NCBI GenBank assembly: GCA_021838635.1
Contig: JAKCDC010000002.1
Span: 1 to 64,000 of the forward strand
From: Pseudomonadota bacterium
Lineage (GTDB): Bacteria; Pseudomonadota; Gammaproteobacteria; Steroidobacterales; Steroidobacteraceae
Reading direction: 5' to 3'
Length of the DNA stretch: 64,000 bases
Shown here: one piece after another, positions 1-64,000 of the stretch
How the letters are laid out: every line of letters begins with the position of its first letter
Numbering within the stretch: the first letter of the stretch is position 1
Program-made: the position numbers and the translations under genes
The notes under the pieces: model-generated
What the model was told of the DNA's origin: nothing
The model's input: the letters and a program-made list of their open reading frames with translations, nothing else
Database searches by the model: none

Positions 1-588
1 GATCTGTTGCGCTGGGGACTGCCGGGTAATTCGGAGTTCGTGTGGCTGCCGCCGAGCTACCAGTATCAGTCATTGAACGCCGGGCCACAGGGTCCGGCCG
101 AGACCATCCGCGGCTTCGGTCCAACGACCATCGGCATCAAGCACTCACTGGGGTACACCGAACACTGGCAGTGGACGGCCGAGGCGCTGGCCACCTTGCC
201 CTCGGGGAGCAGCACGTTCGGCAGTCACGGGGTGGGCGGAGCGGTCAACGGCATCGTCAGTTACGGCAACGGACCGTTCGGGGTGTCGTTGATGGTCGGG
301 GTCACCTCCCAGACCGAGCCCACCGCGGTGGGCGGGCAGCGCTTCCAGAGTTTCAATCCGGATCTGGTCGTGACTTGGGCGGCGACCTCGCGACTGCAGT
401 TCTATGGCGAGGTCTACGGTCAGTCGCATGCCGGATATGGGTTGGGCTGGGGATCGGATTTCGACGGTGGCCTGCAATATCTGGTCAATCCGAAATTTGA
501 GGTCGACCTGGAAGAGGGCGTACGCCTGCAGGGTCAGCTCGGCGGATTCTCCAACTACACCGGCGTCGGTCTCGGCCTGCTCCTGTAG
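1..588 (+). CDS. Outer-membrane barrel / transporter-like protein (5' partial)
   Basis: The reading frame is open from the first base, so the start lies outside the window; the last 195 residues and the TAG stop are present. The sequence alternates Gly and aromatic residues in short amphipathic stretches (GIKHSLGY, GPFGVSLMVG, GYGLGWGSDFDGGLQY) and ends in GVGLGLLL, the pattern of a C-terminal set of outer-membrane beta strands. The TIGIKH and FEVDLEEGVRLQG stretches recall the Phenol_MetA_deg/transporter family of small barrels. Substrate unknown. Family assignment is from pattern only. Confidence 0.55.
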   Translation, partial: DLLRWGLPGNSEFVWLPPSYQYQSLNAGPQGPAETIRGFGPTTIGIKHSLGYTEHWQWTAEALATLPSGSSTFGSHGVGGAVNGIVSYGNGPFGVSLMVGVTSQTEPTAVGGQRFQSFNPDLVVTWAATSRLQFYGEVYGQSHAGYGLGWGSDFDGGLQYLVNPKFEVDLEEGVRLQGQLGGFSNYTGVGLGLLL

Positions 589-610
589 CCGTCACGGCGC
601 CGGCTGCTCG

Positions 611-958
611 CTAGCGGGGAGGCTTGCCTTCGCTGAAGCGCAGCCAACCCTTGATGATTCGATACAGGTACCAGATCGATCCAGCGGCGAGCACCAGCCA
701 GCCGATGAACACCAGCCACAGTGCGCCACCGAGCACCAGCCACAGCAGCGAGAACCAGAAGGTGCGGATCTGCCACTCGAAATGGGACTCCAGCAGCGAG
801 CCGCGTACCTCCTCGCGTTTCACGTAGTTGACGATGACCGCGGCCACGGCGAGCACCGGGAACAGGAGCGCGCCGGCGTACAGCCCGTAGGTGATGTTGC
901 CGAGGTTGCGGTCGAGCGGTCTGCTCGATCCGTTTTGCCAGCTCGGTTGCATGCTCAT
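611..958 (-). CDS. Small DUF4870-like membrane protein
   Basis: About 115 residues from the MSMQPSW start; an upstream in-frame GTG at 979 is possible. An N-terminal hydrophilic stretch with NLGNITYGLYAGAL is followed by a membrane segment (about residues 27-48), a charged loop (VKREEVRGSLLESHFEWQIRTF) and a second long hydrophobic segment, then a basic tail. The loop with SHFEWQIRTFW is the hallmark of DUF4870-type proteins. Function unknown. It is convergent with the barrel gene and lies downstream of the H+-ATPase on the same strand. Confidence 0.6.
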   Translation of the reverse strand: MSMQPSWQNGSSRPLDRNLGNITYGLYAGALLFPVLAVAAVIVNYVKREEVRGSLLESHFEWQIRTFWFSLLWLVLGGALWLVFIGWLVLAAGSIWYLYRIIKGWLRFSEGKPPR

Positions 959-1016
959 GAGTGCATTCCCCTTCCGCAAGGCATTGACGCGGTGCCGGTC
1001 AGATACGGTATCGCGC

Positions 1017-3401
1017 TCACTGCATCTTCAGGCGCGTCCCGAGCGCCGCTTTCAGGCCGTCAAGCGCAAAGGCCAGCAGGACTGAGGCGCCGAACACGGC
1101 CGCGATCAGAAGCGGTGAGATCGCGCGCATCAGCATCCCGCGGGTAGCCAGCAGGCAGAAGATCAGGATGTCCGCGATCATCGACAGTACGATCCACGCG
1201 CTCGGCCGCGAACTCCAGAGGCGGCGGCGCTCGCGCACGACGTAGAAGAGTGCCTGGCTGGTGAACGACAGCGTCACGCACGCTAGCGTCTGCAACTGTG
1301 CCTGATTCAGCCCGAGCCGGTAGCGGCCGATGGCGATGACCGTTGCGCAGAACACCACGTTGCACAGCGCCAAAGCCGTGCCGAGCAGCGTAATGTTGTT
1401 GACGTGCCAAGCATTCGGCTTCGGCGAGGGGCGCACGTGATCCGTGGTCGCCGACATCGCCAGGAAATCGCCTGTGATCATCAGCAGGGCCATCAGCCGT
1501 GGCGTGAGGATTGCGTGTCTGGTCATGACCAGCCCGACCACGAGCAGCAGCATCTGGCTCAGTTTCTGCGTCAACGAGCGCAAGGTGTAGGTGAGGATGC
1601 GCTGGAAGGTAATGCGCCCTTCGCGGATCGCACTGACGGTTCCGGCAAGGCCGGGCTCGGTCAACACGATTCCGGCCGCCGACTTCGCCACGTCGGTCGC
1701 ACTCGAGACCGCGATGCCCATCTGCGCCTGACGCAGCGCGGGCGCGTCGTTCGCACCGTCGCCGAACATGCCCACCGTGTGCCCGCTCGTCTGCAGCGCG
1801 CGCACGATATGAAACTTGTCCTCGGGAAACACGCCGGCGAACACCGCGTAGTCGTGTGGACGAATACTCGCGGGAATCGCTCCGGGCGGACAGAGCGCGC
1901 CGTCGAGTCCCACTTGCCGCGCGACCACCTGGGCGGTCACCGGAGCATCCCCGGTGACCATGACTGTCTCCACCCCCATGGTACGTAACTCGCCGATCAG
2001 CGCTGCGGCATCGGAACGCGGTGGATCGCTGAGGGCGATCAGCCCGATCATCCGCAGCGCGCCGTCGGCTGGACCTTCGGCGACGGCGAGTACGCGGTAG
2101 CCTTGTGCGGCGAGCGATTCGGCCTCCGTGACGGTCCGTGCCGCGGGGGCGGCGACCGCCTGTAGCGTTGCGAACGCGCCTTTGAGGATCCGGATCGTGT
2201 GTCCGTTGGCGTCGATGGCCGTGGCTTCCGCACGCTTGCGGGCCGGGTCGAAGGGAACGAAGGACACGAGTGGGGTGGTGGGGTCCACCGGCCGCGCCTC
2301 GGCGGCGGCGCGAATCGCTGCGTCTACCGGATCCGCGCCGCCCTCGGAGCTGGCGAGCGCGGCGCGGGCCAGCACTTGCGCCTCCTCGACGTCCGGTGCG
2401 GGCCGTACGGCGGTCACCGCCAGCGTATTCTGTGTGATCGTGCCGGTCTTGTCCGAACACAGCACATCGAGCGTGGCCGCGTCCTCTACCGACGAGAGGC
2501 GAGTGGGCAATACACCGCGCGCGGCGAGCGCACGTGCTCCGAGTGCGCTCGCCAGCGTGAAAGTGGCCGGCAGCGCGACCGGTATGGCCGCGAGGATCGC
2601 TGTGAGCGTGAGCGAAATGACTTCGTGGGTCGGCAGACCGAGCACCGCCGCATAGGCGACCTGTGCGAGGACCACCGCCCCGTTGAAGATGGCCAGGTTG
2701 CGCACCACGCGCAACACGGTGGTCTGCTGCGTGCTCACGCCATGCGCGGTGCGCACCAGTTCGGCCGTGCGCCCGAAGCGCGTGCGCGTTCCGGTGGCGC
2801 TCACCAAGGCGAGCGCCTCTCCTCTGCGCACCAGGGCACCGGCATAGGTATCCCGACCCGGGGTACCCTCCACCGGCAGCGACTCCCCGGTGAGCGTCGA
2901 CTGATCGAGCAGAACCTCACCCTCGAGCAGCCGCACATCGGCCGGAACGATGCCGCCGAGGGATAGCTTGACCAGATCGCCTGGGACCAATGCGGCGGCC
3001 GGCACGCTCTTCCAGGCGCCGTCGCGGCGCACGGAGGCCATCAGCGCAAGGCGGGACTTCAGCGCCTGCAGCGTCGCGCGCGCGCGTGCCTCCTGGACGA
3101 ATCCCAGCACGGCGTTGAACAGCACCAGTACGCCGATCACGAGCGCCTCGACGTACTTGCCGAGCGCCAGCTGCAGGATCACGGCGGCCTCGAGCATCCA
3201 CGGTACGGGCGCCCAGAACTTCGCGAGCAGGCGCCGCCACGGTGCGGTGTCCTGTTCGCTCATGGCGTTCGGACCGTACTGTGCCAGGCGCTGCTGCGCC
3301 TCGAGGCTGCTCAGGCCGTCCACGCCGCTCTGCGGCACCTCGGGGTGCGATCCGCGCGGATCGGGAGCGTGCGCCGGCTCGACAGAGGTAGGTTTCGACA
3401 C
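1017..3401 (-). CDS. P-type H+-ATPase (plasma-membrane proton pump, P3A type)
   Basis: About 794 residues from a GTG start at 3401; an upstream in-frame ATG would add 35 Arg/Ser-rich residues that do not resemble the family. Visible in order: actuator TGES loop (171-174), PVALP in M4 (274-278), phosphorylation motif CSDKTGT with Asp317, hinge MFGDGANDAPAL, then a C-terminal run of membrane helices. Lack of a heavy-metal domain and of the CPx motif excludes copper/zinc pumps, and the sequence reads as the Pma1-like H+ efflux group. It would export protons at ATP cost and oppose cytoplasmic acidification. No clear Shine-Dalgarno at the chosen start. Divergent from the photolyase. Confidence 0.85.
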   Translation of the reverse strand: MSKPTSVEPAHAPDPRGSHPEVPQSGVDGLSSLEAQQRLAQYGPNAMSEQDTAPWRRLLAKFWAPVPWMLEAAVILQLALGKYVEALVIGVLVLFNAVLGFVQEARARATLQALKSRLALMASVRRDGAWKSVPAAALVPGDLVKLSLGGIVPADVRLLEGEVLLDQSTLTGESLPVEGTPGRDTYAGALVRRGEALALVSATGTRTRFGRTAELVRTAHGVSTQQTTVLRVVRNLAIFNGAVVLAQVAYAAVLGLPTHEVISLTLTAILAAIPVALPATFTLASALGARALAARGVLPTRLSSVEDAATLDVLCSDKTGTITQNTLAVTAVRPAPDVEEAQVLARAALASSEGGADPVDAAIRAAAEARPVDPTTPLVSFVPFDPARKRAEATAIDANGHTIRILKGAFATLQAVAAPAARTVTEAESLAAQGYRVLAVAEGPADGALRMIGLIALSDPPRSDAAALIGELRTMGVETVMVTGDAPVTAQVVARQVGLDGALCPPGAIPASIRPHDYAVFAGVFPEDKFHIVRALQTSGHTVGMFGDGANDAPALRQAQMGIAVSSATDVAKSAAGIVLTEPGLAGTVSAIREGRITFQRILTYTLRSLTQKLSQMLLLVVGLVMTRHAILTPRLMALLMITGDFLAMSATTDHVRPSPKPNAWHVNNITLLGTALALCNVVFCATVIAIGRYRLGLNQAQLQTLACVTLSFTSQALFYVVRERRRLWSSRPSAWIVLSMIADILIFCLLATRGMLMRAISPLLIAAVFGASVLLAFALDGLKAALGTRLKMQ

Positions 3402-3568
3402 GATGGACTCGCTGATCGAAGTGGCAAGTGTAGCTGAGATACCATCGGACGGATCAGGGCGGCGGGTGCGGGATGTCACTCGACAGTCCACCGGGTGGCA
3501 TTGCACACTGGGTGCTCAGCGCCGCCGGCTCCGAGCCGCGCCGGCCGGGCAAGTCTCGAGGTCCGTCC

Positions 3569-5053
3569 ATGTCCCAGCAGCGCCGCGGCGCCGATCCAGC
3601 AGCGGGCCCCGTCATCGTCTGGTTCCGCAACGATTTACGGCTCGGCGATAATCCAGCCCTGGCTGCGGCGCTCGCCACGGGCGGCCCCCTCGTTGCGCTG
3701 TACATCCTGGACGAAGCCCTTCCCGGGGGCCGACCGCTCGGCGGTGCGGCACGCTGGTGGCTGCATCACAGCCTTGCGGCGCTCGATGCGGCGCTGCGCA
3801 CGCTCTCGCGGGACGCGCCCCATGGATTGACGCTGTGCGTGCGACGCGGCGCGAGCGCCGCGGTTCTGAGCGAGGTGATTGCAGCGAGCGGCGCGCGGCG
3901 AGTGCTCTGCAACCGTACCTATGATCCGCTCCTCGATGCGCTCGATGAGACCCTGAGCGAGCCCTTGCAGCGCTGTGGCGCGGCGCTGGAGTCCTTCCCC
4001 GGAGCGATGCTTGCCGAGCCTGGGGCGCTGCGAACCGGCAGCGGCGGGCCGTTTCGGGTGTTCACCGCATTCTGGAACCGATTGAGCGCCTTGCCGGTGG
4101 CGCCGCCGCTGCCGGTGCCCCGCAGGCTCAACGGCAGCGCAAGCGCACCGCGCAGCGAGCGGCTCGAGGACTGGGGCCTGCTGCCGAGTTTGCGCTGGGA
4201 CAGCGGCTTTGCGCCGGTGTGGACTCCGGGGGAGAAGGGGGCCCGCCTGCGGTTGCGCGAGTTCCTTGGCCGGCAGTTCGACAGTTACCGCAGTGCCCGC
4301 GACGTGCCCTCGGTCGACGGGACTTCGCGCCTCTCGCCGCATCTGTGCTTCGGGGAGATCAGCGCCCGGCAGATCTGGCATACGGTGCTCAACGCCCCGG
4401 GCGGCGGGCGCGCCGAGCTCGTGGGCAACGGCTTTCTGCGCGAGCTCGGTTGGCGGGAGTTCGCACGCTACACGCTGCACTACTTTCCGAGTCTGCCGCT
4501 GCGACCGCTGCGCCAGGAGTTCGAGGCGTTCGGTTGGCGGGACGATGCTGCGGGGTTCGAGGCTTGGTGCCGAGGGCGTACCGGTTATCCCATCGTCGAT
4601 GCCGGCATGCGTCAGCTCTGGCACACCGGCTGGATGCACAACCGCGTGCGGATGATTGTCGGCTCCTTCCTGGTGAAAGATCTGCTCGTGCCCTGGCAGC
4701 GTGGCGAGACGTGGTTCTGGGACACGCTCGTTGACGCGGACCGTGCGAGCAACGCGCTCAACTGGCAGTGGGTGAGCGGATGCGGAGTTGATGCCGCGCC
4801 GTATTTCCGCATCTTCAATCCCGTTGCGCAGAGTGAGCGCTTCGATCCCGAGGGCGACTACTTGCGCCGGTGGGTGCCTGAGCTGGGTGGGTTGCGGACC
4901 CCGGCGATCCACGCGCCGTGGACCGCCCGGCCGCTCGAACTGGCAGAGGCGGGCGTGCGGCTCGGAGAGACCTACCCGCGGCCCATCCTCGAGCATGACG
5001 AGGCGCGTAAACGCGCGCTCGCACGGTTCGAAGCGCTCCGTCAACGCAGCTGA
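3569..5053 (+). CDS. phrB: Deoxyribodipyrimidine photolyase (class I)
   Basis: 494 residues from the ATG at 3569; an upstream in-frame ATG at 3473 would add a non-conserved, Gly/Pro-rich tail. The N-terminal Rossmann-like antenna domain starts VIVWFRNDLRLGDNPAL. The FAD-binding C-terminal half contains GYPIVDAGMRQLWHTGWMHN, WFWDTLVDADRASNALNWQW and SGCGVDAAPYFRIFNP, the diagnostic photolyase signatures. It repairs UV-induced cyclobutane pyrimidine dimers using light. It is not part of the sigma-factor operon at 22-24 kb, although photolyase genes accompany similar lipid gene sets in other bacteria. Confidence 0.95.
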   Translation: MSQQRRGADPAAGPVIVWFRNDLRLGDNPALAAALATGGPLVALYILDEALPGGRPLGGAARWWLHHSLAALDAALRTLSRDAPHGLTLCVRRGASAAVLSEVIAASGARRVLCNRTYDPLLDALDETLSEPLQRCGAALESFPGAMLAEPGALRTGSGGPFRVFTAFWNRLSALPVAPPLPVPRRLNGSASAPRSERLEDWGLLPSLRWDSGFAPVWTPGEKGARLRLREFLGRQFDSYRSARDVPSVDGTSRLSPHLCFGEISARQIWHTVLNAPGGGRAELVGNGFLRELGWREFARYTLHYFPSLPLRPLRQEFEAFGWRDDAAGFEAWCRGRTGYPIVDAGMRQLWHTGWMHNRVRMIVGSFLVKDLLVPWQRGETWFWDTLVDADRASNALNWQWVSGCGVDAAPYFRIFNPVAQSERFDPEGDYLRRWVPELGGLRTPAIHAPWTARPLELAEAGVRLGETYPRPILEHDEARKRALARFEALRQRS

Positions 5054-5214
5054 TCGGGCACGGGCGCACGGCCCCGGGGCACAGGGAGGTGAGGTATGCA
5101 GGGTAACGCTCGTGTATCGGGGACTGGGCCGCATGCGCCTCGGTCGCTCGCGCCGACAGCAGCCGTAGCGTATGCAGCGTATCCTGTGCGCAATTCATTC
5201 AGAGGATGATGCCG

Positions 5215-6267
5215 ATGGCGGATCTCTCGGCGTCCGCAACCGCCCGCTGGCCGTCCGTTGAGGCCGCGTGGCTGCAGTGGCGCAATCGGTGGCGCCGATG
5301 GCCGCGCGCCGCGGCCGCACTCACCGGGGCGTTCCTCGCGCTCGGGCTGTTGGGACGCATCCGCGCCGTCGAATACCTTCTTGCTCTGGCAGCGCTCTCA
5401 CCGGGATTTGTGGTGACACTGACCGCGATGCTCGCCGGGATTCTCGTGCTGCGCAGCGGCTCGCGCCTGACGAATTACCCCCAATATGACTGGCTCGCCT
5501 CCCTGCCGCGCAACCTGCCGATCGCACTGCGTGCGAGCGCCGGGTCGCTCGCCGTGTTGGCGATCGCCGCGGTCCTGACCGTCGAACTGTCGCTTACGGC
5601 ACTGTGGCCCGCGTGGATCGCGTTGCGATTGATCGGTGGCCTTGCGGCGGGGAGCGCGCTCGGCGTCGCGCTCGCCGCGGTGTTCATGGCTATCAACATG
5701 CGCGTGGGGCGAGGCGGCCGGCGTCAAGCGAACGCCCCGGCGCGTTCGCACTACGCCTCGGGGAGTTCTGCCCGAGGTGATGCGCCGAGGCGCGCCACCT
5801 TGCTGCCGCTCGGCGCCTGGTCGGTTGCGGAGGCGCACTTTCGCGATCGTCCGACGATCCGCGCCCGGAGTCTGATTTTGCTGTTGCTTGCGGTGCCGAT
5901 CGGTGTGTCGGGCGGCACCGTGCTGGCCGCCGCCGCCGCCTGGCTGATCGTGTTGCATCTGATCAATCTGACCCGGGCGCTGCTGCGCACGGCGTTCAAT
6001 GCCGCCCGCTGGCTCGGGCCTACTGCGCCAGGCCTGGTGCGTTTCACCTGGGCTCTTTCGCACCGGGCCCTGGCGGCACAGATGCTCGCCGCCGCGCTGT
6101 TGGTGATTATCGCTGCGGTCACGCACGCACCGTCCGATCTGCGTCTCGCCGAACTGTTTGCGGTGGGCTGGCTCGCAGCGGTCATGGTGGTGGCAGCGGT
6201 GGGTTGTCTGCTCGCGCTGCGCAGCGGGGCGAGCGCGGCCTCGATGCTGCAACGGTGGATACGATGA
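5215..6267 (+). CDS. ABC-2-like membrane protein of an exporter
   Basis: About 350 residues. Three ATGs are possible (5206, 5209, 5215); AGAGG at 5201-5205 is best spaced for 5215. Several hydrophobic segments are visible (near AAALTGAFLALGLLG, GFVVTLTAMLAGILVL, LAVLAIAAVLTVELSLTALW, ILLLLAVPIGVSGGTVLAAAA and the C-terminal AVMVVAAVGCLLAL). The TGA overlaps the ATG of the downstream ABC ATPase by four bases, so the two are translationally coupled and probably form one transporter. I do not recognise a named family; the substrate is unknown. Confidence 0.65.
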   Translation: MADLSASATARWPSVEAAWLQWRNRWRRWPRAAAALTGAFLALGLLGRIRAVEYLLALAALSPGFVVTLTAMLAGILVLRSGSRLTNYPQYDWLASLPRNLPIALRASAGSLAVLAIAAVLTVELSLTALWPAWIALRLIGGLAAGSALGVALAAVFMAINMRVGRGGRRQANAPARSHYASGSSARGDAPRRATLLPLGAWSVAEAHFRDRPTIRARSLILLLLAVPIGVSGGTVLAAAAAWLIVLHLINLTRALLRTAFNAARWLGPTAPGLVRFTWALSHRALAAQMLAAALLVIIAAVTHAPSDLRLAELFAVGWLAAVMVVAAVGCLLALRSGASAASMLQRWIR

Positions 6268-7010
6268 GCACTGCGACGCAGCCCGACCGACCGGCTCTGT
6301 GCATCCGCGGGGTCACGGTCGGGTACCACGCACAAGCGGTGCTGTGCGATATCAGCCTGGAGATCCAGACCGGGGAGTGGTGCGTCGTGCTAGGTCCGAA
6401 TGGCAGCGGCAAATCGACTCTGCTGTACGCGGCCGCCGGGCTGCTCTCCCCGCGCAGTGGGTGCATCGAACTCTCCGGCGTGCCGCTTACTGATGCGCCG
6501 CAAGCGAAGCGGACGCTCGGCTACGGGTGTGCGCCCGAGCATCTGCCGGGATTGCTCACCGGCCGGCAGTGTCTGCAGGTCTACGCGGCGGCCAAGGGGC
6601 TGAGGGAGATCGACCACGACGTGCTCGAGTTGGCCGCGGCACTGGCGCTGAGTGCGCAGCTCGATCGGTATGTGGATACCTATTCGCTCGGCATGCGTCA
6701 GAAGCTCGCGGTACTGCTGGCCTTGATCGGCGCCCCACGCCTGATCGTGCTCGACGAGGCGTTCAATGGTCTGGATCCCGCGAGTGCCACGATCCTGAGA
6801 CATCACCTGCGGCGTCTGGCCGATGAGCGGCGCGCGGCGGTGCTGCTCGCTACGCACGCACTGGAGATCGCCGAGCGCTACGCCGATCGCCTCGTGCTGC
6901 TGCTTGAGGGCCGGATCCGCCAGGTGTGGGACGCTGCGCAGCTCACCGCACAACGTGCCGCCGGCACGCCGCTCGAGGATCTGCTTGCGGCGGCGGCCGG
7001 CGGTTCGTGA
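6264..7010 (+). CDS. ABC transporter ATP-binding protein (CcmA-like)
   Basis: 248 residues. Walker A is GPNGSGKST at about 44-52. The signature region reads YSLGMRQKLAVLLAL, a Q-type variant of LSGGQ as in CcmA/drug-export ATPases. Walker B plus catalytic Glu is LIVLDEAFNGLD, and the switch His lies in LLATHALE. It energises the membrane protein encoded just upstream (ATGA overlap). The CcmA-like fold is typical of exporters of drugs, lipids or peptides; the actual cargo cannot be read from the sequence. Confidence 0.85.
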   Translation: MSTATQPDRPALCIRGVTVGYHAQAVLCDISLEIQTGEWCVVLGPNGSGKSTLLYAAAGLLSPRSGCIELSGVPLTDAPQAKRTLGYGCAPEHLPGLLTGRQCLQVYAAAKGLREIDHDVLELAAALALSAQLDRYVDTYSLGMRQKLAVLLALIGAPRLIVLDEAFNGLDPASATILRHHLRRLADERRAAVLLATHALEIAERYADRLVLLLEGRIRQVWDAAQLTAQRAAGTPLEDLLAAAAGGS

Positions 7011-7020
7011 GGGGTGCGGG

Positions 7021-9360
7021 TCAGCGCCAGGGCCAGGGCTTCAGCGCGAAGTGTTTCGGTGGCGTGTTGCCGGCCAGATAGCGCACAAAGTAATCCCAGC
7101 GGCGGCGAGTGATGTACGGTGTGGCATAGCCGTAACTGTGCCGCACATTCGGTATGGCGATCATGTCGAACGGCCGGTTTGCCTTGATGAGCGCTTCGAC
7201 GACGATCTGGGTGTTCTCCGGCGGCACGTTGTCATCGAGTGTGCCGTAGGTAAGCATCAGATGGCCGCGCAGGTGCTCGGCGAGCAGCTCATTGGCCTGG
7301 TTGTCGTAGTTGGTCGTCCCGTTCGCGTTGCGCTTGAGCAGCCCCTGATAGAGCTCGCCCCAGTCATTTTCGTAGTCCCGGTTGTCCTGGTTGCCGCTCT
7401 CGGCCCAGCCGACTTTGAAGAAATCCGGATAGCGAAACAGCGCATCCGTCGTGGCGTTGCCGCCGCCGGAGTGGCCCCAGATGCCGACCCGGTCAAGATC
7501 GATCCACGGGTAACGCTGTGCGAGCTGACGGATTGCGGCGACCTGGTCCGGCAGAGTGTTGTCGCCCATATCGCCATACCAGTAGCGCTGGAAGTGCCTC
7601 GAGCGGTACGGGGTGCCCATGCCGTCGACCGCGATGACGATGAAGCCGAGTTCTGCCAGGGCCTGATTGTCGTAGTCGGAAGGCTCGAAGCGGAACGTGA
7701 ACACCGAGCCGATCTGCGGTCCGGGATACACGTAGTCGATGATCGGGTATTTCTTGTGCGGATTGAAGTTTGTGGGCTTGAACATCAGCCCGTAGAGTTT
7801 GGTGTGGCCGTTGCGTGCGGTGACAACGATTTGCTGCGGCGCTCGCCAGCCGATGGCGCGCAGCCGCGCGAGGTTCGCCCGTGCGACGGTCGCGATGACT
7901 CGTCCTGTCCCCGCCGAGCGCAGCGTGGTGATCGGGGCGCGCCGCGGGGTCGAGCAGCTGTCGACGAAGTACTTCCCGTCCGGCGACATGCTGATGACAT
8001 TGTCGCAGTCGCGCGGCGTGAGCAGCTTCGGGGCGCCGCCGGCGAGATTGACCTTCCAGAGCTGCTCGTAGTACGGATTGATGCCCGCAATACGGCCGAC
8101 GGCACGGAACCAGACGGTGCCAGTGCGCTGATTCACGTGCAGCACCTGCGTGACATCGCCGCGTCCGGTGGTGACCGGGCGCTCGAGCCGACCGCTCTTT
8201 AGGCTGTAGAGGTCCAGGTTGCCCCAGCCAGTGCGCGAGCTGTACCACATGACCTGGCCGGACTCCGGCAGGTAGCGCCAGTCGACCGCACCGATGCCGC
8301 TCTGGTAGTACTTGGCGGTGCTGTATTCGAATACCGTGCGCACCGCGCCGGTGCGCGCGTTGGCCAGGCGGAACCATTCATGGTGGCGGTTGCGCGAGGT
8401 GCTCACCAGCGCCAGAGACTTGCCGTCCGGGGCCCATTGGAGGTCGTCCCAGTGGCCGTTGTTCTGGCAACTGATGTCATCGCACAGGCTCGAGAGCCGT
8501 TGCTCGGGCGACATCTTCAGCCGGATCACGCGCCCACTGGCCACCTCGATGATCACCGGATCGATCATGAAGACGTGTTTGTCCCCGGGCAGCGGGTACT
8601 TCCACTTCTGCAGCTTCGGATGTCCGATCGCGGCGCTCACCAGGTACATATCGCCGACCTTGCGCTGATCCTGCTGATAGGTGGCGATTTGGCGCGAATC
8701 CGGCGACCAGTTCAGCACTGGGCGCTTTGAGCGCAGCCAGCCGGCATTGTCCGTGGCATAGCCGAAGTTCTTCACCCCGTCGAAGGTCAGCTGGCGCTCC
8801 TTGCCGGTGTGCATGTTGCGCACCCACAGGTTCCAATTGCGGATGAACGCCAGATATTTGCCGTTCGGCGAGAGGATTCCCGGTTCGCGAGGGCGTGGTG
8901 CGGCTGCGCTGCAGTGCCCGACGCCGCCGAGATCGCAGATGAAGCGATTGCCGGCGCGCGTCACCTGCAGGCGGCCGTGCACGATTTTGATGGCGGTGAT
9001 GCCGAGCTTGGTCGGATCGACCGGTTTGCCGATGGCATTGCCGAGCGCGGCGGCGAGCTTGATGCGGTTGAATGCGGCGGCGACCTTGCCGCTGGCCGCA
9101 TCCATGACGCGGTAGTGATTGCCCTGGGCATCATGTGCGATGAACCAGAATCGATCGCCGGCGAGCCAGTGCACGTGCTCGACATCGTCATCGACGAGCG
9201 GTGCGGTGTCGTAGGGCATGAACTGCTCGGCGCGGGCGTAGTCCCGTGCGCTCAGGTGTCGGCCCTGGGCAAGGGCGGCGTGAACGGGTAGGGCGGCGGC
9301 GCACGCGAGCAGGCAGCAGCGATACAGAGCGCGCAAATTCGGATTCAAAAGCGTCCCCAA
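7021..9360 (-). CDS. Secreted S9 family dipeptidyl-peptidase (DPP IV-like)
   Basis: 779 residues. An N-terminal signal peptide (ALYRCCLLACAAALPVHAALAQ) targets the periplasm. A beta-propeller region follows with repeats such as SPNGKYLAFIRNWNLWVRN, LNWSPDSRQIATY and WAPDGKSLALV. The C-terminal alpha/beta-hydrolase domain carries the triad Ser631 (GHSGGG), Asp709/710 (GTLDDNVPPENT) and His741 (NVRHSYGY). DPP IV-type enzymes release N-terminal dipeptides, often Xaa-Pro. The nucleophile elbow has Gly where DPP IV usually has Tyr (GWSYGG), so specificity may differ. Convergent with the ABC exporter genes. Confidence 0.9.
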   Translation of the reverse strand: MGTLLNPNLRALYRCCLLACAAALPVHAALAQGRHLSARDYARAEQFMPYDTAPLVDDDVEHVHWLAGDRFWFIAHDAQGNHYRVMDAASGKVAAAFNRIKLAAALGNAIGKPVDPTKLGITAIKIVHGRLQVTRAGNRFICDLGGVGHCSAAAPRPREPGILSPNGKYLAFIRNWNLWVRNMHTGKERQLTFDGVKNFGYATDNAGWLRSKRPVLNWSPDSRQIATYQQDQRKVGDMYLVSAAIGHPKLQKWKYPLPGDKHVFMIDPVIIEVASGRVIRLKMSPEQRLSSLCDDISCQNNGHWDDLQWAPDGKSLALVSTSRNRHHEWFRLANARTGAVRTVFEYSTAKYYQSGIGAVDWRYLPESGQVMWYSSRTGWGNLDLYSLKSGRLERPVTTGRGDVTQVLHVNQRTGTVWFRAVGRIAGINPYYEQLWKVNLAGGAPKLLTPRDCDNVISMSPDGKYFVDSCSTPRRAPITTLRSAGTGRVIATVARANLARLRAIGWRAPQQIVVTARNGHTKLYGLMFKPTNFNPHKKYPIIDYVYPGPQIGSVFTFRFEPSDYDNQALAELGFIVIAVDGMGTPYRSRHFQRYWYGDMGDNTLPDQVAAIRQLAQRYPWIDLDRVGIWGHSGGGNATTDALFRYPDFFKVGWAESGNQDNRDYENDWGELYQGLLKRNANGTTNYDNQANELLAEHLRGHLMLTYGTLDDNVPPENTQIVVEALIKANRPFDMIAIPNVRHSYGYATPYITRRRWDYFVRYLAGNTPPKHFALKPWPWR

Positions 9361-9439
9361 TACTGACGGCCGCGCCGGTGCGGCTCCTTATCGTGCAGGT
9401 TACGCCACGGCTACCGGCCGGGAAACCCCGCCGGCATGC

Positions 9440-9706
9440 TCAGCGCAGCTGGCTGTCCTTGCTGCCGCGGCGGTTGTAGCCGCTGAATGTTCCTGCCGCC
9501 TCGTCGCGGGCGCGCTGGCAGGCCAGGCACAGGCGCACGCCGGGGACCGCCTGCCGGCGCTCCGGCGGTATCGGCTCGCCGCACTCGGCACACTGCGTCA
9601 GCCCCGGCCCGTTCGCAAGCCGGGCGCGGGCGCGCTCGATCGCATCCGCCACGGTCGCATCAATCTGATCCTGCACGGCGCCATCGCCGGCCCAGCCGGT
9701 GGCCAT
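9440..9706 (-). CDS. ybiI: YbiI-like DksA/TraR zinc-finger protein
   Basis: 88 residues from the MATGWAGD start at 9706, the same length and start as E. coli YbiI; three further upstream residues are possible. Cys39, Cys42, Cys60 and Cys63 form a C-x2-C-x17-C-x2-C zinc site (QCAECGEPIPPERR...VRLCLACQ), and the end GYNRRGSKDSQLR is typical of the YbiI group. DksA/TraR proteins act on RNA polymerase through its secondary channel; the specific role of YbiI is not established. It stands alone, divergent from the marR operon. Confidence 0.9.
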   Translation of the reverse strand: MATGWAGDGAVQDQIDATVADAIERARARLANGPGLTQCAECGEPIPPERRQAVPGVRLCLACQRARDEAAGTFSGYNRRGSKDSQLR

Positions 9707-9787
9707 CGTCTGCACTCCGAATCGTTGCCCGAGGCGCTCATTCTACGCGCGGCGCTGCGGGAGGGGCGGGGTCGGCCTGTTGCGGTA

Positions 9788-9825
9788 GATAATATCAATT
9801 GATATTATATTAATTCAATATTATC
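9788..9825. promoter_or_regulatory. Palindromic operator array upstream of marR
   Basis: A perfect 20-bp palindrome, ATAATATCAATTGATATTAT (9789-9808), is followed by a further inverted element AATATTATC (9817-9825), giving three related half-sites in an AT-rich patch inside GC-rich surroundings. MarR-family dimers bind such palindromes next to their own promoters. The position, 10-47 bases before the marR start, fits autorepression of the efflux operon. Confidence 0.7.
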
Positions 9826-9834
9826 TCTTTACTT

Positions 9835-10332
9835 ATGATCAACGATCCATTTCGCCAGCTGGGCTTCCTGTTCAAGGACGTCAGCCGTCGCTATACGCGG
9901 CGCTTCGAGGAGCGCGCACAGGCGCTCGCGCTGACGTTGCCGCAGTGTCGCGCGCTGATTCATCTGCAGAGCCACGAGGGTGTCAGTCAGAAGCGGCTGG
10001 CAGAACGCTCGGACGTCGATCCCATGACGCTGGTGCGCATCCTCGATCGCATGGAGGCCGACGGGTGGGTGCAGCGGCGTTTCGATCCGGCCGACCGCCG
10101 TGCGCACACCCTCTGGCTCACCGCCGAAGCGGCTCCGGTGCTCGAGCAGATCTGGCGGCTGATCGCCGAGACGCGTGCGGAGATGCTGCAAGGGCTCTCA
10201 GGCGAGGAGCGCACGCAACTGGTGGGATTGCTCGAGCGCGTGCACGCGAATCTGACGGCGCTTCCACCGCTGTCAGCCAATGACGCTAGCGCGCCCGATG
10301 CCGGGCGCAGGTCCACGAGGTCAAACCGATGA
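9835..10332 (+). CDS. MarR family transcriptional regulator of the efflux operon
   Basis: 165 residues with the MarR winged-helix layout: helix pair ending in LPQCRALIHLQSHEGVSQKRLAERSDVDPMTLVRILDRMEADGWVQRR and the wing DPADRRAHTLWLT. No clear Shine-Dalgarno precedes the ATG, and the operator array ends only nine bases upstream, so the mRNA leader must be short. The stop overlaps the emrA start by four bases. It is the likely repressor of the efflux genes, released by a drug or phenolic ligand; the ligand is unknown. Confidence 0.9.
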   Translation: MINDPFRQLGFLFKDVSRRYTRRFEERAQALALTLPQCRALIHLQSHEGVSQKRLAERSDVDPMTLVRILDRMEADGWVQRRFDPADRRAHTLWLTAEAAPVLEQIWRLIAETRAEMLQGLSGEERTQLVGLLERVHANLTALPPLSANDASAPDAGRRSTRSNR

Positions 10333-11429
10333 ACGACTCCGGGCTCGACGACCCGTCCGAGCACCACTCCGAGTCCGCGACGCGCCCGCTGCGCGAGCGA
10401 CTGCGCCGCCCGCTCCTCTGGGGCGTGCCGGCGATCGTGATCGCAGGGGCGGTCTATCTTTACCTCACGAGCGGTCGCTACCAGTCGACCGATGATGCGT
10501 ATCTGCGGGCCGCCGAGGTGCAGATCAGCGCGGACGTCTCCGGACGGGTCGTGCAGGTCGACGTCCACGACAACGAGCGAGTGAAGCAAGGACAGGTGCT
10601 CTTCCGGCTCGACCCGCGGCGGCTGCAAATCGAGGTCGCCGCAGCCCGTGCCCAGTTGGCCGCCGCGCGCCTGACCGTGCGCGCACTGGAAGCGGACTAC
10701 CGCGCCGATCGCGCCGCGCTGCACTCGGCCAAGAGTCGCCAGGCCTATGCGCGGCGCGAGTTCCTGCGCAGCAAACGGTTGCTGAAGATCGGCGTGTCCT
10801 CGCGGTCGCAGTTCGATCGGGCCCGCCTGGCTGTGCAGCAGTCGCAGGCCGCGGTCAGCGCCGCGCGGCAACAGATCGAGGCGGTGCTCGCCCGCCTCGG
10901 CGGCAACCCTGCGTTGCCGGTGCGCGAGCACCCTCAGGTCGCCGAGGCGCAGGCGCTGCTCGATCATGCGCTGCTCGAGATGTCTTACGCCACGGTCCGC
11001 GCTCCGGCGGACGGCATCGTGACGGAAGTCGATCACCTGCAAGTCGGCGGGTACCTGCCGGTCGCCACGCCCGCATTCGTCCTCGTCTCCACGCGCGATG
11101 TGTGGATCGAGGCGGACTACAAGGAAAATCAGCTCACCAACATCCGTCCGGGCAATACGGCAACCGTGAGCATCGATGCGTATCCGGACCACACGTTCCA
11201 CGCTGTCGTTTCCAGCATTACCCCCGGAACCGGCGCGCAGTTCTCCATACTGCCGCCGCAGAACGCGACCGGCAACTGGGTCAAGGTCGTACAGCGGCTG
11301 GACGTGCGGTTGCGCCTGGTCGGGCGCATGCCACCGGTGCGCTCGGGACTGAGTGCCTCGGTGACGATCGATACGCAATCGGGGCCGGCGGCACGCCGCA
11401 CGCCAGGTGCCGCTGCAGCTGCGGGTTGA
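10329..11429 (+). CDS. emrA: EmrA-like HlyD family membrane fusion protein
   Basis: 366 residues: short cytoplasmic tail, one membrane helix (LLWGVPAIVIAGAVYLYL, about 29-46), the lipoyl half STDDAYLRAAEVQISADVSG, a long coiled-coil hairpin rich in Ala/Gln/Arg, the second lipoyl half ATVRAPADGIVTEVDHLQVG, then beta-barrel domains (DVWIEADYKENQLTNIRPG). This is the EmrA/FarA pattern: periplasmic adaptor linking an MFS pump to an outer-membrane channel. Start overlaps the marR stop; emrB starts nine bases after its stop. Confidence 0.92.
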   Translation: MNDSGLDDPSEHHSESATRPLRERLRRPLLWGVPAIVIAGAVYLYLTSGRYQSTDDAYLRAAEVQISADVSGRVVQVDVHDNERVKQGQVLFRLDPRRLQIEVAAARAQLAAARLTVRALEADYRADRAALHSAKSRQAYARREFLRSKRLLKIGVSSRSQFDRARLAVQQSQAAVSAARQQIEAVLARLGGNPALPVREHPQVAEAQALLDHALLEMSYATVRAPADGIVTEVDHLQVGGYLPVATPAFVLVSTRDVWIEADYKENQLTNIRPGNTATVSIDAYPDHTFHAVVSSITPGTGAQFSILPPQNATGNWVKVVQRLDVRLRLVGRMPPVRSGLSASVTIDTQSGPAARRTPGAAAAAG

Positions 11430-11438
11430 ACTGTCCCC

Positions 11439-12965
11439 ATGATGACCGACGCCGAACACAATACGACCCATCGTGTACCGATCACCATCGCGGTGACGCT
11501 GGCGACGATTCTGCAATCGGTCGACACGACCATCGCCAACGTCGCGCTGCCGCATATCGGCGGCGCCATGTCAGCGACGATCGATCAGATGGATTGGGTG
11601 CTGACGTCGTACATCGTGGCCGCGGCGATCGTCACACCGCTCTCGGGGTGGCTGGCCGGTCGGTTCGGCCGCAAGAAAGTACTGCTGATCTCGGTATTCG
11701 GCTTCACGGTGACCTCGGCGCTGTGCGGCATGGCGCAGTCCATTGACCAGATCGTGCTGTTTCGTCTGCTGCAGGGCGGTTTCAGCGCCGGACTGGTGCC
11801 GCTCTCCCAGGCGGTGCTGCTTGACATCAATCCACCCGAACGACACGGGCGCGCGATGGCGCTCTGGGGGCAGGGCGTGGTGCTCGGCCCGATGCTCGCC
11901 CCAGTGCTCGGCGGCTGGCTGACCGACAGCTACAGCTGGCGATGGGTGTTCTACATCAACGTGCCGTTCGGCATTCTCTCGGCGATCGGCATCATCACCT
12001 ACCTGCGCGAGACGCAGAAGCGAAAGTCATCGTTCGATTTCTTCGGCTTCGCCACCCTGAGCCTGGCCGTCGGCGCGCTGCAGATCATGCTCGATCGGGG
12101 TTCGCTGAAGGACTGGTTCGGTTCGACCGAGATCTGGGTCGAGATGGGACTTGCCATCCTCGGACTGTACTGGTTCCTCGTGCATACCTTTACGGCGCGC
12201 GAGCCGTTCGTCAGCCCGAAATTGTTTCGCGATCGAAATTTCAACGCCGGCAACATTTTGATCGTCGTCGTCAGCATGGTGCTGTTTGCGACGCTGGCGC
12301 TGCTGCCGCCGCTGCTGGAGGATCTGCTCGGCTACCCGGTGCTCACCACCGGCATCGCCATGGCGCCGCGAGGCGTGGGGAGTTTCGTTGCGATGTTCCT
12401 CGCCGGGCGCCTGATGGAGAAATTCGACCCACGTATTCTCATCGGCGTTGGTCTGTCGATTGCCTCGCTGTCGCTGTGGAACATGGCGAGCTATTTTTCC
12501 ACCCAGATGCCGCAGTCGCTGATCTGGGGCGAGACGTTTCTGCAGGGGCTTGGCATCGGTTTGACGTACGTCACCATGACGACAGTTGCCTTTACCACCT
12601 TGGCGCCGAAATTCCGCTCGGAAGGCACTGCGGTGTACAACCTGCTGCGCAACATCGGCAGCAGCGTCGGCATTGCCGCAACCAGTGCGCTATTGACGCG
12701 CAACACCCAGGTGATGCACGAGCGGCTGGCCTCGCACATCGTGCCCTATGGTGGGCAGATCCAGCTGCATGCGCCGTTTAGCTTCAATTCGATCGCCGGG
12801 TTGTCCGCGCTCAACGAGGTCGTGACGCGTCAGGCGCGCATGATTGCCTACAACGATGATTTCAAACTGATGTTCGTGATGACGCTCTCGCTGTTTCCGC
12901 TGTTGCTTCTGTTGAAGCCGCGTCGCACTCGCAGCCAGAGCGAAGAACCGCTGGTCATGGAGTAG
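11439..12965 (+). CDS. emrB: EmrB-like MFS multidrug efflux transporter (DHA2, 14 TM)
   Basis: 508 residues, the usual DHA2 length. Motif A reads GWLAGRFGRKKVL; the first helix has TLATILQSVDTTIANVALPHIGG with the conserved Asp; motif C-like GQGVVLGPMLAPVLGGWLTD is present, and hydrophobic segments continue to the C-terminus for about 14 helices. It exports drugs with proton antiport through EmrA and the outer-membrane protein encoded next. Start is one of two adjacent ATGs (11439 or 11442). Confidence 0.93.
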   Translation: MMTDAEHNTTHRVPITIAVTLATILQSVDTTIANVALPHIGGAMSATIDQMDWVLTSYIVAAAIVTPLSGWLAGRFGRKKVLLISVFGFTVTSALCGMAQSIDQIVLFRLLQGGFSAGLVPLSQAVLLDINPPERHGRAMALWGQGVVLGPMLAPVLGGWLTDSYSWRWVFYINVPFGILSAIGIITYLRETQKRKSSFDFFGFATLSLAVGALQIMLDRGSLKDWFGSTEIWVEMGLAILGLYWFLVHTFTAREPFVSPKLFRDRNFNAGNILIVVVSMVLFATLALLPPLLEDLLGYPVLTTGIAMAPRGVGSFVAMFLAGRLMEKFDPRILIGVGLSIASLSLWNMASYFSTQMPQSLIWGETFLQGLGIGLTYVTMTTVAFTTLAPKFRSEGTAVYNLLRNIGSSVGIAATSALLTRNTQVMHERLASHIVPYGGQIQLHAPFSFNSIAGLSALNEVVTRQARMIAYNDDFKLMFVMTLSLFPLLLLLKPRRTRSQSEEPLVME

Positions 12966-12969
12966 TGTG

Positions 12970-14508
12970 ATGGCACGCGCCGGAATGTATGTTCGCCACG
13001 GCAGCTGCCTGCTCATCGCGGCTGCGGCGGCCGGGCTTGGCGGCTGTGCGGTGGGGCCTGCCTTTCATCGTCCGCCGGTACCGGCCGGCGAACACTATCG
13101 TCCCGCGGGCGAACAGGTGCGCGGTGAGCGCGCCCCGTCGAGGGCGTATCGGGAGCGCACAACGCTCGGTCTTGGCGCGAGCGGGCCGTGGTGGCAGTTG
13201 TTCCGCTCCGCGCAGCTCGATGCGTTGGTCCGCACGGCACTTGCCGACAACCATGATGTCGCGGCCGCGCAGGCGGCGCTCCAGCAGGCGCGCGCAGGGC
13301 TTACGGTGGGCGCCGCCGGGCGCTATCCGCAGATCGGCTTCAGTGCCGGGGTCGGACGACAGAAGTACGGCGCTGAATTTCTCGGTCCTGACGCGTTCGC
13401 TCCGTTCAGCTACGTGGCCGGTGGCGTCAGTGTCGCCTATCAGCTCGACTATCTCGGCCAGGTCCGCCGCAGCGTGCAGGAGGCGCGCGCCGCCGAGCAG
13501 TATCAGCACAGTGAACTCGCCGCCACGCGATTGATGCTCAGCGGACAGGTGGCCACCGAGGCGCTCGACATCGCCACGGCCCGTGCCGAAATCCACGCCG
13601 TGCGCAACCTGCTGCGCGAGGATCGCGCGAACCTGAAGCTGGTGCGCGCCGCGGTCGCCGCCGGCTCCGAGCCGCGCCTCGATGTGCTCAGCGCGCAGAC
13701 CCAGCTTGCCAGTGATGCGACGTTGCTGCCGCCGCTGTATCAGCGGCTCACCACCGCGCAGCATGCGCTGGCCGTGCTGCTTGGCCGCACGCCGGCCTCT
13801 TGGCACCGTCCTGACCCGCGCCTGAGCGAGATGCGTCTGCCGACGCAGGTGCCGGTCGCGCTGCCGTCACTCTTGCTGAAGCGCCGTCCGGACATCCTCG
13901 CCGCCGAGGCGCAGCTGCGGGCCGCGACGGCCGCGGTTGGCATCGCGACGGCGAACCTGTATCCGCAGATCTCGCTGAGCGCGACGCTGAGCGAAGAGGC
14001 GCTGCGGCCGCAGCACCTGTTCGATGCCAGCTCGCTCGCCTGGTCGCTGATCTCGGGATTGACGGCGCCACTGTACGAGGGCGGGAAGCTGCACGCCGAG
14101 CGACGCGCGGCGCTTGATGTGCTGCATGAGCGTGCCGAGCTCTATCAGCAGGTGGTGATCAGCGCCTTCGGCCAGGTGGCCGATGCGCTCGATGCGTTGC
14201 GTCACGATGCGCAGCTGCGCGCCGCCGAGCACCGGGCGCTTGTGCTCTCGCGCCGGCGGGTGCGTCTCGAGCGGGCGAGTTACCAGGCGGGTAATTCCGG
14301 TCTGCTACCGGTTCTCGATGCACAGCGTCAGCGCGAACGGGCGCAGCTCGGTCTTCTGGCCGCCGAGCATCGCCAGTACCTCGACACCATCACGCTGATG
14401 TTGGCGGCGGGCGGCCGGGTGACTGCGGCCAGATCGGCCGCCGCCGCCGCAGCCGCGGTCCCTACAGCCCCGAGAGGCTCAGTCCGCCGGACTTCGCCTG
14501 GATTTTGA
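12970..14508 (+). CDS. OprM/NodT-type outer-membrane efflux lipoprotein
   Basis: 512 residues from the ATG at 12970 (a GTG at 12967 is also in frame). The signal peptide ends in the lipobox LGGC (Cys26). The first OEP repeat includes PWWQLFRSAQLDALVRTALADNHDVAAA, and the second includes LPSLLLKRRPDILAAEAQLRAATAAVGIATANLYPQ, the hallmark of the NodT subgroup. It forms the trimeric channel of the EmrAB pump. Its last 47 bases overlap the 3' end of the convergent SPOR-lipoprotein gene; the final residues (after AAAAAVP) are low complexity and probably dispensable. Confidence 0.92.
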   Translation: MARAGMYVRHGSCLLIAAAAAGLGGCAVGPAFHRPPVPAGEHYRPAGEQVRGERAPSRAYRERTTLGLGASGPWWQLFRSAQLDALVRTALADNHDVAAAQAALQQARAGLTVGAAGRYPQIGFSAGVGRQKYGAEFLGPDAFAPFSYVAGGVSVAYQLDYLGQVRRSVQEARAAEQYQHSELAATRLMLSGQVATEALDIATARAEIHAVRNLLREDRANLKLVRAAVAAGSEPRLDVLSAQTQLASDATLLPPLYQRLTTAQHALAVLLGRTPASWHRPDPRLSEMRLPTQVPVALPSLLLKRRPDILAAEAQLRAATAAVGIATANLYPQISLSATLSEEALRPQHLFDASSLAWSLISGLTAPLYEGGKLHAERRAALDVLHERAELYQQVVISAFGQVADALDALRHDAQLRAAEHRALVLSRRRVRLERASYQAGNSGLLPVLDAQRQRERAQLGLLAAEHRQYLDTITLMLAAGGRVTAARSAAAAAAAVPTAPRGSVRRTSPGF

Positions 14509-15169
14509 CCACCGAGCAGCTCTGGCGCGCCCGGCGCAGCGCGGCGCAGGCGGCAAGTGCGCCCGCGTGGCTCATCTGCTGGGAGCGCAGGGTGGTCAGC
14601 TTGTGGGTAGCGGACGGCGCGATCACCTGAACCTGCGTGAGCAGGCTCGCGAAGCGCGACTTCAGCTGCTTGGCGGCGGCGCTTGCCGCGCTGGCCGTGC
14701 GGTAGCGGCCGAGTTCGAGCTGAAAGCCGGCCAGCTTGTCGATTTCAGCCTGAGCCTTGCTCGCTTCGGTCGCATTCGGGAACTGACCGACGAATGCCTC
14801 GTAGGCCGCCACGGTCCCGGTGTGCTGGGCGCTCTGCCAGGCGCTCGCTTCCTTCAGGCTCGTCAGTGCGCCCTGCGCTTCCGCCGTATATGCCCCGTTC
14901 GGGTACTGCGCCAGGTACTGCTGGTAGGACTGCACGGTGCCGGCGCTCTTGGCGCTCTGCCAGGCATGCTGGTCCTGCAGAGATTCGATGCGGTTGCGCG
15001 CCTGCTGTACCCGCGGGTCGTTGGGATGGTGCTGGATGAAGCTGCGGTAAGCGGCCACGGTGCCCTGTGCCGAGGCCTTCTGCCAGTCGGCATTCGGCGA
15101 ACTGCACCCTGCCAGCACGCCGGCGGCGAGCAGGCAGACCCCAAACGATGCAAGCGATGTCTTCTTCAC
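14462..15169 (-). CDS. SPOR-domain lipoprotein with repeats
   Basis: 235 residues. Lipobox LAGC (Cys22). Residues about 27-150 hold three tandem repeats of about 40 residues with the core W-x2-A-x3-GTV-x-(A/S)Y-x2-(F/Y)-x5-P, resembling short helical TPR-like units. The C-terminal 80 residues (FQLELGRYRTASAASAAAKQL...VKIQAKSGG) look like a SPOR domain, which binds denuded septal peptidoglycan. A role in cell-envelope or septum maintenance is inferred. The gene stands alone, with its 3' end overlapping the convergent efflux channel gene. Confidence 0.75.
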   Translation of the reverse strand: MKKTSLASFGVCLLAAGVLAGCSSPNADWQKASAQGTVAAYRSFIQHHPNDPRVQQARNRIESLQDQHAWQSAKSAGTVQSYQQYLAQYPNGAYTAEAQGALTSLKEASAWQSAQHTGTVAAYEAFVGQFPNATEASKAQAEIDKLAGFQLELGRYRTASAASAAAKQLKSRFASLLTQVQVIAPSATHKLTTLRSQQMSHAGALAACAALRRARQSCSVVKIQAKSGGLSLSGL

Positions 15170-15253
15170 GGCACACCCCGCAGGGACGATTCGGGCGCCT
15201 AAACTACCTTAGGCGCCACAAATGTTCCAGGCACGCCACCGCTTGCGCTGCAC

Positions 15254-15832
15254 TCACCGGCAGATTGGCGCGAACGATGGGCGTGGGCCCGTCGGTTCGG
15301 GCCAGCGCTGTGGGCTCTTGCGCAGCTTGGCCACCGGATAGCCCATGCCCGCGACGCGCCGCACCATCGCTTGGTAATCGTGCCGGGAGATCTGCGGCGT
15401 ACGGGCCATGAGCCAGACGTAGTCGCGCGCATCCCGCGCCACGATCACCCGGTTGTAGTGCGGCGAGAGCCACGCGACGATGTACTGCAGGCGCAAGAAC
15501 CAGAAGAGATGAACGTGCCATTCGGCATTGCCGGTGTGACGGACCACCGTGGCGGTCGAGTGGACCGTGTGCAGCCGGGAGGTGAAGCTGCCGCGTCGGA
15601 ATCGAAACACCGTGCAGATCGATCCATCCGGTTCCAGGCGGTAATTTTCGACGGGATTGTAGTCGTCGCGCTCGATATTCGTCGGGATCGCCGCAATCAC
15701 ATACCAGCGGCCAACGTAACGTTTGAGGTTCACGTGTGCCACGGGCGGGATCGGCTTCTCAGCCGCCAGTGTGCGGCAGGCGGCGAGGCTCAGCGCGGCG
15801 AGCAGCATCAGCGCGGCGCGAGCGACCCTCAT
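15254..15832 (-). CDS. blc: Lipocalin (Blc-like lipoprotein)
   Basis: 192 residues from the ATG at 15832, which overlaps the upstream methyltransferase stop by four bases. Lipobox LAAC (Cys19) predicts an outer-membrane lipoprotein. The lipocalin signature (V/L)NLKRYVGRWYVIAAIP, then ERDDYNPVENYRLEPDGSI and the late DYVWLMARTPQIS motif all match bacterial Blc. Blc-type lipocalins bind lysophospholipids or fatty acids. As last gene of the lipid operon, it may carry or store the modified lipids; that is inferred. Confidence 0.88.
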   Translation of the reverse strand: MRVARAALMLLAALSLAACRTLAAEKPIPPVAHVNLKRYVGRWYVIAAIPTNIERDDYNPVENYRLEPDGSICTVFRFRRGSFTSRLHTVHSTATVVRHTGNAEWHVHLFWFLRLQYIVAWLSPHYNRVIVARDARDYVWLMARTPQISRHDYQAMVRRVAGMGYPVAKLRKSPQRWPEPTGPRPSFAPICR

Positions 15833-16926
15833 GAGCGCTCTCCGGCCTGCGGTCGCGCGAATCGGTAATGGGCCACCAACCACTCACTGCCGCCTGCGTA
15901 GCCGAACAGCTCCGCACAGGCCATCCAGAAGATCCGCCAGCGCTCGTACCACAGCCGGGCGTTCGCACCGTAGGCCTCGCGCAGCACCTGCAGCACCTGG
16001 CGGCGCTGCGCGTCCTGGTGTGCGAGCCACAGATTCGCCGTTCGGCTGTAGTGCGTGCCATCGATGAGCCAGCGCTGCTCCAGACGCAGATCGTCCTGAA
16101 AGTGCAGCAGCGTGTCGGCCGCGGGCATCAATCCGCCGGTAAAGAAGTGCCGGCCCAGCCAGTTGTCCGCGCCCCCGGTCTCGAAAGGATACATCAGGGT
16201 CCGGTGGGCGAAGATGTGCGTGAACAGCTTGCCGCCCGGTTTCAGCCACGCCGCGATGCGCTGCATCAGCGCTTCGTGGTTGCGCACGTGCTCGAACATC
16301 TCGACCGATATGCAACGGTCGAAGCGCGCGGTATCAAGAATGAGCGTGTTCACATCGCGGGTGAGGACCTGTACGTTCGTCAGTCCGCGTGCGCGGCACT
16401 GTGCCTCGATGTGGTGCCGCTGACCGTGCGAGTTGGATACCGCGGTGATGCGCGCGTGCGGGAAGCGCTCGGCCATCCACAGCGTCAGTGAGCCCCAGCC
16501 GCAGCCAAGTTCGAGAATCCGCTGTCCGTCGGCGAGTTCCGCCCGCTGCGCGTACAGCTCGAGCATCGCCTCCTCGGCTTCGGCCAGGCTCTGCGCGCCA
16601 TGCGCAAAATAACAGCACGAATACTTCAGACGTGGTCCCAGGCACAATGCGAAGAACGCCGGCGGCAGTTCGTAGTGCTGGGCGTTCGCCGCCTCGGTGT
16701 GGATCGCCACGGCGCTCTGGCGCAGAGCACCGAGTCGCGCACTGAAGCGCTCGGCCTCGAGCGCTGGACCGCCGCAGCTCTCGGTGCGCAGCCGCTGTGC
16801 GCACAGCTGGCGGATCCCGAGGCGCACTAGCGCATCGGGCAGCAGGCCACGCTCGGCGAGCCCGAGCAATCCGGGCGCCGGCCGGTCGCCGGCCAGTTCG
16901 AGGGGGGAAGTCACAACAGTACTCAT
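15829..16926 (-). CDS. Cyclopropane-synthase-family SAM methyltransferase (second copy)
   Basis: 365 residues from MSTVVTSPLEL at 16926; the longer open frame upstream is out-of-frame DUF1295 sequence. The SAM loop is ILELGCGWGSLTLW, followed by CISVEMFEHVRNHEALMQRIAAWLKPGGKLF and HFFTGGLMPAADTLLHFQDDL. This version resembles the coclaurine N-methyltransferase-like branch of the CFA synthase superfamily more than E. coli Cfa. It shares the operon with a more Cfa-like paralog at 18244-19527, so the two probably act at different steps or on different acyl chains. Overlaps both neighbours by four bases. Confidence 0.82.
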   Translation of the reverse strand: MSTVVTSPLELAGDRPAPGLLGLAERGLLPDALVRLGIRQLCAQRLRTESCGGPALEAERFSARLGALRQSAVAIHTEAANAQHYELPPAFFALCLGPRLKYSCCYFAHGAQSLAEAEEAMLELYAQRAELADGQRILELGCGWGSLTLWMAERFPHARITAVSNSHGQRHHIEAQCRARGLTNVQVLTRDVNTLILDTARFDRCISVEMFEHVRNHEALMQRIAAWLKPGGKLFTHIFAHRTLMYPFETGGADNWLGRHFFTGGLMPAADTLLHFQDDLRLEQRWLIDGTHYSRTANLWLAHQDAQRRQVLQVLREAYGANARLWYERWRIFWMACAELFGYAGGSEWLVAHYRFARPQAGERS

Positions 16927-17717
16927 CTCTGGACTCCTGAGGGCGATCGGCCGGGAAACCATGGGAAGAAAATCGACGTGCGGCGCTGATAGTCGCGGTA
17001 ATCCTCGCCCCGCGAGCGCAGCGCCTGCGCCTCGGTCCAGGGCACGCCGCTCAGGTAGCGCAGGAACACGTACATCGTGATCGGACCGAGCCAGGCGAGC
17101 GGCGCGAGCGGGGAGCCCACGGACCATGCCACGTAGGCAAACCAGTGCAGCCATTCGAAGAAGTAGTTCGGATGGCGCGAGTAGCGCCACAGTCCGCTGC
17201 GGCACGTGCGGCCGCGATGCTCGGGGGCGGCGCGAAAGCGCGCGAGCTGACGGTCGGCGAGCGCTTCCCCAAGCACGCCGAGCAGCCACAGCATCGCGCC
17301 GGCGGCGAGCGCGCCGGGCCGCGGATCACGGTTCGCCGCCACCGCTACGAACGGCAGGGCGAACAGCGGCACCGACAGCGCCTGGAACTGGAAGAATCCG
17401 AACCACCGGCGCTGATCGCCTGCCCAGCGGGCGCGCAGCGCCCGGTAGCGGCCGTCCTCTTCCTCATGCCCGACACGCACCGCCAGATGTATCGCCAGGC
17501 GCAACGCCCAACCGCCGCCAAGCAGGGCGAGCAGCACGCGCGCGCTCCGCGCGCCTGTGCCGTTCGCCGCCAGCAGCACGGCGCACACCGCGAGCAGTGC
17601 TGACCAGAGCACATCGGCGATGCCCGCGTTGCGACGGCGTCGCTGCCAGAGCCAGCCGCCGCACATCACCCCTATTGCAAGCCCCCAGAGCAGGCCGAGC
17701 GCCTCGAGTGAATTCAT
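16923..17717 (-). CDS. DUF1295 / steroid 5-alpha-reductase-like membrane enzyme
   Basis: 264 residues from MNSLEALGLL at 17717, a start that overlaps the DUF2878 stop by four bases. It has several membrane helices and the C-terminal signature GLWRYSRHPNYFFEWLHWFAY, followed by EDYRDYQRRTSIFFPWFP, the diagnostic DUF1295/isoprenylcysteine-methyltransferase-like fold. Members reduce or methylate hydrophobic substrates; the NADPH-dependent reductase option is attractive beside a CFA-type enzyme, because reduction of a methylene intermediate yields a methyl-branched fatty acid. That step is inference. Confidence 0.85.
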   Translation of the reverse strand: MNSLEALGLLWGLAIGVMCGGWLWQRRRRNAGIADVLWSALLAVCAVLLAANGTGARSARVLLALLGGGWALRLAIHLAVRVGHEEEDGRYRALRARWAGDQRRWFGFFQFQALSVPLFALPFVAVAANRDPRPGALAAGAMLWLLGVLGEALADRQLARFRAAPEHRGRTCRSGLWRYSRHPNYFFEWLHWFAYVAWSVGSPLAPLAWLGPITMYVFLRYLSGVPWTEAQALRSRGEDYRDYQRRTSIFFPWFPGRSPSGVQR

Positions 17718-18247
17718 GCGGCGCTCCGGGCCGTGGCCGCCGGCAACCAGCGGCGAGCGAGCGTGGTCAGTATCGGCAGCGCTGCGGCCCAGCCGACGGA
17801 CAGAGCGAGTAGGGTCGGCAGCGGGCGCACCGGGAAGATCACCGCGTGCCAGCCGCGCGCGGCTGCCCAGTACGATGCGGGGCCGCCGAGGGCGCCGAGG
17901 GCCGCGGCAAGCGCCGGGCGCGTGTGCAGGTAGCCGAACAGTGGCACGATGGTCAGGCCGAACGAGGCCCATAGTGCGAGCAGCCAGATCGGCGAGGACG
18001 CGAGTGGCCAGGCGGCCGCGTAGCGTATCAGCCCGGCTCGCACCCAGCAGGTCTCCAGGGCCGCGCCGATCAGCAGCGCGAGCGCGAACAACCGCACCTC
18101 GATCGCCCGGCGGTGCGAGATCGCCAGGCGCCAGGCGACGAACAGCGTCCCTGCGCACACCCCTGGCCAGGCCTGCCCGCGCCCGGCGCCGATCACGGCG
18201 GCGAACCAAACCAGTTCGTAGGCGATGAACGTGAGCAGCGTGGTCAC
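17714..18247 (-). CDS. DUF2878 membrane protein
   Basis: 177 residues, about five hydrophobic helices (LTFIAYELVWFAAVIGAG, RLFALALLIGAALETCWV, PIWLLALWASFGLTIVPLFGYL and others). The ETCWVRAGLIRY and PIWLLALWASFGLT segments match the DUF2878 pattern. DUF2878 genes recur beside cyclopropane-synthase, DUF1365 and FAD-oxidoreductase genes in other proteobacteria, which is the only functional clue. Four-base overlaps on both sides place it firmly in the lipid operon. Confidence 0.75.
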   Translation of the reverse strand: MTTLLTFIAYELVWFAAVIGAGRGQAWPGVCAGTLFVAWRLAISHRRAIEVRLFALALLIGAALETCWVRAGLIRYAAAWPLASSPIWLLALWASFGLTIVPLFGYLHTRPALAAALGALGGPASYWAAARGWHAVIFPVRPLPTLLALSVGWAAALPILTTLARRWLPAATARSAA

Positions 18248-19527
18248 CGCAGCGTCCCCGCTGTCTCATGCCGCCACTGCGGTTTGACGAGTTTCAGGTG
18301 AGCCACGCCTAGCGCCCGCTCACGGAAGCCGCCCTCGCAGTAGGCGAGGTAGAACTCCCACAGACGGATGAACCGCTCATCGAAGCCGAGCGCGCGAACC
18401 TCGGCGAGGCGCGCGATGAAGCGCTTGCGCCACGCCTCGAGGGTGCGCGCATAGGAGTCCCCGAAGTCCTCCAGCGACACCAGCGCGAGGTCGCTGGCGC
18501 GGGTTTTCGCCGCCAGCATCGCGTTCACCGACGGAATGAAGCTGCCGGGGAACACGTGACGCTTGATGAAATCCACCGACTCGAGCGCCTGGCGGTAGCG
18601 ATGATCCTCGATGGTGATCGCCTGCAGCAGCGCCGCTCCGTGCGGTCTGAGCAGCCGGCTGATCGTGGCGAAGTATTCCTCCAGGTGATCGGCGCCCACC
18701 GCCTCGATCATCTCGATCGAGACGAGTTTGTCGTACTGTCCCGTCAAATCCCGGTAATCGGCCAGACACAACTCGATGCGATTCTCCAAGCCAGCGGCGC
18801 GGATTCGCTCACGCGCGAGCTCGTATTGCTGAGCCGAAATCGTGGTGGTGGTGACGCGGCAACCGTAGTGACGGGCGGCGTGCAACGCGAAGCCGCCCCA
18901 GCCGGACCCGATCTCGAGCACGTGATCGGAGCGGTTCAGTGCGAGTGAGCGGCAGACCGCTTCGAGCTTGCGCTCGGAGGCCGATTCGAGGGTGTCCGCG
19001 CCGCCGCTCCACAGCGCCGAGGAGTACATCAGGTCCGAGGAGAGGAACAGCGCGAAGAACGCATTGCTCAGGTCGTAGTGCGCGGCGATGTTGCGCCGGC
19101 TGCCGGTCCGGGAATTCCCGCGTGTCGCGTGCCAGCAGCGGCGCGCGATGCCCGCCAGGCGGGCCCAGCCGCAGTCCAGGCCGTCGAGCAGTTCGCGGTT
19201 GCGCACCAGTAGCCGCACGAGCGCAACCAGCGCATCGGAGTCCTCCAGGCCCGGCGCCGAGCAGCGCCACAGGCCATCCATGTAGGCTTCCCCTGCGCCG
19301 ACGCTGCCACCGGCGGCGACGGCTCGATAGAACGCCGCGTCGATCACCTGCAGGCGCACCGGCGGGGCCGGCGAGGCGTCTGCACCGAGCATGATCGTGC
19401 CGTGGGCGTCCTCGAGCTCCAGCCGCCCGGCGCGCAGCGCGGCCAATCGCGATAGCAGCTGTCCGCGCAGCAGCCGCTCCAGTGCAGTTGCGCGCGGGCG
19501 GGTGAGAGCGGCGACGGCCGTAGTCAT
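18244..19527 (-). CDS. cfa: Cyclopropane-fatty-acyl-phospholipid synthase
   Basis: 427 residues from MTTAVAALTR at 19527. The N-terminal domain has SVGAGEAYMDGLW, typical of Cfa; the catalytic domain starts NIAAHYDLSNAFFALFLSSDLMYSSALW. SAM motif: VLEIGSGWGGFALHAARHYG; then TTISAQQYELARERI, ADYRDLTGQYDKLVSIEMIEAVG and IEDHRYRQALESVDFIKRHVFPG. The enzyme adds a methylene from SAM across the double bond of an unsaturated acyl chain; the operon's own desaturase could supply such bonds. Overlaps DUF1365 upstream and DUF2878 downstream by four bases. Confidence 0.92.
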   Translation of the reverse strand: MTTAVAALTRPRATALERLLRGQLLSRLAALRAGRLELEDAHGTIMLGADASPAPPVRLQVIDAAFYRAVAAGGSVGAGEAYMDGLWRCSAPGLEDSDALVALVRLLVRNRELLDGLDCGWARLAGIARRCWHATRGNSRTGSRRNIAAHYDLSNAFFALFLSSDLMYSSALWSGGADTLESASERKLEAVCRSLALNRSDHVLEIGSGWGGFALHAARHYGCRVTTTTISAQQYELARERIRAAGLENRIELCLADYRDLTGQYDKLVSIEMIEAVGADHLEEYFATISRLLRPHGAALLQAITIEDHRYRQALESVDFIKRHVFPGSFIPSVNAMLAAKTRASDLALVSLEDFGDSYARTLEAWRKRFIARLAEVRALGFDERFIRLWEFYLAYCEGGFRERALGVAHLKLVKPQWRHETAGTLR

Positions 19528-20312
19528 GCGGTACCTCGTAAACGTCGTGAACGATCCGGGTGGTTGTAGACCGGCGTGCGCTTCAGCCACAGCCTGAGCG
19601 CCTGCCAGTAAATCGCGCCGATCACCTGCGTGCCCATCAGCGGGTAGCGCCACAGCACGCGCGCCAGAGAGGCGCCGGTGAGCGCTCTGCGTTTGAGATC
19701 CAGATGGGCCTGGAACTCCACCCGCTCCCCCTCGCGTACGGTCATGTGCACGCGCAGGCGCTCGGCCGGTGCGCTGAAGCGCCAGCGGTAATCGCGCTCA
19801 AGCGGCAGGAAGGGCGAGACGTGGAAGGCCTTGGTGAAATCCCACTGCCACAGCGGACCGCGCCGTTCGGCCTGCGCGAGGCCGAGCACGTAGGCGTGCC
19901 GTTCGTTCCACGGTGTGTTGGTGATGTCGGCGATGACGGCCTGCAGCGCCCCTGCGCTGTCATGGCAGTAGTAGAAGCTGACCGGGTTGAAGACGTACCC
20001 GGCGTAGCGCAGGTGGGTCAGCAGTCGTACCGGGCCGAGCGGCCGTACGCCGGTGTGCCGCTCAACGAGGCTGCGCGCCGCCTCGGCCAGCGGCAGCGTC
20101 TCGGGTTGCAGGTAGTCGCTGCGGCGGAATTCGGCGAGGTTGGGCCGATCGCCTGACCACAACCACCGGCCGGCGAACACCCGCTCGAGCTCATCGAGAT
20201 CCAGGCACAGCTGCGCGATGCGATAGCTGAACGCATGGCGTCGTGGCGCCAGACGCCAATGGCGCACCGTGCCCTCGTACACGGCGCTGGAGAGCGGCGG
20301 TGCACTGTTCAT
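19524..20312 (-). CDS. DUF1365 protein
   Basis: 262 residues from MNSAPPLSSAVYEGTVRHWR at 20312, overlapping the FAD oxidoreductase stop by four bases. Family signatures: VRHWRLAPRRHAFSYRI near the N-terminus, YAGYVFNPVSFYYCHD, ITNTPWNERHAYVL and KAFHVSPFLPLERDYRW. DUF1365 is known mainly from its constant linkage to FAD-dependent oxidoreductase and Cfa-like genes; its biochemical role is not settled to my knowledge. Likely acts on membrane acyl chains with its neighbours. Confidence 0.88.
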   Translation of the reverse strand: MNSAPPLSSAVYEGTVRHWRLAPRRHAFSYRIAQLCLDLDELERVFAGRWLWSGDRPNLAEFRRSDYLQPETLPLAEAARSLVERHTGVRPLGPVRLLTHLRYAGYVFNPVSFYYCHDSAGALQAVIADITNTPWNERHAYVLGLAQAERRGPLWQWDFTKAFHVSPFLPLERDYRWRFSAPAERLRVHMTVREGERVEFQAHLDLKRRALTGASLARVLWRYPLMGTQVIGAIYWQALRLWLKRTPVYNHPDRSRRLRGTA

Positions 20313-21580
20313 GCGGCGGCCCTGCGCATCAGTGCCGTAGCGCTGTGCCCGTCGAGCGCTTCGGCCACGGCGGCCGCGCTGCGCATGCCGTCCTCGTGAA
20401 AGCCCCAGCCCCAATAGGCGCCGGCGAACCAGGTGCGCCGCAGTCCCTGAATCTCTGCGCCGCGCCGCTGCGCGGCGAGCGCCTCGTGAGTGTGTACCGG
20501 GTGTGCATAGCGCATCGTGCGCAGCACTCGGGCCGGATCGATCGCGTCGCTGCGGTTCAGGGTCACGACGAGCGGTTCCGGCGCATCGATGTTCTGCAGC
20601 AGGTTCATGCAGTAGCTCACCGTGCAAGGCGCATCGGGTTCACCGGGTACGTACGCGTTCCATGCAGCCCAGGCCTTGCGGTTGCGCGGTAGGAGCGCGG
20701 CGTCGGTGTGCAGCACCGCTTCGTTCGTCTGGTACCGGATCGCACCGAGTACCGAACGTTCCGCCTCGCTCGGGTCCGCCAGCAGCGCCAGGGCCTCGTC
20801 GCTGTGACAGGCCAGGATCACCTGTTCGAAGTGTTCGCTGCCGGCGGCGTGCGCGATATGCACCGCATGCGGCCCGCGGCGCACCGCATGCACCGGGCAG
20901 CCGAGCCGCTCGCGTACGCTCCAGCGCGACCTCATCGCCTGCACGTAGCGGGCCGAACCGCCGCGCACCACGCGCCACTCGGGCCGCCCGTTCACCGCGA
21001 GCATCTGGTGATTGGCCATGAACTGCACCAGGTAGCGGGCCGGGAAGGAGAGGATCTGGCGCGGTGGGGAGGACCACAGTGCCGAGGCCATGGGCACCAG
21101 ATGCTCGTCGCGAAATGCCGCGCCATAGCGGCCCGCGGCGAGGTATTCCCCGAGCGTCGCTCCGGGGGCCTGCTCGCCGAGCAGTGCGGGGGCCTCACGG
21201 TAGAAGCGCAGCAGGTCGCGGACCATGCCGAGGAAGCGCCGGGAGAAGAGGTTGCGGCGCTGGCAGAAGAGCGTATTGAGGCTCGTCGCGTTGTACTCCA
21301 GGCCGCTCGCGCCGTTGTGCACTGAGAAACTCATGGTGGTCGGCTGCGAGTCGACCCCGAGTGCATCGAGCAGCGCGGTGAACAGCCGGTAGTGCCGCGG
21401 GCTGAAGACGATGAACCCCGAGTCGACCGCGTAGTCGCCCCCCGCCAGGTGCACTTGGTGGGTGTGCGTATGGCCGCCGAAGTAATCGTTGGCCTCGAAC
21501 AGCGTCACGTCGTGGCGCTGCGAGAGCAGCCAGCTCGCAGCCAAACCCGAGATACCCGAACCGATGACGGCGATGCGCAT
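20309..21580 (-). CDS. FAD-dependent NAD(P)-binding oxidoreductase (amine-oxidase fold)
   Basis: 423 residues beginning with a perfect Rossmann dinucleotide site, RIAVIGSGISGLAASWLLS, and the acidic end of beta-2 in VTLFEAND. Further family marks are FGGHTHTHQV, YAVDSGFIVFSPRHYRLF and the C-terminal TWFAGAYWGWGFHEDGMRSAAAVAEAL. This is the COG2907-type oxidoreductase that pairs with DUF1365 and Cfa. It probably dehydrogenates or oxidises a lipid intermediate. Four bases separate it from the desaturase upstream. Confidence 0.9.
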   Translation of the reverse strand: MRIAVIGSGISGLAASWLLSQRHDVTLFEANDYFGGHTHTHQVHLAGGDYAVDSGFIVFSPRHYRLFTALLDALGVDSQPTTMSFSVHNGASGLEYNATSLNTLFCQRRNLFSRRFLGMVRDLLRFYREAPALLGEQAPGATLGEYLAAGRYGAAFRDEHLVPMASALWSSPPRQILSFPARYLVQFMANHQMLAVNGRPEWRVVRGGSARYVQAMRSRWSVRERLGCPVHAVRRGPHAVHIAHAAGSEHFEQVILACHSDEALALLADPSEAERSVLGAIRYQTNEAVLHTDAALLPRNRKAWAAWNAYVPGEPDAPCTVSYCMNLLQNIDAPEPLVVTLNRSDAIDPARVLRTMRYAHPVHTHEALAAQRRGAEIQGLRRTWFAGAYWGWGFHEDGMRSAAAVAEALDGHSATALMRRAAA

Positions 21581-21584
21581 GGCG

Positions 21585-22553
21585 TTACCGCTCGAGCGCT
21601 TCGAGCACGCGCGAGGGCAGCGGCTTCAGCCCGCGGATGAGTCCCAGCGCGGCGAGCAGCCGCAGTCCATACCAGGTCAGATCGATCTCCCACCAGCGAA
21701 ATCCCTGCCGGGCGGTGCCCGGAAAGCGGTGGTGGTTGTTGTGCCAGCCCTCCCCGAACGTCAGCAGCGCGAGCAGGAAGTTGTTGCGGCTGTCGTCATG
21801 GGTCTCGAAGCGGCGCGAACCCCAGCCGTGCGCCAGGGAATTGATGGTCACCGTCGCATGGAAGAGCGCCACCGTGGAGATGCAAAAGCCCCACACCAGA
21901 AGCTGCGGCCCGTCCGTGCCGAGCTGTGGGGCGAGGCGATGCAGCAGCACCCCGAGGCCGTACAGTGCCGCGGCGAGCGTGGCGGGAATGGTGATGTCGT
22001 AGCGGTCGAGCCAGCGCAGCTCCGGGTAGCGGGCGAGGTCCGCCACTCGCCTCAGGTCGGTGCGGAATGCCCGGCGGGTGAGGAACCAGCCCATGTGGCT
22101 CCAGAGAAAGCCGTGCACCCGCGGGGAGTGCGGATCACGGGGCGTATCGGCGTCGCGATGGTGATTGCGGTGGTGCGCCGCCCACCACAACGGTCCGCGC
22201 TGCACGCAGGCGGCGCCGATCACGGCGAACAGCAGCAGCACCGGGCGGGAGGCGCGGAAGGTGCGGTGCGAGAAACCCCGGTGGTAGAAGCCGGTGATGG
22301 CGAACATGCGCACCGCGTACAGCACGGCGGCCGTGGTGAGCGCCACGCCGGACACTCCGGTCCAGAGTGCGCCGAGGCACCCCAGGTGCAGTGCGATGAA
22401 CGGTGCGGCCCGCAGCCAATCGATGCGGTCGGCGGTGGCCGGGTCGAGCGGCCGGTCGCCCTCCTGGGTATCGAACCATTGCCGCAGCGTCCGGCGCAGT
22501 GGCCGGCGGTTCGCGCCAGGTCGGGCGGGTACGGGTAGGGGATCGACGCGCAT
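21585..22553 (-). CDS. Membrane acyl-CoA/acyl-lipid desaturase
   Basis: 322 residues with the three histidine boxes of stearoyl-CoA-desaturase-type di-iron enzymes: HRGFSH (91-96), HHRNHH (127-132) and HNNHH (271-275), plus four hydrophobic segments around them. The spacing matches the delta-9 group. It inserts a double bond into a fatty acyl chain with O2. It is the first gene of the eight-gene lipid operon that runs to the lipocalin, and could create the double bond that the Cfa enzymes modify. Confidence 0.92.
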   Translation of the reverse strand: MRVDPLPVPARPGANRRPLRRTLRQWFDTQEGDRPLDPATADRIDWLRAAPFIALHLGCLGALWTGVSGVALTTAAVLYAVRMFAITGFYHRGFSHRTFRASRPVLLLFAVIGAACVQRGPLWWAAHHRNHHRDADTPRDPHSPRVHGFLWSHMGWFLTRRAFRTDLRRVADLARYPELRWLDRYDITIPATLAAALYGLGVLLHRLAPQLGTDGPQLLVWGFCISTVALFHATVTINSLAHGWGSRRFETHDDSRNNFLLALLTFGEGWHNNHHRFPGTARQGFRWWEIDLTWYGLRLLAALGLIRGLKPLPSRVLEALER

Positions 22554-22556
22554 CGC

Positions 22557-22612
22557 AGAGCACCATCAGTGACTGTGGTGCTCTATACGGAGCGGGACCG
22601 GATTTGGATGCA
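22557..22612 (-). promoter_or_regulatory. Candidate ECF promoter and inverted repeat before the desaturase operon
   Basis: On the minus strand TGCATCC (22612-22606) is followed after 16 bases by CGTATAGA (22589-22582). The -35-like GCATCC resembles the CCATCC element recognised by SigK-type ECF factors, and the encoded sigma/anti-sigma pair just upstream is SigK/RskA-like. Directly after it lies an inverted repeat with 9-base arms AGAGCACCA (22557-22565) and TGGTGCTCT (22576-22584) around a 10-base loop, overlapping the -10 end. It could be an operator or a 5' hairpin. Promoter assignment is by eye only. Confidence 0.4.
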
Positions 22613-22621
22613 CGCCGCGGC

Positions 22622-22643
22622 CCCCCCCTGTGAGACGGGGGGG
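22622..22643 (-). terminator. G/C hairpin after the anti-sigma gene
   Basis: A run of C (22622-22628) and a run of G (22637-22643) pair perfectly around an 8-base loop, 14 bases beyond the anti-sigma stop. There is no T tract, so it is not a textbook intrinsic terminator. It separates the sigma/anti-sigma genes from the desaturase operon and may reduce read-through. Confidence 0.45.
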
Positions 22644-22656
22644 CGGGACGGGCGGC

Positions 22657-23427
22657 TCAGGCGGGGCGTTGCGGGGGGGTGCGCAGGAGCTCGGCGCTCG
22701 CCGGGACGATGCCCGCCGGCGCCGCGCCAATCGCACCGGCGGCGACCACCGGGCCGGTGGGCTGTCCGGTGGGCGAGCCGCCCCGCGGTTCGATGGACAC
22801 CGCTAGGCGCGCACTCGGTCCGAGGCGGGCCACTAGGTTCGCGCTCAGCGCCAGCGTGACCGGCACATGAGTTGAGATCAGGCCGACGGCGATGGGCCGT
22901 CCCCCTGAGGGGATCAGCCACAATTCGGGTGTGCGGCCGGATTGAACCGTCTGCGGGGCCGCCGGTACGACCACCATGCGGGCCTGGCGGATGTCCATGG
23001 TCGCCGTCCAGCCGACCTGGCCGTTGTGCTCCGTCATGGTCGAGGCCATGTACGGGATGGGCGGCGCGGCCGGCCGGTGCATGAACATGAAGACGAGGGC
23101 GGCGCAGGCGCCTGCGAGCAGCACACCGCTGCCGAGGCTCAGCCAGTGCCACAGGCGCAGATTGTCCCAGAGGCCGCTGCCGCTGCCGGCGGAGTCAAAT
23201 TCCAGCCTGGCGCGGATGCGCAGCCAAAGCCGCTCCGGCGGGGCTTGCGGGGTTACTTGCTCGGCGAGCGGCAGCAGCCGCTCACGCCACCGCATTTCGG
23301 CGGCCGCGGCGGCGCTGCTCGCAGCGAGTTCCTCTTCCACCGCGACGCGCTCATCGGCCTCCAGCACCCCGAGTACGTACTCGGCATAGCGCAGATCGTC
23401 GGCGGATTCGTCAGCCGGGGTGTTCAT
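22657..23427 (-). CDS. RskA-family anti-sigma factor
   Basis: 256 residues. The N-terminal cytoplasmic domain (DDLRYAEYVLGVLEADERVAVEEELAAS) binds the sigma factor; one membrane helix follows (WLSLGSGVLLAGACAALVFMF, about 92-112); the periplasmic part has the RskA signatures PELWLIPSGGRPIAVGLI and LAVSIEPRGGSPTGQPTGPVV. There is no HxxxCxxC zinc motif and no cupin domain, so it is not ChrR. Its ATG overlaps the sigma stop by four bases. Signal release by regulated proteolysis is known for the family; the signal here is unknown. Confidence 0.9.
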   Translation of the reverse strand: MNTPADESADDLRYAEYVLGVLEADERVAVEEELAASSAAAAAEMRWRERLLPLAEQVTPQAPPERLWLRIRARLEFDSAGSGSGLWDNLRLWHWLSLGSGVLLAGACAALVFMFMHRPAAPPIPYMASTMTEHNGQVGWTATMDIRQARMVVVPAAPQTVQSGRTPELWLIPSGGRPIAVGLISTHVPVTLALSANLVARLGPSARLAVSIEPRGGSPTGQPTGPVVAAGAIGAAPAGIVPASAELLRTPPQRPA

Positions 23428-23981
23428 GTCTCAAGACAGGTGCGTAGTTGCATCAGGGCGCGGCGGATCCAGCTCTTCAGGGTGGCGAGCGGCACTTCTG
23501 TGCGCATCGCCAGCTCCTTATACGTAGCGCCGGTGAAAAAGGCTTCACGGACCGAGCGGCTGTATTTGACGTCGAGCTGGGCGAGGCAGCGTTCGAGGCG
23601 CACATAGTCCTCGCTGGCCTCGGCACGGGCGGCCGGGCCGTGCGCCTCATCGGGCAGCCGCTCCAGGTCGATCGCCTCAGCGCTGGTACTCTCGCGGCGT
23701 TGACGCAGTCGATCGATGATTCGGTTGCGCACCAGCGTGGTGAGCCAGGTATTGGCGCTGGCGAGCGTTGGGTTGTACGTCTCGGCGCGGCGCCATACGG
23801 TGATGAACGCCTCCTGCAGCGCCTCCTCCGCTTCGCCCTGGTCGCGCATCATGCGCACACACAGACCGAACAGCCGCGAGGACGTCCGACGGTAGAGTCG
23901 CTCGAACGCCGCGCGATCGCGCATCGCAGTGCGCGCCAGGAGCTGCTCGAGCGTTTCAGGATCGGTGCACGTGTCGTTCAT
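23424..23981 (-). CDS. ECF RNA polymerase sigma factor (SigK-like)
   Basis: 185 residues from MNDTCTDPETLEQLL at 23981. Region 2: AFERLYRRTSSRLFGLCVRMMRDQGEAEEALQEAFITVWRRAETYNP. Region 4: SRSVREAFFTGATYKELAMRTEVPLATLKSWIRRALMQLR. No extra C-terminal domain. It is co-encoded with its RskA-type anti-sigma factor and sits immediately upstream of the lipid operon, which is its most likely target. The long open frame upstream of 23981 is non-conserved. Confidence 0.93.
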   Translation of the reverse strand: MNDTCTDPETLEQLLARTAMRDRAAFERLYRRTSSRLFGLCVRMMRDQGEAEEALQEAFITVWRRAETYNPTLASANTWLTTLVRNRIIDRLRQRRESTSAEAIDLERLPDEAHGPAARAEASEDYVRLERCLAQLDVKYSRSVREAFFTGATYKELAMRTEVPLATLKSWIRRALMQLRTCLET

Positions 23982-24668
23982 CAGCTGACCGCGTTGCGGC
24001 GCCTGCCGTGTGGGTCGGGCTGCGGGCCGACTCTTGCTCCGCCGGCTTGTGGGTGACAACCGGACGAAGCCGATTGTTACGGATTGTCCGGCCGCATTCA
24101 AGCGGACGTCCATACGCGCCCTCGGCGCGTTGCGCTGCCACCGATTCGCCGGTGGCGTCGCGAAGCGCTGTATTTTCCGCAAGGCCCCCGGGTGAGCTAC
24201 GCATCATCGCCCGCATCGATCAGGTCTATGCTTTCGCACGTATGACCCAGACCCACTCGAGGCGGCGCCCGCTCGTACTGTCGGCCGGCGGCGGCACTCC
24301 TCATGCCAGGCCTCAGTCACGACGGTCGCGGGATTGCGTCGCCGGCAGGCGGCTTGCCTGCGGTTCGGTCCGAAGCGTACATTACGACGCGGAAATTGCC
24401 TGCCTTTTATGAATGCGGCCCGTGTTTCCCGTGATGCGAGACACGCTGTTGGGCGAGAGGCCCGCGAGTGCGTCAGGGCAACCAGCCGGACCCTGCCCGG
24501 GGAGGCTTGCGCGCAGCGGCGCGACCGCCCGCCGGTGGTGCACTCATTCACCGACGCTCCCGCGCGCGCTGCGCATTTCGCCACGATCGAGCGATTTGAA
24601 GCCGGCCGTTCGCACCGACCGCCCGGCCGCACTGCCCCCCGATGGATTGCCTCAGAGGAGTTGCGCCC
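23982..24668. other. Long intergenic region between the ECF gene and cydA
   Basis: 687 bases between divergent operons. Open frames here are Arg/Pro-rich and look like GC-rich noise, so I call no gene. It must hold promoters for the sigma operon and for cyd. Visible: a weak hairpin, GCAGGC (24345-24350) and GCCTGC (24356-24361), and a GAGGAG ribosome site just before cydA. No TTGAT-N4-ATCAA Fnr site was found. Confidence 0.6.
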
Positions 24669-26279
24669 ATGATTAACGGGACGGTTGTCGATCTTTCCCG
24701 CGCGCAGTTTGCCGCCACCGCGCTGTATCACTTCCTGTTCGTGCCGCTCACTCTGGGAATGAGTTTTCTGCTCGCGGCGATGGAGACCGTCTACGTCACC
24801 ACCGGAAAGCCGATATACAAGCAGATGGCGATGTTCTGGGGCCGGTTGTTCATGATCAACTTCGCGCTCGGCGTCGCTACCGGCCTCACCATGGAATTTC
24901 AGTTCGGCACCAACTGGTCGTTCTATTCGAGCTTCGTCGGCGACATCTTTGGCGCGCCACTGGCGATCGAAGGATTGATGGCGTTCTTCATGGAGTCGAC
25001 CTTCGTCGGTCTGATGATCTTCGGCTGGGGTCGGCTGCGCAAGGGACAACATCTGGCGGTCACCTGGCTGGTCGCGCTCGGCTCGAATCTCTCGGCGCTG
25101 TGGATCCTGGTCGCCAATGGCTTCATGCAGGATCCGAAGGGCGCGAAGTTCGATCCGGTCACGATGCGCATGCATTTGACCAGCTTCCAGCAGCTGATCT
25201 TCAGTCCCGATGCGCAATCGAAGTTCGTGCACACGAGCATCGCCGGGTACGTGACCGGTGCGATGTTCATCGCCGGCATCAGCGCATTTTACATGCTGCG
25301 CAACCGGCACATGGACATTGCCAAGCGTTCCTTTCGCATCGCGGTGCTGTTTGGCGTGCTCGCCACGATCGGTGTGGTCACGCTGGGCGATGCGCTCGGG
25401 TTCGTCGACGCGCAGGCGCAGCCGACCAAGCTGGCGGCGATGGAGGGGCTGTGGAAGTCAACTCCGGCGCCCATGGCGTTCAACCTGATCGCCTTCCCCG
25501 AACAGGCCAAGCAGAAGGATGTGGGTGCGGTGCGGGTGCCGATGTTGCTTTCGCTGCTGGTCACGCACTCCCTCAGCGGCACCGTCCCTGGTATCAACAC
25601 GCTCGAGCAGCAGGCGGCGCAGAAGATCCGTAACGGCATTCCCGCCGTCGAGGCGCTGAAGGCGCTCTCGCGCGATCCGCAGGATGCCGCGGCCATGGCG
25701 CAGTTCAGAGCACATCGGGCGGATCTCGGCTACGGATTTCTGGTGCAGCGCTATGCGCCACGCCTCAGCCAAGTGACGCCCGCGCAGATCGAACGGGCCG
25801 CCAAGGACACCGTTCCGCCGGTGGCCGCGGTGTTCTGGTCGTTCCGGATCATGGTCGCTCTGGGTCTCATGATGATGGCGTTCTTCGTCTTAGCGACGCT
25901 CTATTCACTGCGCAACAGAATTCAGAATAAGAAATGGATCCTCAAGGTTGCCGTGTGGATGATCCCGGTTCCGTTCCTCGCCAATGAAGCCGGCTGGCTG
26001 GTGGCCGAGCTCGGCCGCCAGCCCTGGACGGTGTACGGGGTGCTGCCGACCTGGATGAGCGCCTCGACGCACAGTGTCGGCTACATGGTGTTCTCGCTGA
26101 TCGGTTTCGTGACGCTGTACTCGATCTTCATCGCCATCGAGATGTACCTGATGATCCGGGCGATCCGGATCGGACCGGGTGAGTACGACGATGACGGTGC
26201 AGCGCCGCTCTTGCCGCGGCCGATGCTCGCGCCACGAGCGCAGCCGGCCGTGCCCTACGGCGGCAATCTGGAGGGTTAA
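24669..26279 (+). CDS. cydA: Cytochrome bd quinol oxidase subunit I
   Basis: 536 residues from the ATG at 24669, with GAGGAG upstream. The heme ligand positions are conserved: His21 (b595/d side; E. coli His19), His188 (b558; E. coli His186) and the Met in FWSFRIMVALG (E. coli Met393). Glu101 and Glu109 match E. coli Glu99/Glu107 of the proton path. EAGWLVAELGRQPWTVYGVLPT is the CydA signature. The length suggests the long Q-loop type. High-affinity O2 reduction to water from ubiquinol, in the inner membrane. First gene of cydABXDC. Confidence 0.97.
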   Translation: MINGTVVDLSRAQFAATALYHFLFVPLTLGMSFLLAAMETVYVTTGKPIYKQMAMFWGRLFMINFALGVATGLTMEFQFGTNWSFYSSFVGDIFGAPLAIEGLMAFFMESTFVGLMIFGWGRLRKGQHLAVTWLVALGSNLSALWILVANGFMQDPKGAKFDPVTMRMHLTSFQQLIFSPDAQSKFVHTSIAGYVTGAMFIAGISAFYMLRNRHMDIAKRSFRIAVLFGVLATIGVVTLGDALGFVDAQAQPTKLAAMEGLWKSTPAPMAFNLIAFPEQAKQKDVGAVRVPMLLSLLVTHSLSGTVPGINTLEQQAAQKIRNGIPAVEALKALSRDPQDAAAMAQFRAHRADLGYGFLVQRYAPRLSQVTPAQIERAAKDTVPPVAAVFWSFRIMVALGLMMMAFFVLATLYSLRNRIQNKKWILKVAVWMIPVPFLANEAGWLVAELGRQPWTVYGVLPTWMSASTHSVGYMVFSLIGFVTLYSIFIAIEMYLMIRAIRIGPGEYDDDGAAPLLPRPMLAPRAQPAVPYGGNLEG

Positions 26280-26282
26280 GCC

Positions 26283-27416
26283 ATGGATACATTTGCAATC
26301 ACGCAGGTCATCTGGTGGCTGCTGCTCGGGGTGTTGCTGATCGGACTTGCCGTCATGGTCGGCATGGACATGGGGGTCGGCACGATTTTGCGCTACGTCG
26401 GCAGATCGGACGCCGAGCGGCGCGTGGCGCTGAACATCATCGGGCCGCACTGGGACGGAAACCAGGTGTGGTTCATTCTCGGCGGTGGAGCGATTTTCGC
26501 GGCGTTTCCGCTGATCTATGCCACGGCGTTCTCCGGGTTCTACGTGGTCATGCTGCTGTTGCTGTGGACGATGATTCTGCGGCCGATCGGCTTCGAGTAC
26601 CGCAGCCGGATCGAGCATCGCGCGTGGCGCAACGCGTGGGATTGGGTGCTGGTGGTGAGCGGCGCGGTGCCCATGATCGTGTGTGGCGCGGCCTTTGGTA
26701 ACCTGTTTCAGGGTGTGCCCTTTCATTTCAACTGGGACCTGACGTCCTTCTATACCGGCAGCTTTCTCGGGCTGCTCAATCCGTTCGCTCTGATGACCGG
26801 GGTGCTGTCGCTGTCGCTGTCGGTGATGATGGGGTCGCTGACGATCATGAACGGTGCCGAAGGTCAGATGTACCGGCGTGCGCGCGGCGTGGTGCAGCTC
26901 GCCGGGGCGGTGGCGCTGGTGTTGTTCGCCCTCGGCGGCATCTGGGTGCACGCGCTCGCGGGCTACCAGTTGGTCGGCAGTCCGGGCGAGGGCGTGGCGC
27001 AGACACCGCTGCAGCAGACCGTGACGCTCGCTCCGGGGGCATGGCTGCATAATTTTGCGCTCGACCCGCTCCTTTGGCTGCTGCCCCTGGTGGGGTTTGC
27101 CGGCATCATCGGCGCGCTGCTCGCGGCACGGGCCGGTCGTTCGCATGTGGGCTGGTGGTGCGCAGCGCTCGGCTGGGCCGGCGTGATCGGCACGGCCGGT
27201 AGCGCGCTGTTTCCGTTCATGCTGCCCTCCAGCGCGGATCCATCAATGAGTCTGACGCTGTGGAACTCCAGCTCCAGCGAGCTGACGCTGCTGTGGATGA
27301 TCGGCTTCACCGCGGTCTTCGTGCCGCTGATCCTGTGGTACACCAGCTGGGCGTTCTGGGTGATGCGCGGCAAAGTCACGCCCGAATCACTGGCCGACGA
27401 CGAACACGCTTACTGA
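26283..27416 (+). CDS. cydB: Cytochrome bd quinol oxidase subunit II
   Basis: 377 residues, the usual length. N-terminus with VIWWLLLGVLLIGLAVMVGMDMGVGTILRYVGRSDAERRVALN and GPHWDGNQVWFILGGGAIFAAFP, both diagnostic of CydB, then RPIGFEYRSRIEHRAWRNAWD. About eight to nine membrane helices. It starts three bases after the cydA stop. Pairs with CydA to form the heterodimeric oxidase core. Confidence 0.97.
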   Translation: MDTFAITQVIWWLLLGVLLIGLAVMVGMDMGVGTILRYVGRSDAERRVALNIIGPHWDGNQVWFILGGGAIFAAFPLIYATAFSGFYVVMLLLLWTMILRPIGFEYRSRIEHRAWRNAWDWVLVVSGAVPMIVCGAAFGNLFQGVPFHFNWDLTSFYTGSFLGLLNPFALMTGVLSLSLSVMMGSLTIMNGAEGQMYRRARGVVQLAGAVALVLFALGGIWVHALAGYQLVGSPGEGVAQTPLQQTVTLAPGAWLHNFALDPLLWLLPLVGFAGIIGALLAARAGRSHVGWWCAALGWAGVIGTAGSALFPFMLPSSADPSMSLTLWNSSSSELTLLWMIGFTAVFVPLILWYTSWAFWVMRGKVTPESLADDEHAY

Positions 27417-27426
27417 GGGCACGACG

Positions 27427-27660
27427 ATGCGCAGCTTCCTCTACTTTGTTCTCTTCCTGGTCATTGCAATCCTGGTCACCGTGCTCACCGCCATTCTCGG
27501 AGACCAGGGCGCCTGGTACTTCGCCTGGCTGGTCGGCACCACGATGATCGTGCTGGTCAGTGCCGCCGGCGGGGCGATGCTGGACGCGAACGAGGAAAAC
27601 GCCGCGCAGAACCCGCCGCCGGTGGAGCACCGGCACAGCGGAGCGGGCGGCGCTGAGTGA
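27427..27660 (+). CDS. cydX: CydX-like small subunit with an extra N-terminal helix
   Basis: 77 residues. Residues 30-57 (WYFAWLVGTT...AMLDANEEN) match CydX, whose E. coli form starts MWYFAWILGT and is about 37 residues long. Here an additional hydrophobic helix (residues 4-24, FLYFVLFLVIAILVTVLTAIL) precedes it with no internal start codon in front of WYFAW, so the product is a two-helix protein. CydX stabilises the heme b595/d site of the oxidase. The gene lies between cydB and cydD; its TGA overlaps the GTG start of cydD. Confidence 0.8.
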   Translation: MRSFLYFVLFLVIAILVTVLTAILGDQGAWYFAWLVGTTMIVLVSAAGGAMLDANEENAAQNPPPVEHRHSGAGGAE

Positions 27661-29426
27661 GTTCCCTCGGGGCGGCTGACACGCCGCCCACCGCTCGCCG
27701 CGCCGCGCAGTGGTTGCGCCGGGAGGCGCGCCTCATCCGCGGCCCTCTGCTGCGGACGGCGCTGTTCACGGCACTGCTCGCGCTGTCCCTGGTCGCGCAG
27801 GCGTGGGTGCTCGCGGCGATTCTCACCGCCGGTGTGCTCGAGCGCGCTCCGTTCGCGCAGCTCTGGCCGCTGTGCGCAGCGTTGCTGGTGCTCGCGCTGC
27901 TGCGCGTGATGCTCACCATCGGCGCACGCCGCAGCGCGGTCTGCGGCGCGCAGCAACTCGCCGGCGTGCTGCGCGCTCGGCTGCTGCAGGAGGTTCAGGC
28001 GCTCGGGACCCTTGGTCTGCGCGCGAGCGCCAGTGGGGATCTGCTCACGCGCCTTGTCGATGGCATTGAGGCTGTGCTGGCGTATTTTGCGCGTTACTTG
28101 CCGCAGGCCGGCGCCGCGGTGTTGGTGCCGCTGCTGCTCGCTGCGTTCATATTTCCGGCCGACTGGCTCTCCGGTCTGGTGCTGGTCCTCACCGCGCCAT
28201 TGATCCCGCTGTTCATGGTGCTGGTCGGGCGCGCAGCCGCCCGCGCGAGCGAGCAGCGATATGCGCAGCTGCGTCGGCTTGGCGCAGCGTTCATCGATGC
28301 GCTTGGCGGGCTGGTGACGTTGCGCCAGCTCGGCGCCGCGGAGCGCTTCGCGGCGCGCCTGGAGCGGGAGAATGAGGCGTATCGCGTGCTCAGTCTGCAG
28401 GTTCTGCGCGTGGCCTTTCTGTCCTCGCTGGTGCTCGAGTTTTTCGCCATGGTCAGCATCGCGATCGTCGCGGTGTTGATCGGATTTCGGTTGCTGTGGG
28501 GTGAGCTGGCGCTGCGCGACGGGCTGTTCGTCTTGCTGTTGGCGCCGGAGTTTTACCTGCAGCTGCGTGGCCTCGGCACGTTGCGTCATACGCGCATGGA
28601 TGCGGTCGCGGCGGCCGAGCAGCTCGCGGCGCTCGAAGTGGACGCTGCGGCCGTGCCGGCGCACTCCGTCGGTACCGCGCCGGTGCGCTGCGAGCGTGCA
28701 CCGGAGATCCGCCTGGAGCACCTCGCGTACCTCTACCGCGGTCGCGGCACGGGTCTGCACGAGTGCAGTTTCACGATCAGGCCTGCGCAGCTGACCGCCC
28801 TGGTCGGTCCGAGCGGCTCGGGCAAGAGCACGCTGCTGAACCTGTTGCTGGGCTTCGCCGCGCCTGATCGGGGCCGGATCCTCGTTGATGGCGTCGATTT
28901 GGCAGGATGTGATCCGCGCCAATGGCGCGACTGCATCGCGTGGGTGCCGCAAAGCAGCCACGTGTTCGAAGGCACGGTGCGCGAGAACGTGCTGGTAGCG
29001 AACCGCGAGGCCGACGCGGCAGCGCTGAACCGGGCGCTCGAGGCGAGCGGACTCGCCCCCGTGCTGGCACGTCTGCCGCACGGCGCGGAGACCGTGCTCG
29101 GTGAGCGCGGCGTTGGATTGTCCGGCGGGCAGCTGCAACGTCTGGCGCTGGCGCGCGCACTGGTGCGTGAGCGGACCCGGGTGTGGCTGCTCGATGAGCC
29201 GGCTGCGCATCTGGATCGCGATGGGGCGGGCGAGTTCCAAGCGTTGATCCGTGCGGCCGCCGCATCGCGTACTGTGTTGATGGCGGTACATCGGTTGAGC
29301 GCGGCGTGCGCGGCCGACTGGGTGGTCGTGCTCGAGGGTGGCCGTGTCGTTGAGCAGGGTCCGCCGCAGCACCTGCGAGGCAGCGCCGGCGCATTCAGCG
29401 CGCTGCTGCAGGCCGAGCACTCATGA
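27657..29426 (+). CDS. cydD: Heterodimeric glutathione/cysteine ABC exporter, CydD
   Basis: 589 residues from a GTG that overlaps the cydX stop (GTGA). N-terminal six-helix membrane domain, with LTAPLIPLFMVLVGRAAARASEQRYAQLRRLGAAFIDALGGLVTLRQLG characteristic of CydD. Walker A GPSGSGKST, signature LSGGQLQRLALARAL, Walker B TRVWLLDEPAAHLD. CydDC exports reduced thiols and is needed for cytochrome bd assembly. Placement next to cydABX, unlike E. coli where cydDC is separate, supports the role. Confidence 0.95.
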   Translation: MSSLGAADTPPTARRAAQWLRREARLIRGPLLRTALFTALLALSLVAQAWVLAAILTAGVLERAPFAQLWPLCAALLVLALLRVMLTIGARRSAVCGAQQLAGVLRARLLQEVQALGTLGLRASASGDLLTRLVDGIEAVLAYFARYLPQAGAAVLVPLLLAAFIFPADWLSGLVLVLTAPLIPLFMVLVGRAAARASEQRYAQLRRLGAAFIDALGGLVTLRQLGAAERFAARLERENEAYRVLSLQVLRVAFLSSLVLEFFAMVSIAIVAVLIGFRLLWGELALRDGLFVLLLAPEFYLQLRGLGTLRHTRMDAVAAAEQLAALEVDAAAVPAHSVGTAPVRCERAPEIRLEHLAYLYRGRGTGLHECSFTIRPAQLTALVGPSGSGKSTLLNLLLGFAAPDRGRILVDGVDLAGCDPRQWRDCIAWVPQSSHVFEGTVRENVLVANREADAAALNRALEASGLAPVLARLPHGAETVLGERGVGLSGGQLQRLALARALVRERTRVWLLDEPAAHLDRDGAGEFQALIRAAAASRTVLMAVHRLSAACAADWVVVLEGGRVVEQGPPQHLRGSAGAFSALLQAEHS

Positions 29427-31141
29427 GCGCACCCACGCTCTCCACGGTCAGACGTCTGCTCGCGGTCCTCTTTCCGCAGCGCCGCTGGATGCTCGGTGGG
29501 GCCGGTCTGGCGCTACTCGCGGCGCTTGCCGCCACCGGGCTGATGGCGGTGTCGGGCTGGTTCATCGCCGCCATGGCGCTTGCCGGCACGGCGGGACTTG
29601 CCATCAACTACTACACGCCGGCGGCGGCGATCCGCCTGTTCGCCATCGTGCGTAGCGCCGGGCGCTATGGCGAGCGCCTGATCACCCACGAAGCGACGCT
29701 GCGGGGTCTGTCGCGGCTGCGCGTCTGGGTGTTCCGGCGCCTGATCCCACTTGCGCCGGCACGCCTGGGCGCGCTGCGCAGCGCGGAGCTGTTCGCACGG
29801 TTGCGCGCCGATGTCGATGCGCTCGAGCATTTCTATCTGGCGGTGCTGGTGCCCGGCAGCGTGGCGCTACTGAGTACGGCTGCCGCGGCGCTGCTGTGTC
29901 TGGCACTGCTGCCGGCGGCCGCGGGTGCGCTGTTGATCGGTGTGCTGCTCGCCGGAGTGCTCGCCCCGCTGTGGCTGCAGCGGCGAGCGGCCCCGCATGC
30001 CGCTCGCGCCGTACTCTTGGGCGCCGCGCTGCGCGGGCGCTTGCTCGATGCACTGCGCGGACAGGCCGAGTTGCTTGTCTGGGGTGGTGTCGCAGCGCAC
30101 AGCGGCCGCATCAGGGCGTTGGCGGCGGATCTTGATGCCCGCCGCACCCGCGTGGAGTTCCTGGAGGCGCTCGGTAGCGCGCTGGTCGGGCTGTGTGCGC
30201 AACTGACGCTGCTCGCGGTGCTGCTGTTCGCGCTGCCAGCCGTGCATCGCGGCCGGCTTTCCCCGCCGCTGCTGGTGCTGCTGACGCTGCTGGTGCTGTC
30301 CTCTTTTGAGATCATCGCTCCACTCACCGAGGCGCTTGCTCGCTGGTCATCGACGCTGACCTCGGCAGAGCGCGTGTTTGCGCTTGCCGAGACACCGCCG
30401 CCGATGCACGAACCGAGTGCAGCCGCGCCGATTCCGCCGCGCCCCGCGATCGTCTTCGAGGGCGTGGGGCTGCGTTACGAGGAGGAGGGTGCCTGGGCGC
30501 TCGAGAACCTCGATTTGACGCTGGCGCCGGGAGTGCGCGTGGCAGTAGTCGGGCCGTCCGGGGCGGGTAAGAGTTCGTTGATCGCGGCGCTGTTGAAATT
30601 CTACCCTGTGCAGCGCGGTCGGGTGCTGTTCGGCGATCAGCCGCTCGAGGCGCTCGACGGCGATGCTCTCAGGCGGCGCATTGCCGTGATCGCACAGCAG
30701 ACGGTGCTATTCAATCAGTCGCTTCTCGATAACCTGCTGCTCGCTGCGCCGCAGGCGAGCGCTGAGCAGATTGCGCGTGCGGTGAGTCTGGCGCAGTTAG
30801 ATTCATTCATCGCATCGCTGCCTGAGGGTTATGACACTGTGCTTGGCGAAGGCGGTGCGCTCGTGTCTGGGGGCGAGGCGCGCCGTATCTCGATCGCCAG
30901 GGCGCTTTTGCAGGACGCGCCGGTGCTCGTGCTCGATGAACCAACGGAGGGGCTGGATGCGCATACGGCGCGCGGGCTGTATGCGGCGCTTTCGAGCGCT
31001 GCGCGCGGACGTACGGTGCTGCTGATCACGCACCGCGTCAGTGGTCTGGCGCAATTGGTGGATGAGGTGGTGATCTTGGCGGCCGGACGGATACGTGCTC
31101 GCGTGCCGGTCGCGACGTATCTGGCGAGCGGGCGAGATTGA
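29423..31141 (+). CDS. cydC: Heterodimeric glutathione/cysteine ABC exporter, CydC
   Basis: 572 residues, ATG overlapping the cydD TGA by four bases. Membrane domain with GLMAVSGWFIAAMALAG and RSAGRYGERLITHEATLRGL, both typical of CydC. Walker A GPSGAGKSS, signature VSGGEARRISIARALL (a degenerate LSGGQ), Walker B PVLVLDEPTEGLD. Partner of CydD and last gene of the operon. After the stop the same frame stays open for 17 further residues before a TAA at 31193. Confidence 0.95.
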   Translation: MSAPTLSTVRRLLAVLFPQRRWMLGGAGLALLAALAATGLMAVSGWFIAAMALAGTAGLAINYYTPAAAIRLFAIVRSAGRYGERLITHEATLRGLSRLRVWVFRRLIPLAPARLGALRSAELFARLRADVDALEHFYLAVLVPGSVALLSTAAAALLCLALLPAAAGALLIGVLLAGVLAPLWLQRRAAPHAARAVLLGAALRGRLLDALRGQAELLVWGGVAAHSGRIRALAADLDARRTRVEFLEALGSALVGLCAQLTLLAVLLFALPAVHRGRLSPPLLVLLTLLVLSSFEIIAPLTEALARWSSTLTSAERVFALAETPPPMHEPSAAAPIPPRPAIVFEGVGLRYEEEGAWALENLDLTLAPGVRVAVVGPSGAGKSSLIAALLKFYPVQRGRVLFGDQPLEALDGDALRRRIAVIAQQTVLFNQSLLDNLLLAAPQASAEQIARAVSLAQLDSFIASLPEGYDTVLGEGGALVSGGEARRISIARALLQDAPVLVLDEPTEGLDAHTARGLYAALSSAARGRTVLLITHRVSGLAQLVDEVVILAAGRIRARVPVATYLASGRD

Positions 31142-31299
31142 TCGTCGCTGGAATATGTCTCCTACGGCATTGGCGTCGACAAAATCAAGGAGTAAAGTCA
31201 CAAAATTCGAAGCTCGCACGCGACGGCGGCGCCATATGTGGGCTTGGTTGTTTGCAGGCCTGAGGCGCCAGGTCTGTGTGGCCGATCGTGGAGATCAGA

Positions 31300-31824
31300 A
31301 TGAGAAGAATACAGGGGATGCTGCTGGCGCTGGGGGTGCTGGCGGCGACACCGGTCATGGCCGCGGGACTCACGTTCGGGCAGTGGCGGGTGGCGACCAC
31401 CACCGGGGGCCATTACGCCTATGCCGCGACGGTCAATCGACGCGGCGAGCTGTTTGGGGAATTCTGCGACTACAAGTCGGCCTCCTGTCGTTGGCTGCTC
31501 GCGGTGCACACCCCGTGCCAGTTCGGCGATGTCTATCCGGTGCTCGCCAACTCTGCGGCGGGCGCCAATCCCATCGCGATCTTCTGCGTCGGTGCGATCG
31601 GGCCGCACACGTTCGGGATGGCGCTGATGAACGGCAAGAAGCTCCAGGCGAGCATTGCGCATGCCCGGCGGGTCGGGTTCGCGGTGCCGCTGAGCAAGGG
31701 GCGATTTGTCCTGTCACGCTTCGCGCTACAGGGCCGCTTGCAGGCGACCGCGCTCCTGAATCGATCATTCTCGGCCGAGATCGAGCGCCGTCGCCAGGCG
31801 CCTGTCGCCGAATTGCGACTCTGA
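31300..31824 (+). CDS. Small exported protein of unknown function
   Basis: 174 residues from MRRIQGMLL at 31300, with a clear signal peptide (LLALGVLAATPVMAAG). The mature part begins LTFGQWRVATTTGGHYAYAAT and contains a few cysteines (FCDYKSASC, TPC, IFC) that may pair. The opening FG-x-W-x-V is reminiscent of IalB-type periplasmic proteins, but the rest is not convincing. No operon partner: 158 bases separate it from cydC and 240 from the RND genes. Confidence 0.6.
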   Translation: MRRIQGMLLALGVLAATPVMAAGLTFGQWRVATTTGGHYAYAATVNRRGELFGEFCDYKSASCRWLLAVHTPCQFGDVYPVLANSAAGANPIAIFCVGAIGPHTFGMALMNGKKLQASIAHARRVGFAVPLSKGRFVLSRFALQGRLQATALLNRSFSAEIERRRQAPVAELRL

Positions 31825-32064
31825 GGCGGCCTCGGCGCCGTACCCGGCGCCGCCGGATCAGGACCGGTTGCGGGGTCGAGGACCTTCCGTGGGCGCGACC
31901 GGCGCCTCGGGCCGCGCGCCGAGACGAGCCGCATGGGACAGTGAAGCGGATAAAATAGTAGTCTCTACCCCTGCGGCTGCGCATGCTGCGGTCCGGACGT
32001 CAGGCTCGGGACGTTCGGTGCTGTTAGCGCCTGTTCCCCGCGAGTACATAGGAGATTGGGAGTC

Positions 32065-33201
32065 GTGGAGAAGCGCGTGATGTGGCGGCGGCTGGTGATC
32101 GTGCTCGTCGCAATGGCATTCGTGTTGGGCGGGGTGACGGCGTGGAACGCCGTCAAGGCCCATTTCATTCACCAGTTCATGGTGAAGAACGCCAGTCAGC
32201 CTCAGACGGTGAGCACGACGACGGCGCAGTACTCGCTCTGGCAGCCGCACGTGAGCGCGGTCGGCAGCCTGCGCGCCGTGCATGGTGTCGAAGTCACCAC
32301 CCAGCTTGCCGGCATGGTCGAGACCATCGATTTCCGCTCCGGCGAGTCGGTGCGCGCCGGTCAGGTGCTCGTACAATTGAATGCCGCGCCGGACATCGCG
32401 CAACTGCATTCGCTCCAGGCGGCCGCGCACTACGCGGCGCTGACCTACCGGCGTGACGTCCTGCAGTACAAGGCGCAGGCCATCGGCAAGGCGACGCTCG
32501 ATGCGGCGACCGCGAACTGGCAGAGCGCCGAAGCGCAGGCCACCGCGCAGGCGGCGCTGGTGGCGGAGAAGACGGTGCGCGCTCCGTTCGCCGGTCGACT
32601 CGGAATCACCACCGTCAATCCGGGCCAGTACCTGCAGCCCGGAACGGCCATCGTGAGCCTGGAGTCACTCGATCCGATCTACGTCGACTTCGATCTGCCG
32701 CAGAGCGATCTGTCGCGGGTGCGCACGGGGGAAGTGACGCGTGTCACCACGGACGCCTTTCCGGGCAAGATCTTCTCCGGGCGGGTCACCTCGATTGACT
32801 CGCTGGTCGATCCTTCGACACGCAACTTCAAAGCCGAAGCTACTCTCGCCAATCCTGGCCTGCTGCTGCGGCCGGGAATGTTCGTGGACACCGCCGTGCA
32901 GTCCGGCGCCAAGCAGCGATACCTCACGCTGCCGCAGACGGCGATCACGTACAACCCGTACGGTGACACGGTGTTCGTCGTGCACCAAGGGAAAGGGCCG
33001 AAGGCGAACGATACCGTCGAACAGATGTTCGTGACGCTCGGCCCGACTCGTGGTGACCAGATCGCGGTGCTGAAGGGGATCACGGTCGGGGAGCAAGTCG
33101 TCACCAGCGGTCAGCTGAAGCTGAAGAACGGTTCGCCCGTCATCATCAACAACAGCGTGCAGCCGCTGAATAACCCGAATCCCTCGCCGCAGGAACATTG
33201 A
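32065..33201 (+). CDS. RND efflux periplasmic adaptor (MexH/MdtA-like)
   Basis: About 378 residues from a GTG at 32065, nine bases after AGGAGA; the ATG at 32080 is an alternative. N-terminal membrane anchor (LVIVLVAMAFVLGGVTAW), lipoyl halves GVEVTTQLAGMVETIDFRSGESVRAGQVLV and KTVRAPFAGRLGITTVNPGQYLQPG, then VDFDLPQSDLSRVRTG and LRPGMFVDTAV. The helical hairpin is short, as in the MexH group. Partner of the RND pump ten bases downstream. No outer-membrane gene is adjacent, so it probably shares a channel encoded elsewhere. Confidence 0.9.
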   Translation: MEKRVMWRRLVIVLVAMAFVLGGVTAWNAVKAHFIHQFMVKNASQPQTVSTTTAQYSLWQPHVSAVGSLRAVHGVEVTTQLAGMVETIDFRSGESVRAGQVLVQLNAAPDIAQLHSLQAAAHYAALTYRRDVLQYKAQAIGKATLDAATANWQSAEAQATAQAALVAEKTVRAPFAGRLGITTVNPGQYLQPGTAIVSLESLDPIYVDFDLPQSDLSRVRTGEVTRVTTDAFPGKIFSGRVTSIDSLVDPSTRNFKAEATLANPGLLLRPGMFVDTAVQSGAKQRYLTLPQTAITYNPYGDTVFVVHQGKGPKANDTVEQMFVTLGPTRGDQIAVLKGITVGEQVVTSGQLKLKNGSPVIINNSVQPLNNPNPSPQEH

Positions 33202-33211
33202 GGCGGCCGGC

Positions 33212-36200
33212 GTGAAATTCACTGAATTATTCATCCGCCGGCCGGTTCTGTCGGCGGTCGTCAGTCTGCTGATGCTGGTGCTCGGCATCCGTGCGATCTT
33301 CTCCCTGCCGGTGACGCAGTACCCGAAGACCCAGAGCGCGGTCATCACCGTGACCACCGACTACTACGGCGCCGATGCGCAGACCGTGGCCGGATTCATC
33401 ACCCAGCCGCTCGAAGCGGCGATCGCCCAGGCGCAGGGCATCGATTACATGGCCTCCTCCTCGAGCACGGGCAGCTCGGTGATCACCGCGACGCTGCGGC
33501 TTAACTACAGTGCCAACCGCGCGCTCACCGAGATCAGCGCGCAGGTGAACGCGGTGCGCAATCAGCTGCCGCCGCAATCGCAGCTGCCGGTGATCCAGCT
33601 GGCGAAGAACCAGACGACCGACACGATGTACATCGGCTACTTCAGCGATGTCGTCCCGACCAACGCATTGACCGATTTTCTGCTGCGCGTCGTGCAGCCG
33701 CAGCTCAATGCCATTCCCGGCGTACAGAACGCAGAAGTGCTGGGCGGACGCACCTTCGCGCTGCGCGCGTGGCTCGACCCGAACCGGATGGCCGCGCACG
33801 GGGTCACCGCCGCGGACGTCTACCAGGCGCTGGCGGCGAACAATTACTTGTCCGCCGCCGGTGAGACCAAGGGACAGATGGTGAGCATCAAGCTCACCGC
33901 CTCGACCGATCCGCATTCTCTGCGCGCATTCCGCAACCTCGTGATCCGCGACCAGAACGGCGCAATTGTCCGCCTGAAGGACGTGGCCACGGTGGTGCTC
34001 GGGGCGCAGAACTACAACGCCGCGGTGCGCTTCAGCGGCCGTCCAGGCGTATTTATCGGCATCAAGTCCGCGCCGAGCGCCAGCGTGCTGACCGTGGCCA
34101 AGCGGGTCAAGGCGGCCCTGCCGGTGATTGCCCGGCAGCTGCCGAACGGGATCACCCAGAAGGTCGTGTTCGACGGCACCACGTTCATTTATGCCTCGAT
34201 TGTCGACGTCGTGCGCACGCTCATCGAGACGCTGCTGATCGTCACGGTCGTGATCTTTCTGTTCCTCGGCAGCCCGCGCGCCTCGGCAGTCCCGGCGCTG
34301 GCGATGCCGTTGTCGATCGTCGGTGCGTTCATCTTCATGCTCGCGCTCGGCTATTCGATCAATTTGCTGACGCTGCTCGCGCTGGTACTGGCGATCGGAC
34401 TGGTGGTCGACGATGCCATCATCGTGGTGGAGAACATCGACCGCCACATGAAGGAAGGGAAAACGCCGCTCGATGCGGCCATTCTCGGTGCCCATGAGCT
34501 CAACGGTCCGATCATCGCGATGACCGTCGTGCTGGTGGCCGCGTACGCGCCGATCGCCTTCCAGACTGGCTTGACGGGCGCGCTGTTCACTCAGTTCGCC
34601 TTTACCCTGGTCGGTGCCGTGATCTGCTCGGCCATCATCGCACTCACCCTCTCACCGATGATGTGTTCGCGGATCTTCCGCAGCAACCAGGAAGACAACC
34701 GTTTTACCCATCTGCTCGACCGCGCCTTCAATCGGCTGCGCCGTGCGTACCGGCGGGTGTTGTCGAACTGGTTGCGCACCTGGCCGGTGCTTATCGTGCT
34801 CGGCGTCGTGCTGCTCGGCGGGGTTTTCTATCTGTTCAAGACCTCCAAGTCCCAGCTGGCGCCGCAGGAAGATCAGGGCGTGGTGCTGTATCAGCTGATC
34901 GGGCCGCCGGATGCGACTTTGCAGCAGATGCAGACCTATACGCAGCAGATCTTCCAGGCCGCCCGAACGCTGCCGGAATACCGTCAAGCCTTTCAGATGA
35001 TCGGCTCCCCGGCGGTGAGTCAGGGTTTTGGCGGCATTTTGCTCAAGCCCTGGGATCAGCGCACCCGCAATGCCACGCAGATTCAGCAGGTGCTGCAGCA
35101 GCGCTGGAATCACATCGCCGGGGCGCAGATCGCCGCGTTCCAGTTCCCCTCACTGCCCGGCGCGCAGGGTCTGCCGGTGCAGTTTGTAATCACCACCGCG
35201 CAGCCGATCAGTAACCTGTATGACGTCGCCCAGAAGGTACTCGACAAGGCGCGCGCCAGCGGACTGTTCTTCTTCGTCGCATCGGATCTGAAGATCGATC
35301 AACCGCAGGACAAGATCGTCGTCAATCCGTACAAAGTGGCCGATCTTGGACTGACGCAGCAGGAGGTTGCGGCGACGCTCGGTGCGGCGCTCGGCGGCGG
35401 CTACGTCAATTACTTCGAGCTCGCGGGGCGCTCGTATCAGGTCATCCCGCAGGTGCTGCAGCGGTTCCGGTTGAACCCGAGCCAGGTGCTCGATTATCAC
35501 CTGCGCACCGCGAGCGGCGCGATCGTACAGCTCGGTACCGTGGCCCGCCTGCAGCGCGAGGTCGTGCCGGAGTCGATCAATCACTTTCAGCGCCTGAATT
35601 CCGCGACTATTGCCGGTGCTCCTGCTGTGTCCCAGGGCGAGGCTTTGGCGTTTCTGCGCAAGGCGCTGCACTCGGTGGCCCCGAGCGGCTTTACGGCGAA
35701 CTATGCCGGGGAGTCCCGCCAGTTCATGACCGGCACGAACAGCTTCCTGGTTACGTTTGGCTTTTCGCTGATCATCGTGTTTCTGGCGCTCGCGGCGCTG
35801 TTCGAGAGTTTCCGCGACCCGGTGGTGATTCTGGTGTCGGTGCCGGCGGCGCTATTCGGCGCACTGCTGTTCATCAATATCGGGGTGACGACCCTCAACA
35901 TCTACACGCAGGTCGGTCTGGTGACGCTGCTTGGCCTGATCAGTAAGCACGGCATTCTCATGGTGCAGTTTGCCAACGACCTGCAGCGCGCGGGGCACAG
36001 CAAGTTGCAGGCCATCGAGGAGGCGGCCGAGGTGCGCCTGCGGCCCATCCTGATGACCACCGCAGCGATGGTCATGGGTGTGCTCCCGATGGTGTTCGCA
36101 AGCGGAGCCGGTGCGGCTGGGCGGCGTGCGATGGGCGTGGTGATTGCCACGGGACTGTCGATTGGCACGTTGTTCACGCTGTTTATCGTGCCGGCCGTGT

Positions 36201-36268
36201 ATCTGGTGCTGGCGGCGGATCACGAGCGGGAGCGCACTGGCGCGCTCGTTGAGCCGCTCGCCGAATAG
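33212..36268 (+). CDS. RND multidrug efflux permease (HAE1 type, MexI-like)
   Basis: 1018 residues, the standard HAE1 length, with twelve membrane helices in two halves. N-terminus KFTELFIRRPVLSAVVSLLMLVLG; the proton-relay helix GLVVDDAIIVVENIDR holds the Asp-Asp pair; the second half carries GLISKHGILMVQFAND and AAEVRLRPILMTTAAMVMGVLPMV. Large periplasmic loops form the porter and docking domains. Exports hydrophobic or amphiphilic compounds by proton antiport with the adaptor encoded upstream. The substrate cannot be read from the sequence. Confidence 0.93.
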   Translation: MKFTELFIRRPVLSAVVSLLMLVLGIRAIFSLPVTQYPKTQSAVITVTTDYYGADAQTVAGFITQPLEAAIAQAQGIDYMASSSSTGSSVITATLRLNYSANRALTEISAQVNAVRNQLPPQSQLPVIQLAKNQTTDTMYIGYFSDVVPTNALTDFLLRVVQPQLNAIPGVQNAEVLGGRTFALRAWLDPNRMAAHGVTAADVYQALAANNYLSAAGETKGQMVSIKLTASTDPHSLRAFRNLVIRDQNGAIVRLKDVATVVLGAQNYNAAVRFSGRPGVFIGIKSAPSASVLTVAKRVKAALPVIARQLPNGITQKVVFDGTTFIYASIVDVVRTLIETLLIVTVVIFLFLGSPRASAVPALAMPLSIVGAFIFMLALGYSINLLTLLALVLAIGLVVDDAIIVVENIDRHMKEGKTPLDAAILGAHELNGPIIAMTVVLVAAYAPIAFQTGLTGALFTQFAFTLVGAVICSAIIALTLSPMMCSRIFRSNQEDNRFTHLLDRAFNRLRRAYRRVLSNWLRTWPVLIVLGVVLLGGVFYLFKTSKSQLAPQEDQGVVLYQLIGPPDATLQQMQTYTQQIFQAARTLPEYRQAFQMIGSPAVSQGFGGILLKPWDQRTRNATQIQQVLQQRWNHIAGAQIAAFQFPSLPGAQGLPVQFVITTAQPISNLYDVAQKVLDKARASGLFFFVASDLKIDQPQDKIVVNPYKVADLGLTQQEVAATLGAALGGGYVNYFELAGRSYQVIPQVLQRFRLNPSQVLDYHLRTASGAIVQLGTVARLQREVVPESINHFQRLNSATIAGAPAVSQGEALAFLRKALHSVAPSGFTANYAGESRQFMTGTNSFLVTFGFSLIIVFLALAALFESFRDPVVILVSVPAALFGALLFINIGVTTLNIYTQVGLVTLLGLISKHGILMVQFANDLQRAGHSKLQAIEEAAEVRLRPILMTTAAMVMGVLPMVFASGAGAAGRRAMGVVIATGLSIGTLFTLFIVPAVYLVLAADHERERTGALVEPLAE

Positions 36269-36276
36269 GTGAGCTG

Positions 36277-36304
36277 CGCGGCGGCGGAGCGCTCCGCCGC
36301 CGCG
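36277..36304. terminator. Perfect 28-bp palindrome after the RND pump gene
   Basis: Bases 36277-36304 form a perfect 14+14 palindrome of G and C with the centre GGAGC/GCTCC and no loop bases. It lies eight bases after the RND pump stop and six bases before the Fnr site of ubiD. No T tract follows, so it may act as a strong stalling hairpin or bidirectional insulator rather than a classical terminator. Confidence 0.5.
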
Positions 36305-36310
36305 TGAAAA

Positions 36311-36324
36311 TTGATCCGCATCAA
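36311..36324. promoter_or_regulatory. Fnr-type binding site upstream of ubiD
   Basis: TTGATCCGCATCAA matches the Fnr consensus TTGAT-N4-ATCAA in all ten specified bases. Its centre is 42-43 bases before the ubiD ATG. With TTTAAC (36344-36349) as a -10 element this is a class II activator arrangement that places the transcription start at or within a few bases of the ATG, so the ubiD mRNA may be nearly leaderless. Confidence 0.8.
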
Positions 36325-36359
36325 GCCGCAGGCCGCACGGCGGTTTAACGTGCGCGCGG

Positions 36360-37832
36360 ATGGCTTATCATGACTTGCGCGCATTCCTCGCGCATCTGCA
36401 AGAGCGGGGCGACCTGCGCCGCGTACCCGTGCCGGTCGACCCGGAACTCGAGAGCACGTCGTTGTGCCTGCGCGCCTTACAGCGGCAAGGCCCGGCGCTG
36501 CTGTTTGAGCGGCCGCTCGGTGCACATCACGCGCTGCTTGGCAATTTGTTCGGGCATGCGCGACGCATCGAGGCCGCGCTCGGTAAGGAGCGGGCCGGAT
36601 CTCTGCGCGAGCTCGGGGAGCTGCTGGCGGCGCTGAAGGAGCCGCATTGGCCGGGCAGTGTGCGTGAGGCGCTCTCCAGCTGGCCGCAGTTTGCGCAGCT
36701 GGCGCACGTCGCGCCGCGCCGACAGGCGCGTGCGCCGTTCCAGGAGCATACGCTCGGTGGCGGACAGATCGACCTCGGGCTGCTGCCGATCCAACGCTGC
36801 TGGCCAGAGGACGCGGCCCGGCTGATCACGCTCGGTTTGGTGGTGACCCGCGGGACGCGCAAGGCGCGCCAGAATGTCGCGATCTACCGCCAGCAGGTGA
36901 TCGGCCGCGACCGCCTGATCATGCGCTGGTTGGCGCATCGTGGGGGAGCGGGCGATTATGCCGACTGGCAGGCGGATCGGCCCGGCGAACCCTTTCCTGT
37001 GCTGATCGCGATCGGCACCGATCCGGCGACGCTGCTCGCGGCAGCCGCGCCCATCCCGGATACGCTCTCGGAGTACGAGTTCGCCGGACTGCTACGCGGG
37101 GAACGCAGCAATCTCGTGCGCTGCGATCTGACCGGGCTCGATGCGCCGGCGGGCGCTGAGATCGTGCTCGAGGGCTTTATCCATCCGGGTGATACCGCAC
37201 TCGAAGGGCCGTTCGGGGATCACACCGGGTACTACAACTCGCAAGCGAGCTTCCCGGTGCTTACCCTCGAGAGGATGCACTTGCGCGGGGGGGCGATCTA
37301 TCAGGGCAGCTACATGGGCCGCTCGCCGCACGATGAGCCCTCCGTGATGGCGGTGGCGCTCAATGAGGTGTTCGTCCCGATCCTGCGCCGGGTGTTTCCG
37401 GAGATCGTCGACTTCTATCTGCCCCCGGAGGCCTGTTCGTATCGTGTCGCGGTAGTCAGCATCCGCAAGCAGTACCCCGGCCATGCGCGTCGGATCATGA
37501 TGGCGGTCTGGTCGTATCTGCGCCAGTTCACGTACACGAAGTTCGTGATCATCACCGATGAGGATATCGACGTGCGCAATTGGCAGGAAGTGATTTGGGC
37601 GGTCGCAACGCGTGTTGATCCGGCCCGCGATTCGATGCTGATCGACAAGACCCCGATCGACTATCTCGACTTCGCCAGCCCGGAAGCCGGGCTGGGCTCC
37701 AAACTCGGTCTCGATGCGACCAACAAGTGGCCCGGGGAGACGACGCGCCAGTGGGGGCGCCCGATCCGGCTCGATGCCGCGGTCGAGCGGCGTGTGGACC
37801 AGCTCTGGCAGGAGTGCATCGGCCGTGACTGA
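36360..37832 (+). CDS. ubiD: 4-hydroxy-3-polyprenylbenzoate decarboxylase
   Basis: 490 residues. The prFMN-binding region reads [25 protein letters not shown] and the catalytic Glu lies in [20 protein letters not shown], both standard for Ubi[37 protein letters not shown] is the C-terminal UbiD signature. It removes the ring carboxylate of the ubiquinone precursor, using prenylated FMN made by UbiX. No Shine-Dalgarno is visible. Its stop overlaps the ubiU start by eight bases, giving an operon ubiD-ubiU-ubiV under the Fnr site. Confidence 0.96.
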
Positions 37833-38838
37833 ACCGAACGGAATTGAATTGGTCTGCCCGGCGGGCAGCCTGCCGGCGCTGCATGCCGCAATCGACAACG
37901 GTGCGGACGCGGTCTATCTCGGTTTTCGCGATGGACTGAATGCGCGCAACTTTCCGGGGCTGAATTTCTCACCCGCGGAGGCCGCAAGCGGCGTCGAGTA
38001 CGCGCACCGTCGCGGCGCGCGGGTCTTCGTCGCCCTCAACGTCTATCCGCGGCCCGCACGCTGGACGGCGGCGACCGCGGCCGTCGATGCGGCGGCCGAC
38101 GCCGGTGCCGATGCGCTGATCCTCGCAGATGCCGGACTGCTCGAATATGCGGCCGCGCGCCACCCGACGCTCGCTCGACATCTCTCGGTGCAGGGCTCGG
38201 CGACTAATTGGCGGGCGCTGCAGTTCTACCGGGAGCGCTTCGGCATCCGCCGCGCGGTGCTGCCGCGCGTGTTGTCCGTAGCGCAGGTGCAGCGTGTGAT
38301 CGAGCGCAGCGGCATCGAAATCGAAGTGTTCGGCTTCGGCAGCCTGTGCATCATGGTGGAGGGACGCTGCGCCCTCTCGGCGCACGTGACCGGGGAGTCG
38401 CCCAACACGCATGGCGTGTGCTCGCCGGCGCACGCGGTGCGCTGGCAGGAGCGGCCGAGTGGCCGCCAAGCGCGGCTCAACGGTGTCCTGATCGATGAGT
38501 TCGCGCCGCACGAGGCGGCTGGCTATCCCACCCTGTGCAAGGGCCGCTTCGAAACGCTCGGCGCCGTGATGCATGCGCTCGAGGAACCCACCAGCCTCAA
38601 TGTGCTGGAGATCCTGCCGCAGCTGCTCGATGCCGGCGTCAGCGCCATCAAAGTCGAGGGTCGCCAGCGAAGTCCCGCGTACGTCGCCCAGGTGACCCGC
38701 GCGCTGCGCGCCGCGCTCGATGCCTGCCGGCGCGATCCGGCCGGCTACCGGCCGCCGGCCGCACCGGCTGCGGCGCTCGCGCGGCTCACCGAAGGCCATG
38801 CGCAGACACTGGGGGCCTACAGCAGGCCCTGGCAATGA
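37825..38838 (+). CDS. ubiU: O2-independent ubiquinone hydroxylase subunit UbiU (U32 family)
   Basis: 337 residues from a GTG overlapping ubiD; the longer frame is shadow. N-terminus [29 protein letters not shown] is typical of U32 proteins. Cys175, Cys182, Cys199 and Cys238 correspond to the four ligands of the [4Fe-4S] cluster described for UbiU. With UbiV it hydroxylates the ubiquinone ring without oxygen, using prephenate as the oxygen donor in E. coli. UbiV follows 13 bases downstream. Confidence 0.93.
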
Positions 38839-38851
38839 AGGAATTCACGCG

Positions 38852-39715
38852 ATGAAGCTGTCAGTCGGTCCTCTGTTGTATTACTGGGAACGTGAGCAGG
38901 TGTTTGCGTTCTATCGGATGCTGGCGTGCGCGCCGATCGACAGCGTGTATCTCGGCGAGGTGGTGTGCTCCAAGCGCCGCGCGCTGCGGCAGGAGGACTG
39001 GGAGGCGATCGGGCAGGATCTGGCCGCCGCGGGCAAAGAGGTGATCTTCTCCACGCTGGCGCTGATGGAGGCGGAATCGGAGCTCGCGGCGCTCGCCCGG
39101 CTTGCCGCCGGCAGCGTGACGATCGAGGCCAATGACATGGCGGCCGTGCATCTTGCCGGCGGGCGCCCGTTCGTCGCCGGGCCACACCTGAATGTCTACA
39201 ATGGCCCGACGCTGCGGCTGCTCGGCGCCCTCGGCGCGCGCCGCTGGGTGCCGCCGCTCGAGCTCGATAACGCGGCGATCGCCGAGCTGCTCACCGAACG
39301 TCCGCAGGACATGGAATGCGAGGTGTTTGCCTATGGGCGGATGCCGCTCGCCTTCTCCGCGCGCTGCTTCAGCGCCCGCGTGCGCCGGCGCAACAAGGAC
39401 GAGTGCAATTTCGTTTGCGGCGAGGAGCGTGACGGACTCACCGTGTATACGCGTGAACACGAACCGCTGTTCGCCCTAAACGGCGTGCAGACTCAGTCGG
39501 CGCAGGTGCGCAACCTGCTCGGCAGCATTGATGAGTTGAAGGCGGCCGGTGTGCAGATGCTGCGCATCTCCCCGCACTCGCACGAGGCGGTGCCGTTCAC
39601 GGAGGTGATCGAGGCGTTTGCGCAGGCGGTGCGCGGCGATCAGGCTGCGCGCTGCCCGGTGAGCGCGCTACCGGGCGGCTATTGCAGCGGGCCGATGTTC
39701 GAGACGCCGCGCTGA
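38852..39715 (+). CDS. ubiV: O2-independent ubiquinone hydroxylase subunit UbiV (U32 family)
   Basis: 287 residues from MKLSVGPLLYYW at 38852; the longer open frame overlaps ubiU and is not used. Cys39 (EVVCSKRR), Cys172, Cys185 and Cys189 (ARCFSARVRRRNKDECNFVC) match the [4Fe-4S] ligands of UbiV. It is the partner of UbiU in anaerobic ring hydroxylation. It is convergent with ubiT, only four bases apart, so the complete ubiUVT set sits together. Confidence 0.93.
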   Translation: MKLSVGPLLYYWEREQVFAFYRMLACAPIDSVYLGEVVCSKRRALRQEDWEAIGQDLAAAGKEVIFSTLALMEAESELAALARLAAGSVTIEANDMAAVHLAGGRPFVAGPHLNVYNGPTLRLLGALGARRWVPPLELDNAAIAELLTERPQDMECEVFAYGRMPLAFSARCFSARVRRRNKDECNFVCGEERDGLTVYTREHEPLFALNGVQTQSAQVRNLLGSIDELKAAGVQMLRISPHSHEAVPFTEVIEAFAQAVRGDQAARCPVSALPGGYCSGPMFETPR

Positions 39716-39719
39716 GCGC

Positions 39720-40223
39720 TCAGCGCGGCGCGCGATGCCGCCGCAGCGGGCTGAGCGCCGGTCGCGGCAGCCGCGCGCTCAGCGCGCGCAGCAACTGCGC
39801 GGCACCCGGCGGCAGGATCGCTTCGCAGTGACGCCGCCAGTCCCAGTCGAGCGCATCCAGTGCGTTCTTGATGGCGAGGCCAGTCTCGGTTTCCCCTTCA
39901 AGACTCAGGCGACGCTGGAAGAAAAGTGTGTCCGGATCCTCGGCTCGGCTCGCCAGTCGCACGAAATCCGCCAGTCGACCGCGCACGGTCACGTGCGCAG
40001 CGTCGCGTGCCGGTGCGACTTTCAGCCGATCCCCTGCAATGCACAGGTTCAGCTGCAGCGGAGCGCCGGTGAGCTGAATCCGGATCCGCTTGCCGTCGAG
40101 CGGTGCGAGGGCCGCGCTGAGGTTCTGGCCGCGCATCGCATGGTTGAACACGCGCACGAACAGTTCCCCGAGCGGATCGAATGGCCCGAAGGACGGTGGG
40201 CAACGCGGTAGGAGCGACATCAT
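39720..40223 (-). CDS. ubiT: SCP2-domain ubiquinone accessory factor UbiT
   Basis: 167 residues. The SCP2 lipid-binding domain is seen in LFVRVFNHAMRGQNLSAALAPLDGKRIRIQLTGAPLQLNLCI and the later FVRLASRAEDPDTLFFQRRLSLEGETETGLAIKNALDALDWD, the UbiT (YhbT) hallmark. It binds isoprenoid quinone precursors and replaces the scaffold UbiJ when oxygen is absent. Transcribed away from fnr; the shared spacer holds a perfect Fnr site about 34-47 bases before its start. Confidence 0.93.
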   Translation of the reverse strand: MMSLLPRCPPSFGPFDPLGELFVRVFNHAMRGQNLSAALAPLDGKRIRIQLTGAPLQLNLCIAGDRLKVAPARDAAHVTVRGRLADFVRLASRAEDPDTLFFQRRLSLEGETETGLAIKNALDALDWDWRRHCEAILPPGAAQLLRALSARLPRPALSPLRRHRAPR

Positions 40224-40256
40224 CCCTCCATCCTAGCCGCCGGCGGTGCCTGTAAT

Positions 40257-40270
40257 TTGATCCGGATCAA
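40257..40270. promoter_or_regulatory. Perfect Fnr box between ubiT and fnr
   Basis: TTGATCCGGATCAA is a fully symmetric 14-bp match to TTGAT-N4-ATCAA. It is centred about 40 bases before the ubiT start and 60 before the fnr start. It could activate ubiT and autoregulate fnr, as FNR does in E. coli. Symmetry means either strand can be served. Confidence 0.85.
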
Positions 40271-40323
40271 TAAGTGATATTACGCAGTCGGCATCGCGCG
40301 CTCGCGCGCTAGACTGCCGCGTT

Positions 40324-41067
40324 GTGAACATCCGCAGCGAAGAGATCCAGACCGGGGCGCATGCCTGCGTGTCGTGCCGCAATTGCGCGCTGAAGCCGCT
40401 TTGCCTGCCTGGGCATTTGCCGGTGCAGGAGGCGCGCGCGCTTGAGTCGGCGGTCGAGCGTGGCCGCCAGCTTGCCCCCGGAATGGCGCTGGTGCGCGCC
40501 GGGGCCTCGATGGACGCGCTGCTCGTCGTGCGCAGTGGTTCGGCCAAGCGCTTCAGCGTGACTCTGGAGGGCACCGAACAGGTGCACGGGTTCGTGCTGC
40601 CCGGCGAGGCGGTGGGCTTGGAAGGGTTCGCCACCGGACGGTACGGCTGCGAGGTGAATGCGCTCGAGCCGCTCAGCTACTGCCGCGTCCCGATGCACAA
40701 GCTCGAGCAGCTGCTCGAGCGGTTGCCCGGGTTGCGCCGAGAGATGCTGCGCCTGCTGGGTCAGGCACTCGACGAGGCGCTGCGGTTGCGCGGGGAGCTG
40801 GCCGAGACCGATGCCCGCGGCCGTGTCGCGCGGTTTCTTGCCGATCTGTCGGAACGCCTCGCGCGGCGCGGCTTTCCGCCCTACGATTTTCGTCTGAGCA
40901 TGAGTCGCGCCGACATTGCGCGCCATCTCGGCTTGACGCTCGAAACCGTCAGCCGTGCGTTCGGCACCTTCAAGCGCGAGGGCTGGCTGCGAGTACGCGC
41001 TCGCGACATCAGCGTGCTGCGGCCCGATGCGCTCGCAGCCCTCGCGGGCGCACCGAACTGCGCATAG
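40324..41067 (+). CDS. fnr: Fnr oxygen-sensing transcriptional regulator
   Basis: 247 residues. The N-terminal cluster Cys18, Cys21 and Cys27 (C-x2-C-x5-C, as E. coli Cys20/23/29) plus Cys120 (YCRVP, E. coli Cys122) provide the four [4Fe-4S] ligands; Cys15 is extra. A cNMP-type beta-barrel, dimer helix and HTH follow. The recognition helix reads ETVSR (Glu207, Ser210, Arg211), which specifies TTGAT half-sites, agreeing with the boxes found at ubiD and ubiT. Active as a dimer without oxygen. An ATG is also possible slightly upstream but no better. Confidence 0.95.
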   Translation: MNIRSEEIQTGAHACVSCRNCALKPLCLPGHLPVQEARALESAVERGRQLAPGMALVRAGASMDALLVVRSGSAKRFSVTLEGTEQVHGFVLPGEAVGLEGFATGRYGCEVNALEPLSYCRVPMHKLEQLLERLPGLRREMLRLLGQALDEALRLRGELAETDARGRVARFLADLSERLARRGFPPYDFRLSMSRADIARHLGLTLETVSRAFGTFKREGWLRVRARDISVLRPDALAALAGAPNCA

Positions 41068-41073
41068 GGCGTG

Positions 41074-42951
41074 CTAGGGGCGGGTCACTCGGCAACCCAG
41101 GCGCAGCTGATACGGCCAGAGGTGCAGCAGCTGCGCGGCGTTGAGCGTGCCGGCCTCGATGCAGATCCGGTCGGCGAAACGCTGCGCGTGACGCAGCAGC
41201 CGCCGCACCCGCGCGAGCTCCGCGCCCCCCAGATGTTCGATGCGCAGTGTCAGGCGCGCCGGCGTCTCGCGCATCACGGCGGTGAGTTCCGCGCCGAGGC
41301 GGCGCAGCACCCGCCGCGGCATCCCCTGCAGGCGCAGATCGAGCACCAGCGCTGATTGCTCGCTGGCCTCAGACGGCACCGTCATCTGCCCTGCGTGCGA
41401 GCGGCGCAGGAGGCGCGCGAGCCGTGCCAACCGTGCGGCAGCGGCGGGCGAGTCGCCCAAGGGCGCTGCTGCGAAGTGCCGACGGGAGTAGTCCTGCATG
41501 GACAGCCCGGTGATCCAGTCGCCGACGACGAGCGGGAACTGCCAGGGCCGCCGCCAGGGAATCGTGCGCAGAAAGTGCCACACCCGTACCGGTCCGCCGG
41601 GCAGGATCCCGCGGCGCACGAGCCGCAGCAGGATGGCGAGTCCGGCCGCCAGGGAGTATTCCACACCGCCGCCGCTGCGCCCGAAGGTGCGGCATTTGTT
41701 GCGGATGCGCTGCGCAATGGTTGCATCGCAGAGCAGCCGCCGGTGCAGCTCACGGTAGCCGTCGATGAGTTGCCCGCCGGTCATGTTCAGCGGCACGACG
41801 TTAGTGTCGAGCTTGGTGTTGTCCCCACCGCTGTCGGTGTCGCGCAGGCGGCCGGCCTTGCGCAGGCGCTCATAGAGCGGGGTGCGCGGCATGGCATGCA
41901 ACAGACCGATCATCGCCGTTTGGATGCCCGAGCGGACAATGAATTGATACTGGCGCTCGAAGGTCGCCGGAGTGTCGTTGTCGAATCCAACGATGAACCC
42001 CGCCAACACCTCGATACCGTGCCGATGGATGCGATGCACGGCGGCGAGTACGTCGGTGCGCATGTTCTGCACTTTGCGCATCTCGCGCAGGCTCTCCTCG
42101 TCCGGAGACTCGATGCCGATGAATGTCCAGCGGAATCCCGCCGCTCGCATCAGCTGCATCAGCTCTCGGTCCTCGGCCAGATTCAGCGAGGTCTCGGTGC
42201 CGAAGCTGAACGCGTAATCGTGGCGGCGCTGATATTCGATCAGGAAGTGCAGCAGTCGTTTGGCGACCGCCCGGTTACCGATCAGGTTGTCGTCGACGAA
42301 GAAGATTTTGCGCACGCCGAGTGCACGCAGCGCGTCGAGTTCGCGGCCAATCTGCTCGGAACTCTTCTGGCGCGGCTTGCGTCCGAACATGACGATGATG
42401 TCGCAGAACTCGCACAGGTAAGGACAGCCCCGCGAGAACTGCAGCGTGGCCGTCGTGTAGCGATCGAGCCGCAGCAGGTCAAAGCGCGGTACCGGGGAGT
42501 CCTCGAGATTCACGACCCCTTCCTCGCGGTAGAGCGGCAGCGTGGCATGGGCCTCGAAGTCCGCACAGAAACGCGGCCAGATGTGTTCGGACTCTCCGCT
42601 GATCACCGCATCGGCGAGGCCCTCGTAGCGCTCTGGACAGAGCGAGGCGAAGCTGCCGCCAGCGACCACGAAGTATCCCTGACGGCGGTAGAATTCGATG
42701 AGTTCGCGCTGGCGCGGGAACTGCACGCCCATGCCTCCGATCCCGATGATGTCCGCCTCGGGCGCAAGGGGCAGGGTCTGCACGTTCTCATCGACGATGC
42801 TCACCTGCCAGTGCGGCGGGGTGAGCGCAGCGAGTGTGGCCAGCCCGAGTGGCGGATTGACCGCCCGTTTGCCGCTCAGCACCTCATCGACTGCCCAGCG
42901 GAAATTCCAGAAGCTCTCGGGCGATTTTGGATTGATCAGCAGCAGTCGCAT
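41074..42951 (-). CDS. B12-binding-domain radical SAM protein (DUF4070-type)
   Basis: 625 residues. The N-terminal Rossmann-like part (LLLINPKSPESFWNFRWAV...GLATLAAL...VDEN...GIGGMGVQFPR) resembles cobalamin-binding domains. The radical-SAM motif is C176-x3-C180-x2-C183 (RGCPYLCEFCDI), followed by IFFVDDNLIGN and TFIGIESPDEESL. A DUF4070-like region follows (NTKLDTNVVPLNMTGGQLIDGYRELHR). The last 100 residues (VLDLRLQGMPRRVLRRLGAEL...IEHLGGAE) look like an added STAS-like domain. The reaction is unknown. A Crp/Fnr-family palindrome upstream suggests expression under low oxygen. Confidence 0.85.
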   Translation of the reverse strand: MRLLLINPKSPESFWNFRWAVDEVLSGKRAVNPPLGLATLAALTPPHWQVSIVDENVQTLPLAPEADIIGIGGMGVQFPRQRELIEFYRRQGYFVVAGGSFASLCPERYEGLADAVISGESEHIWPRFCADFEAHATLPLYREEGVVNLEDSPVPRFDLLRLDRYTTATLQFSRGCPYLCEFCDIIVMFGRKPRQKSSEQIGRELDALRALGVRKIFFVDDNLIGNRAVAKRLLHFLIEYQRRHDYAFSFGTETSLNLAEDRELMQLMRAAGFRWTFIGIESPDEESLREMRKVQNMRTDVLAAVHRIHRHGIEVLAGFIVGFDNDTPATFERQYQFIVRSGIQTAMIGLLHAMPRTPLYERLRKAGRLRDTDSGGDNTKLDTNVVPLNMTGGQLIDGYRELHRRLLCDATIAQRIRNKCRTFGRSGGGVEYSLAAGLAILLRLVRRGILPGGPVRVWHFLRTIPWRRPWQFPLVVGDWITGLSMQDYSRRHFAAAPLGDSPAAAARLARLARLLRRSHAGQMTVPSEASEQSALVLDLRLQGMPRRVLRRLGAELTAVMRETPARLTLRIEHLGGAELARVRRLLRHAQRFADRICIEAGTLNAAQLLHLWPYQLRLGCRVTRP

Positions 42952-43056
42952 GGCGGGTCCGGCCGATTCGGTGACGGGGGGCGGTCTATGGGGTTCCTGC
43001 GTCCCTGAGCCGCGCAGGGCGCAGCCTCAGAGTAGCGGCCCGCCGGCCGGGCGGGT

Positions 43057-43070
43057 TTGACCGGCGTCAA
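43057..43070. promoter_or_regulatory. Crp/Fnr-family palindrome TTGAC-N4-GTCAA
   Basis: TTGACCGGCGTCAA has perfect inverted TTGAC half-sites and matches the broader TTGA-N6-TCAA family pattern (FixK/Dnr-like), but differs from the Fnr consensus at one base per half. It lies between the divergent radical-SAM gene and the cysteine-synthase-family gene, 106 and 66 bases from their starts. GGCGGG and CCCGCC flank it asymmetrically. Confidence 0.5.
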
Positions 43071-43135
43071 ATCCCGCCGGCCCGTGTCCGGCCCGCCGAC
43101 TGACGGAGGCGGCCGGATCTGCTAAGTTCCCGGAC

Positions 43136-44221
43136 ATGCCCAATCTCGAGCGCGACCGCCGTGCCTGGACGGATCAAGCCGTCCGGCGCATCGAAGCGGA
43201 CTTCAACCGATCCGCCGATACGCACCTGATCCCGATCGAGCTGCCGCACTACCCCGGGGTCGAGCTGTACCTGAAGGACGAATCGAGTCATCCGACCGGC
43301 AGCCTCAAGCATCGCCTGGCGAGGTCACTCTTCTTATACGGTCTGTGCAATGGCTGGATCGGCCCCGATACCCCGGTGGTCGAGGCCTCGAGCGGCTCCA
43401 CGGCGGTCTCCGAGGCCTACTTCGCGCGCATGCTGAGGCTGCGCTTCATCGCGGTGGTGCCGCGCAGCACCGCGGCGGAGAAGATCGCCGCCATCGAGTT
43501 CCAGGGCGGGGAGTGTCACTTCGTGGACGACCCCAACCAGGTGTACGCGCAGGCCGAACGATTGGCGCGGGACGTGCGTGGCCATTACATGGACCAGTTC
43601 AAGTATGCCGAGCGGGCTACGGACTGGCGCGGCAACAACAATATCGCCGAGTCCATCTTCAATCAGCTCGGTCGCGAACGGCATCCGGTCCCGCGCTGGA
43701 TCGTGTGCGGCGCCGGGACCGGCGGCACCTGCGCGACGCTCGGGCGATTCGTGCGCTACAACCATTTCGCCACCGAGATCTGTGTCGCCGATCCGGAAGG
43801 CTCGGTGTTTCACCGGTACTTCGCCGACCGGAGCGTGACGACGCTCGAGCGCTGCGAGAGCTGCATCGAGGGGATTGGGCGTCCGCGCGTGGAGCTCTCG
43901 TTCATCCCCGAGGTGGTCGACCGGATGGTGGTGGTCCGCGACGCCGAGAGCATCGCCGCAGCGCGTGTCCTGAGCGAGCGCCTTGGCCGCTCCTGCGGCG
44001 GTTCGACCGGCACCAACCTGTGGGCCTGTGCGCGTCTGATCAGCGAGATGGTGGCGCAGGGACAGAGCGGTTCGGTGGTGTCGATTCTGTGCGATCAGGG
44101 CGAGCGCTACGCCTCGACCTACTTCAACGACGAATGGGTGGCGGCCAAGGGACTCGATCTGCGCTGCGCAATGCAGCTGATACGGGATTTTTTTGCCGGC
44201 CGCGGGTTCGCGACGGCCTAA
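43136..44221 (+). CDS. PLP-dependent cysteine-synthase-family enzyme (Cds1-like)
   Basis: 361 residues. The PLP lysine is Lys58 in [11 protein letters not shown]; the substrate loop reads [16 protein letters not shown]; the phosphate loop [14 protein letters not shown] and C-terminal [12 protein letters not shown] complete the beta-family fold. This form, with [13 protein letters not shown] and [19 protein letters not shown], matches the group that includes the mycobacterial L-cysteine desulfhydrase Cds1, rather than CysK/CysM. Likely degrades cysteine to H2S, pyruvate and ammonia; the biosynthetic direction cannot be excluded. No operon partner. Confidence 0.8.
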
Positions 44222-44268
44222 CCGCCAGACAGCCACAGGGTGCAGAGATGCCAAGCGCAGAGGGACGG

Positions 44269-45855
44269 ATGTCTATCGGCACGGTGCTGCGCACCGCGAC
44301 CGTGACGATCGGTGCGGCGTTCGCACTGATCTGCGGTACGACGCACGCGGCCAATGCGCCGCTCACGGTGCGTACCGAATACGGTCAGGTCCGTGGCGCG
44401 CTCGAGCGCGGCGTTCTGGCGTTCAAGGGTATCCCGTACGCCGCGCCGCCCGAGGGCGTGCTGCGTTGGGCGGCGCCGCAGCCGCCGCGTTCTTGGCGTG
44501 GCGTGCGCTCGGCGCGCCATTTCGGACCCGATTGCATGCAGCGTCCGACGCCCGGAGATCAGGCGCCGCTGCGCACTCAGCCGAGCGAGAACTGCCTGTA
44601 CGTCAACGTGTGGCGGCCGGCGCACTCCTCTGGCAAGCCATTGCCGGTCATGGTGTGGATTTACGGCGGGTGGTACGTCGACGGGGGGACGTCGCCGGCC
44701 ATTTACGACGGCACCTCCTTCGCGCGGCGCGGCGTGGTGCTGGTGAGCTTCAACTATCGGCTCGGTAATTTCGGTCTGTTCAGCTTCCCGGCGCTGCTGC
44801 GCCAGCATCAGCCGGTCGGCGATTTTACCTTCATGGACCAGATCGCCGCGCTGCGCTGGGTGCAGCACAACATCGCCGCCTTCGGTGGCAACCCGCACAA
44901 TGTGACGCTGTTCGGGGAATCCGCCGGCGGCGCATCGGTGAACGCGCTGCTGATCACGCCGCTCGCCCGGGGGTTGTTCCAGAAGGCGATCATCGAGTCC
45001 GGCGGCGGCGCTGGCTGGCTCGGACCGGACCGACCGTTGGACGGCGGGGCGCAGTCGGCCGAGGCCGCCGGGGTGCTCCTGGCGCATCAGCTCGGTGTGC
45101 GCGGAGAGGGTCCGAAGGCGCTGGCGGCGTTGCGCGCCCTGTCTGCGACGCGGGTGCTGGATGGCGTGAACATGCGCACCCGCGCGCACGTCGTCGGCTA
45201 CGTGGGCGGACCGATGGTCGATGACCGGCTGTACTTCGGGCCGCCGGTGCGCGAGTACGCCAAGGGCATGGGCGCGCGCATTCCGGTGATGATCGGCACC
45301 AACAGCGCGGATCTCGGTTGGATGCAGGCGAAATCCCTGCCGGCGCTGTTCGCCGAGTTTGGTCCGTATGCCGCCCAGGCGCGCGCGCTGTTCGATCCGA
45401 CCGGTCGGGCGCCTCTGCAGCAGGTCTCGGCGGAAGTTGGAGGCGATCTGTGGATGATCGAGCCGGCGCGCGCCATCGCACGGATTCTCTCGGCGCGCGG
45501 GCAGCCGGTGTACGAATATCGCTTCTCCTACGTGCCGACCGCAATGCGGGGCAAATGGTGGGGTGCCTGGCATGCCACCGAGATTCCGTTCGTGTTCGAT
45601 ACCGTGCGGGTGCACTACGGAGCGCTCACCTCGCGCGCCGATGAGCGCATGGCGCGCACGATGCAGCGATACTGGGTGGCGTTCGCGCGCACGGGCCATC
45701 CCGACCCGGCGGGGGAGCCGCGCTGGCCGCGCTACCAAGTTCGCGCCGATCGGCTGATGAACTTCACGGACCAGGGCCCCGTCGTCGAACCCGACCCGTA
45801 CCGGCAGCGGCTCGATCTGCTCCTGCGGGCGGGATTGCAGCGGCCTGGAACGTGA
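44269..45855 (+). CDS. Secreted carboxylesterase (type B family)
   Basis: 528 residues from ATG 44269, which has GAGGG upstream (ATG 44248 is an alternative). Signal peptide ending THAANA. The nucleophile is Ser218 in TLFGESAGG; SENCLYVNVWRP is the type B signature 2; the His lies in AWHATEIPFVF. The oxyanion region reads YGGWYVDG where HGGxF is usual, and the catalytic acid is probably the Asp in GTNSADLGW. It hydrolyses carboxylic esters in the periplasm or outside; natural substrate unknown. Confidence 0.88.
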   Translation: MSIGTVLRTATVTIGAAFALICGTTHAANAPLTVRTEYGQVRGALERGVLAFKGIPYAAPPEGVLRWAAPQPPRSWRGVRSARHFGPDCMQRPTPGDQAPLRTQPSENCLYVNVWRPAHSSGKPLPVMVWIYGGWYVDGGTSPAIYDGTSFARRGVVLVSFNYRLGNFGLFSFPALLRQHQPVGDFTFMDQIAALRWVQHNIAAFGGNPHNVTLFGESAGGASVNALLITPLARGLFQKAIIESGGGAGWLGPDRPLDGGAQSAEAAGVLLAHQLGVRGEGPKALAALRALSATRVLDGVNMRTRAHVVGYVGGPMVDDRLYFGPPVREYAKGMGARIPVMIGTNSADLGWMQAKSLPALFAEFGPYAAQARALFDPTGRAPLQQVSAEVGGDLWMIEPARAIARILSARGQPVYEYRFSYVPTAMRGKWWGAWHATEIPFVFDTVRVHYGALTSRADERMARTMQRYWVAFARTGHPDPAGEPRWPRYQVRADRLMNFTDQGPVVEPDPYRQRLDLLLRAGLQRPGT

Positions 45856-45934
45856 GCGGTGCCTCGGTCGGCGGAAACTCTCCGGCCGCCCGCACGCTCC
45901 AAGGAGCGAGGGGACTGTGCAGAGGATGATCACG

Positions 45935-46483
45935 ATGAGGCGCTTGCGGGGTTTCGTCTGGGCAAGCCTGATGGGGGTGATGCCAGCGCTAGGCGCGGGG
46001 GCGCATGTCGTGCCCGCGGCGGCGGCGGTGGGGCAGCCGGCGGTGTGGCGCACGTATGATCTGATCGTGGATCTGGACAAGCTGCCGCGCACCTACACCT
46101 GCGACCAGCTGTGGTACGTGTTCCGCGGCGTGCTGCGGCGCCTTGGTGCACCCTCCGACGGCCTGCACATCCTCCCCTATCGCTGCAGCAGCACGGCCTC
46201 TGGAGACCTCCGCTCCCCGCGCGTCCAGGTGAGTTTCCGTATGCCCTCCATCCTGCACGGGACGGCCGTCCGGTGGGCACAGCTGCGCGCGGTGCGTCGC
46301 ACCGTTACCGTGCAGCCGGGTGAGCCGAAGCGGTTGCAGCCGACCGACTGTCGGCTGCTGCGCCAGATCCGTCAGACGTTGCTCGCAACGCTTCCCGTGC
46401 GGGTGCTCAGCAGCGACCTGCGCTGCAGCGCCGGGGCACATTTCGGTGTGACGGTACGGGACTGGGTGGCCGCCCCGCACTGA
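45935..46483 (+). CDS. Hypothetical exported protein with conserved-looking cysteines
   Basis: About 182 residues from ATG 45935 (AGAGG at 45921-45925); GTG 45917 and ATG 45926 are alternatives. Signal peptide RGFVWASLMGVMPALGAGAHVVPAAAA. The mature protein starts near WRTYDLIVDLDKLPRTYTCDQLWYVFRGVLRRLG and contains four cysteines (YTC, YRC, TDC, LRC), suited to two disulfides in the periplasm. I do not recognise a family. Its neighbours, an esterase and a convergent sodB, offer no functional link. Confidence 0.6.
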   Translation: MRRLRGFVWASLMGVMPALGAGAHVVPAAAAVGQPAVWRTYDLIVDLDKLPRTYTCDQLWYVFRGVLRRLGAPSDGLHILPYRCSSTASGDLRSPRVQVSFRMPSILHGTAVRWAQLRAVRRTVTVQPGEPKRLQPTDCRLLRQIRQTLLATLPVRVLSSDLRCSAGAHFGVTVRDWVAAPH

Positions 46484-46558
46484 CGCGCCGCGGACCTCGG
46501 GCCCGGGGGCCGGAGACGCCGCCTGCCAGACGACGCCTCCGGGCAGAGCACAGCGCGC

Positions 46559-47167
46559 TCAGGCCGCCGCGAGTTCAGCGGCTGCGAATTCGAAGTTGGC
46601 CAGTTTCCCGAGGAAGTTGTCGGCAAAATCCGCGCGGCGGTTGCGGAAGTCGACGTAATAGGCGTGCTCCCACACATCAAGCACCAGCAGCGCCTTGCCC
46701 TCGCCGGTGGCGAGCGGGGTGCCCGCGTTGCCCGTCTTGGTGATCTTCAGCCGTCCGTCGCTGCCGAGCACCAGCCAGGCCCAGCCGGAGCCGAACTGGC
46801 CGAGCGCGGCCGCCTTGAAGGCGTCCTTGAACTTCTCCACGCTGCCGAAATCCCCGGTCAGCTTCTTCTCCAGGCTGCCCGGGATGCCGCCCCCGGTGGC
46901 CGAGAGGGACTTCCAGAACAGGCTGTGGTTCCAGTGCTGTCCGGCGTTGTTGAACACCGGGGTGAGATCGTCGCGGCCGTGGGCCATGCGGATGATCTCC
47001 TCGAGGCTCTTGCCCTTGAGCGCGTCGTGCTTCTCCACCAGACCGTTCAGTGCGGTGACGTACGCCTGGTGATGCTTGCCGTGATGCAGCTCCAGAGTTT
47101 CCTGGCACATGCCGTGTGCGGCGAGCGCGCCGGGCGCGAAGGGAAGCGAGGGTAGTGTGAAGGTCAC
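46559..47167 (-). CDS. sodB: Superoxide dismutase, iron type
   Basis: 202 residues from a GTG preceded by GGAGGAG. Metal ligands: His28 (LHHGKHHQAYV), His81 (QHWNHSLFW), Asp164 and His168 (LDVWEHAYY). Gln77 before WNH is the position-69 glutamine that marks Fe-SOD rather than Mn-SOD. Cytoplasmic; converts superoxide to O2 and H2O2. Monocistronic and divergent from the CLC channel gene. Confidence 0.95.
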   Translation of the reverse strand: MTFTLPSLPFAPGALAAHGMCQETLELHHGKHHQAYVTALNGLVEKHDALKGKSLEEIIRMAHGRDDLTPVFNNAGQHWNHSLFWKSLSATGGGIPGSLEKKLTGDFGSVEKFKDAFKAAALGQFGSGWAWLVLGSDGRLKITKTGNAGTPLATGEGKALLVLDVWEHAYYVDFRNRRADFADNFLGKLANFEFAAAELAAA

Positions 47168-47313
47168 GGTGGCTCCTCCGTCAGTAATGCCGATCCGGGG
47201 TGGGCGAGCCCAGGAGGCTAGGAGACTTTTTGGAATTTGTCTAGGAGTGTCCTGGGAGCTGATCGGGCATAATGCTGCGCCCGAGAACGCCTCCCCCGTC
47301 TCCGGGGAGACCG

Positions 47314-49098
47314 ATGCAGCTCAAGGCCCAGGCAAAAAAAATCACGCGCCATCCCTTCCGCCTGCTGCTGCGGTTGCGTATGGCGCTGTTCGGACACGAA
47401 GAGCTCTTCGGCATCGTGTTCTGGGCGACGCTGATCGGCATCGCCGGCGCACTCGCCAGCATCCTTTTCCGCGCCGGCATCCGCCTGTGCGTGCGCATCT
47501 TCACCGGCTTTTGGACGCACGCCGAGCACGGCTCGGGACTCGTTCCGATCGCAGTGCGACTCGCCTGGTGGCACCGCGCGATCATCCCGGTCGTCGGCGG
47601 ACTGCTCGCCGGCGCGCTGCTGCTGCTGCTGAGGCATCGCTTCGTTTCTTCCAAGGCCGTCGATTACATCGAGGCGGTCAACGTTGGTGATGGGCGGATC
47701 GGATTTCGCGCCTCGATCCTGAAGAGTCTCGGCTCGATGCTCACCATCGCCTCGGGGGGCTCGATCGGTCGGGAAGGCTCGATGGTGCAACTCGCTGCGA
47801 TGCTCGGGTCGCGTATCGGGCTGCTGGCGCGCGCACCAGTGCCGCGGCTGCGTCTGATGGTTGCGTGCGGCGTGGCGGCCGGTATTGCCGCCGCGTACAA
47901 CGCGCCGATCTCCGGGGCGCTGTTCGCCTCGGAGATCGTGCTCGGCTCGATGGCCATGGAGGGATTCGTCCCGCTGGTCATCTCCTCGGTGATCTCTAAC
48001 GCGACGCTGCACAGAGTGACGCACTTCACGCCGGTGTTCTTCGTGCCGCACGTCTCGGTGGCGAGCAACTGGGAGCTGGTGTTCTATCTGCTGCTCGGCG
48101 TGCTGCTCGGGCATCTTGCCCCGCCGTTTCTCTCGCTGCTTGATTTCAGCAAGTCGAAGTTCGTGAAATTGAAGGTGCCGCTGTATCTGCAGCTGGCGCT
48201 CGGCGGCCTCGGCGTCGGACTGATCTCGGTGTTCGTGCCCGAGGTCTGGGGTAACGGCTACAGCGTGGTGAGCAGCATGCTGCTCGGCAACGTGTTCGGC
48301 TGGACGCTGCTCGCGATTTTGCTGGCGAAGGTGCTCGCCACCGCCTCGACCGTCGGATCCGGCGGCGTGGGCGGTGTGTTGACGCCCTCGCTGTTCATCG
48401 GCTCGGCGGTCGGGACTTTGTTCGGTGGCGTGCTGCAGTGGCTGATGCCGCACGTGATCACGCAGCCGGTCGCGTTCGGGGTCATCGGCATGGGGGGGTT
48501 CCTGGCCGCCACCACGCAGGCGCCGCTCACCTCCATTCTGATGATCTTCGAGATGACCGTCGATTACCACGTGGTCCTGCCGCTGATGCTGACGTGCGTG
48601 ACGGCGTATTTCACGGCCAAGGTCTATCGGCACGGCAACTCGGTGTATACCGCGGCGCTGGCACATACGATCGTCGCCGAGGAGGGTGATGACTGGCGCG
48701 TGCGCACCGTCGAGCCGCTGATCAAGCCGGCCGCGGTCGTCGTGCCGCGCGGCACGACGCTCGCCGAGGTGTTCGAGCGCCTCTCGCGTCGATCGGTCCG
48801 GCGCGTGTACGTCACGGACGTGGACGAATTGGTCTCCTGGTTCCGGCCGCGCGATATTCACGAGCGGCTGCAAAAGGGCGAGATCACCCTGCAGACGCAT
48901 GTCGAGACGGTTGCCCAGCCGGTCAATGAGGCCCTCTCGCCCGAGATGTCTCTCACCGAGGCGCTCGACGGGTTCCTGCGCGAGAAGGCGCGCACTCTGC
49001 CGGTGACGCCGGGACAGTGGCGCCACACGCTGATCGGAGAGGTGTCGCGCGATGACGTGCTGCTGGCCATCCGCGATCGTCTGACGGTGACGAAATGA
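47314..49098 (+). CDS. CLC-family chloride channel/transporter with C-terminal CBS domains
   Basis: 594 residues from ATG 47314, with GGGGAGA upstream; an ATG at 47272 would add 14 Pro-rich residues. CLC motifs: GGSIGREGSMVQ (the gating Glu is present), NAPISGALFASEIV and GSGGVGGVLTPSLFIG. About 18 helices are followed by two CBS domains from about residue 460 (IKPAAVVVPRGTTLAEVFERLSRRSVRRVYV and VNEALSPEMSLTEALDGF). The gating Glu is compatible with a Cl-/H+ exchanger; in enteric bacteria such proteins aid extreme acid resistance. Stop overlaps the rlmL start by four bases. Confidence 0.9.
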   Translation: MQLKAQAKKITRHPFRLLLRLRMALFGHEELFGIVFWATLIGIAGALASILFRAGIRLCVRIFTGFWTHAEHGSGLVPIAVRLAWWHRAIIPVVGGLLAGALLLLLRHRFVSSKAVDYIEAVNVGDGRIGFRASILKSLGSMLTIASGGSIGREGSMVQLAAMLGSRIGLLARAPVPRLRLMVACGVAAGIAAAYNAPISGALFASEIVLGSMAMEGFVPLVISSVISNATLHRVTHFTPVFFVPHVSVASNWELVFYLLLGVLLGHLAPPFLSLLDFSKSKFVKLKVPLYLQLALGGLGVGLISVFVPEVWGNGYSVVSSMLLGNVFGWTLLAILLAKVLATASTVGSGGVGGVLTPSLFIGSAVGTLFGGVLQWLMPHVITQPVAFGVIGMGGFLAATTQAPLTSILMIFEMTVDYHVVLPLMLTCVTAYFTAKVYRHGNSVYTAALAHTIVAEEGDDWRVRTVEPLIKPAAVVVPRGTTLAEVFERLSRRSVRRVYVTDVDELVSWFRPRDIHERLQKGEITLQTHVETVAQPVNEALSPEMSLTEALDGFLREKARTLPVTPGQWRHTLIGEVSRDDVLLAIRDRLTVTK

Positions 49099-51266
49099 GT
49101 GCGTACTCGCTGCTCGCTACGGTGCCACCGGGGTTGGCGGATCTGGTGGCGGCCGAACTGACCGCGCTCGGCGCGGAGTCGGTGCGCGAGCGCACCGCGG
49201 CCGTGGCCTTCACCGGTACGCTGCAGACCGCCTACCGCTCGTGCCTCGAGTCGCGGGTCGCCAACCGGATCCTGCTCGAGATCGCGCGTTTCCAGGCGCC
49301 GAGTACCGAGGCGTTCTATCTCGCCGCGCGCGCCGTGCCGTGGCAGGAGCATCTGCCGGACGGTGCGAGCCTGGCGTGCGAGTTCACCGGCCGTCACCCG
49401 ACCATCGATAACAGCCACTTCGGGACGCTGAAGCTCAAGGACGCCATCGTCGACGCAATGCGCTCGCTGCGCGGGACGCGTCCGGATGTCGTACGCGACC
49501 GGCCCTCGGTCCGTGTGCATGCGCATGCGCACGGGACCGAAGTCACACTGTATGTCGATCTGGCCGGCGAGAGCCTGCACCGCCGGGGCTATCGGGGCGA
49601 GGGACTCGCGGCACCGCTGAAGGAAAACGTGGCTGCCGGCATCCTGCTGCGCAGTCAGTGGCCGCAGCTCGCCGCCGAGGGGGCTCAGCTCCTCGATCCG
49701 CTGTGCGGCTCGGGCACGCTGGTGATCGAGGCGGCCCTCATCGCCGCCGGCCGGGCGCCGGGGCTGACGCGGGAGTATTTCGGTTTCCTCGGCTGGCGGG
49801 GGCACGATCCGGCGCTCTGGCAAAGACTGCGCGCCGAGGCGCTGCAGCGCTGCCGTACGGCCTCGCCTGACGCTCAGCCGCTGCGCGGCCGGGATCGGGA
49901 TGCGGCGGCCGTGCGCGCCGCGCTGGCCAATGCCGCGCGCGCGGGCGTCGGGCAATGGGTGCGCTTTGAAGTCGGGACGCTCGAGAGCGCTCGGCCGGGC
50001 GCTGCGGGCGTGGGGCTGCTCTGCACGAATCCGCCGTACGGGGCGCGGTTGGAGGATCTGCAGGCCGCGCGCGCCACGCATCGGCAGCTCGGTGCGACGT
50101 TGCGCGAGCACTTTCAGAGTTGGCAGGCCGTGGTGCTCACCGGAGCGCCGCAGCTCGGCATGGAGCTCGGGATCCGCGCCGCGCGCACGCATACTGTCTG
50201 GAACGGTGGGATCGAATGCCGGCTGCTGCGCATGCGCATCGAGCCGGACAGTCTGCGCGAGCCGGGCACGCTGGCCCGTCCGGACAACCGGCTCGCCGAG
50301 TCGCCGGGGGCGCTGATGTTCGCCAATCGGCTGACGAAGAACCTGAAGCGCCTGCGCGCGTGGGCTGAGCGCGAGTCCGTGTCCTGCTACCGCCTGTATG
50401 ACGCGGACATGCCGGAGTACGCCTTTGCCATCGATCGGTACGTGAGTGCCGTCGGGGGCGAGACGTGGCTGTACGTCCAGGAATATGCCGCCCCGCGCAC
50501 CATTGAGGCGGAATCGGTGCGCCGGCGCCGCGCCGAAGTGCTCGCGGCGCTGCCGGCAGCCACGGGTGTGCCGCGCGAACGGATCAAAGTGCGCACCCGC
50601 AGGCGCATCCACCGCGGCGAGCAGTATGCCAAGGTGGGCGGGGAGGGCGAGTTCCAGGTGGTCAGCGAAGGGGGCCTGAAGTTCCGTGTGAACTTCACCG
50701 ACTACCTCGATACGGGCCTGTTTCTTGATCACCGCCTGACCCGCGAGCGGCTGCGGCGCGCCGCGCGGGACGCTCGGTTCCTCAATCTCTTCGCATACAC
50801 CGGTACGGCCACGGTGTATGCCGCGGCCGGGGGTGCGCGGGCCAGCACATCGGTGGATCTTTCGAACACCTATCTGGAGTGGGCGCAGCGCAATCTGGCG
50901 CTCAATGGCTTCACCGACGGTCGGCATGAACTGGTGCAGGCCGACTGCTTCAAGTGGCTCGAGGCGGCCCAGCGCGCCGCGGCGCGCTACGAGCTGATTT
51001 TCCTCGATCCGCCGACGTTCTCGAACTCAAAGCGCATGCAGGGCGTGCTCGACGTACAGCGCGATCACGGTGCGCTCATCGAGCAGTGCATGGCGCTGCT
51101 CGCCCCGGGCGGCCTGCTGGTGTTCTCAACCAACGCGCAGCGCTTTCGTCTCGACCCGCAGCTCGAGCGCCGCTACGCGCTAGCGGATGTCTCCGCCGCC
51201 ACGGTGCCGCCGGATTTCGTGCGCAATCCGCACATTCACCGCTGCTTCGAGCTGCGCGCGCGCTGA
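49095..51266 (+). CDS. rlmL: Bifunctional 23S rRNA methyltransferase RlmKL
   Basis: 723 residues, the full fused length. N-terminal THUMP domain, then the RlmL half with GRHPTIDNSHFGTLKLKDAIVDAM, LDPLCGSGTLVIEAALIAAG and the TNPPYGARLED catalytic motif. The C-terminal RlmK half has RVNFTDYLDTGLFLDHRLTR, LNLFAYTGTATVYAAAGGA and the LDPPTFSNSKRM motif. It methylates G2445 (N2) and G2069 (N7) of 23S rRNA. Translation is coupled to the upstream CLC gene by an ATGA overlap; the 3' end overlaps the convergent RHH gene by about 30 bases. Confidence 0.96.
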   Translation: MSAYSLLATVPPGLADLVAAELTALGAESVRERTAAVAFTGTLQTAYRSCLESRVANRILLEIARFQAPSTEAFYLAARAVPWQEHLPDGASLACEFTGRHPTIDNSHFGTLKLKDAIVDAMRSLRGTRPDVVRDRPSVRVHAHAHGTEVTLYVDLAGESLHRRGYRGEGLAAPLKENVAAGILLRSQWPQLAAEGAQLLDPLCGSGTLVIEAALIAAGRAPGLTREYFGFLGWRGHDPALWQRLRAEALQRCRTASPDAQPLRGRDRDAAAVRAALANAARAGVGQWVRFEVGTLESARPGAAGVGLLCTNPPYGARLEDLQAARATHRQLGATLREHFQSWQAVVLTGAPQLGMELGIRAARTHTVWNGGIECRLLRMRIEPDSLREPGTLARPDNRLAESPGALMFANRLTKNLKRLRAWAERESVSCYRLYDADMPEYAFAIDRYVSAVGGETWLYVQEYAAPRTIEAESVRRRRAEVLAALPAATGVPRERIKVRTRRRIHRGEQYAKVGGEGEFQVVSEGGLKFRVNFTDYLDTGLFLDHRLTRERLRRAARDARFLNLFAYTGTATVYAAAGGARASTSVDLSNTYLEWAQRNLALNGFTDGRHELVQADCFKWLEAAQRAAARYELIFLDPPTFSNSKRMQGVLDVQRDHGALIEQCMALLAPGGLLVFSTNAQRFRLDPQLERRYALADVSAATVPPDFVRNPHIHRCFELRAR

Positions 51267-51469
51267 GCCGGCAGCGGCTCCTCTTCCGGTCGCCACGGCC
51301 GGCCCTGCCGCTCCTCAATATACATACGGATCAGCCGGCGCACGACCTGCGACGGGGTGGCGTCCTCCTCGGCGCACAGGCGCTCGAAAACCGTTTTTTT
51401 GCGCGGATCGATCAGGATGGTCAGGCGGGCGGTACGCGTCTCCAGGGGCACGAGGCGAGTCCTCTTCAC
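51236..51469 (-). CDS. Ribbon-helix-helix DNA-binding protein
   Basis: 77 residues from a GTG at 51469, or 88 from a GTG at 51502; no good Shine-Dalgarno favours either. The strand ETRTARLTILIDPRKK and helices TVFERLCAEEDATPSQVVRRLIRMYIEER form an RHH/CopG fold. It is divergent from the hyf-like operon, 49 bases away, so it may control that operon and itself. No toxin partner is adjacent. Confidence 0.7.
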   Translation of the reverse strand: MKRTRLVPLETRTARLTILIDPRKKTVFERLCAEEDATPSQVVRRLIRMYIEERQGRPWRPEEEPLPAQRARSSKQR

Positions 51470-51518
51470 ATTTAAACGACATCCAATGATAATACGACGC
51501 ACATTCTAGTGCACCCCC

Positions 51519-53531
51519 GTGATTACCCCATTGCCTAAGCTGCTGGTCGGCTGTATCGCGCTCCTGCTCGGCTGGGTGGCGGTGGGCTTGGCGGGCCTGC
51601 TGCGTCCGCGCAGCGTGCGGCTCGCCGGGCGGATCCTCTTCCCACTCGGGGCTCTGATCGGTTTTGCGCTCGCGGCGCTCGCCGTGACCAGCCTGCTCGG
51701 CGGGGGTATCGAGCGGATGGTCCTGCCGATCGGGCTGCCGGGCCTGCCGGCGCATCTGCGGCTCGATCCGCTCTCCAGCGTGTTCCTGGCGCTGCTCGGT
51801 GCCACTGCGGGCGGGATCTCGCTGTTCGCCGGCGGATATTTCCGCGTCGGACAGGGCACCGCGCCGGGCCTGCTCGGTCTGCAGTACCACCTGTTCCTCG
51901 CCAGCATGGGCTGGGTGCTGATCGCCGCGGACGCCTACAGCTTCCTGCTCGCCTGGGAGGCGATGGCCCTGACGTCGTATTTCCTGGTGGTGACCGAACA
52001 CCGCCGCCCCGAGATTCGCCGCGCCGGGTTGATCTACCTGCTGATGGCCCACGTCGGGGCGCTCGCGATCCTGCTCGCCTTTGGCGTGATGCACGGCGCA
52101 GGTCCGCTCACCTTCCACGCGATGCGGACTGCACACCTGTCATCCGGCTGGGCCGCCGTGGCCTTTCTGCTGGCCCTGTTTGGCTTCGGGGCCAAGGCCG
52201 GTCTGGTGCCGCTGCACGTGTGGCTGCCGGAGGCGCATCCGGCGGCGCCTTCGCCCGTCTCGGCGCTGATGAGCGGGGTGATGCTCAAGACCGCCGTGTA
52301 CGGGATACTGCGGGTGGCGCTCGATCTGCTCGGTCCGCCTGTGTGGTGGTGGGGTCTCGTACCGCTTGCGCTCGGGCTGTTTACGATTCTCTACGGCGCG
52401 CTGTTCGCGGCGGTACAGACCGACATGAAGCGGCTGCTCGCCTACTCTTCGGTGGAGAACATCGGCGTCATCTTCACCGGCATCGGACTGACCATCGTAT
52501 TCGCCGGCTCGGGCATGCCGGCGGTGGCGGCGCTGGCGCTGCTCGCCACGCTGTATCACTGCCTGAATCACGCGATGATGAAAAGCGTGCTGTTTCTCGG
52601 CACCGGCGCAGTGCTGCACGCCACCGGCGAGCGCAATCTCGGCCGCCTCGGCGGTCTGATTCACCGCATGCCCTGGGTGGCCTGGTTGACGCTCATCGGG
52701 GCGCTCGCAATCGCCGGTCTGCCGCCGCTGAACGGGTTCGTCTCCGAGTGGCTGCTGCTGCAATCGTTTCTGTTCGGCGATCAGGTGCCGCACACGTTCG
52801 TGAACCTGCTGATCCCGATGGGCATGGCCGTGGTGGTCCTCGGCGCGGCGCTCGCCGGTTATGTCATGGTCAAGTTCTACGGGGTCATCTTCCTCGGCCG
52901 GCCGCGCGAGGCCGCGCTCGAGCAGGCGCATGACTGTGGTTGGCTCGAGCGGCTCGGACTCGCCTGGCTCGCGTTCGGCTGTCTGGCGCTCGGTCTGCTG
53001 CCGGTGCCGGTGATCGGCGCGCTCAGCCGGGTGAGCGCGCAGCTGGTCGGGGCGGTGGTGCCGCAGACCTCGGCATACGGGTGGTTGCTCGCCCCCGTGC
53101 CCGGCCGCTCCGTCTCCTATGGACCGGCGGTGTTGCTGACGGCGACCGTGGCGGTGGTGCTGCTGACGGTGCTCGCGGTGCGGCTTCTGTTCCCTCAGCG
53201 CGTGCGGCGCGTGAGCGCCTGGGACTGCGGTTTCGGTGCCCTCACCGCGCGCATGCAGGATACGGCCGAAGGCTTCGGTCAGCCGATCCGGCATCTGTTC
53301 CAGCCGTTCTTCGAGATGCAGCGCGAACTGCCGGCGCCCGAGGACAGCGCGCCGCGCTACCGCATCGTCATCCGCGAGCGCATCTGGACGCTTGTGTATG
53401 AGCCGCTGTGCGCCGCGACCGAGGGGTTGGCCAACATCGCCGCGCGCGTGCAGCAGGGGCGGATCTCGGTGTACCTGCTGTACAGCTTCGTGACGCTGCT
53501 GGTGCTGCTCGCCGTGGCGTTGCTCTCATGA
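51519..53531 (+). CDS. hyfB: Hydrogenase-4-like antiporter subunit HyfB (NuoL/M family)
   Basis: 670 residues from a GTG. About 16 helices. The antiporter-type core is visible in LLAWEAMALTSYFLVVTEH, FLLALFGFGAKAGLVPLHVWLPEAHPAAPSPVSALMSGVMLKTAVYGILR and DMKRLLAYSSVENIGVIFTGIG, containing the Lys and His residues of the proton path. It corresponds to HyfB/HycC, a proton- or cation-translocating membrane subunit. First gene of a six-gene operon; the stop overlaps hyfC by four bases. Confidence 0.9.
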   Translation: MITPLPKLLVGCIALLLGWVAVGLAGLLRPRSVRLAGRILFPLGALIGFALAALAVTSLLGGGIERMVLPIGLPGLPAHLRLDPLSSVFLALLGATAGGISLFAGGYFRVGQGTAPGLLGLQYHLFLASMGWVLIAADAYSFLLAWEAMALTSYFLVVTEHRRPEIRRAGLIYLLMAHVGALAILLAFGVMHGAGPLTFHAMRTAHLSSGWAAVAFLLALFGFGAKAGLVPLHVWLPEAHPAAPSPVSALMSGVMLKTAVYGILRVALDLLGPPVWWWGLVPLALGLFTILYGALFAAVQTDMKRLLAYSSVENIGVIFTGIGLTIVFAGSGMPAVAALALLATLYHCLNHAMMKSVLFLGTGAVLHATGERNLGRLGGLIHRMPWVAWLTLIGALAIAGLPPLNGFVSEWLLLQSFLFGDQVPHTFVNLLIPMGMAVVVLGAALAGYVMVKFYGVIFLGRPREAALEQAHDCGWLERLGLAWLAFGCLALGLLPVPVIGALSRVSAQLVGAVVPQTSAYGWLLAPVPGRSVSYGPAVLLTATVAVVLLTVLAVRLLFPQRVRRVSAWDCGFGALTARMQDTAEGFGQPIRHLFQPFFEMQRELPAPEDSAPRYRIVIRERIWTLVYEPLCAATEGLANIAARVQQGRISVYLLYSFVTLLVLLAVALLS

Positions 53532-54478
53532 ACGCCCTCGAGTGGCTCACCCAGCTGCTCGAGGGGGTGGTGGCGCTCGCCGCGGCCCCGGCACTGCTCG
53601 GCTGGGTGAATCAATGCCGTGCCTGGCTGCAGAACCGCCGCGCACCGAGTCTCTGGCAGCCCTACCGCAATCTGCGCAAGCTGTTGCACAAGGAGGTGCT
53701 GATCGCCGAGAACGCCTCGCCACTGTTCCGGCTTGCGCCGTACGTGATCTTCGGCGCCATGGTGCTCGCCGCGGGCATCATCCCCTCGATGGGCACGCGG
53801 CTGCCGCTGGTGGCCTCGGCCGACGCCATTGCCCTGGTCGGGTTGTTCGCCGCGGCGCGCATGTTCATGGCGTTGGCGGCGATGGATGTCGGCACCGCGT
53901 TCGGGACCATGGGCGCGCGGCGCGAAATGATGGTCGGTTTTCTCGCCGAACCGGCGCTCCTGATGGTGATCCTGGTCGCCTCGCTCACCTCCTCGAGCAC
54001 GGCGCTGCCGGCCATCACCGAGGCGCTCGCCTCGGGACATCTCGGACTGTCCCCCTCGCTCGCCTTCAGCGCGGTGGCCTTCGTTCTGGTGCTGCTGGCG
54101 GAGAACGCGCGCATCCCGGTGGACAATCCGGCCACCCATCTTGAGCTCACCATGATTCACGAGGCGATGCTGCTTGAGTACTCCGGCCGCCACCTCGCGC
54201 TGATGGAATGGGCCGCGCAGTTGAAGTTGTTCAACTACGTGTGCATCGGCTTCGCGTTGTTCCTGCCCTGGGGGGTGGCGGTCGGGGCCATCGGCCCGGT
54301 CGGGTTGCTCGTGGCCGTCCCGGCGCTCGCGCTGAAGCTCGCCGCCGCCGGCGCCGGCCTCGCGCTGATCGAGACGGTCTCGGCGAAGATGCGCGTGATG
54401 CGCATCCCGGAGTTTCTCGCCACCGCCTTCCTGTTCGCGGTCCTCGGACTGCTGGTGCACGTGCTGCTCGGAGCGTGA
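53528..54478 (+). CDS. hyfC: Hydrogenase-4-like subunit HyfC (NuoH family)
   Basis: 316 residues from the ATG overlapping the hyfB stop; the longer frame is shadow. NuoH-type marks: NQCRAWLQNRRAPSLWQPYRNLRKLLHKE near the N-terminus, and ENARIPVDNPATHLELTMIHEAMLLEYSGRHLAL, the conserved acidic quinone/proton-channel loop of the family. About eight helices. It anchors the soluble arm (HyfG/HyfI) to the membrane subunits. Confidence 0.9.
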   Translation: MNALEWLTQLLEGVVALAAAPALLGWVNQCRAWLQNRRAPSLWQPYRNLRKLLHKEVLIAENASPLFRLAPYVIFGAMVLAAGIIPSMGTRLPLVASADAIALVGLFAAARMFMALAAMDVGTAFGTMGARREMMVGFLAEPALLMVILVASLTSSSTALPAITEALASGHLGLSPSLAFSAVAFVLVLLAENARIPVDNPATHLELTMIHEAMLLEYSGRHLALMEWAAQLKLFNYVCIGFALFLPWGVAVGAIGPVGLLVAVPALALKLAAAGAGLALIETVSAKMRVMRIPEFLATAFLFAVLGLLVHVLLGA

Positions 54479-54483
54479 CGGTG

Positions 54484-55152
54484 ATGACCCATCTGCCCCT
54501 GGATCAACAGCTGCTCGATTCCTGTGCGGCGCTGCTGCTGCTGCTGTCCTTTGCGATGCTCTCGCAGCGGCGCATCGTGACGCTCGTCAATCTCTATGCG
54601 CTGCAAGGCGCGGTGCTCGCCGCCGCGACGCTGTTGCTGGCGTGGCGCACCGGCGAGGACCATCTGTATCTGTCGGCCGCGCTCACCTTGGCGCTGAAGG
54701 TGGCGTTCCTGCCCTGGCTTTTGCACCGCCTGATCCGCCGGCTCGATGTCTATTGGGACACCGAGCCGCTGCTGAATGTCTCCGGCACCATGCTGGCGGG
54801 CCTGGTGATCGTGGTGTTCGCATTCGCGCTGGCGCAGCCGATCACGCGCCTGGCGGACACCGCCACACGCAGCGCGGTCGGTATCGCCATCAGCGTCGTG
54901 CTGCTGGCGTTCCTGATGATGATCACCCGGCGCAAGGCCATGTCACAGGTCATCGGCTTTCTGTCGATGGAAAACGGCGTGTTCTTCGGCGCCATGAGCG
55001 CCAGCTACGGCATGCCGATGGTGGTCGAGCTCGGCGTCGCGCTCGATGTGCTGGTGGCGGTGCTCGTGCTCGGGGTGTTTTTCTTCCAGATTCGCGAGCG
55101 CTTCGAGAGTCTCGATCTGCATCATCTCGAATCGCTCAAGGAGCACGACTGA
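54484..55152 (+). CDS. hyfE: Hydrogenase-4-like subunit HyfE (NuoK-like)
   Basis: 222 residues from ATG 54484 (GTG 54481 is adjacent in frame). Strongly hydrophobic, with VNLYALQGAVLAAATLLLAW, ALKVAFLPWLLHRLIRRLDV and KAMSQVIGFLSMENGVFFGAMSASYGMPMVVELGVALDVLVAVLVLGVFFFQIRERF; the last block is the NuoK-like signature with its buried Glu residues. It matches HyfE of hydrogenase-4. Six bases separate it from hyfC and one base from hyfF. Confidence 0.88.
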   Translation: MTHLPLDQQLLDSCAALLLLLSFAMLSQRRIVTLVNLYALQGAVLAAATLLLAWRTGEDHLYLSAALTLALKVAFLPWLLHRLIRRLDVYWDTEPLLNVSGTMLAGLVIVVFAFALAQPITRLADTATRSAVGIAISVVLLAFLMMITRRKAMSQVIGFLSMENGVFFGAMSASYGMPMVVELGVALDVLVAVLVLGVFFFQIRERFESLDLHHLESLKEHD

Positions 55153-55153
55153 C

Positions 55154-56611
55154 ATGGCACTGCTGCTGCTGTTGCTGCTGCCGGTGGCGGGCGCCGCCGT
55201 GCTGGGGGTGATCGGCGCACACCGGCGGGCGCCGGAGGTCAATGCGCTGATCAGCGTCGGGACGTTCCTGGCCGCCTGTGCGCTCACCGCACGGGTGATC
55301 CACCAGGGCACTGTGCTGCTGGGCGATGAGCAGTTCTTCATCGATCCGTTCAACGTCTTTCTGGTCGCGCTGACGGCGTTCGTCGGCATGACCACGTCGC
55401 TCTTTTCGCGGCCGTACATGCGCGTTGAACTTGAGCACGGTCGGCTCAGCGCCGGGCGGCTGCGGCTCTACCACAGCATGTATCAGCTGTTCATGTTCAC
55501 CATGCTGCTGGCGCTGACGACCAACAACATGGGGCTGATGTGGGTGGCGATGGAGGCGGCGACGCTCTCCACGGTGCTGCTGGTCACGCTGTATCGCACG
55601 CCGGGGAGTCTGGAGGCGGGCTGGAAGTACTTCATTCTGTGCGGCGTCGGCATTGCGCAGGCGCTGTTCGGCACGATTCTGCTGTACGTCGCGGCCGGAA
55701 AGGTCCTCGGCGCTCAGGGCATGACCGCGCTGCTGTGGACGCATCTGGATGCCGTCAAATCGCAACTTGAGCCGACCGTGCTCGCCCTGGCGTTCGTGTT
55801 CCTGTTGATCGGCTACGGGACCAAAGTGGGCCTTGCGCCGCTGCACAGCTGGTTGCCTGATGCGCATGCCGAGGGTCCGACGCCCATCTCCGCGGTGCTC
55901 TCAGGTTTGCTGCTGAACGTCGCGCTGTACGCGGTGGTGCGCAGCAAGGTGCTCGTGCAGGGTGCGCTGCACTCACAGCTGCCCTCGCAGATGCTGATGG
56001 GTTTCGGGCTGCTCTCGGTGGTGCTGGCCTCGCTCCTGCTGTGGCGGCAGCGCGATATCAAGCGGCTGTTCGCCTACTCCTCGATCGAGCACATGGGCAT
56101 CGCAACGTTTGCCTTCGGCATGGGCGGTGCGATCGCAACCTTCGCGGCGCTGCTGCACATGACGGTGCATTCGCTGACGAAGTCTTCGATCTTCTTCACC
56201 GCCGGTCACGCCGCGCAGAAGGCCGGCAGCCAGGCGATTGAGCGCATCCGCGGCCTGATCACGCTCTCCCCGACGGTCGGTTGGGGACTGATGCTCGGCT
56301 CGCTCGCCATCCTCGGGGTGCCCCCGTTCGGGGTGTTCACCAGCGAGTTTCTGATTCTGACGGCGGCGATGCGCGAGCAGCCCTGGGCGACCCCGATCCT
56401 GCTGGCGGCGCTTGCCGTCGCGTTCGCCGCCATTCTCTCCAAGGTGCAGCCCATGGTGTTCGGGGAGCCCTCGGCCCGGCGCCTGACGCATTCCCCGGCG
56501 CTGCTGCCGGTGTTTGCACACCTCGCGATCGTGCTGCTGCTCGGGCTGTACATCCCGCCGTACCTTGCCGAGTGGTACCGTGCGGCGGCACACCTGATCG
56601 GAGGGCCTTAG
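55154..56611 (+). CDS. hyfF: Hydrogenase-4-like antiporter subunit HyfF (NuoN/L family)
   Basis: 485 residues from ATG 55154. About 14 helices. Core motifs: NNMGLMWVAMEAATLSTVLLVTLYRTPGSLEAGWKYF, FLLIGYGTKVGLAPLHSWLPDAHAEGPTPISAVLSGLLLNVALYAVVR, and DIKRLFAYSSIEHMGIATFAFGMGG, the second antiporter-like module of hydrogenase-4. The Glu, Lys and His of the ion channel are in place. With HyfB the complex has two antiporter-type subunits, so it should pump ions if it carries out an exergonic electron transfer. Confidence 0.9.
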   Translation: MALLLLLLLPVAGAAVLGVIGAHRRAPEVNALISVGTFLAACALTARVIHQGTVLLGDEQFFIDPFNVFLVALTAFVGMTTSLFSRPYMRVELEHGRLSAGRLRLYHSMYQLFMFTMLLALTTNNMGLMWVAMEAATLSTVLLVTLYRTPGSLEAGWKYFILCGVGIAQALFGTILLYVAAGKVLGAQGMTALLWTHLDAVKSQLEPTVLALAFVFLLIGYGTKVGLAPLHSWLPDAHAEGPTPISAVLSGLLLNVALYAVVRSKVLVQGALHSQLPSQMLMGFGLLSVVLASLLLWRQRDIKRLFAYSSIEHMGIATFAFGMGGAIATFAALLHMTVHSLTKSSIFFTAGHAAQKAGSQAIERIRGLITLSPTVGWGLMLGSLAILGVPPFGVFTSEFLILTAAMREQPWATPILLAALAVAFAAILSKVQPMVFGEPSARRLTHSPALLPVFAHLAIVLLLGLYIPPYLAEWYRAAAHLIGGP

Positions 56612-56648
56612 CGATGCTCGGCACGCACCGCGGCGCGGGGAGCATCCC

Positions 56649-58121
56649 ATGCCCCTGACGGGCTGGTGGCCGCGAGCGCAGCCGGTTGCGGGCGCCCCCG
56701 GGGTGCGGCGCCTGGCTGTGGGGCCGCAGGAGTGGACGCAGGTGGCCGAGGCTGTCGCGGCCGGTGGCGGTGTGCTGCATGCGCTGTGGGTGAACGGGAC
56801 ACCCGCCGAGGGCGCACAGGTGTACGCGGTGTACCTGTGCGCCCCGGGCGCACTCGCCGTCGAACTGACACTGGCCGCCGGGGATGCACGGCCCTACCCT
56901 GGACTGCAGGGGCGCTTTCCGGCGGCCTCCCGCCTGCAGCGGGCGGCGTTCGAGCTCACCGGGGTCCGTTCGAGCGATGCGGACCGCAGAGCCTGGCTCG
57001 TGCATGCCGACCCGTATCCGTTCACGCGCGTCGACGGCGAGGGCGTCCACGAGATCGCCGTCGGGCCGGTGCACGCCGGCACCATCGAGCCCGGACACTT
57101 CCGCTTCTCGGTGGTCGGAGAGAAGGTGCTGCGGCTGGAGGCGCATCTGGGCTACGTGCACCGGGGTCTGGAGCGGCGTTTCACGGCGCTGCCGATCCTC
57201 GCCGGCCATCGGCTGGCCGCACGCGTCTCGGGCGACTCGGCGGTCGCGTTCAGCTGGGCGTACTGCCAGGCGCTTGAGGGTCTCGCCGGCGCCACGATCC
57301 CGCCGCGGGCGGCCTGGCTGCGGGCGGTGTGCTTGGAGCTTGAGCGCCTGGCGAATCACCTCGGGGACCTGGGCGCGCTCGGCAATGACGCCGGGTTCGC
57401 CTTTGGGCTCACACAGTTCTCGCGCCTGAAGGAGGATGTGCTGCGGGCAACGGCGGCGGCATTCGGCCAGCGCTATCTGTTCGATGTGCTCGTGCCGGGC
57501 GGCCTCTCGGTCGATCTGGCGGGCGACGGGGCGCGCGCGCTGGCGGATGCGATTCGCGGTGCGTGTGCCGAGAGCGCCGAATTGCGCACCATCTACGACG
57601 AACACGAGGGTGTGCGCGCGCGCTTCAGCGGCACCGGCCGCCTCGGGCCAGCGCTCGCTGCACAGCTCGGAGTGCTCGGGCTCGTGGGACGCGCCAGCGG
57701 TCAGGGGCGCGATGCGCGGCTCGATCTGCCGTGCCTGCCGTACACGGAGCTGCCGGTGGCCAAGGTCGTGTTGCATGACGGGGACGTTGCGGCGCGCGTG
57801 GCGGTGCGCTTCGAGGAAGTGCAGGAGTGCGGCCGGCTGCTGAGGCAGCTGTTGTCGAAGGTGCCGGACGGGCCGTGCACGGCGGTGCTCGAGGAGCCCG
57901 CCGATGGCGCCTTCGGTATCGGGCTGATCGAGGGGTGGCGCGGCCCGGTGCTGGTGGCGCTGCAGGCCGGGCCCGCCGGCACGGTGCGCTTCTGTCACCC
58001 GCACGATCCCTCGTGGCAGAACTGGCCGGCGCTCGAATATGCCATTCTCGGCAACATCGTGCCGGATTTCCCCTTGATCAACAAATCCTTCAACCTCTCC
58101 TACAGCGGCGTCGATCTGTAG
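56649..58121 (+). CDS. hyfG: HyfG-like large subunit without [NiFe] cysteine ligands
   Basis: 490 residues: an N-terminal NuoC-like domain (to about 125) fused to a NuoD/hydrogenase-large-subunit domain. HLGYVHRGLERRF matches the family, but the first metal site reads RVSGDS (Ser194, Ser197) where [NiFe] enzymes have R-x-C-x-x-C. The C-terminus ends NKSFNLSYSGVDL with no DPCxxC. So all four Ni-Fe cysteines are missing, and no hyp or protease genes are nearby. It is therefore an Ehr-type subunit, not a hydrogenase. Starts 37 bases after hyfF. Confidence 0.88.
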   Translation: MPLTGWWPRAQPVAGAPGVRRLAVGPQEWTQVAEAVAAGGGVLHALWVNGTPAEGAQVYAVYLCAPGALAVELTLAAGDARPYPGLQGRFPAASRLQRAAFELTGVRSSDADRRAWLVHADPYPFTRVDGEGVHEIAVGPVHAGTIEPGHFRFSVVGEKVLRLEAHLGYVHRGLERRFTALPILAGHRLAARVSGDSAVAFSWAYCQALEGLAGATIPPRAAWLRAVCLELERLANHLGDLGALGNDAGFAFGLTQFSRLKEDVLRATAAAFGQRYLFDVLVPGGLSVDLAGDGARALADAIRGACAESAELRTIYDEHEGVRARFSGTGRLGPALAAQLGVLGLVGRASGQGRDARLDLPCLPYTELPVAKVVLHDGDVAARVAVRFEEVQECGRLLRQLLSKVPDGPCTAVLEEPADGAFGIGLIEGWRGPVLVALQAGPAGTVRFCHPHDPSWQNWPALEYAILGNIVPDFPLINKSFNLSYSGVDL

Positions 58122-58123
58122 TC

Positions 58124-58627
58124 ATGCTGAAGAGCCTGCGCAAAATTCTCTCCGTCGGACTGATCTCGCAGGCGCCGCCGGCGCCGGATGAACGGCTGCG
58201 CACCGGGCAGGCGCTCGATGCGCGGATCGCCGCGGTGTTGGGCAGAACGCTGTGCATCCGCCACGTGGATGCCGGCTCGTGCAACGGCTGCGAGCTCGAG
58301 ATCCAGGCGCTCGGCAACCCGTACTACAACCTGGAGGGCTGCAACGTGCGCTTCGTCGCCAGCCCCCGTCATGCGGACCTGCTGCTGGTCAGCGGTCCGG
58401 TGGCGAAGAACATGGCCGAACCGCTGCGTCGGGTCTATGCGGCGACGCCCGATCCGAAGCGGGTCGTGGCGCTCGGGGACTGCGGTTGCACCGGCGGGCT
58501 GCTCGGACAGTGTCCGGCCGCGCTCGGTTCGGTCGCCAACGTCATCCCGGTGCACGTGGCCGTGCCGGGGTGCCCACCAAGTCCGCTGCGCATCCTGCAG
58601 GGCATCCTGACGGCGATCGAGCGCTGA
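58124..58627 (+). CDS. hyfI: HyfI-like small subunit (NuoB family, [4Fe-4S])
   Basis: 167 residues from ATG 58124; the longer frame overlaps hyfG and is not used. Cluster ligands: Cys53 and Cys56 in AGSCNGCELE (the C-x2-C spacing of hydrogenases rather than the CC of complex I), Cys120 or Cys122 in LGDCGCTGG, and Cys150 in VPGCPPSP. The N2-type cluster is thus retained although the partner large subunit lost its Ni-Fe site. Electrons could pass to a site at the HyfG/HyfC interface. Last gene of the operon. Confidence 0.9.
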   Translation: MLKSLRKILSVGLISQAPPAPDERLRTGQALDARIAAVLGRTLCIRHVDAGSCNGCELEIQALGNPYYNLEGCNVRFVASPRHADLLLVSGPVAKNMAEPLRRVYAATPDPKRVVALGDCGCTGGLLGQCPAALGSVANVIPVHVAVPGCPPSPLRILQGILTAIER

Positions 58628-58646
58628 GTGTGGATCGCCGCGGGCA

Positions 58647-60059
58647 TCAGCTCTTAAGCGGTTGCTCCCAGGGGGCGCTGCGGATCAGCGCATCGAGGCA
58701 CGCTCCGTCGACCGCGGCGCCGCGTTCGCGGCGCATGATCGTCAGGGCCTGCTCGCGCGCCATGGCGCCCCGGTAGGGGCGCTCGGCCGTGAGCGCATCG
58801 AAGATGTCCGCCACGGTGATGATGCGCGTCTCGAGCGGGATCGCCGCGCCGCGCAGGCGCTTCGGATAGCCCATGCCGTCGATTCGCTCATGGTGCGCTC
58901 CGGCGATGGGCGCCAGTTCGCCGAATATCCGCACCCGCTGCAGAATGTTCTCGGTGAGCTGCGCGTGTTGTTTGACGGCGTCCCATTCCGGCCCGTCGAG
59001 ATGGCCGGGCTTCTCCAGAATGCTGTTGCTGACGCCGAGCTTGCCGATGTCGTGCAGCAGAGCTCCGCGGTGCAGCCAGCGGCGCCGCGCGGCACTCATG
59101 CCGAGCTCACGGCCGATCCTCTCGGCGTAGCGGGCAACGCGTTGGCTGTGGCCGTAGGTGAAGTTGCTCTTCGCATCGATGATGTCGGCAAACGCCTCGG
59201 CGATCGAATCGAGTCGCGGCTCATCGATCAGGATGGTGGAGGCGGCCGGCTCAAGCGCCCAGATGCGCCCCTCGAGTCCCTCGGCGCCCAATCCGGACCA
59301 GAAGCGCGCACCGCGCGCGACGGCGAAGAAGGCTTGGCAGAGCTGCGGATCGAACCAAGTGCCGACTCTGCGGTGCACCTCGGTGCACGCCGCGCGCTCC
59401 CCGCCGACGGTGTTGAACACGTCGATGACCTGCGCGAGCAGCGCGATGCGCGCATTCAGCGGGATCTCCGCGCCGCGCAATCCCTGCGGCCGGCCATGGC
59501 CGTTCCAGTGCTCATCGAGACTGAAAATGCCCGCCGCCACCGTCGCGCCGAAGCCCAGTCGGCGCACGATGTCCGCGCCGCGCTCGCAGCGGGTGTGCAC
59601 CAGCTCGGTCGCGAGCGTCTCGCCGTTGCGGTACAGGTTGAGCAGCCGCTTGAGGCGCTCGCGCAGCGCTTCGCCGGGACCGGCGTGGCGCAGCACGAAG
59701 CGGCCGAGCTGCAGCAGGCTTTGCGAGTCAACCAGTTTGAAGTCACGTTTGGTGAGCAGCTCGTCACCGCCGTAGAGTTCCCACAGCCGCGCGGCATTGC
59801 TGCTGCAGCCGGTGTCCTTCAGCAGCAGCGTGTAGTACAGATCGCCGAGCGCCTCGGCATCCAAGCCGACCATCTGCCCGATGTGCATGCCGATCCAGCA
59901 GCAGCGCAGGCAGTGTCCCGGCGGCTGACCTTCGGTCAGGTCAAGGGCATAGCTCAGCGCACCGACGATCTCCGCCAGGCGCAGGCGGCCCGCGGGCCCG
60001 GCCTGTGCGGCGGCGGGCAGGAGCCACTCGGGAATGTCGGCGTGCGCAATGGCGTTCAT
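58647..60059 (-). CDS. HD-GYP domain protein (tandem, first copy degenerate)
   Basis: 470 residues. The C-terminal HD-GYP domain is intact: HSQRVARYAERIGRELG, LHDIGKLGVSNSILEKPGHLDGPEW and HHERIDGMGYPKRLRG, followed by VADIFDALTAERPYRGAM. Such domains hydrolyse cyclic di-GMP. The N-terminal half has a decayed copy (DLYYTLLLKDTGCSSNAARL and DEHWNGHGRPQGLRGAEIPLNARI) lacking the HD pair, probably structural or ligand-sensing. No transmembrane or receiver domain is seen. Convergent with hyfI. Confidence 0.9.
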   Translation of the reverse strand: MNAIAHADIPEWLLPAAAQAGPAGRLRLAEIVGALSYALDLTEGQPPGHCLRCCWIGMHIGQMVGLDAEALGDLYYTLLLKDTGCSSNAARLWELYGGDELLTKRDFKLVDSQSLLQLGRFVLRHAGPGEALRERLKRLLNLYRNGETLATELVHTRCERGADIVRRLGFGATVAAGIFSLDEHWNGHGRPQGLRGAEIPLNARIALLAQVIDVFNTVGGERAACTEVHRRVGTWFDPQLCQAFFAVARGARFWSGLGAEGLEGRIWALEPAASTILIDEPRLDSIAEAFADIIDAKSNFTYGHSQRVARYAERIGRELGMSAARRRWLHRGALLHDIGKLGVSNSILEKPGHLDGPEWDAVKQHAQLTENILQRVRIFGELAPIAGAHHERIDGMGYPKRLRGAAIPLETRIITVADIFDALTAERPYRGAMAREQALTIMRRERGAAVDGACLDALIRSAPWEQPLKS

Positions 60060-60321
60060 AGCGATGTTCCTGGCGGTTCGGCCGGTGTGAGCGCAGGCGC
60101 CACCCCTGCAGCGGTGCCCGTCCTGCCAGGCGATACGGTCCGGCCGCCCTCAGGGATGCATGCGTTGAGGTGGTGGAGCGGCTCGGCCGCCCAGGGCCTG
60201 CGGTTCTGGGAGGATTTGTAGCAAAACCGGCCGCTGGCGCTCGTGCGCCCGGTCACGCTTCCGGCCGCCGCCCGAGGCGCGCTTTACAGCGCCGCAGGCT
60301 TGGGGTAGCTTCAGCACCCTC

Positions 60322-60393
60322 ATGACCCCGATGAAAACGCGCACGATCACCCTGAAAAAGCCCTGCGGGGCCCTGGGGGAGTGCGTGCGCTAA
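60322..60393 (+). CDS. Putative leader peptide of the asd attenuator
   Basis: A 23-codon frame with the order Met-Thr-Pro-Met-Lys-Thr-Arg-Thr-Ile-Thr-Leu-Lys-Lys-Pro, then Cys-Gly-Ala-Leu-Gly-Glu-Cys-Val-Arg and TAA. A shorter 20-codon version can start at ATG 60331. Met, Thr, Ile and Lys, all made from aspartate semialdehyde, are 10 of the first 13 residues. The TAA lies 29 bases before the terminator stem. No strong Shine-Dalgarno is seen (GGGGTAG at 60302-60308 is distant). Role inferred from context. Confidence 0.5.
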   Translation: MTPMKTRTITLKKPCGALGECVR

Positions 60394-60422
60394 AGGCGCC
60401 GGGACGTCCCGAAGACACCAGA

Positions 60423-60457
60423 GGCCCCGCCGGAAAGACCGACGGGGCCTTTTTTTT
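60423..60457 (+). terminator. Intrinsic terminator/attenuator upstream of asd
   Basis: GGCCCCGCCGG (60423-60433) pairs with CCGACGGGGCC (60439-60449), ten of eleven pairs, around loop AAAGA, followed by eight T (60450-60457). No gene on the plus strand ends upstream, so it must act on the asd leader transcript. GCGGGGCC at 60365-60372, inside the leader ORF, is an exact complement of the 5' arm (GGCCCCGC, 60423-60430), providing an alternative, antiterminator pairing. GGGACGTCCC (60401-60410) lies between. Confidence 0.75.
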
Positions 60458-60483
60458 CACAGCCTGAAAATCGGAGCTTGCTC

Positions 60484-61509
<1,026 letters not shown>

Positions 61510-61529
61510 GGCGCTGGCCGCGCGGCTCC

Positions 61530-62798
61530 TCACAGCAGATCGCGCAGTCGGTAGTAGAGCATGCCGAGGGCGAGCAGCGGGCGGCGCGCGAGCGCTCCGC
61601 CCGGGAAGGCCCGATGCGGGATGCGGGCGAACAGCTCGAAGCGCTCGGCCTCGCCGGCGAGCGCCTCGGCGATGAGCTTGCCGGCGATGCCGGCGAGCGC
61701 GATGCCGTGCCCGGAGAAGCCCTGCAGAAAGTACGTCTGCGGGGCGAGACGGCCGAAGTGCGGCGCGCGGTTGGCGGTCAGGTCGAGCCACCCTCCCCAG
61801 GCGTAGTCGATGCGCGCCGCGGCGAGCTGCGGGAAGACCCTGAGCATGCGGGCGCGGTTGGCGGCGCGCGCGGCGAATGGCCCGCGGCCGCTGTAACTGA
61901 TCGCACCGCCGAAGAGCAGCCGGTGATCGGCGCTGCAGCGGAAGTAATCGAGCGCCCAGTTCATGTCGCTCACCGCCGCGCCGTTGGCGATCAGCGCACG
62001 GGCGCGCGCCTCGCCGAGCGGCTCGGTCGCGAGCAGATGAGTGGCGACCGGGAGGATCGCCGGGGCGATCTCGGGGGCGAGCGCCCCGAGGTAGGCATTG
62101 CCGCACAGCACGATGCGCGGGGCGCGGACTTCCCCGCCCGGGGTGCGCACCGTGCCCGGCGCGATCGCCGTGGCGCGGGTCTGCTCGAACAGCCGCGCGC
62201 CGGCGCGCTCGGCCGCCGCGGCGAGGCCGCGCGTATAGGCGAGGGGATGCAGATGTCCCCCGTTGGCATCGAACATTGCGCTGACGTAGCGCGAGGTGGC
62301 CAGGGTCTGCCGCACTTCCTCGCGCGGCACGTAGCGCACGCTCGGGTAGCCAAAGCGGGTGTGCAGCGCCTCGATCTGCGTGCGCAGCTCCCGATCGTGG
62401 CGGGGCTTGACGGCCGTGAGCAGGTGCCCGTCCACCCAGTCGCACGCGATGCGGTGCCGCGCAATCAGCGTGCGCGTCAGCCGCAGCGCCTCGGTGGCCA
62501 CTTCCCAGATCGCGCGCGCGCCGTCGGTGCCGAGCAGGTGCTCGAGCGGTTCCTGCCCGCAGGCCACCCCGTGGAGGACCTGCCCGCCGCTGCGCCCCGA
62601 GGCGCCCCAGCCGACGTGCCGTTGCTCGAGCAGAACCGTGGCGTAGCCCCGTTCCGCCAGGTGTAGTGCGGCGGAACAGCCGGCGATCCCGCCGCCGACC
62701 ACGCAGACGTCCGCACTCAGAGTGCCTTCCAGCGGCGGGCGCGGGGGGCAGGCCGTGACGGAGGCAGCATAGTACGAATCAGCTTCGGCGGCGGACAT
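61530..62798 (-). CDS. puuB: Gamma-glutamylputrescine oxidase-like FAD oxidoreductase
   Basis: 422 residues. Start ATG at 62798 has AGGAG eight bases upstream. FAD-binding Rossmann site DVCVVGGGIAGCSAALHLAERG, then VLLEQRHVGWGASGRSGGQV, a PuuB/OrdL signature, and the C-terminal YAWGGWLDLTANRAPHFGR...FSGHGIALAGIAGKLIAEAL. DAO-type fold. PuuB oxidises gamma-glutamylputrescine to the aminoaldehyde with release of ammonia and H2O2. Divergent from puuD-puuA, genes of the same pathway, which supports the assignment. Confidence 0.88.
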   Translation of the reverse strand: MSAAEADSYYAASVTACPPRPPLEGTLSADVCVVGGGIAGCSAALHLAERGYATVLLEQRHVGWGASGRSGGQVLHGVACGQEPLEHLLGTDGARAIWEVATEALRLTRTLIARHRIACDWVDGHLLTAVKPRHDRELRTQIEALHTRFGYPSVRYVPREEVRQTLATSRYVSAMFDANGGHLHPLAYTRGLAAAAERAGARLFEQTRATAIAPGTVRTPGGEVRAPRIVLCGNAYLGALAPEIAPAILPVATHLLATEPLGEARARALIANGAAVSDMNWALDYFRCSADHRLLFGGAISYSGRGPFAARAANRARMLRVFPQLAAARIDYAWGGWLDLTANRAPHFGRLAPQTYFLQGFSGHGIALAGIAGKLIAEALAGEAERFELFARIPHRAFPGGALARRPLLALGMLYYRLRDLL

Positions 62799-62809
62799 GG
62801 CGATGCTCC

Positions 62810-62815
62810 TATAAT
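62810..62815 (+). promoter_or_regulatory. -10-like TATAAT in the puuB/puuD spacer
   Basis: The 30-base spacer between the divergent puuB and puuD starts contains TATAAT 13 bases before the puuD ATG, and the puuB ribosome site on the other strand. If used, transcription would begin about six or seven bases before puuD, giving a very short leader. No puuD Shine-Dalgarno is visible in that spacer. Confidence 0.35.
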
Positions 62816-62828
62816 AACCACGAATATC

Positions 62829-63584
62829 ATGGCATCGGCTCGCCCCCTCATTGGTCTACCCGCTGACCGCCGCACCCTCGGCGTGCAGCCCTTTCATGTG
62901 GCGGCCGAAAAATACGCCCGGGCGCTGCTCGAGGCCGCCGATGCGCTGCCGATGGTCATTCCTTCCCTGGGGGCCGAGCTGCGCTCGGTTGAACTGCTCG
63001 AGCGCCTCGATGGACTGCTGTTCACCGGCAGCCCCTCGAACGTCGAGCCGCACCATTACGCCGGCCCGCCGAGCGTGCCCGGCACGCTGCACGACCCGGC
63101 CCGCGATGCGACCACCTTGCCGCTGATCCGCGCCGCGGTCGAGCGGGGCGTGCCCGTGCTGGGCATCTGCCGCGGCTTTCAGGAGGTGAACGTCGCCTTC
63201 GGCGGCAGCCTGCACCAGCGCGTGCACGAGGTGCCGGGCTACCTTGATCACCGCGACGACGAGCGCCAGCCGCTCGAGGTCCAGTATGGCCCGGCGCACG
63301 AGGTCACGCTCGAGCCGAACGGTCTGCTCAGCGGTCTCGCCGGCGCCGAGCGGGTGCGTGTGAACTCGCTGCATTGGCAGGGCATCGAGCGGCTCGGCCC
63401 GGGATTGTTGGTCGAGGCTCGCGCTCCGGATGGTCTGATCGAGGCCTTCCGTGTGGCGCAGGCCCCGTCCTTTGCGCTCGCGGTGCAGTGGCATCCGGAG
63501 TGGCAGGTGATGAGCAACCCGTTCTCGCGAGCCCTGTTCGCGGCGTTCGGCGCGGCGTGCCGGGCGCGCTCGCTCGCTCGTTAA
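62829..63584 (+). CDS. puuD: Gamma-glutamyl-GABA hydrolase
   Basis: 251 residues, a class I glutamine-amidotransferase-type peptidase (C26). Catalytic Cys114 in GICRGFQEVNVAFGGSLHQ, His222 and Glu224 in AVQWHPEWQ. GLLFTGSPSNVEPHHY is the typical PuuD loop. It splits gamma-glutamyl-gamma-aminobutyrate into glutamate and GABA in the glutamylated putrescine pathway. Followed 11 bases later by puuA. Confidence 0.93.
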   Translation: MASARPLIGLPADRRTLGVQPFHVAAEKYARALLEAADALPMVIPSLGAELRSVELLERLDGLLFTGSPSNVEPHHYAGPPSVPGTLHDPARDATTLPLIRAAVERGVPVLGICRGFQEVNVAFGGSLHQRVHEVPGYLDHRDDERQPLEVQYGPAHEVTLEPNGLLSGLAGAERVRVNSLHWQGIERLGPGLLVEARAPDGLIEAFRVAQAPSFALAVQWHPEWQVMSNPFSRALFAAFGAACRARSLAR

Positions 63585-63595
63585 GAGGCAATGCC

Positions 63596-64000
63596 ATGGT
63601 GAGCGAAGTCAGTCAGTTCTTCCGCGACCACGCCATCTCCGAGGTGGAGGCGATCATTCCGGACATGGCCGGCATCGCCCGCGGCAAGATCATGCCGGCG
63701 GAGAAGTTCGCCGAGGACGGTGGGATGCGTCTGCCGGAGAGCGTGTTCCTGCAGACCGTCACGGGCGACTATCCGCCCGACACCGGCCAGGCGATGAGTC
63801 CGGCGGAAATCGACATCATCCTCAAGGCCGATCCGAAGACGGTGCGGCGCGTGCCGTGGGCGGCCGAGCCGACCGCCCAGGTGATCCATGACTGTTTCTA
63901 CGCCGACGGCCGGCGCGTCACGATGGCGCCGCGGCACGTGCTGCGCAACATCGTGGAGCTCTATGCGCAGCGCGGTTGGGAACCGGTGGTCGCCCCGGAG
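63596..64000 (+). CDS. puuA: Gamma-glutamylputrescine synthetase (3' partial)
   Basis: 135 codons present; the gene runs off the window. Start ATG 63596 follows AAGAGG; a nearby ATG at 63591 is out of frame and stops at once. The N-terminal beta-grasp domain of the glutamine synthetase fold reads EVEAIIPDMAGIARGKIMP, then PESVFLQTVTGDYP, VPWAAEPTAQVIHDCFYADG and APRHVLRNIVELYAQRGWEPVVAPE, typical of PuuA. It ligates glutamate to putrescine with ATP, the first step of the pathway shared with puuD and puuB. Confidence 0.92.
   Translation, partial: MVSEVSQFFRDHAISEVEAIIPDMAGIARGKIMPAEKFAEDGGMRLPESVFLQTVTGDYPPDTGQAMSPAEIDIILKADPKTVRRVPWAAEPTAQVIHDCFYADGRRVTMAPRHVLRNIVELYAQRGWEPVVAPE

Follow-up and report, generated by a model that had tools for sequence, protein, structure and literature searches.

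A six-gene hyfBCEFGI operon without Ni-Fe ligands that probably encodes an Ehr-type membrane complex

We examined a stretch of 64,000 nucleotides (the window), and identified on its forward strand six tightly packed, head-to-tail open reading frames, hyfB-C-E-F-G-I, at positions 51519-58627. These comprise hyfB (51519..53531; 670 aa), a NuoL/antiporter-like subunit matching NF005086, "hydrogenase 4 subunit B", at 845 bits (cut-off 667); hyfC (53528..54478; 316 aa), a NuoH/HycD-like membrane anchor matching PF00146 at 108 bits (cut-off 27); hyfE (54475..55152; 225 aa), a membrane subunit alignable with E. coli HyfE and matching NF008556 at 99 bits (2.8e-28), below the cut-off of 136; hyfF (55154..56611; 485 aa), a NuoM/N-like antiporter subunit matching NF005045 at 841 bits (cut-off 543), an assignment also backed by alignment; hyfG (56649..58121; 490 aa), the large subunit, with 30-kDa-like and 49-kDa-like parts and a PF00346 match of 89 bits (cut-off 24); and hyfI (58124..58627; 167 aa), the small subunit, matching PF01058 at 96 bits (cut-off 27). 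The Pfam and NCBIfam matches of these frames bear out the six-gene operon of the original prediction. The charged Glu and Lys residues of antiporter subunits are present by alignment in HyfB and the antiporter-like subunits, and the sequences are consistent with ion pumping by the operon product. HyfC has HycD as its best PDB match (4.1e-38). The loop that reads AEAEQEL in HycD and NuoH aligns with THLELTMIHEA in HyfC, and the complex may accordingly couple differently to its membrane arm.

Upstream of hyfB, and divergent from it, lies a gene for a 71 aa ribbon-helix-helix (RHH) protein (51236..51451, reverse strand; RHH_9, PF19839, Pfam 2.7e-22). This gene occupies the same divergent position in 20 of the 21 same-genus carriers whose contigs reach far enough; among the named loci, adjacency was counted over the 63 of 80 in which hyfB is present with at least 600 bp upstream. 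The 67 bp intergenic region (51452..51518) contains a sigma70-like promoter on the forward strand, TTCACA-17-GATAAT (51465-51493; one in the promoter scan, against a shuffle mean of 0.0), and an inverted repeat, GCAC-N6-GTGC (51499-51512), as a candidate operator. Judged by eye, the TGATAAT block is widely conserved across relatives, and the inverted repeat is kept in the closest relatives only. From its position, the RHH protein may control expression of the operon. A hairpin at 56804-56850 was ruled out as a conserved element, as its Rfam match was at chance level and its pairing is weaker in the two relatives available for comparison.

The large subunit has lost the ligands of the Ni-Fe site. 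In the alignment to HycE and in a profile alignment, HycE C241, C244, C531 and C534 correspond to S194, S197, S484 and G487 of HyfG; the first motif reads RVSGDS (S194/S197) and the C-terminus is NKSFNLSYSGVDL. The RVSGDS motif and the missing C-terminal DPCxxC had been predicted as such, and the alignment to HycE proposed as a check leaves no ligand position holding a cysteine. Group 4 [NiFe] and FHL enzymes have four cysteine ligands and a C-terminal DPCxxC, and both motifs were found in four FHL controls; across 81 family sequences, at most one cysteine per sequence occurs at the four ligand columns. Set A1 comprised 12 of the orthologues from the genus, after removal of L008 for its single stop, and set A2 comprised 40 of the 81 sequences.

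HyfG keeps the hydrogenase proton glutamate (E147), the canopy arginine (R431) and D247, and the pocket residues D196, N478, K479, N482 and Y485 are invariant in all 81 sequences, which speaks for a functional site rather than decay. Our reading of this pocket builds on accounts in PMC7684303 and PMC9474812. The AlphaFold model of HyfG (pLDDT 84.9) has HycE (7z0s_E) as its best Foldseek match in the PDB, at a TMq of 0.83, and the E. coli complex I C/D chains among the matches listed scored 0.75-0.80. This common fold, together with a HyfC chamber that by homology would face the membrane and the alignment of D247 with Nqo4 D139, would suit a ferredoxin:quinone oxidoreductase that binds quinone as NuoD/Nqo4 do. 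We consider such an enzyme rather unlikely: the two quinone-headgroup residues of complex I, Nqo4 H38 and Y87, are replaced (by I146 and G195 in HyfG) in 81 of 81 sequences, HyfI has a CxxC instead of the tandem N2 cysteines of complex I, and D247 is not diagnostic, because MbhL carries the same residue. With both headgroup residues missing throughout the family, the earlier suggestion that the complex is possibly quinone-reactive is weakened. Quinone, bound otherwise than by the complex I residues, remains our leading single guess for the acceptor, at somewhat below even odds.

By contrast with the large subunit, the small subunit retains its cluster ligands, as had been anticipated: HyfI C53, C56, C120 and C150 align with the [4Fe-4S] cysteines of HycG and MbhJ, its closest PDB relatives (MbhJ, 4.3e-36; HycG, 9.8e-30), and all four are present in 79 of the 81 sequences, the remaining two having gaps at these columns. 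The spacing gives a loop of hydrogenase length, which bears on the possibility that an open iron in the proximal cluster is the catalytic site, as in the sulfane sulfur reductase MBS of Pyrococcus. MBS is likewise described as having neither a complete Ni-Fe ligand set nor equivalents of H38 and Y87; its cysteine loop is, however, described as three residues shorter, with one iron that has no cysteine bond, whereas HyfI has four cysteines, and MBS has lost the residue equivalent to E147, which HyfG keeps. An MBS-like mechanism is therefore very unlikely. We likewise judge it unlikely, if less so, that the complex is a non-redox antiporter or ion channel that consumes pmf beneath a vestigial hydrogenase cap, serving stress-induced pH or ion homeostasis. 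Such a role would fit the antiporter residues, the absence of an electron wire and the stress-type neighbours on some plasmids (a universal stress protein, and an enolase behind a fluoride riboswitch), but a vestigial cap would need neither the conserved cluster cysteines nor the pocket residues.

The operon contains no gene for HyfA, HyfD, HyfH, HyfJ or a maturation protease, and a motif scan found no 2x[4Fe-4S] ferredoxin motif in the window, in agreement with the predicted lack of a HyfA/HyfH ferredoxin-like subunit, so that a HyfH/HyfA-type wire is absent from the operon. The motif is also absent from 75 of the 80 named loci, and present in both [NiFe] FHL-2 controls; the five exceptions are a low-complexity stretch in L035 and four occurrences outside the operon. 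HypD (E. coli control positive) and the PF00374 NiFe large subunit were both undetected in the whole genome, which is 96.5% complete, and HypD was undetected in 19 of 26 same-genus carriers. The original prediction had reported neither hyp nor formate dehydrogenase genes in the window; the former point extends to HypD genome-wide, and the latter has to be qualified, since a formate dehydrogenase alpha subunit above the TIGR01591 cut-off lies on another contig of the same genome.

An FHL-like complex that still produces H2, with its formate dehydrogenase encoded separately, is what the annotation names and some papers would imply. HyfB and HyfF do exceed "hydrogenase 4" cut-offs, HycE is the closest solved relative, the genome encodes the formate dehydrogenase alpha subunit, clusters near formate dehydrogenase are described in A. 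caldus (PMC3826726) and NOB-like Nitrospira (PMC5596200), and Geobacter Ehr subunits are reported to peak in abundance with formate (PMC7894505). These points favour formate as a donor more than H2 as a product. Without Ni-Fe ligands, HypD or PF00374, with no HyfA, HyfD or HyfH in the operon, and set against the FHL-2 loci L158 and L159, which carry fdhF, 4Fe-4S proteins, hyfD, HycH, HycI and HypC genes, H2 production is extremely improbable. A formate link from co-occurrence was set aside: within the genus, the alpha subunit is found in 21 of 26 genomes that carry Ehr and in 5 of 11 that lack it (p=0.051), a comparison confounded by incomplete genomes, and the genome's own copy is on a different contig; formate dehydrogenase is still a candidate donor. 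Nor was a conserved neighbour found as partner: outside the operon, no protein of at least 90 aa was common to more than 15 of the 80 loci, except an antisense reading frame over hyfI (19), so genomic context points to no partner.

We constructed a tree of large subunits from the window, 15 of the 80 named type-1 loci and further sequences (those of L147, L151 and L153 were left out, and L030 and L031 cover the genes of L150 and L152). Thirty Ehr-like sequences formed one clade, separate from [NiFe] FHL and NuoD, with published EhrL not among the rows. The subunit set is that of an energy-converting-hydrogenase-related (Ehr) complex, with antiporter-like, NuoH-like and HyfE-like membrane subunits (HyfE scoring below its NCBIfam cut-off) and a NuoB-like small subunit. 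Subunit content, family-wide ligand loss, the absence of HypD and PF00374, and the clade recovered in this tree without published EhrL thus support the predicted Ehr-type assignment.

We additionally identified a sister group of Ehr loci (type 2: L121, L147, L151, L152 and L161), in which an RF01734 fluoride riboswitch lies upstream, the large subunit is likewise without RxCxxC, and the small subunit shares its reading frame with two 4Fe-4S motifs (five loci; Pfam Fer4 on L121, where the gene order is C-E-F-G-I-B). The type-2 members included in the tree sit inside the same 30-row clade, and two more distant relatives, outside the five-locus fusion set, are also behind fluoride riboswitches. 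The window type, by contrast, has neither the 4Fe-4S fusion nor RF01734. No RF01734 match was found at 46000-60000 with permissive settings, in the whole window (model R1), in the organism's own genome under stricter filters, in the 80 named type-1 loci (1.33 Mb) or on any of the genus's 26 type-1 contigs; the genus tally covers the 28 places over the cut-off, and five weaker ones were left out, none on a type-1 contig. One type-1 plasmid, L118, does carry a fluoride riboswitch, but it precedes an enolase and lies about 5.8 kb away from hyfB. Fluoride control was accordingly rejected for type 1, the window operon included.

We propose, with a probability of roughly 0.6, that the six genes specify an Ehr-type membrane complex, belonging to the complex I/group 4 hydrogenase superfamily, which would be unable to make or split H2 and would reduce a small acceptor to drive ion transport. 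On the sequence evidence, Ni-Fe ligands are lost, cluster ligands and the proton residues E147/R431 kept, and antiporter charges present. As the operon provides neither HyfH/NuoI nor HyfA as a wire, the single HyfI [4Fe-4S] cluster would receive electrons directly from a soluble donor of low potential, either a ferredoxin-like protein or a docking dehydrogenase whose gene lies outside the operon, such as formate dehydrogenase. From there they may reach an acceptor, small and probably hydrophobic, that would occupy the former Ni-Fe cavity between HyfG and HyfC, and its reduction would be coupled to ion transport through HyfC and the antiporter-like HyfB and HyfF. We infer the donor, the acceptor, the pumping and its direction.

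More tentatively, and at well below even odds, NiFe-less Ehr complexes may be a family of regulated, stress-called pumps with their own pocket chemistry (G-D-[ST], NKSFNLxY), apart from hydrogenase, complex I and MBS. In that case type 1 would be a minimal six-subunit, single-cluster form, RHH-repressed in the genus, and type 2 a form wired to a ferredoxin-like donor and induced by fluoride to sustain pmf for fluoride export. The genes that have been listed as "formate hydrogen lyase" downstream of crcB riboswitches would then code for Ehr complexes rather than hydrogenases.

Discussions of Ehr complexes place them, as relatives, between hydrogenases and complex I. The window operon represents a reduced form, one also found in lineages that can be cultivated (Cupriavidus, Rhizobium and Burkholderia relatives), making the question of Ehr function testable, and for the sister clade the link to fluoride gives a definite phenotype that can be assayed. 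The hyfBCEFGI genes are often labelled hydrogenase 4 or formate hydrogenlyase; as the Ni-Fe ligands are missing, they should carry neither name. What we add is the divergent RHH gene in the genus and the fluoride-riboswitch-linked sister Ehr clade with its fused small subunit.

Group-4-like membrane complexes without Ni-Fe motifs have been described as Ehr in Sulfobacillus, comammox Nitrospira, Margulisbacteria and their kin (PMC4378227, PMC10284858, PMC6349859), and Geobacter has an Ehr complex (PMC7894505). By their descriptions, the Sulfobacillus cluster (a catalytic subunit and six others) and the Geobacter cluster (GSU0739-45) each have seven genes, against six in the window operon. Pyrococcus MBS is described with an MbsN Fe-S wire and Mrp modules, and its under-coordinated cluster would not be expected in the window complex. 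Among solved structures, E. coli FHL/hydrogenase 4 (HycE, HyfG) comes closest to HyfG and HyfC of the window, and equivalents of E193 and R478 are kept; the window operon differs in having no Ni-Fe ligands and no gene for HyfA, D, H, J or a protease. The six-gene set itself was published earlier, in 2010 for Cupriavidus and in 2017 for Nitrospira (hyfBCEFGI is named in PMC5596200). In C. metallidurans CH34 (Rmet_4666-4671) and C. necator H16 (H16_A2196-A2201), PMC2864759 gives the same six genes in the same order, and regards the operon as incomplete and a role in lithotrophy as unlikely, in a passage that leaves the ligand residues unmentioned. The CH34 locus is L117 in our dataset, with the order B-C-E-F-G-I and a HyfG 54% identical to that of the window, and the window operon is a further example of this already described, widespread six-gene complex.

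The hyf operon of the window (51519-58627, forward strand) comprises six consecutive same-strand ORFs, arranged head to tail and assigned as hyfB, C, E, F, G and I, as the original prediction had proposed; HyfE scored below the curated cut-off, and its assignment draws also on an alignment to E. coli HyfE. The best structural match of the large subunit HyfG in the PDB was the E. coli hydrogenase subunit HycE (7z0s_E; TMq 0.83, for a predicted model with pLDDT 84.9 in which residues 117-172 are of low quality), which also ranked first when PDB sequences were searched by profile. When 47-base segments were taken across the window in steps of 5 bases, a perfectly paired, GC-rich 16 bp hairpin within hyfG (56804-56850) gave the strongest fold of all 12791; it is weaker in both relatives compared.

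We aligned HyfG from the window with those of 80 named loci encoding this six-gene complex, which we term type 1. The four columns corresponding to the Ni-Fe ligands read S-S-S-G in 55 of the 81 sequences, the first column containing cysteine in seven and alanine in nine, and the second serine or threonine in all. Orthologues from the same genus carry the motif of the window, its first residue being cysteine in L020 and L025 and alanine in L021. HyfG accordingly lacks the [NiFe] ligand cysteines, as predicted; cysteines aligning with the ligands, named beforehand as the observation that would contradict this, numbered at most one in any of the 81 sequences. Neither HypD nor PF00374 was found in the window's own genome, by searches that were both positive in E. 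coli, one of their controls. Among genomes of the genus, many of them incomplete, HypD was present in 7/26 carriers of the operon versus 1/11 non-carriers, and the operon therefore does not track Ni-Fe maturation.

A midpoint-rooted tree of large subunits, proposed earlier as a check, placed 30 sequences resembling energy-converting-hydrogenase-related (Ehr) complexes together (100/98), separate from four FHL and three NuoD sequences, albeit with several long branches and a possibly false joining of L154 to the type 2 group (tool warning). A sister clade of type 1, termed type 2, has a small subunit fused to two 4Fe-4S motifs, which lie in one open frame in eight loci (L121, L147, L148, L150-L153 and L161); in L154 no such motifs were in frame with the small subunit, and L160 gave no small-subunit match. 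RxCxxC was not found in any type 2-related large subunit checked. In five type 2 loci, three from the same genus (L147, L151, L152), one on a Burkholderia cenocepacia plasmid (L121) and one from Caballeronia (L161), we identified the fluoride (crcB) riboswitch RF01734 approximately 170-260 bp ahead of where the match to the first gene, hyfC, begins. It is also present in the more distant L154 (same genus; large subunit 34% identical to that of L121), and lies approximately 145 bp before the large-subunit gene of Alicyclobacillus L160 (31% identical to L121), which adjoins CrcB and DUF190. The Ni-Fe-less Ehr genes of L121 (8173-17203), L151 (8309-13931) and L160 (8600-10302) stand directly behind the riboswitches, as do those of L147, L152, L154 and L161. 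Within the genus, the riboswitch precedes four of eight related operons, the contigs of the other four ending too early. The L121 island also encodes CrcB, DUF190, a CLC-type channel, MutS and inorganic diphosphatase.

Baker et al. 2012 reportedly linked the fluoride riboswitch with formate hydrogen lyase genes. Genes of this name are already listed behind the crcB motif by Weinberg et al. 2010 (PMC2864571). The present analysis adds that the riboswitch-linked 'formate hydrogen lyase' genes of the loci examined are Ni-Fe-less Ehr genes, for which that label would be wrong; we found no statement of this in the mainly open-access literature searched, which included passages of PMC12595759.

Type 1 operons are widespread: a scan of genome contigs returned at least 577 encoding stretches, the best 80 of which (the named loci) include Burkholderiales, Gallionellales, Rhodanobacter, Acidobacteria, Myxococcaceae and Steroidobacteraceae. 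Matches occurred in 95 plasmid records, some of them genuine FHL genes or more distantly related homologues, and 26/37 genomes of the genus carry the operon. No protein of at least 90 aa encoded outside the operon was common to more than 15 of the 80 loci, except an antisense ORF over hyfI (19/80), which we read as spurious. Upstream of the operon, at 46559-51266, the window encodes putative sodB, a CBS-domain CLC channel and putative rlmL, in a synteny kept in several same-genus genomes. Two different Ehr operons adjoin on Variovorax sp. PBL-E5 plasmid 3 (L122, 7074-14358; L116, 6732-13916), the first having both a 4Fe-4S-NuoB fusion and a divergent RHH gene of its own. On a Burkholderia multivorans plasmid (L118, 1-13982), an enolase gene preceded by a fluoride riboswitch, together with HPr, spermidine synthase and YoaK-family genes, lies within about 6 kb of a type 1 operon, and on Methylovirgula plasmid pHY1 (L124, 1-13980) a divergent plasmid F-type ATP synthase operon adjoins hyfBCEFGI. 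Two Rhizobium plasmid loci (L119, L120) form a sister group that has CNKSFNCSYSGHDL as its C-terminus, with a DUF4365 gene immediately 3' of hyfI.

A ribbon-helix-helix gene (RHH_9, 71 aa, too short for the neighbour count) diverges from hyfB 67 bp upstream, and the intergenic region contains a GCAC-N6-GTGC repeat and a site resembling a promoter. Of 60 genomes searched, 28 gave a homologue, all of them within the same genus. In 20 of the 26 carriers the gene shares the contig and lies upstream in divergent orientation; four have it on another contig, and none was found in two. By coordinates, the contigs end before the expected place in five of the six carriers without an adjacent copy (G008, G012, G020, G027, G032), and G033, with HyfG only 45% identical, reaches that place and lacks the gene; the arrangement is thus present in 20/21 carriers with sufficient contig. 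Four of 11 non-carriers have a homologue (Fisher p=0.0009). In usable named loci, RHH_9 lies within 600 bp upstream in 19/63 (divergent in 15), so the association is far from universal.

Marreiros et al. 2013 is said to be the paper that defined Ehr. The window's operon belongs to an already described six-gene kind, identical sets being known from C. metallidurans and C. necator (PMC2864759) and Nitrospira (PMC5596200). Ehr complexes of Sulfobacillus (PMC4378227) and comammox Nitrospira (PMC10284858) are described as lacking Ni-Fe motifs and of unknown function. Possible donors have been suggested in print: A. caldus hyfBCEFG lies close to carbon-fixation genes, with formate dehydrogenase encoded a few genes upstream (PMC3826726), CO dehydrogenase adjoins the Ca. 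N. nitrosa cluster (PMC5596200), Margulisbacteria have an FDH-Ehr complex (PMC6349859), and Geobacter Ehr subunits were more abundant with formate (PMC7894505). Neither enzyme was seen beside the window's operon, in agreement with the prediction that the window lacks formate dehydrogenase, so a formate dehydrogenase encoded elsewhere is a possible donor. The expected lack of a HyfA/HyfH ferredoxin-like subunit also held, as a motif scan found none anywhere in the window and detected the motif in the [NiFe] FHL-2 loci L158 and L159. Five of the 80 named loci contain it (L035, L072, L074, L097, L100): one of two L035 matches is low-complexity sequence, rich in cysteine, where hyfC meets hyfE, and all other matches fall outside the operon. 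Electrons would have to enter HyfI directly.

Compared with known systems, HyfB and HyfF retain the transmembrane Glu/Lys of antiporter subunits (alignment of window and E. coli only), Asn occupying the TM8 Lys position in both HyfF proteins. HyfC has THLELTMIHEA at the position of AEAEQEL in HycD and NuoH. HyfG E147 and R431, invariant in 81/81, align respectively with the proton glutamate (HycE E193, MbhL E21) and the canopy arginine (HycE R478) (PMC9474812, PMC7684303). I146 and G195, likewise invariant, occupy the positions of complex I H38 and Y87, and N482 that of HycE D529. D196, N478, K479, N482 and Y485 are invariant across the family; Y485 is shared with HycE, but the other four differ from the corresponding residues of HycE and NuoD. 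The pocket is therefore maintained by selection, but as neither the site of a hydrogenase nor that of complex I. The predicted retention of small-subunit cysteines was upheld in 79/81 sequences, the remaining two having gaps. HyfI has CxxC and two further cysteines at hydrogenase spacing, in contrast to the sulfane sulfur reductase MBS, in which one cysteine is described as no longer within reach of the cluster (PMC7684303).
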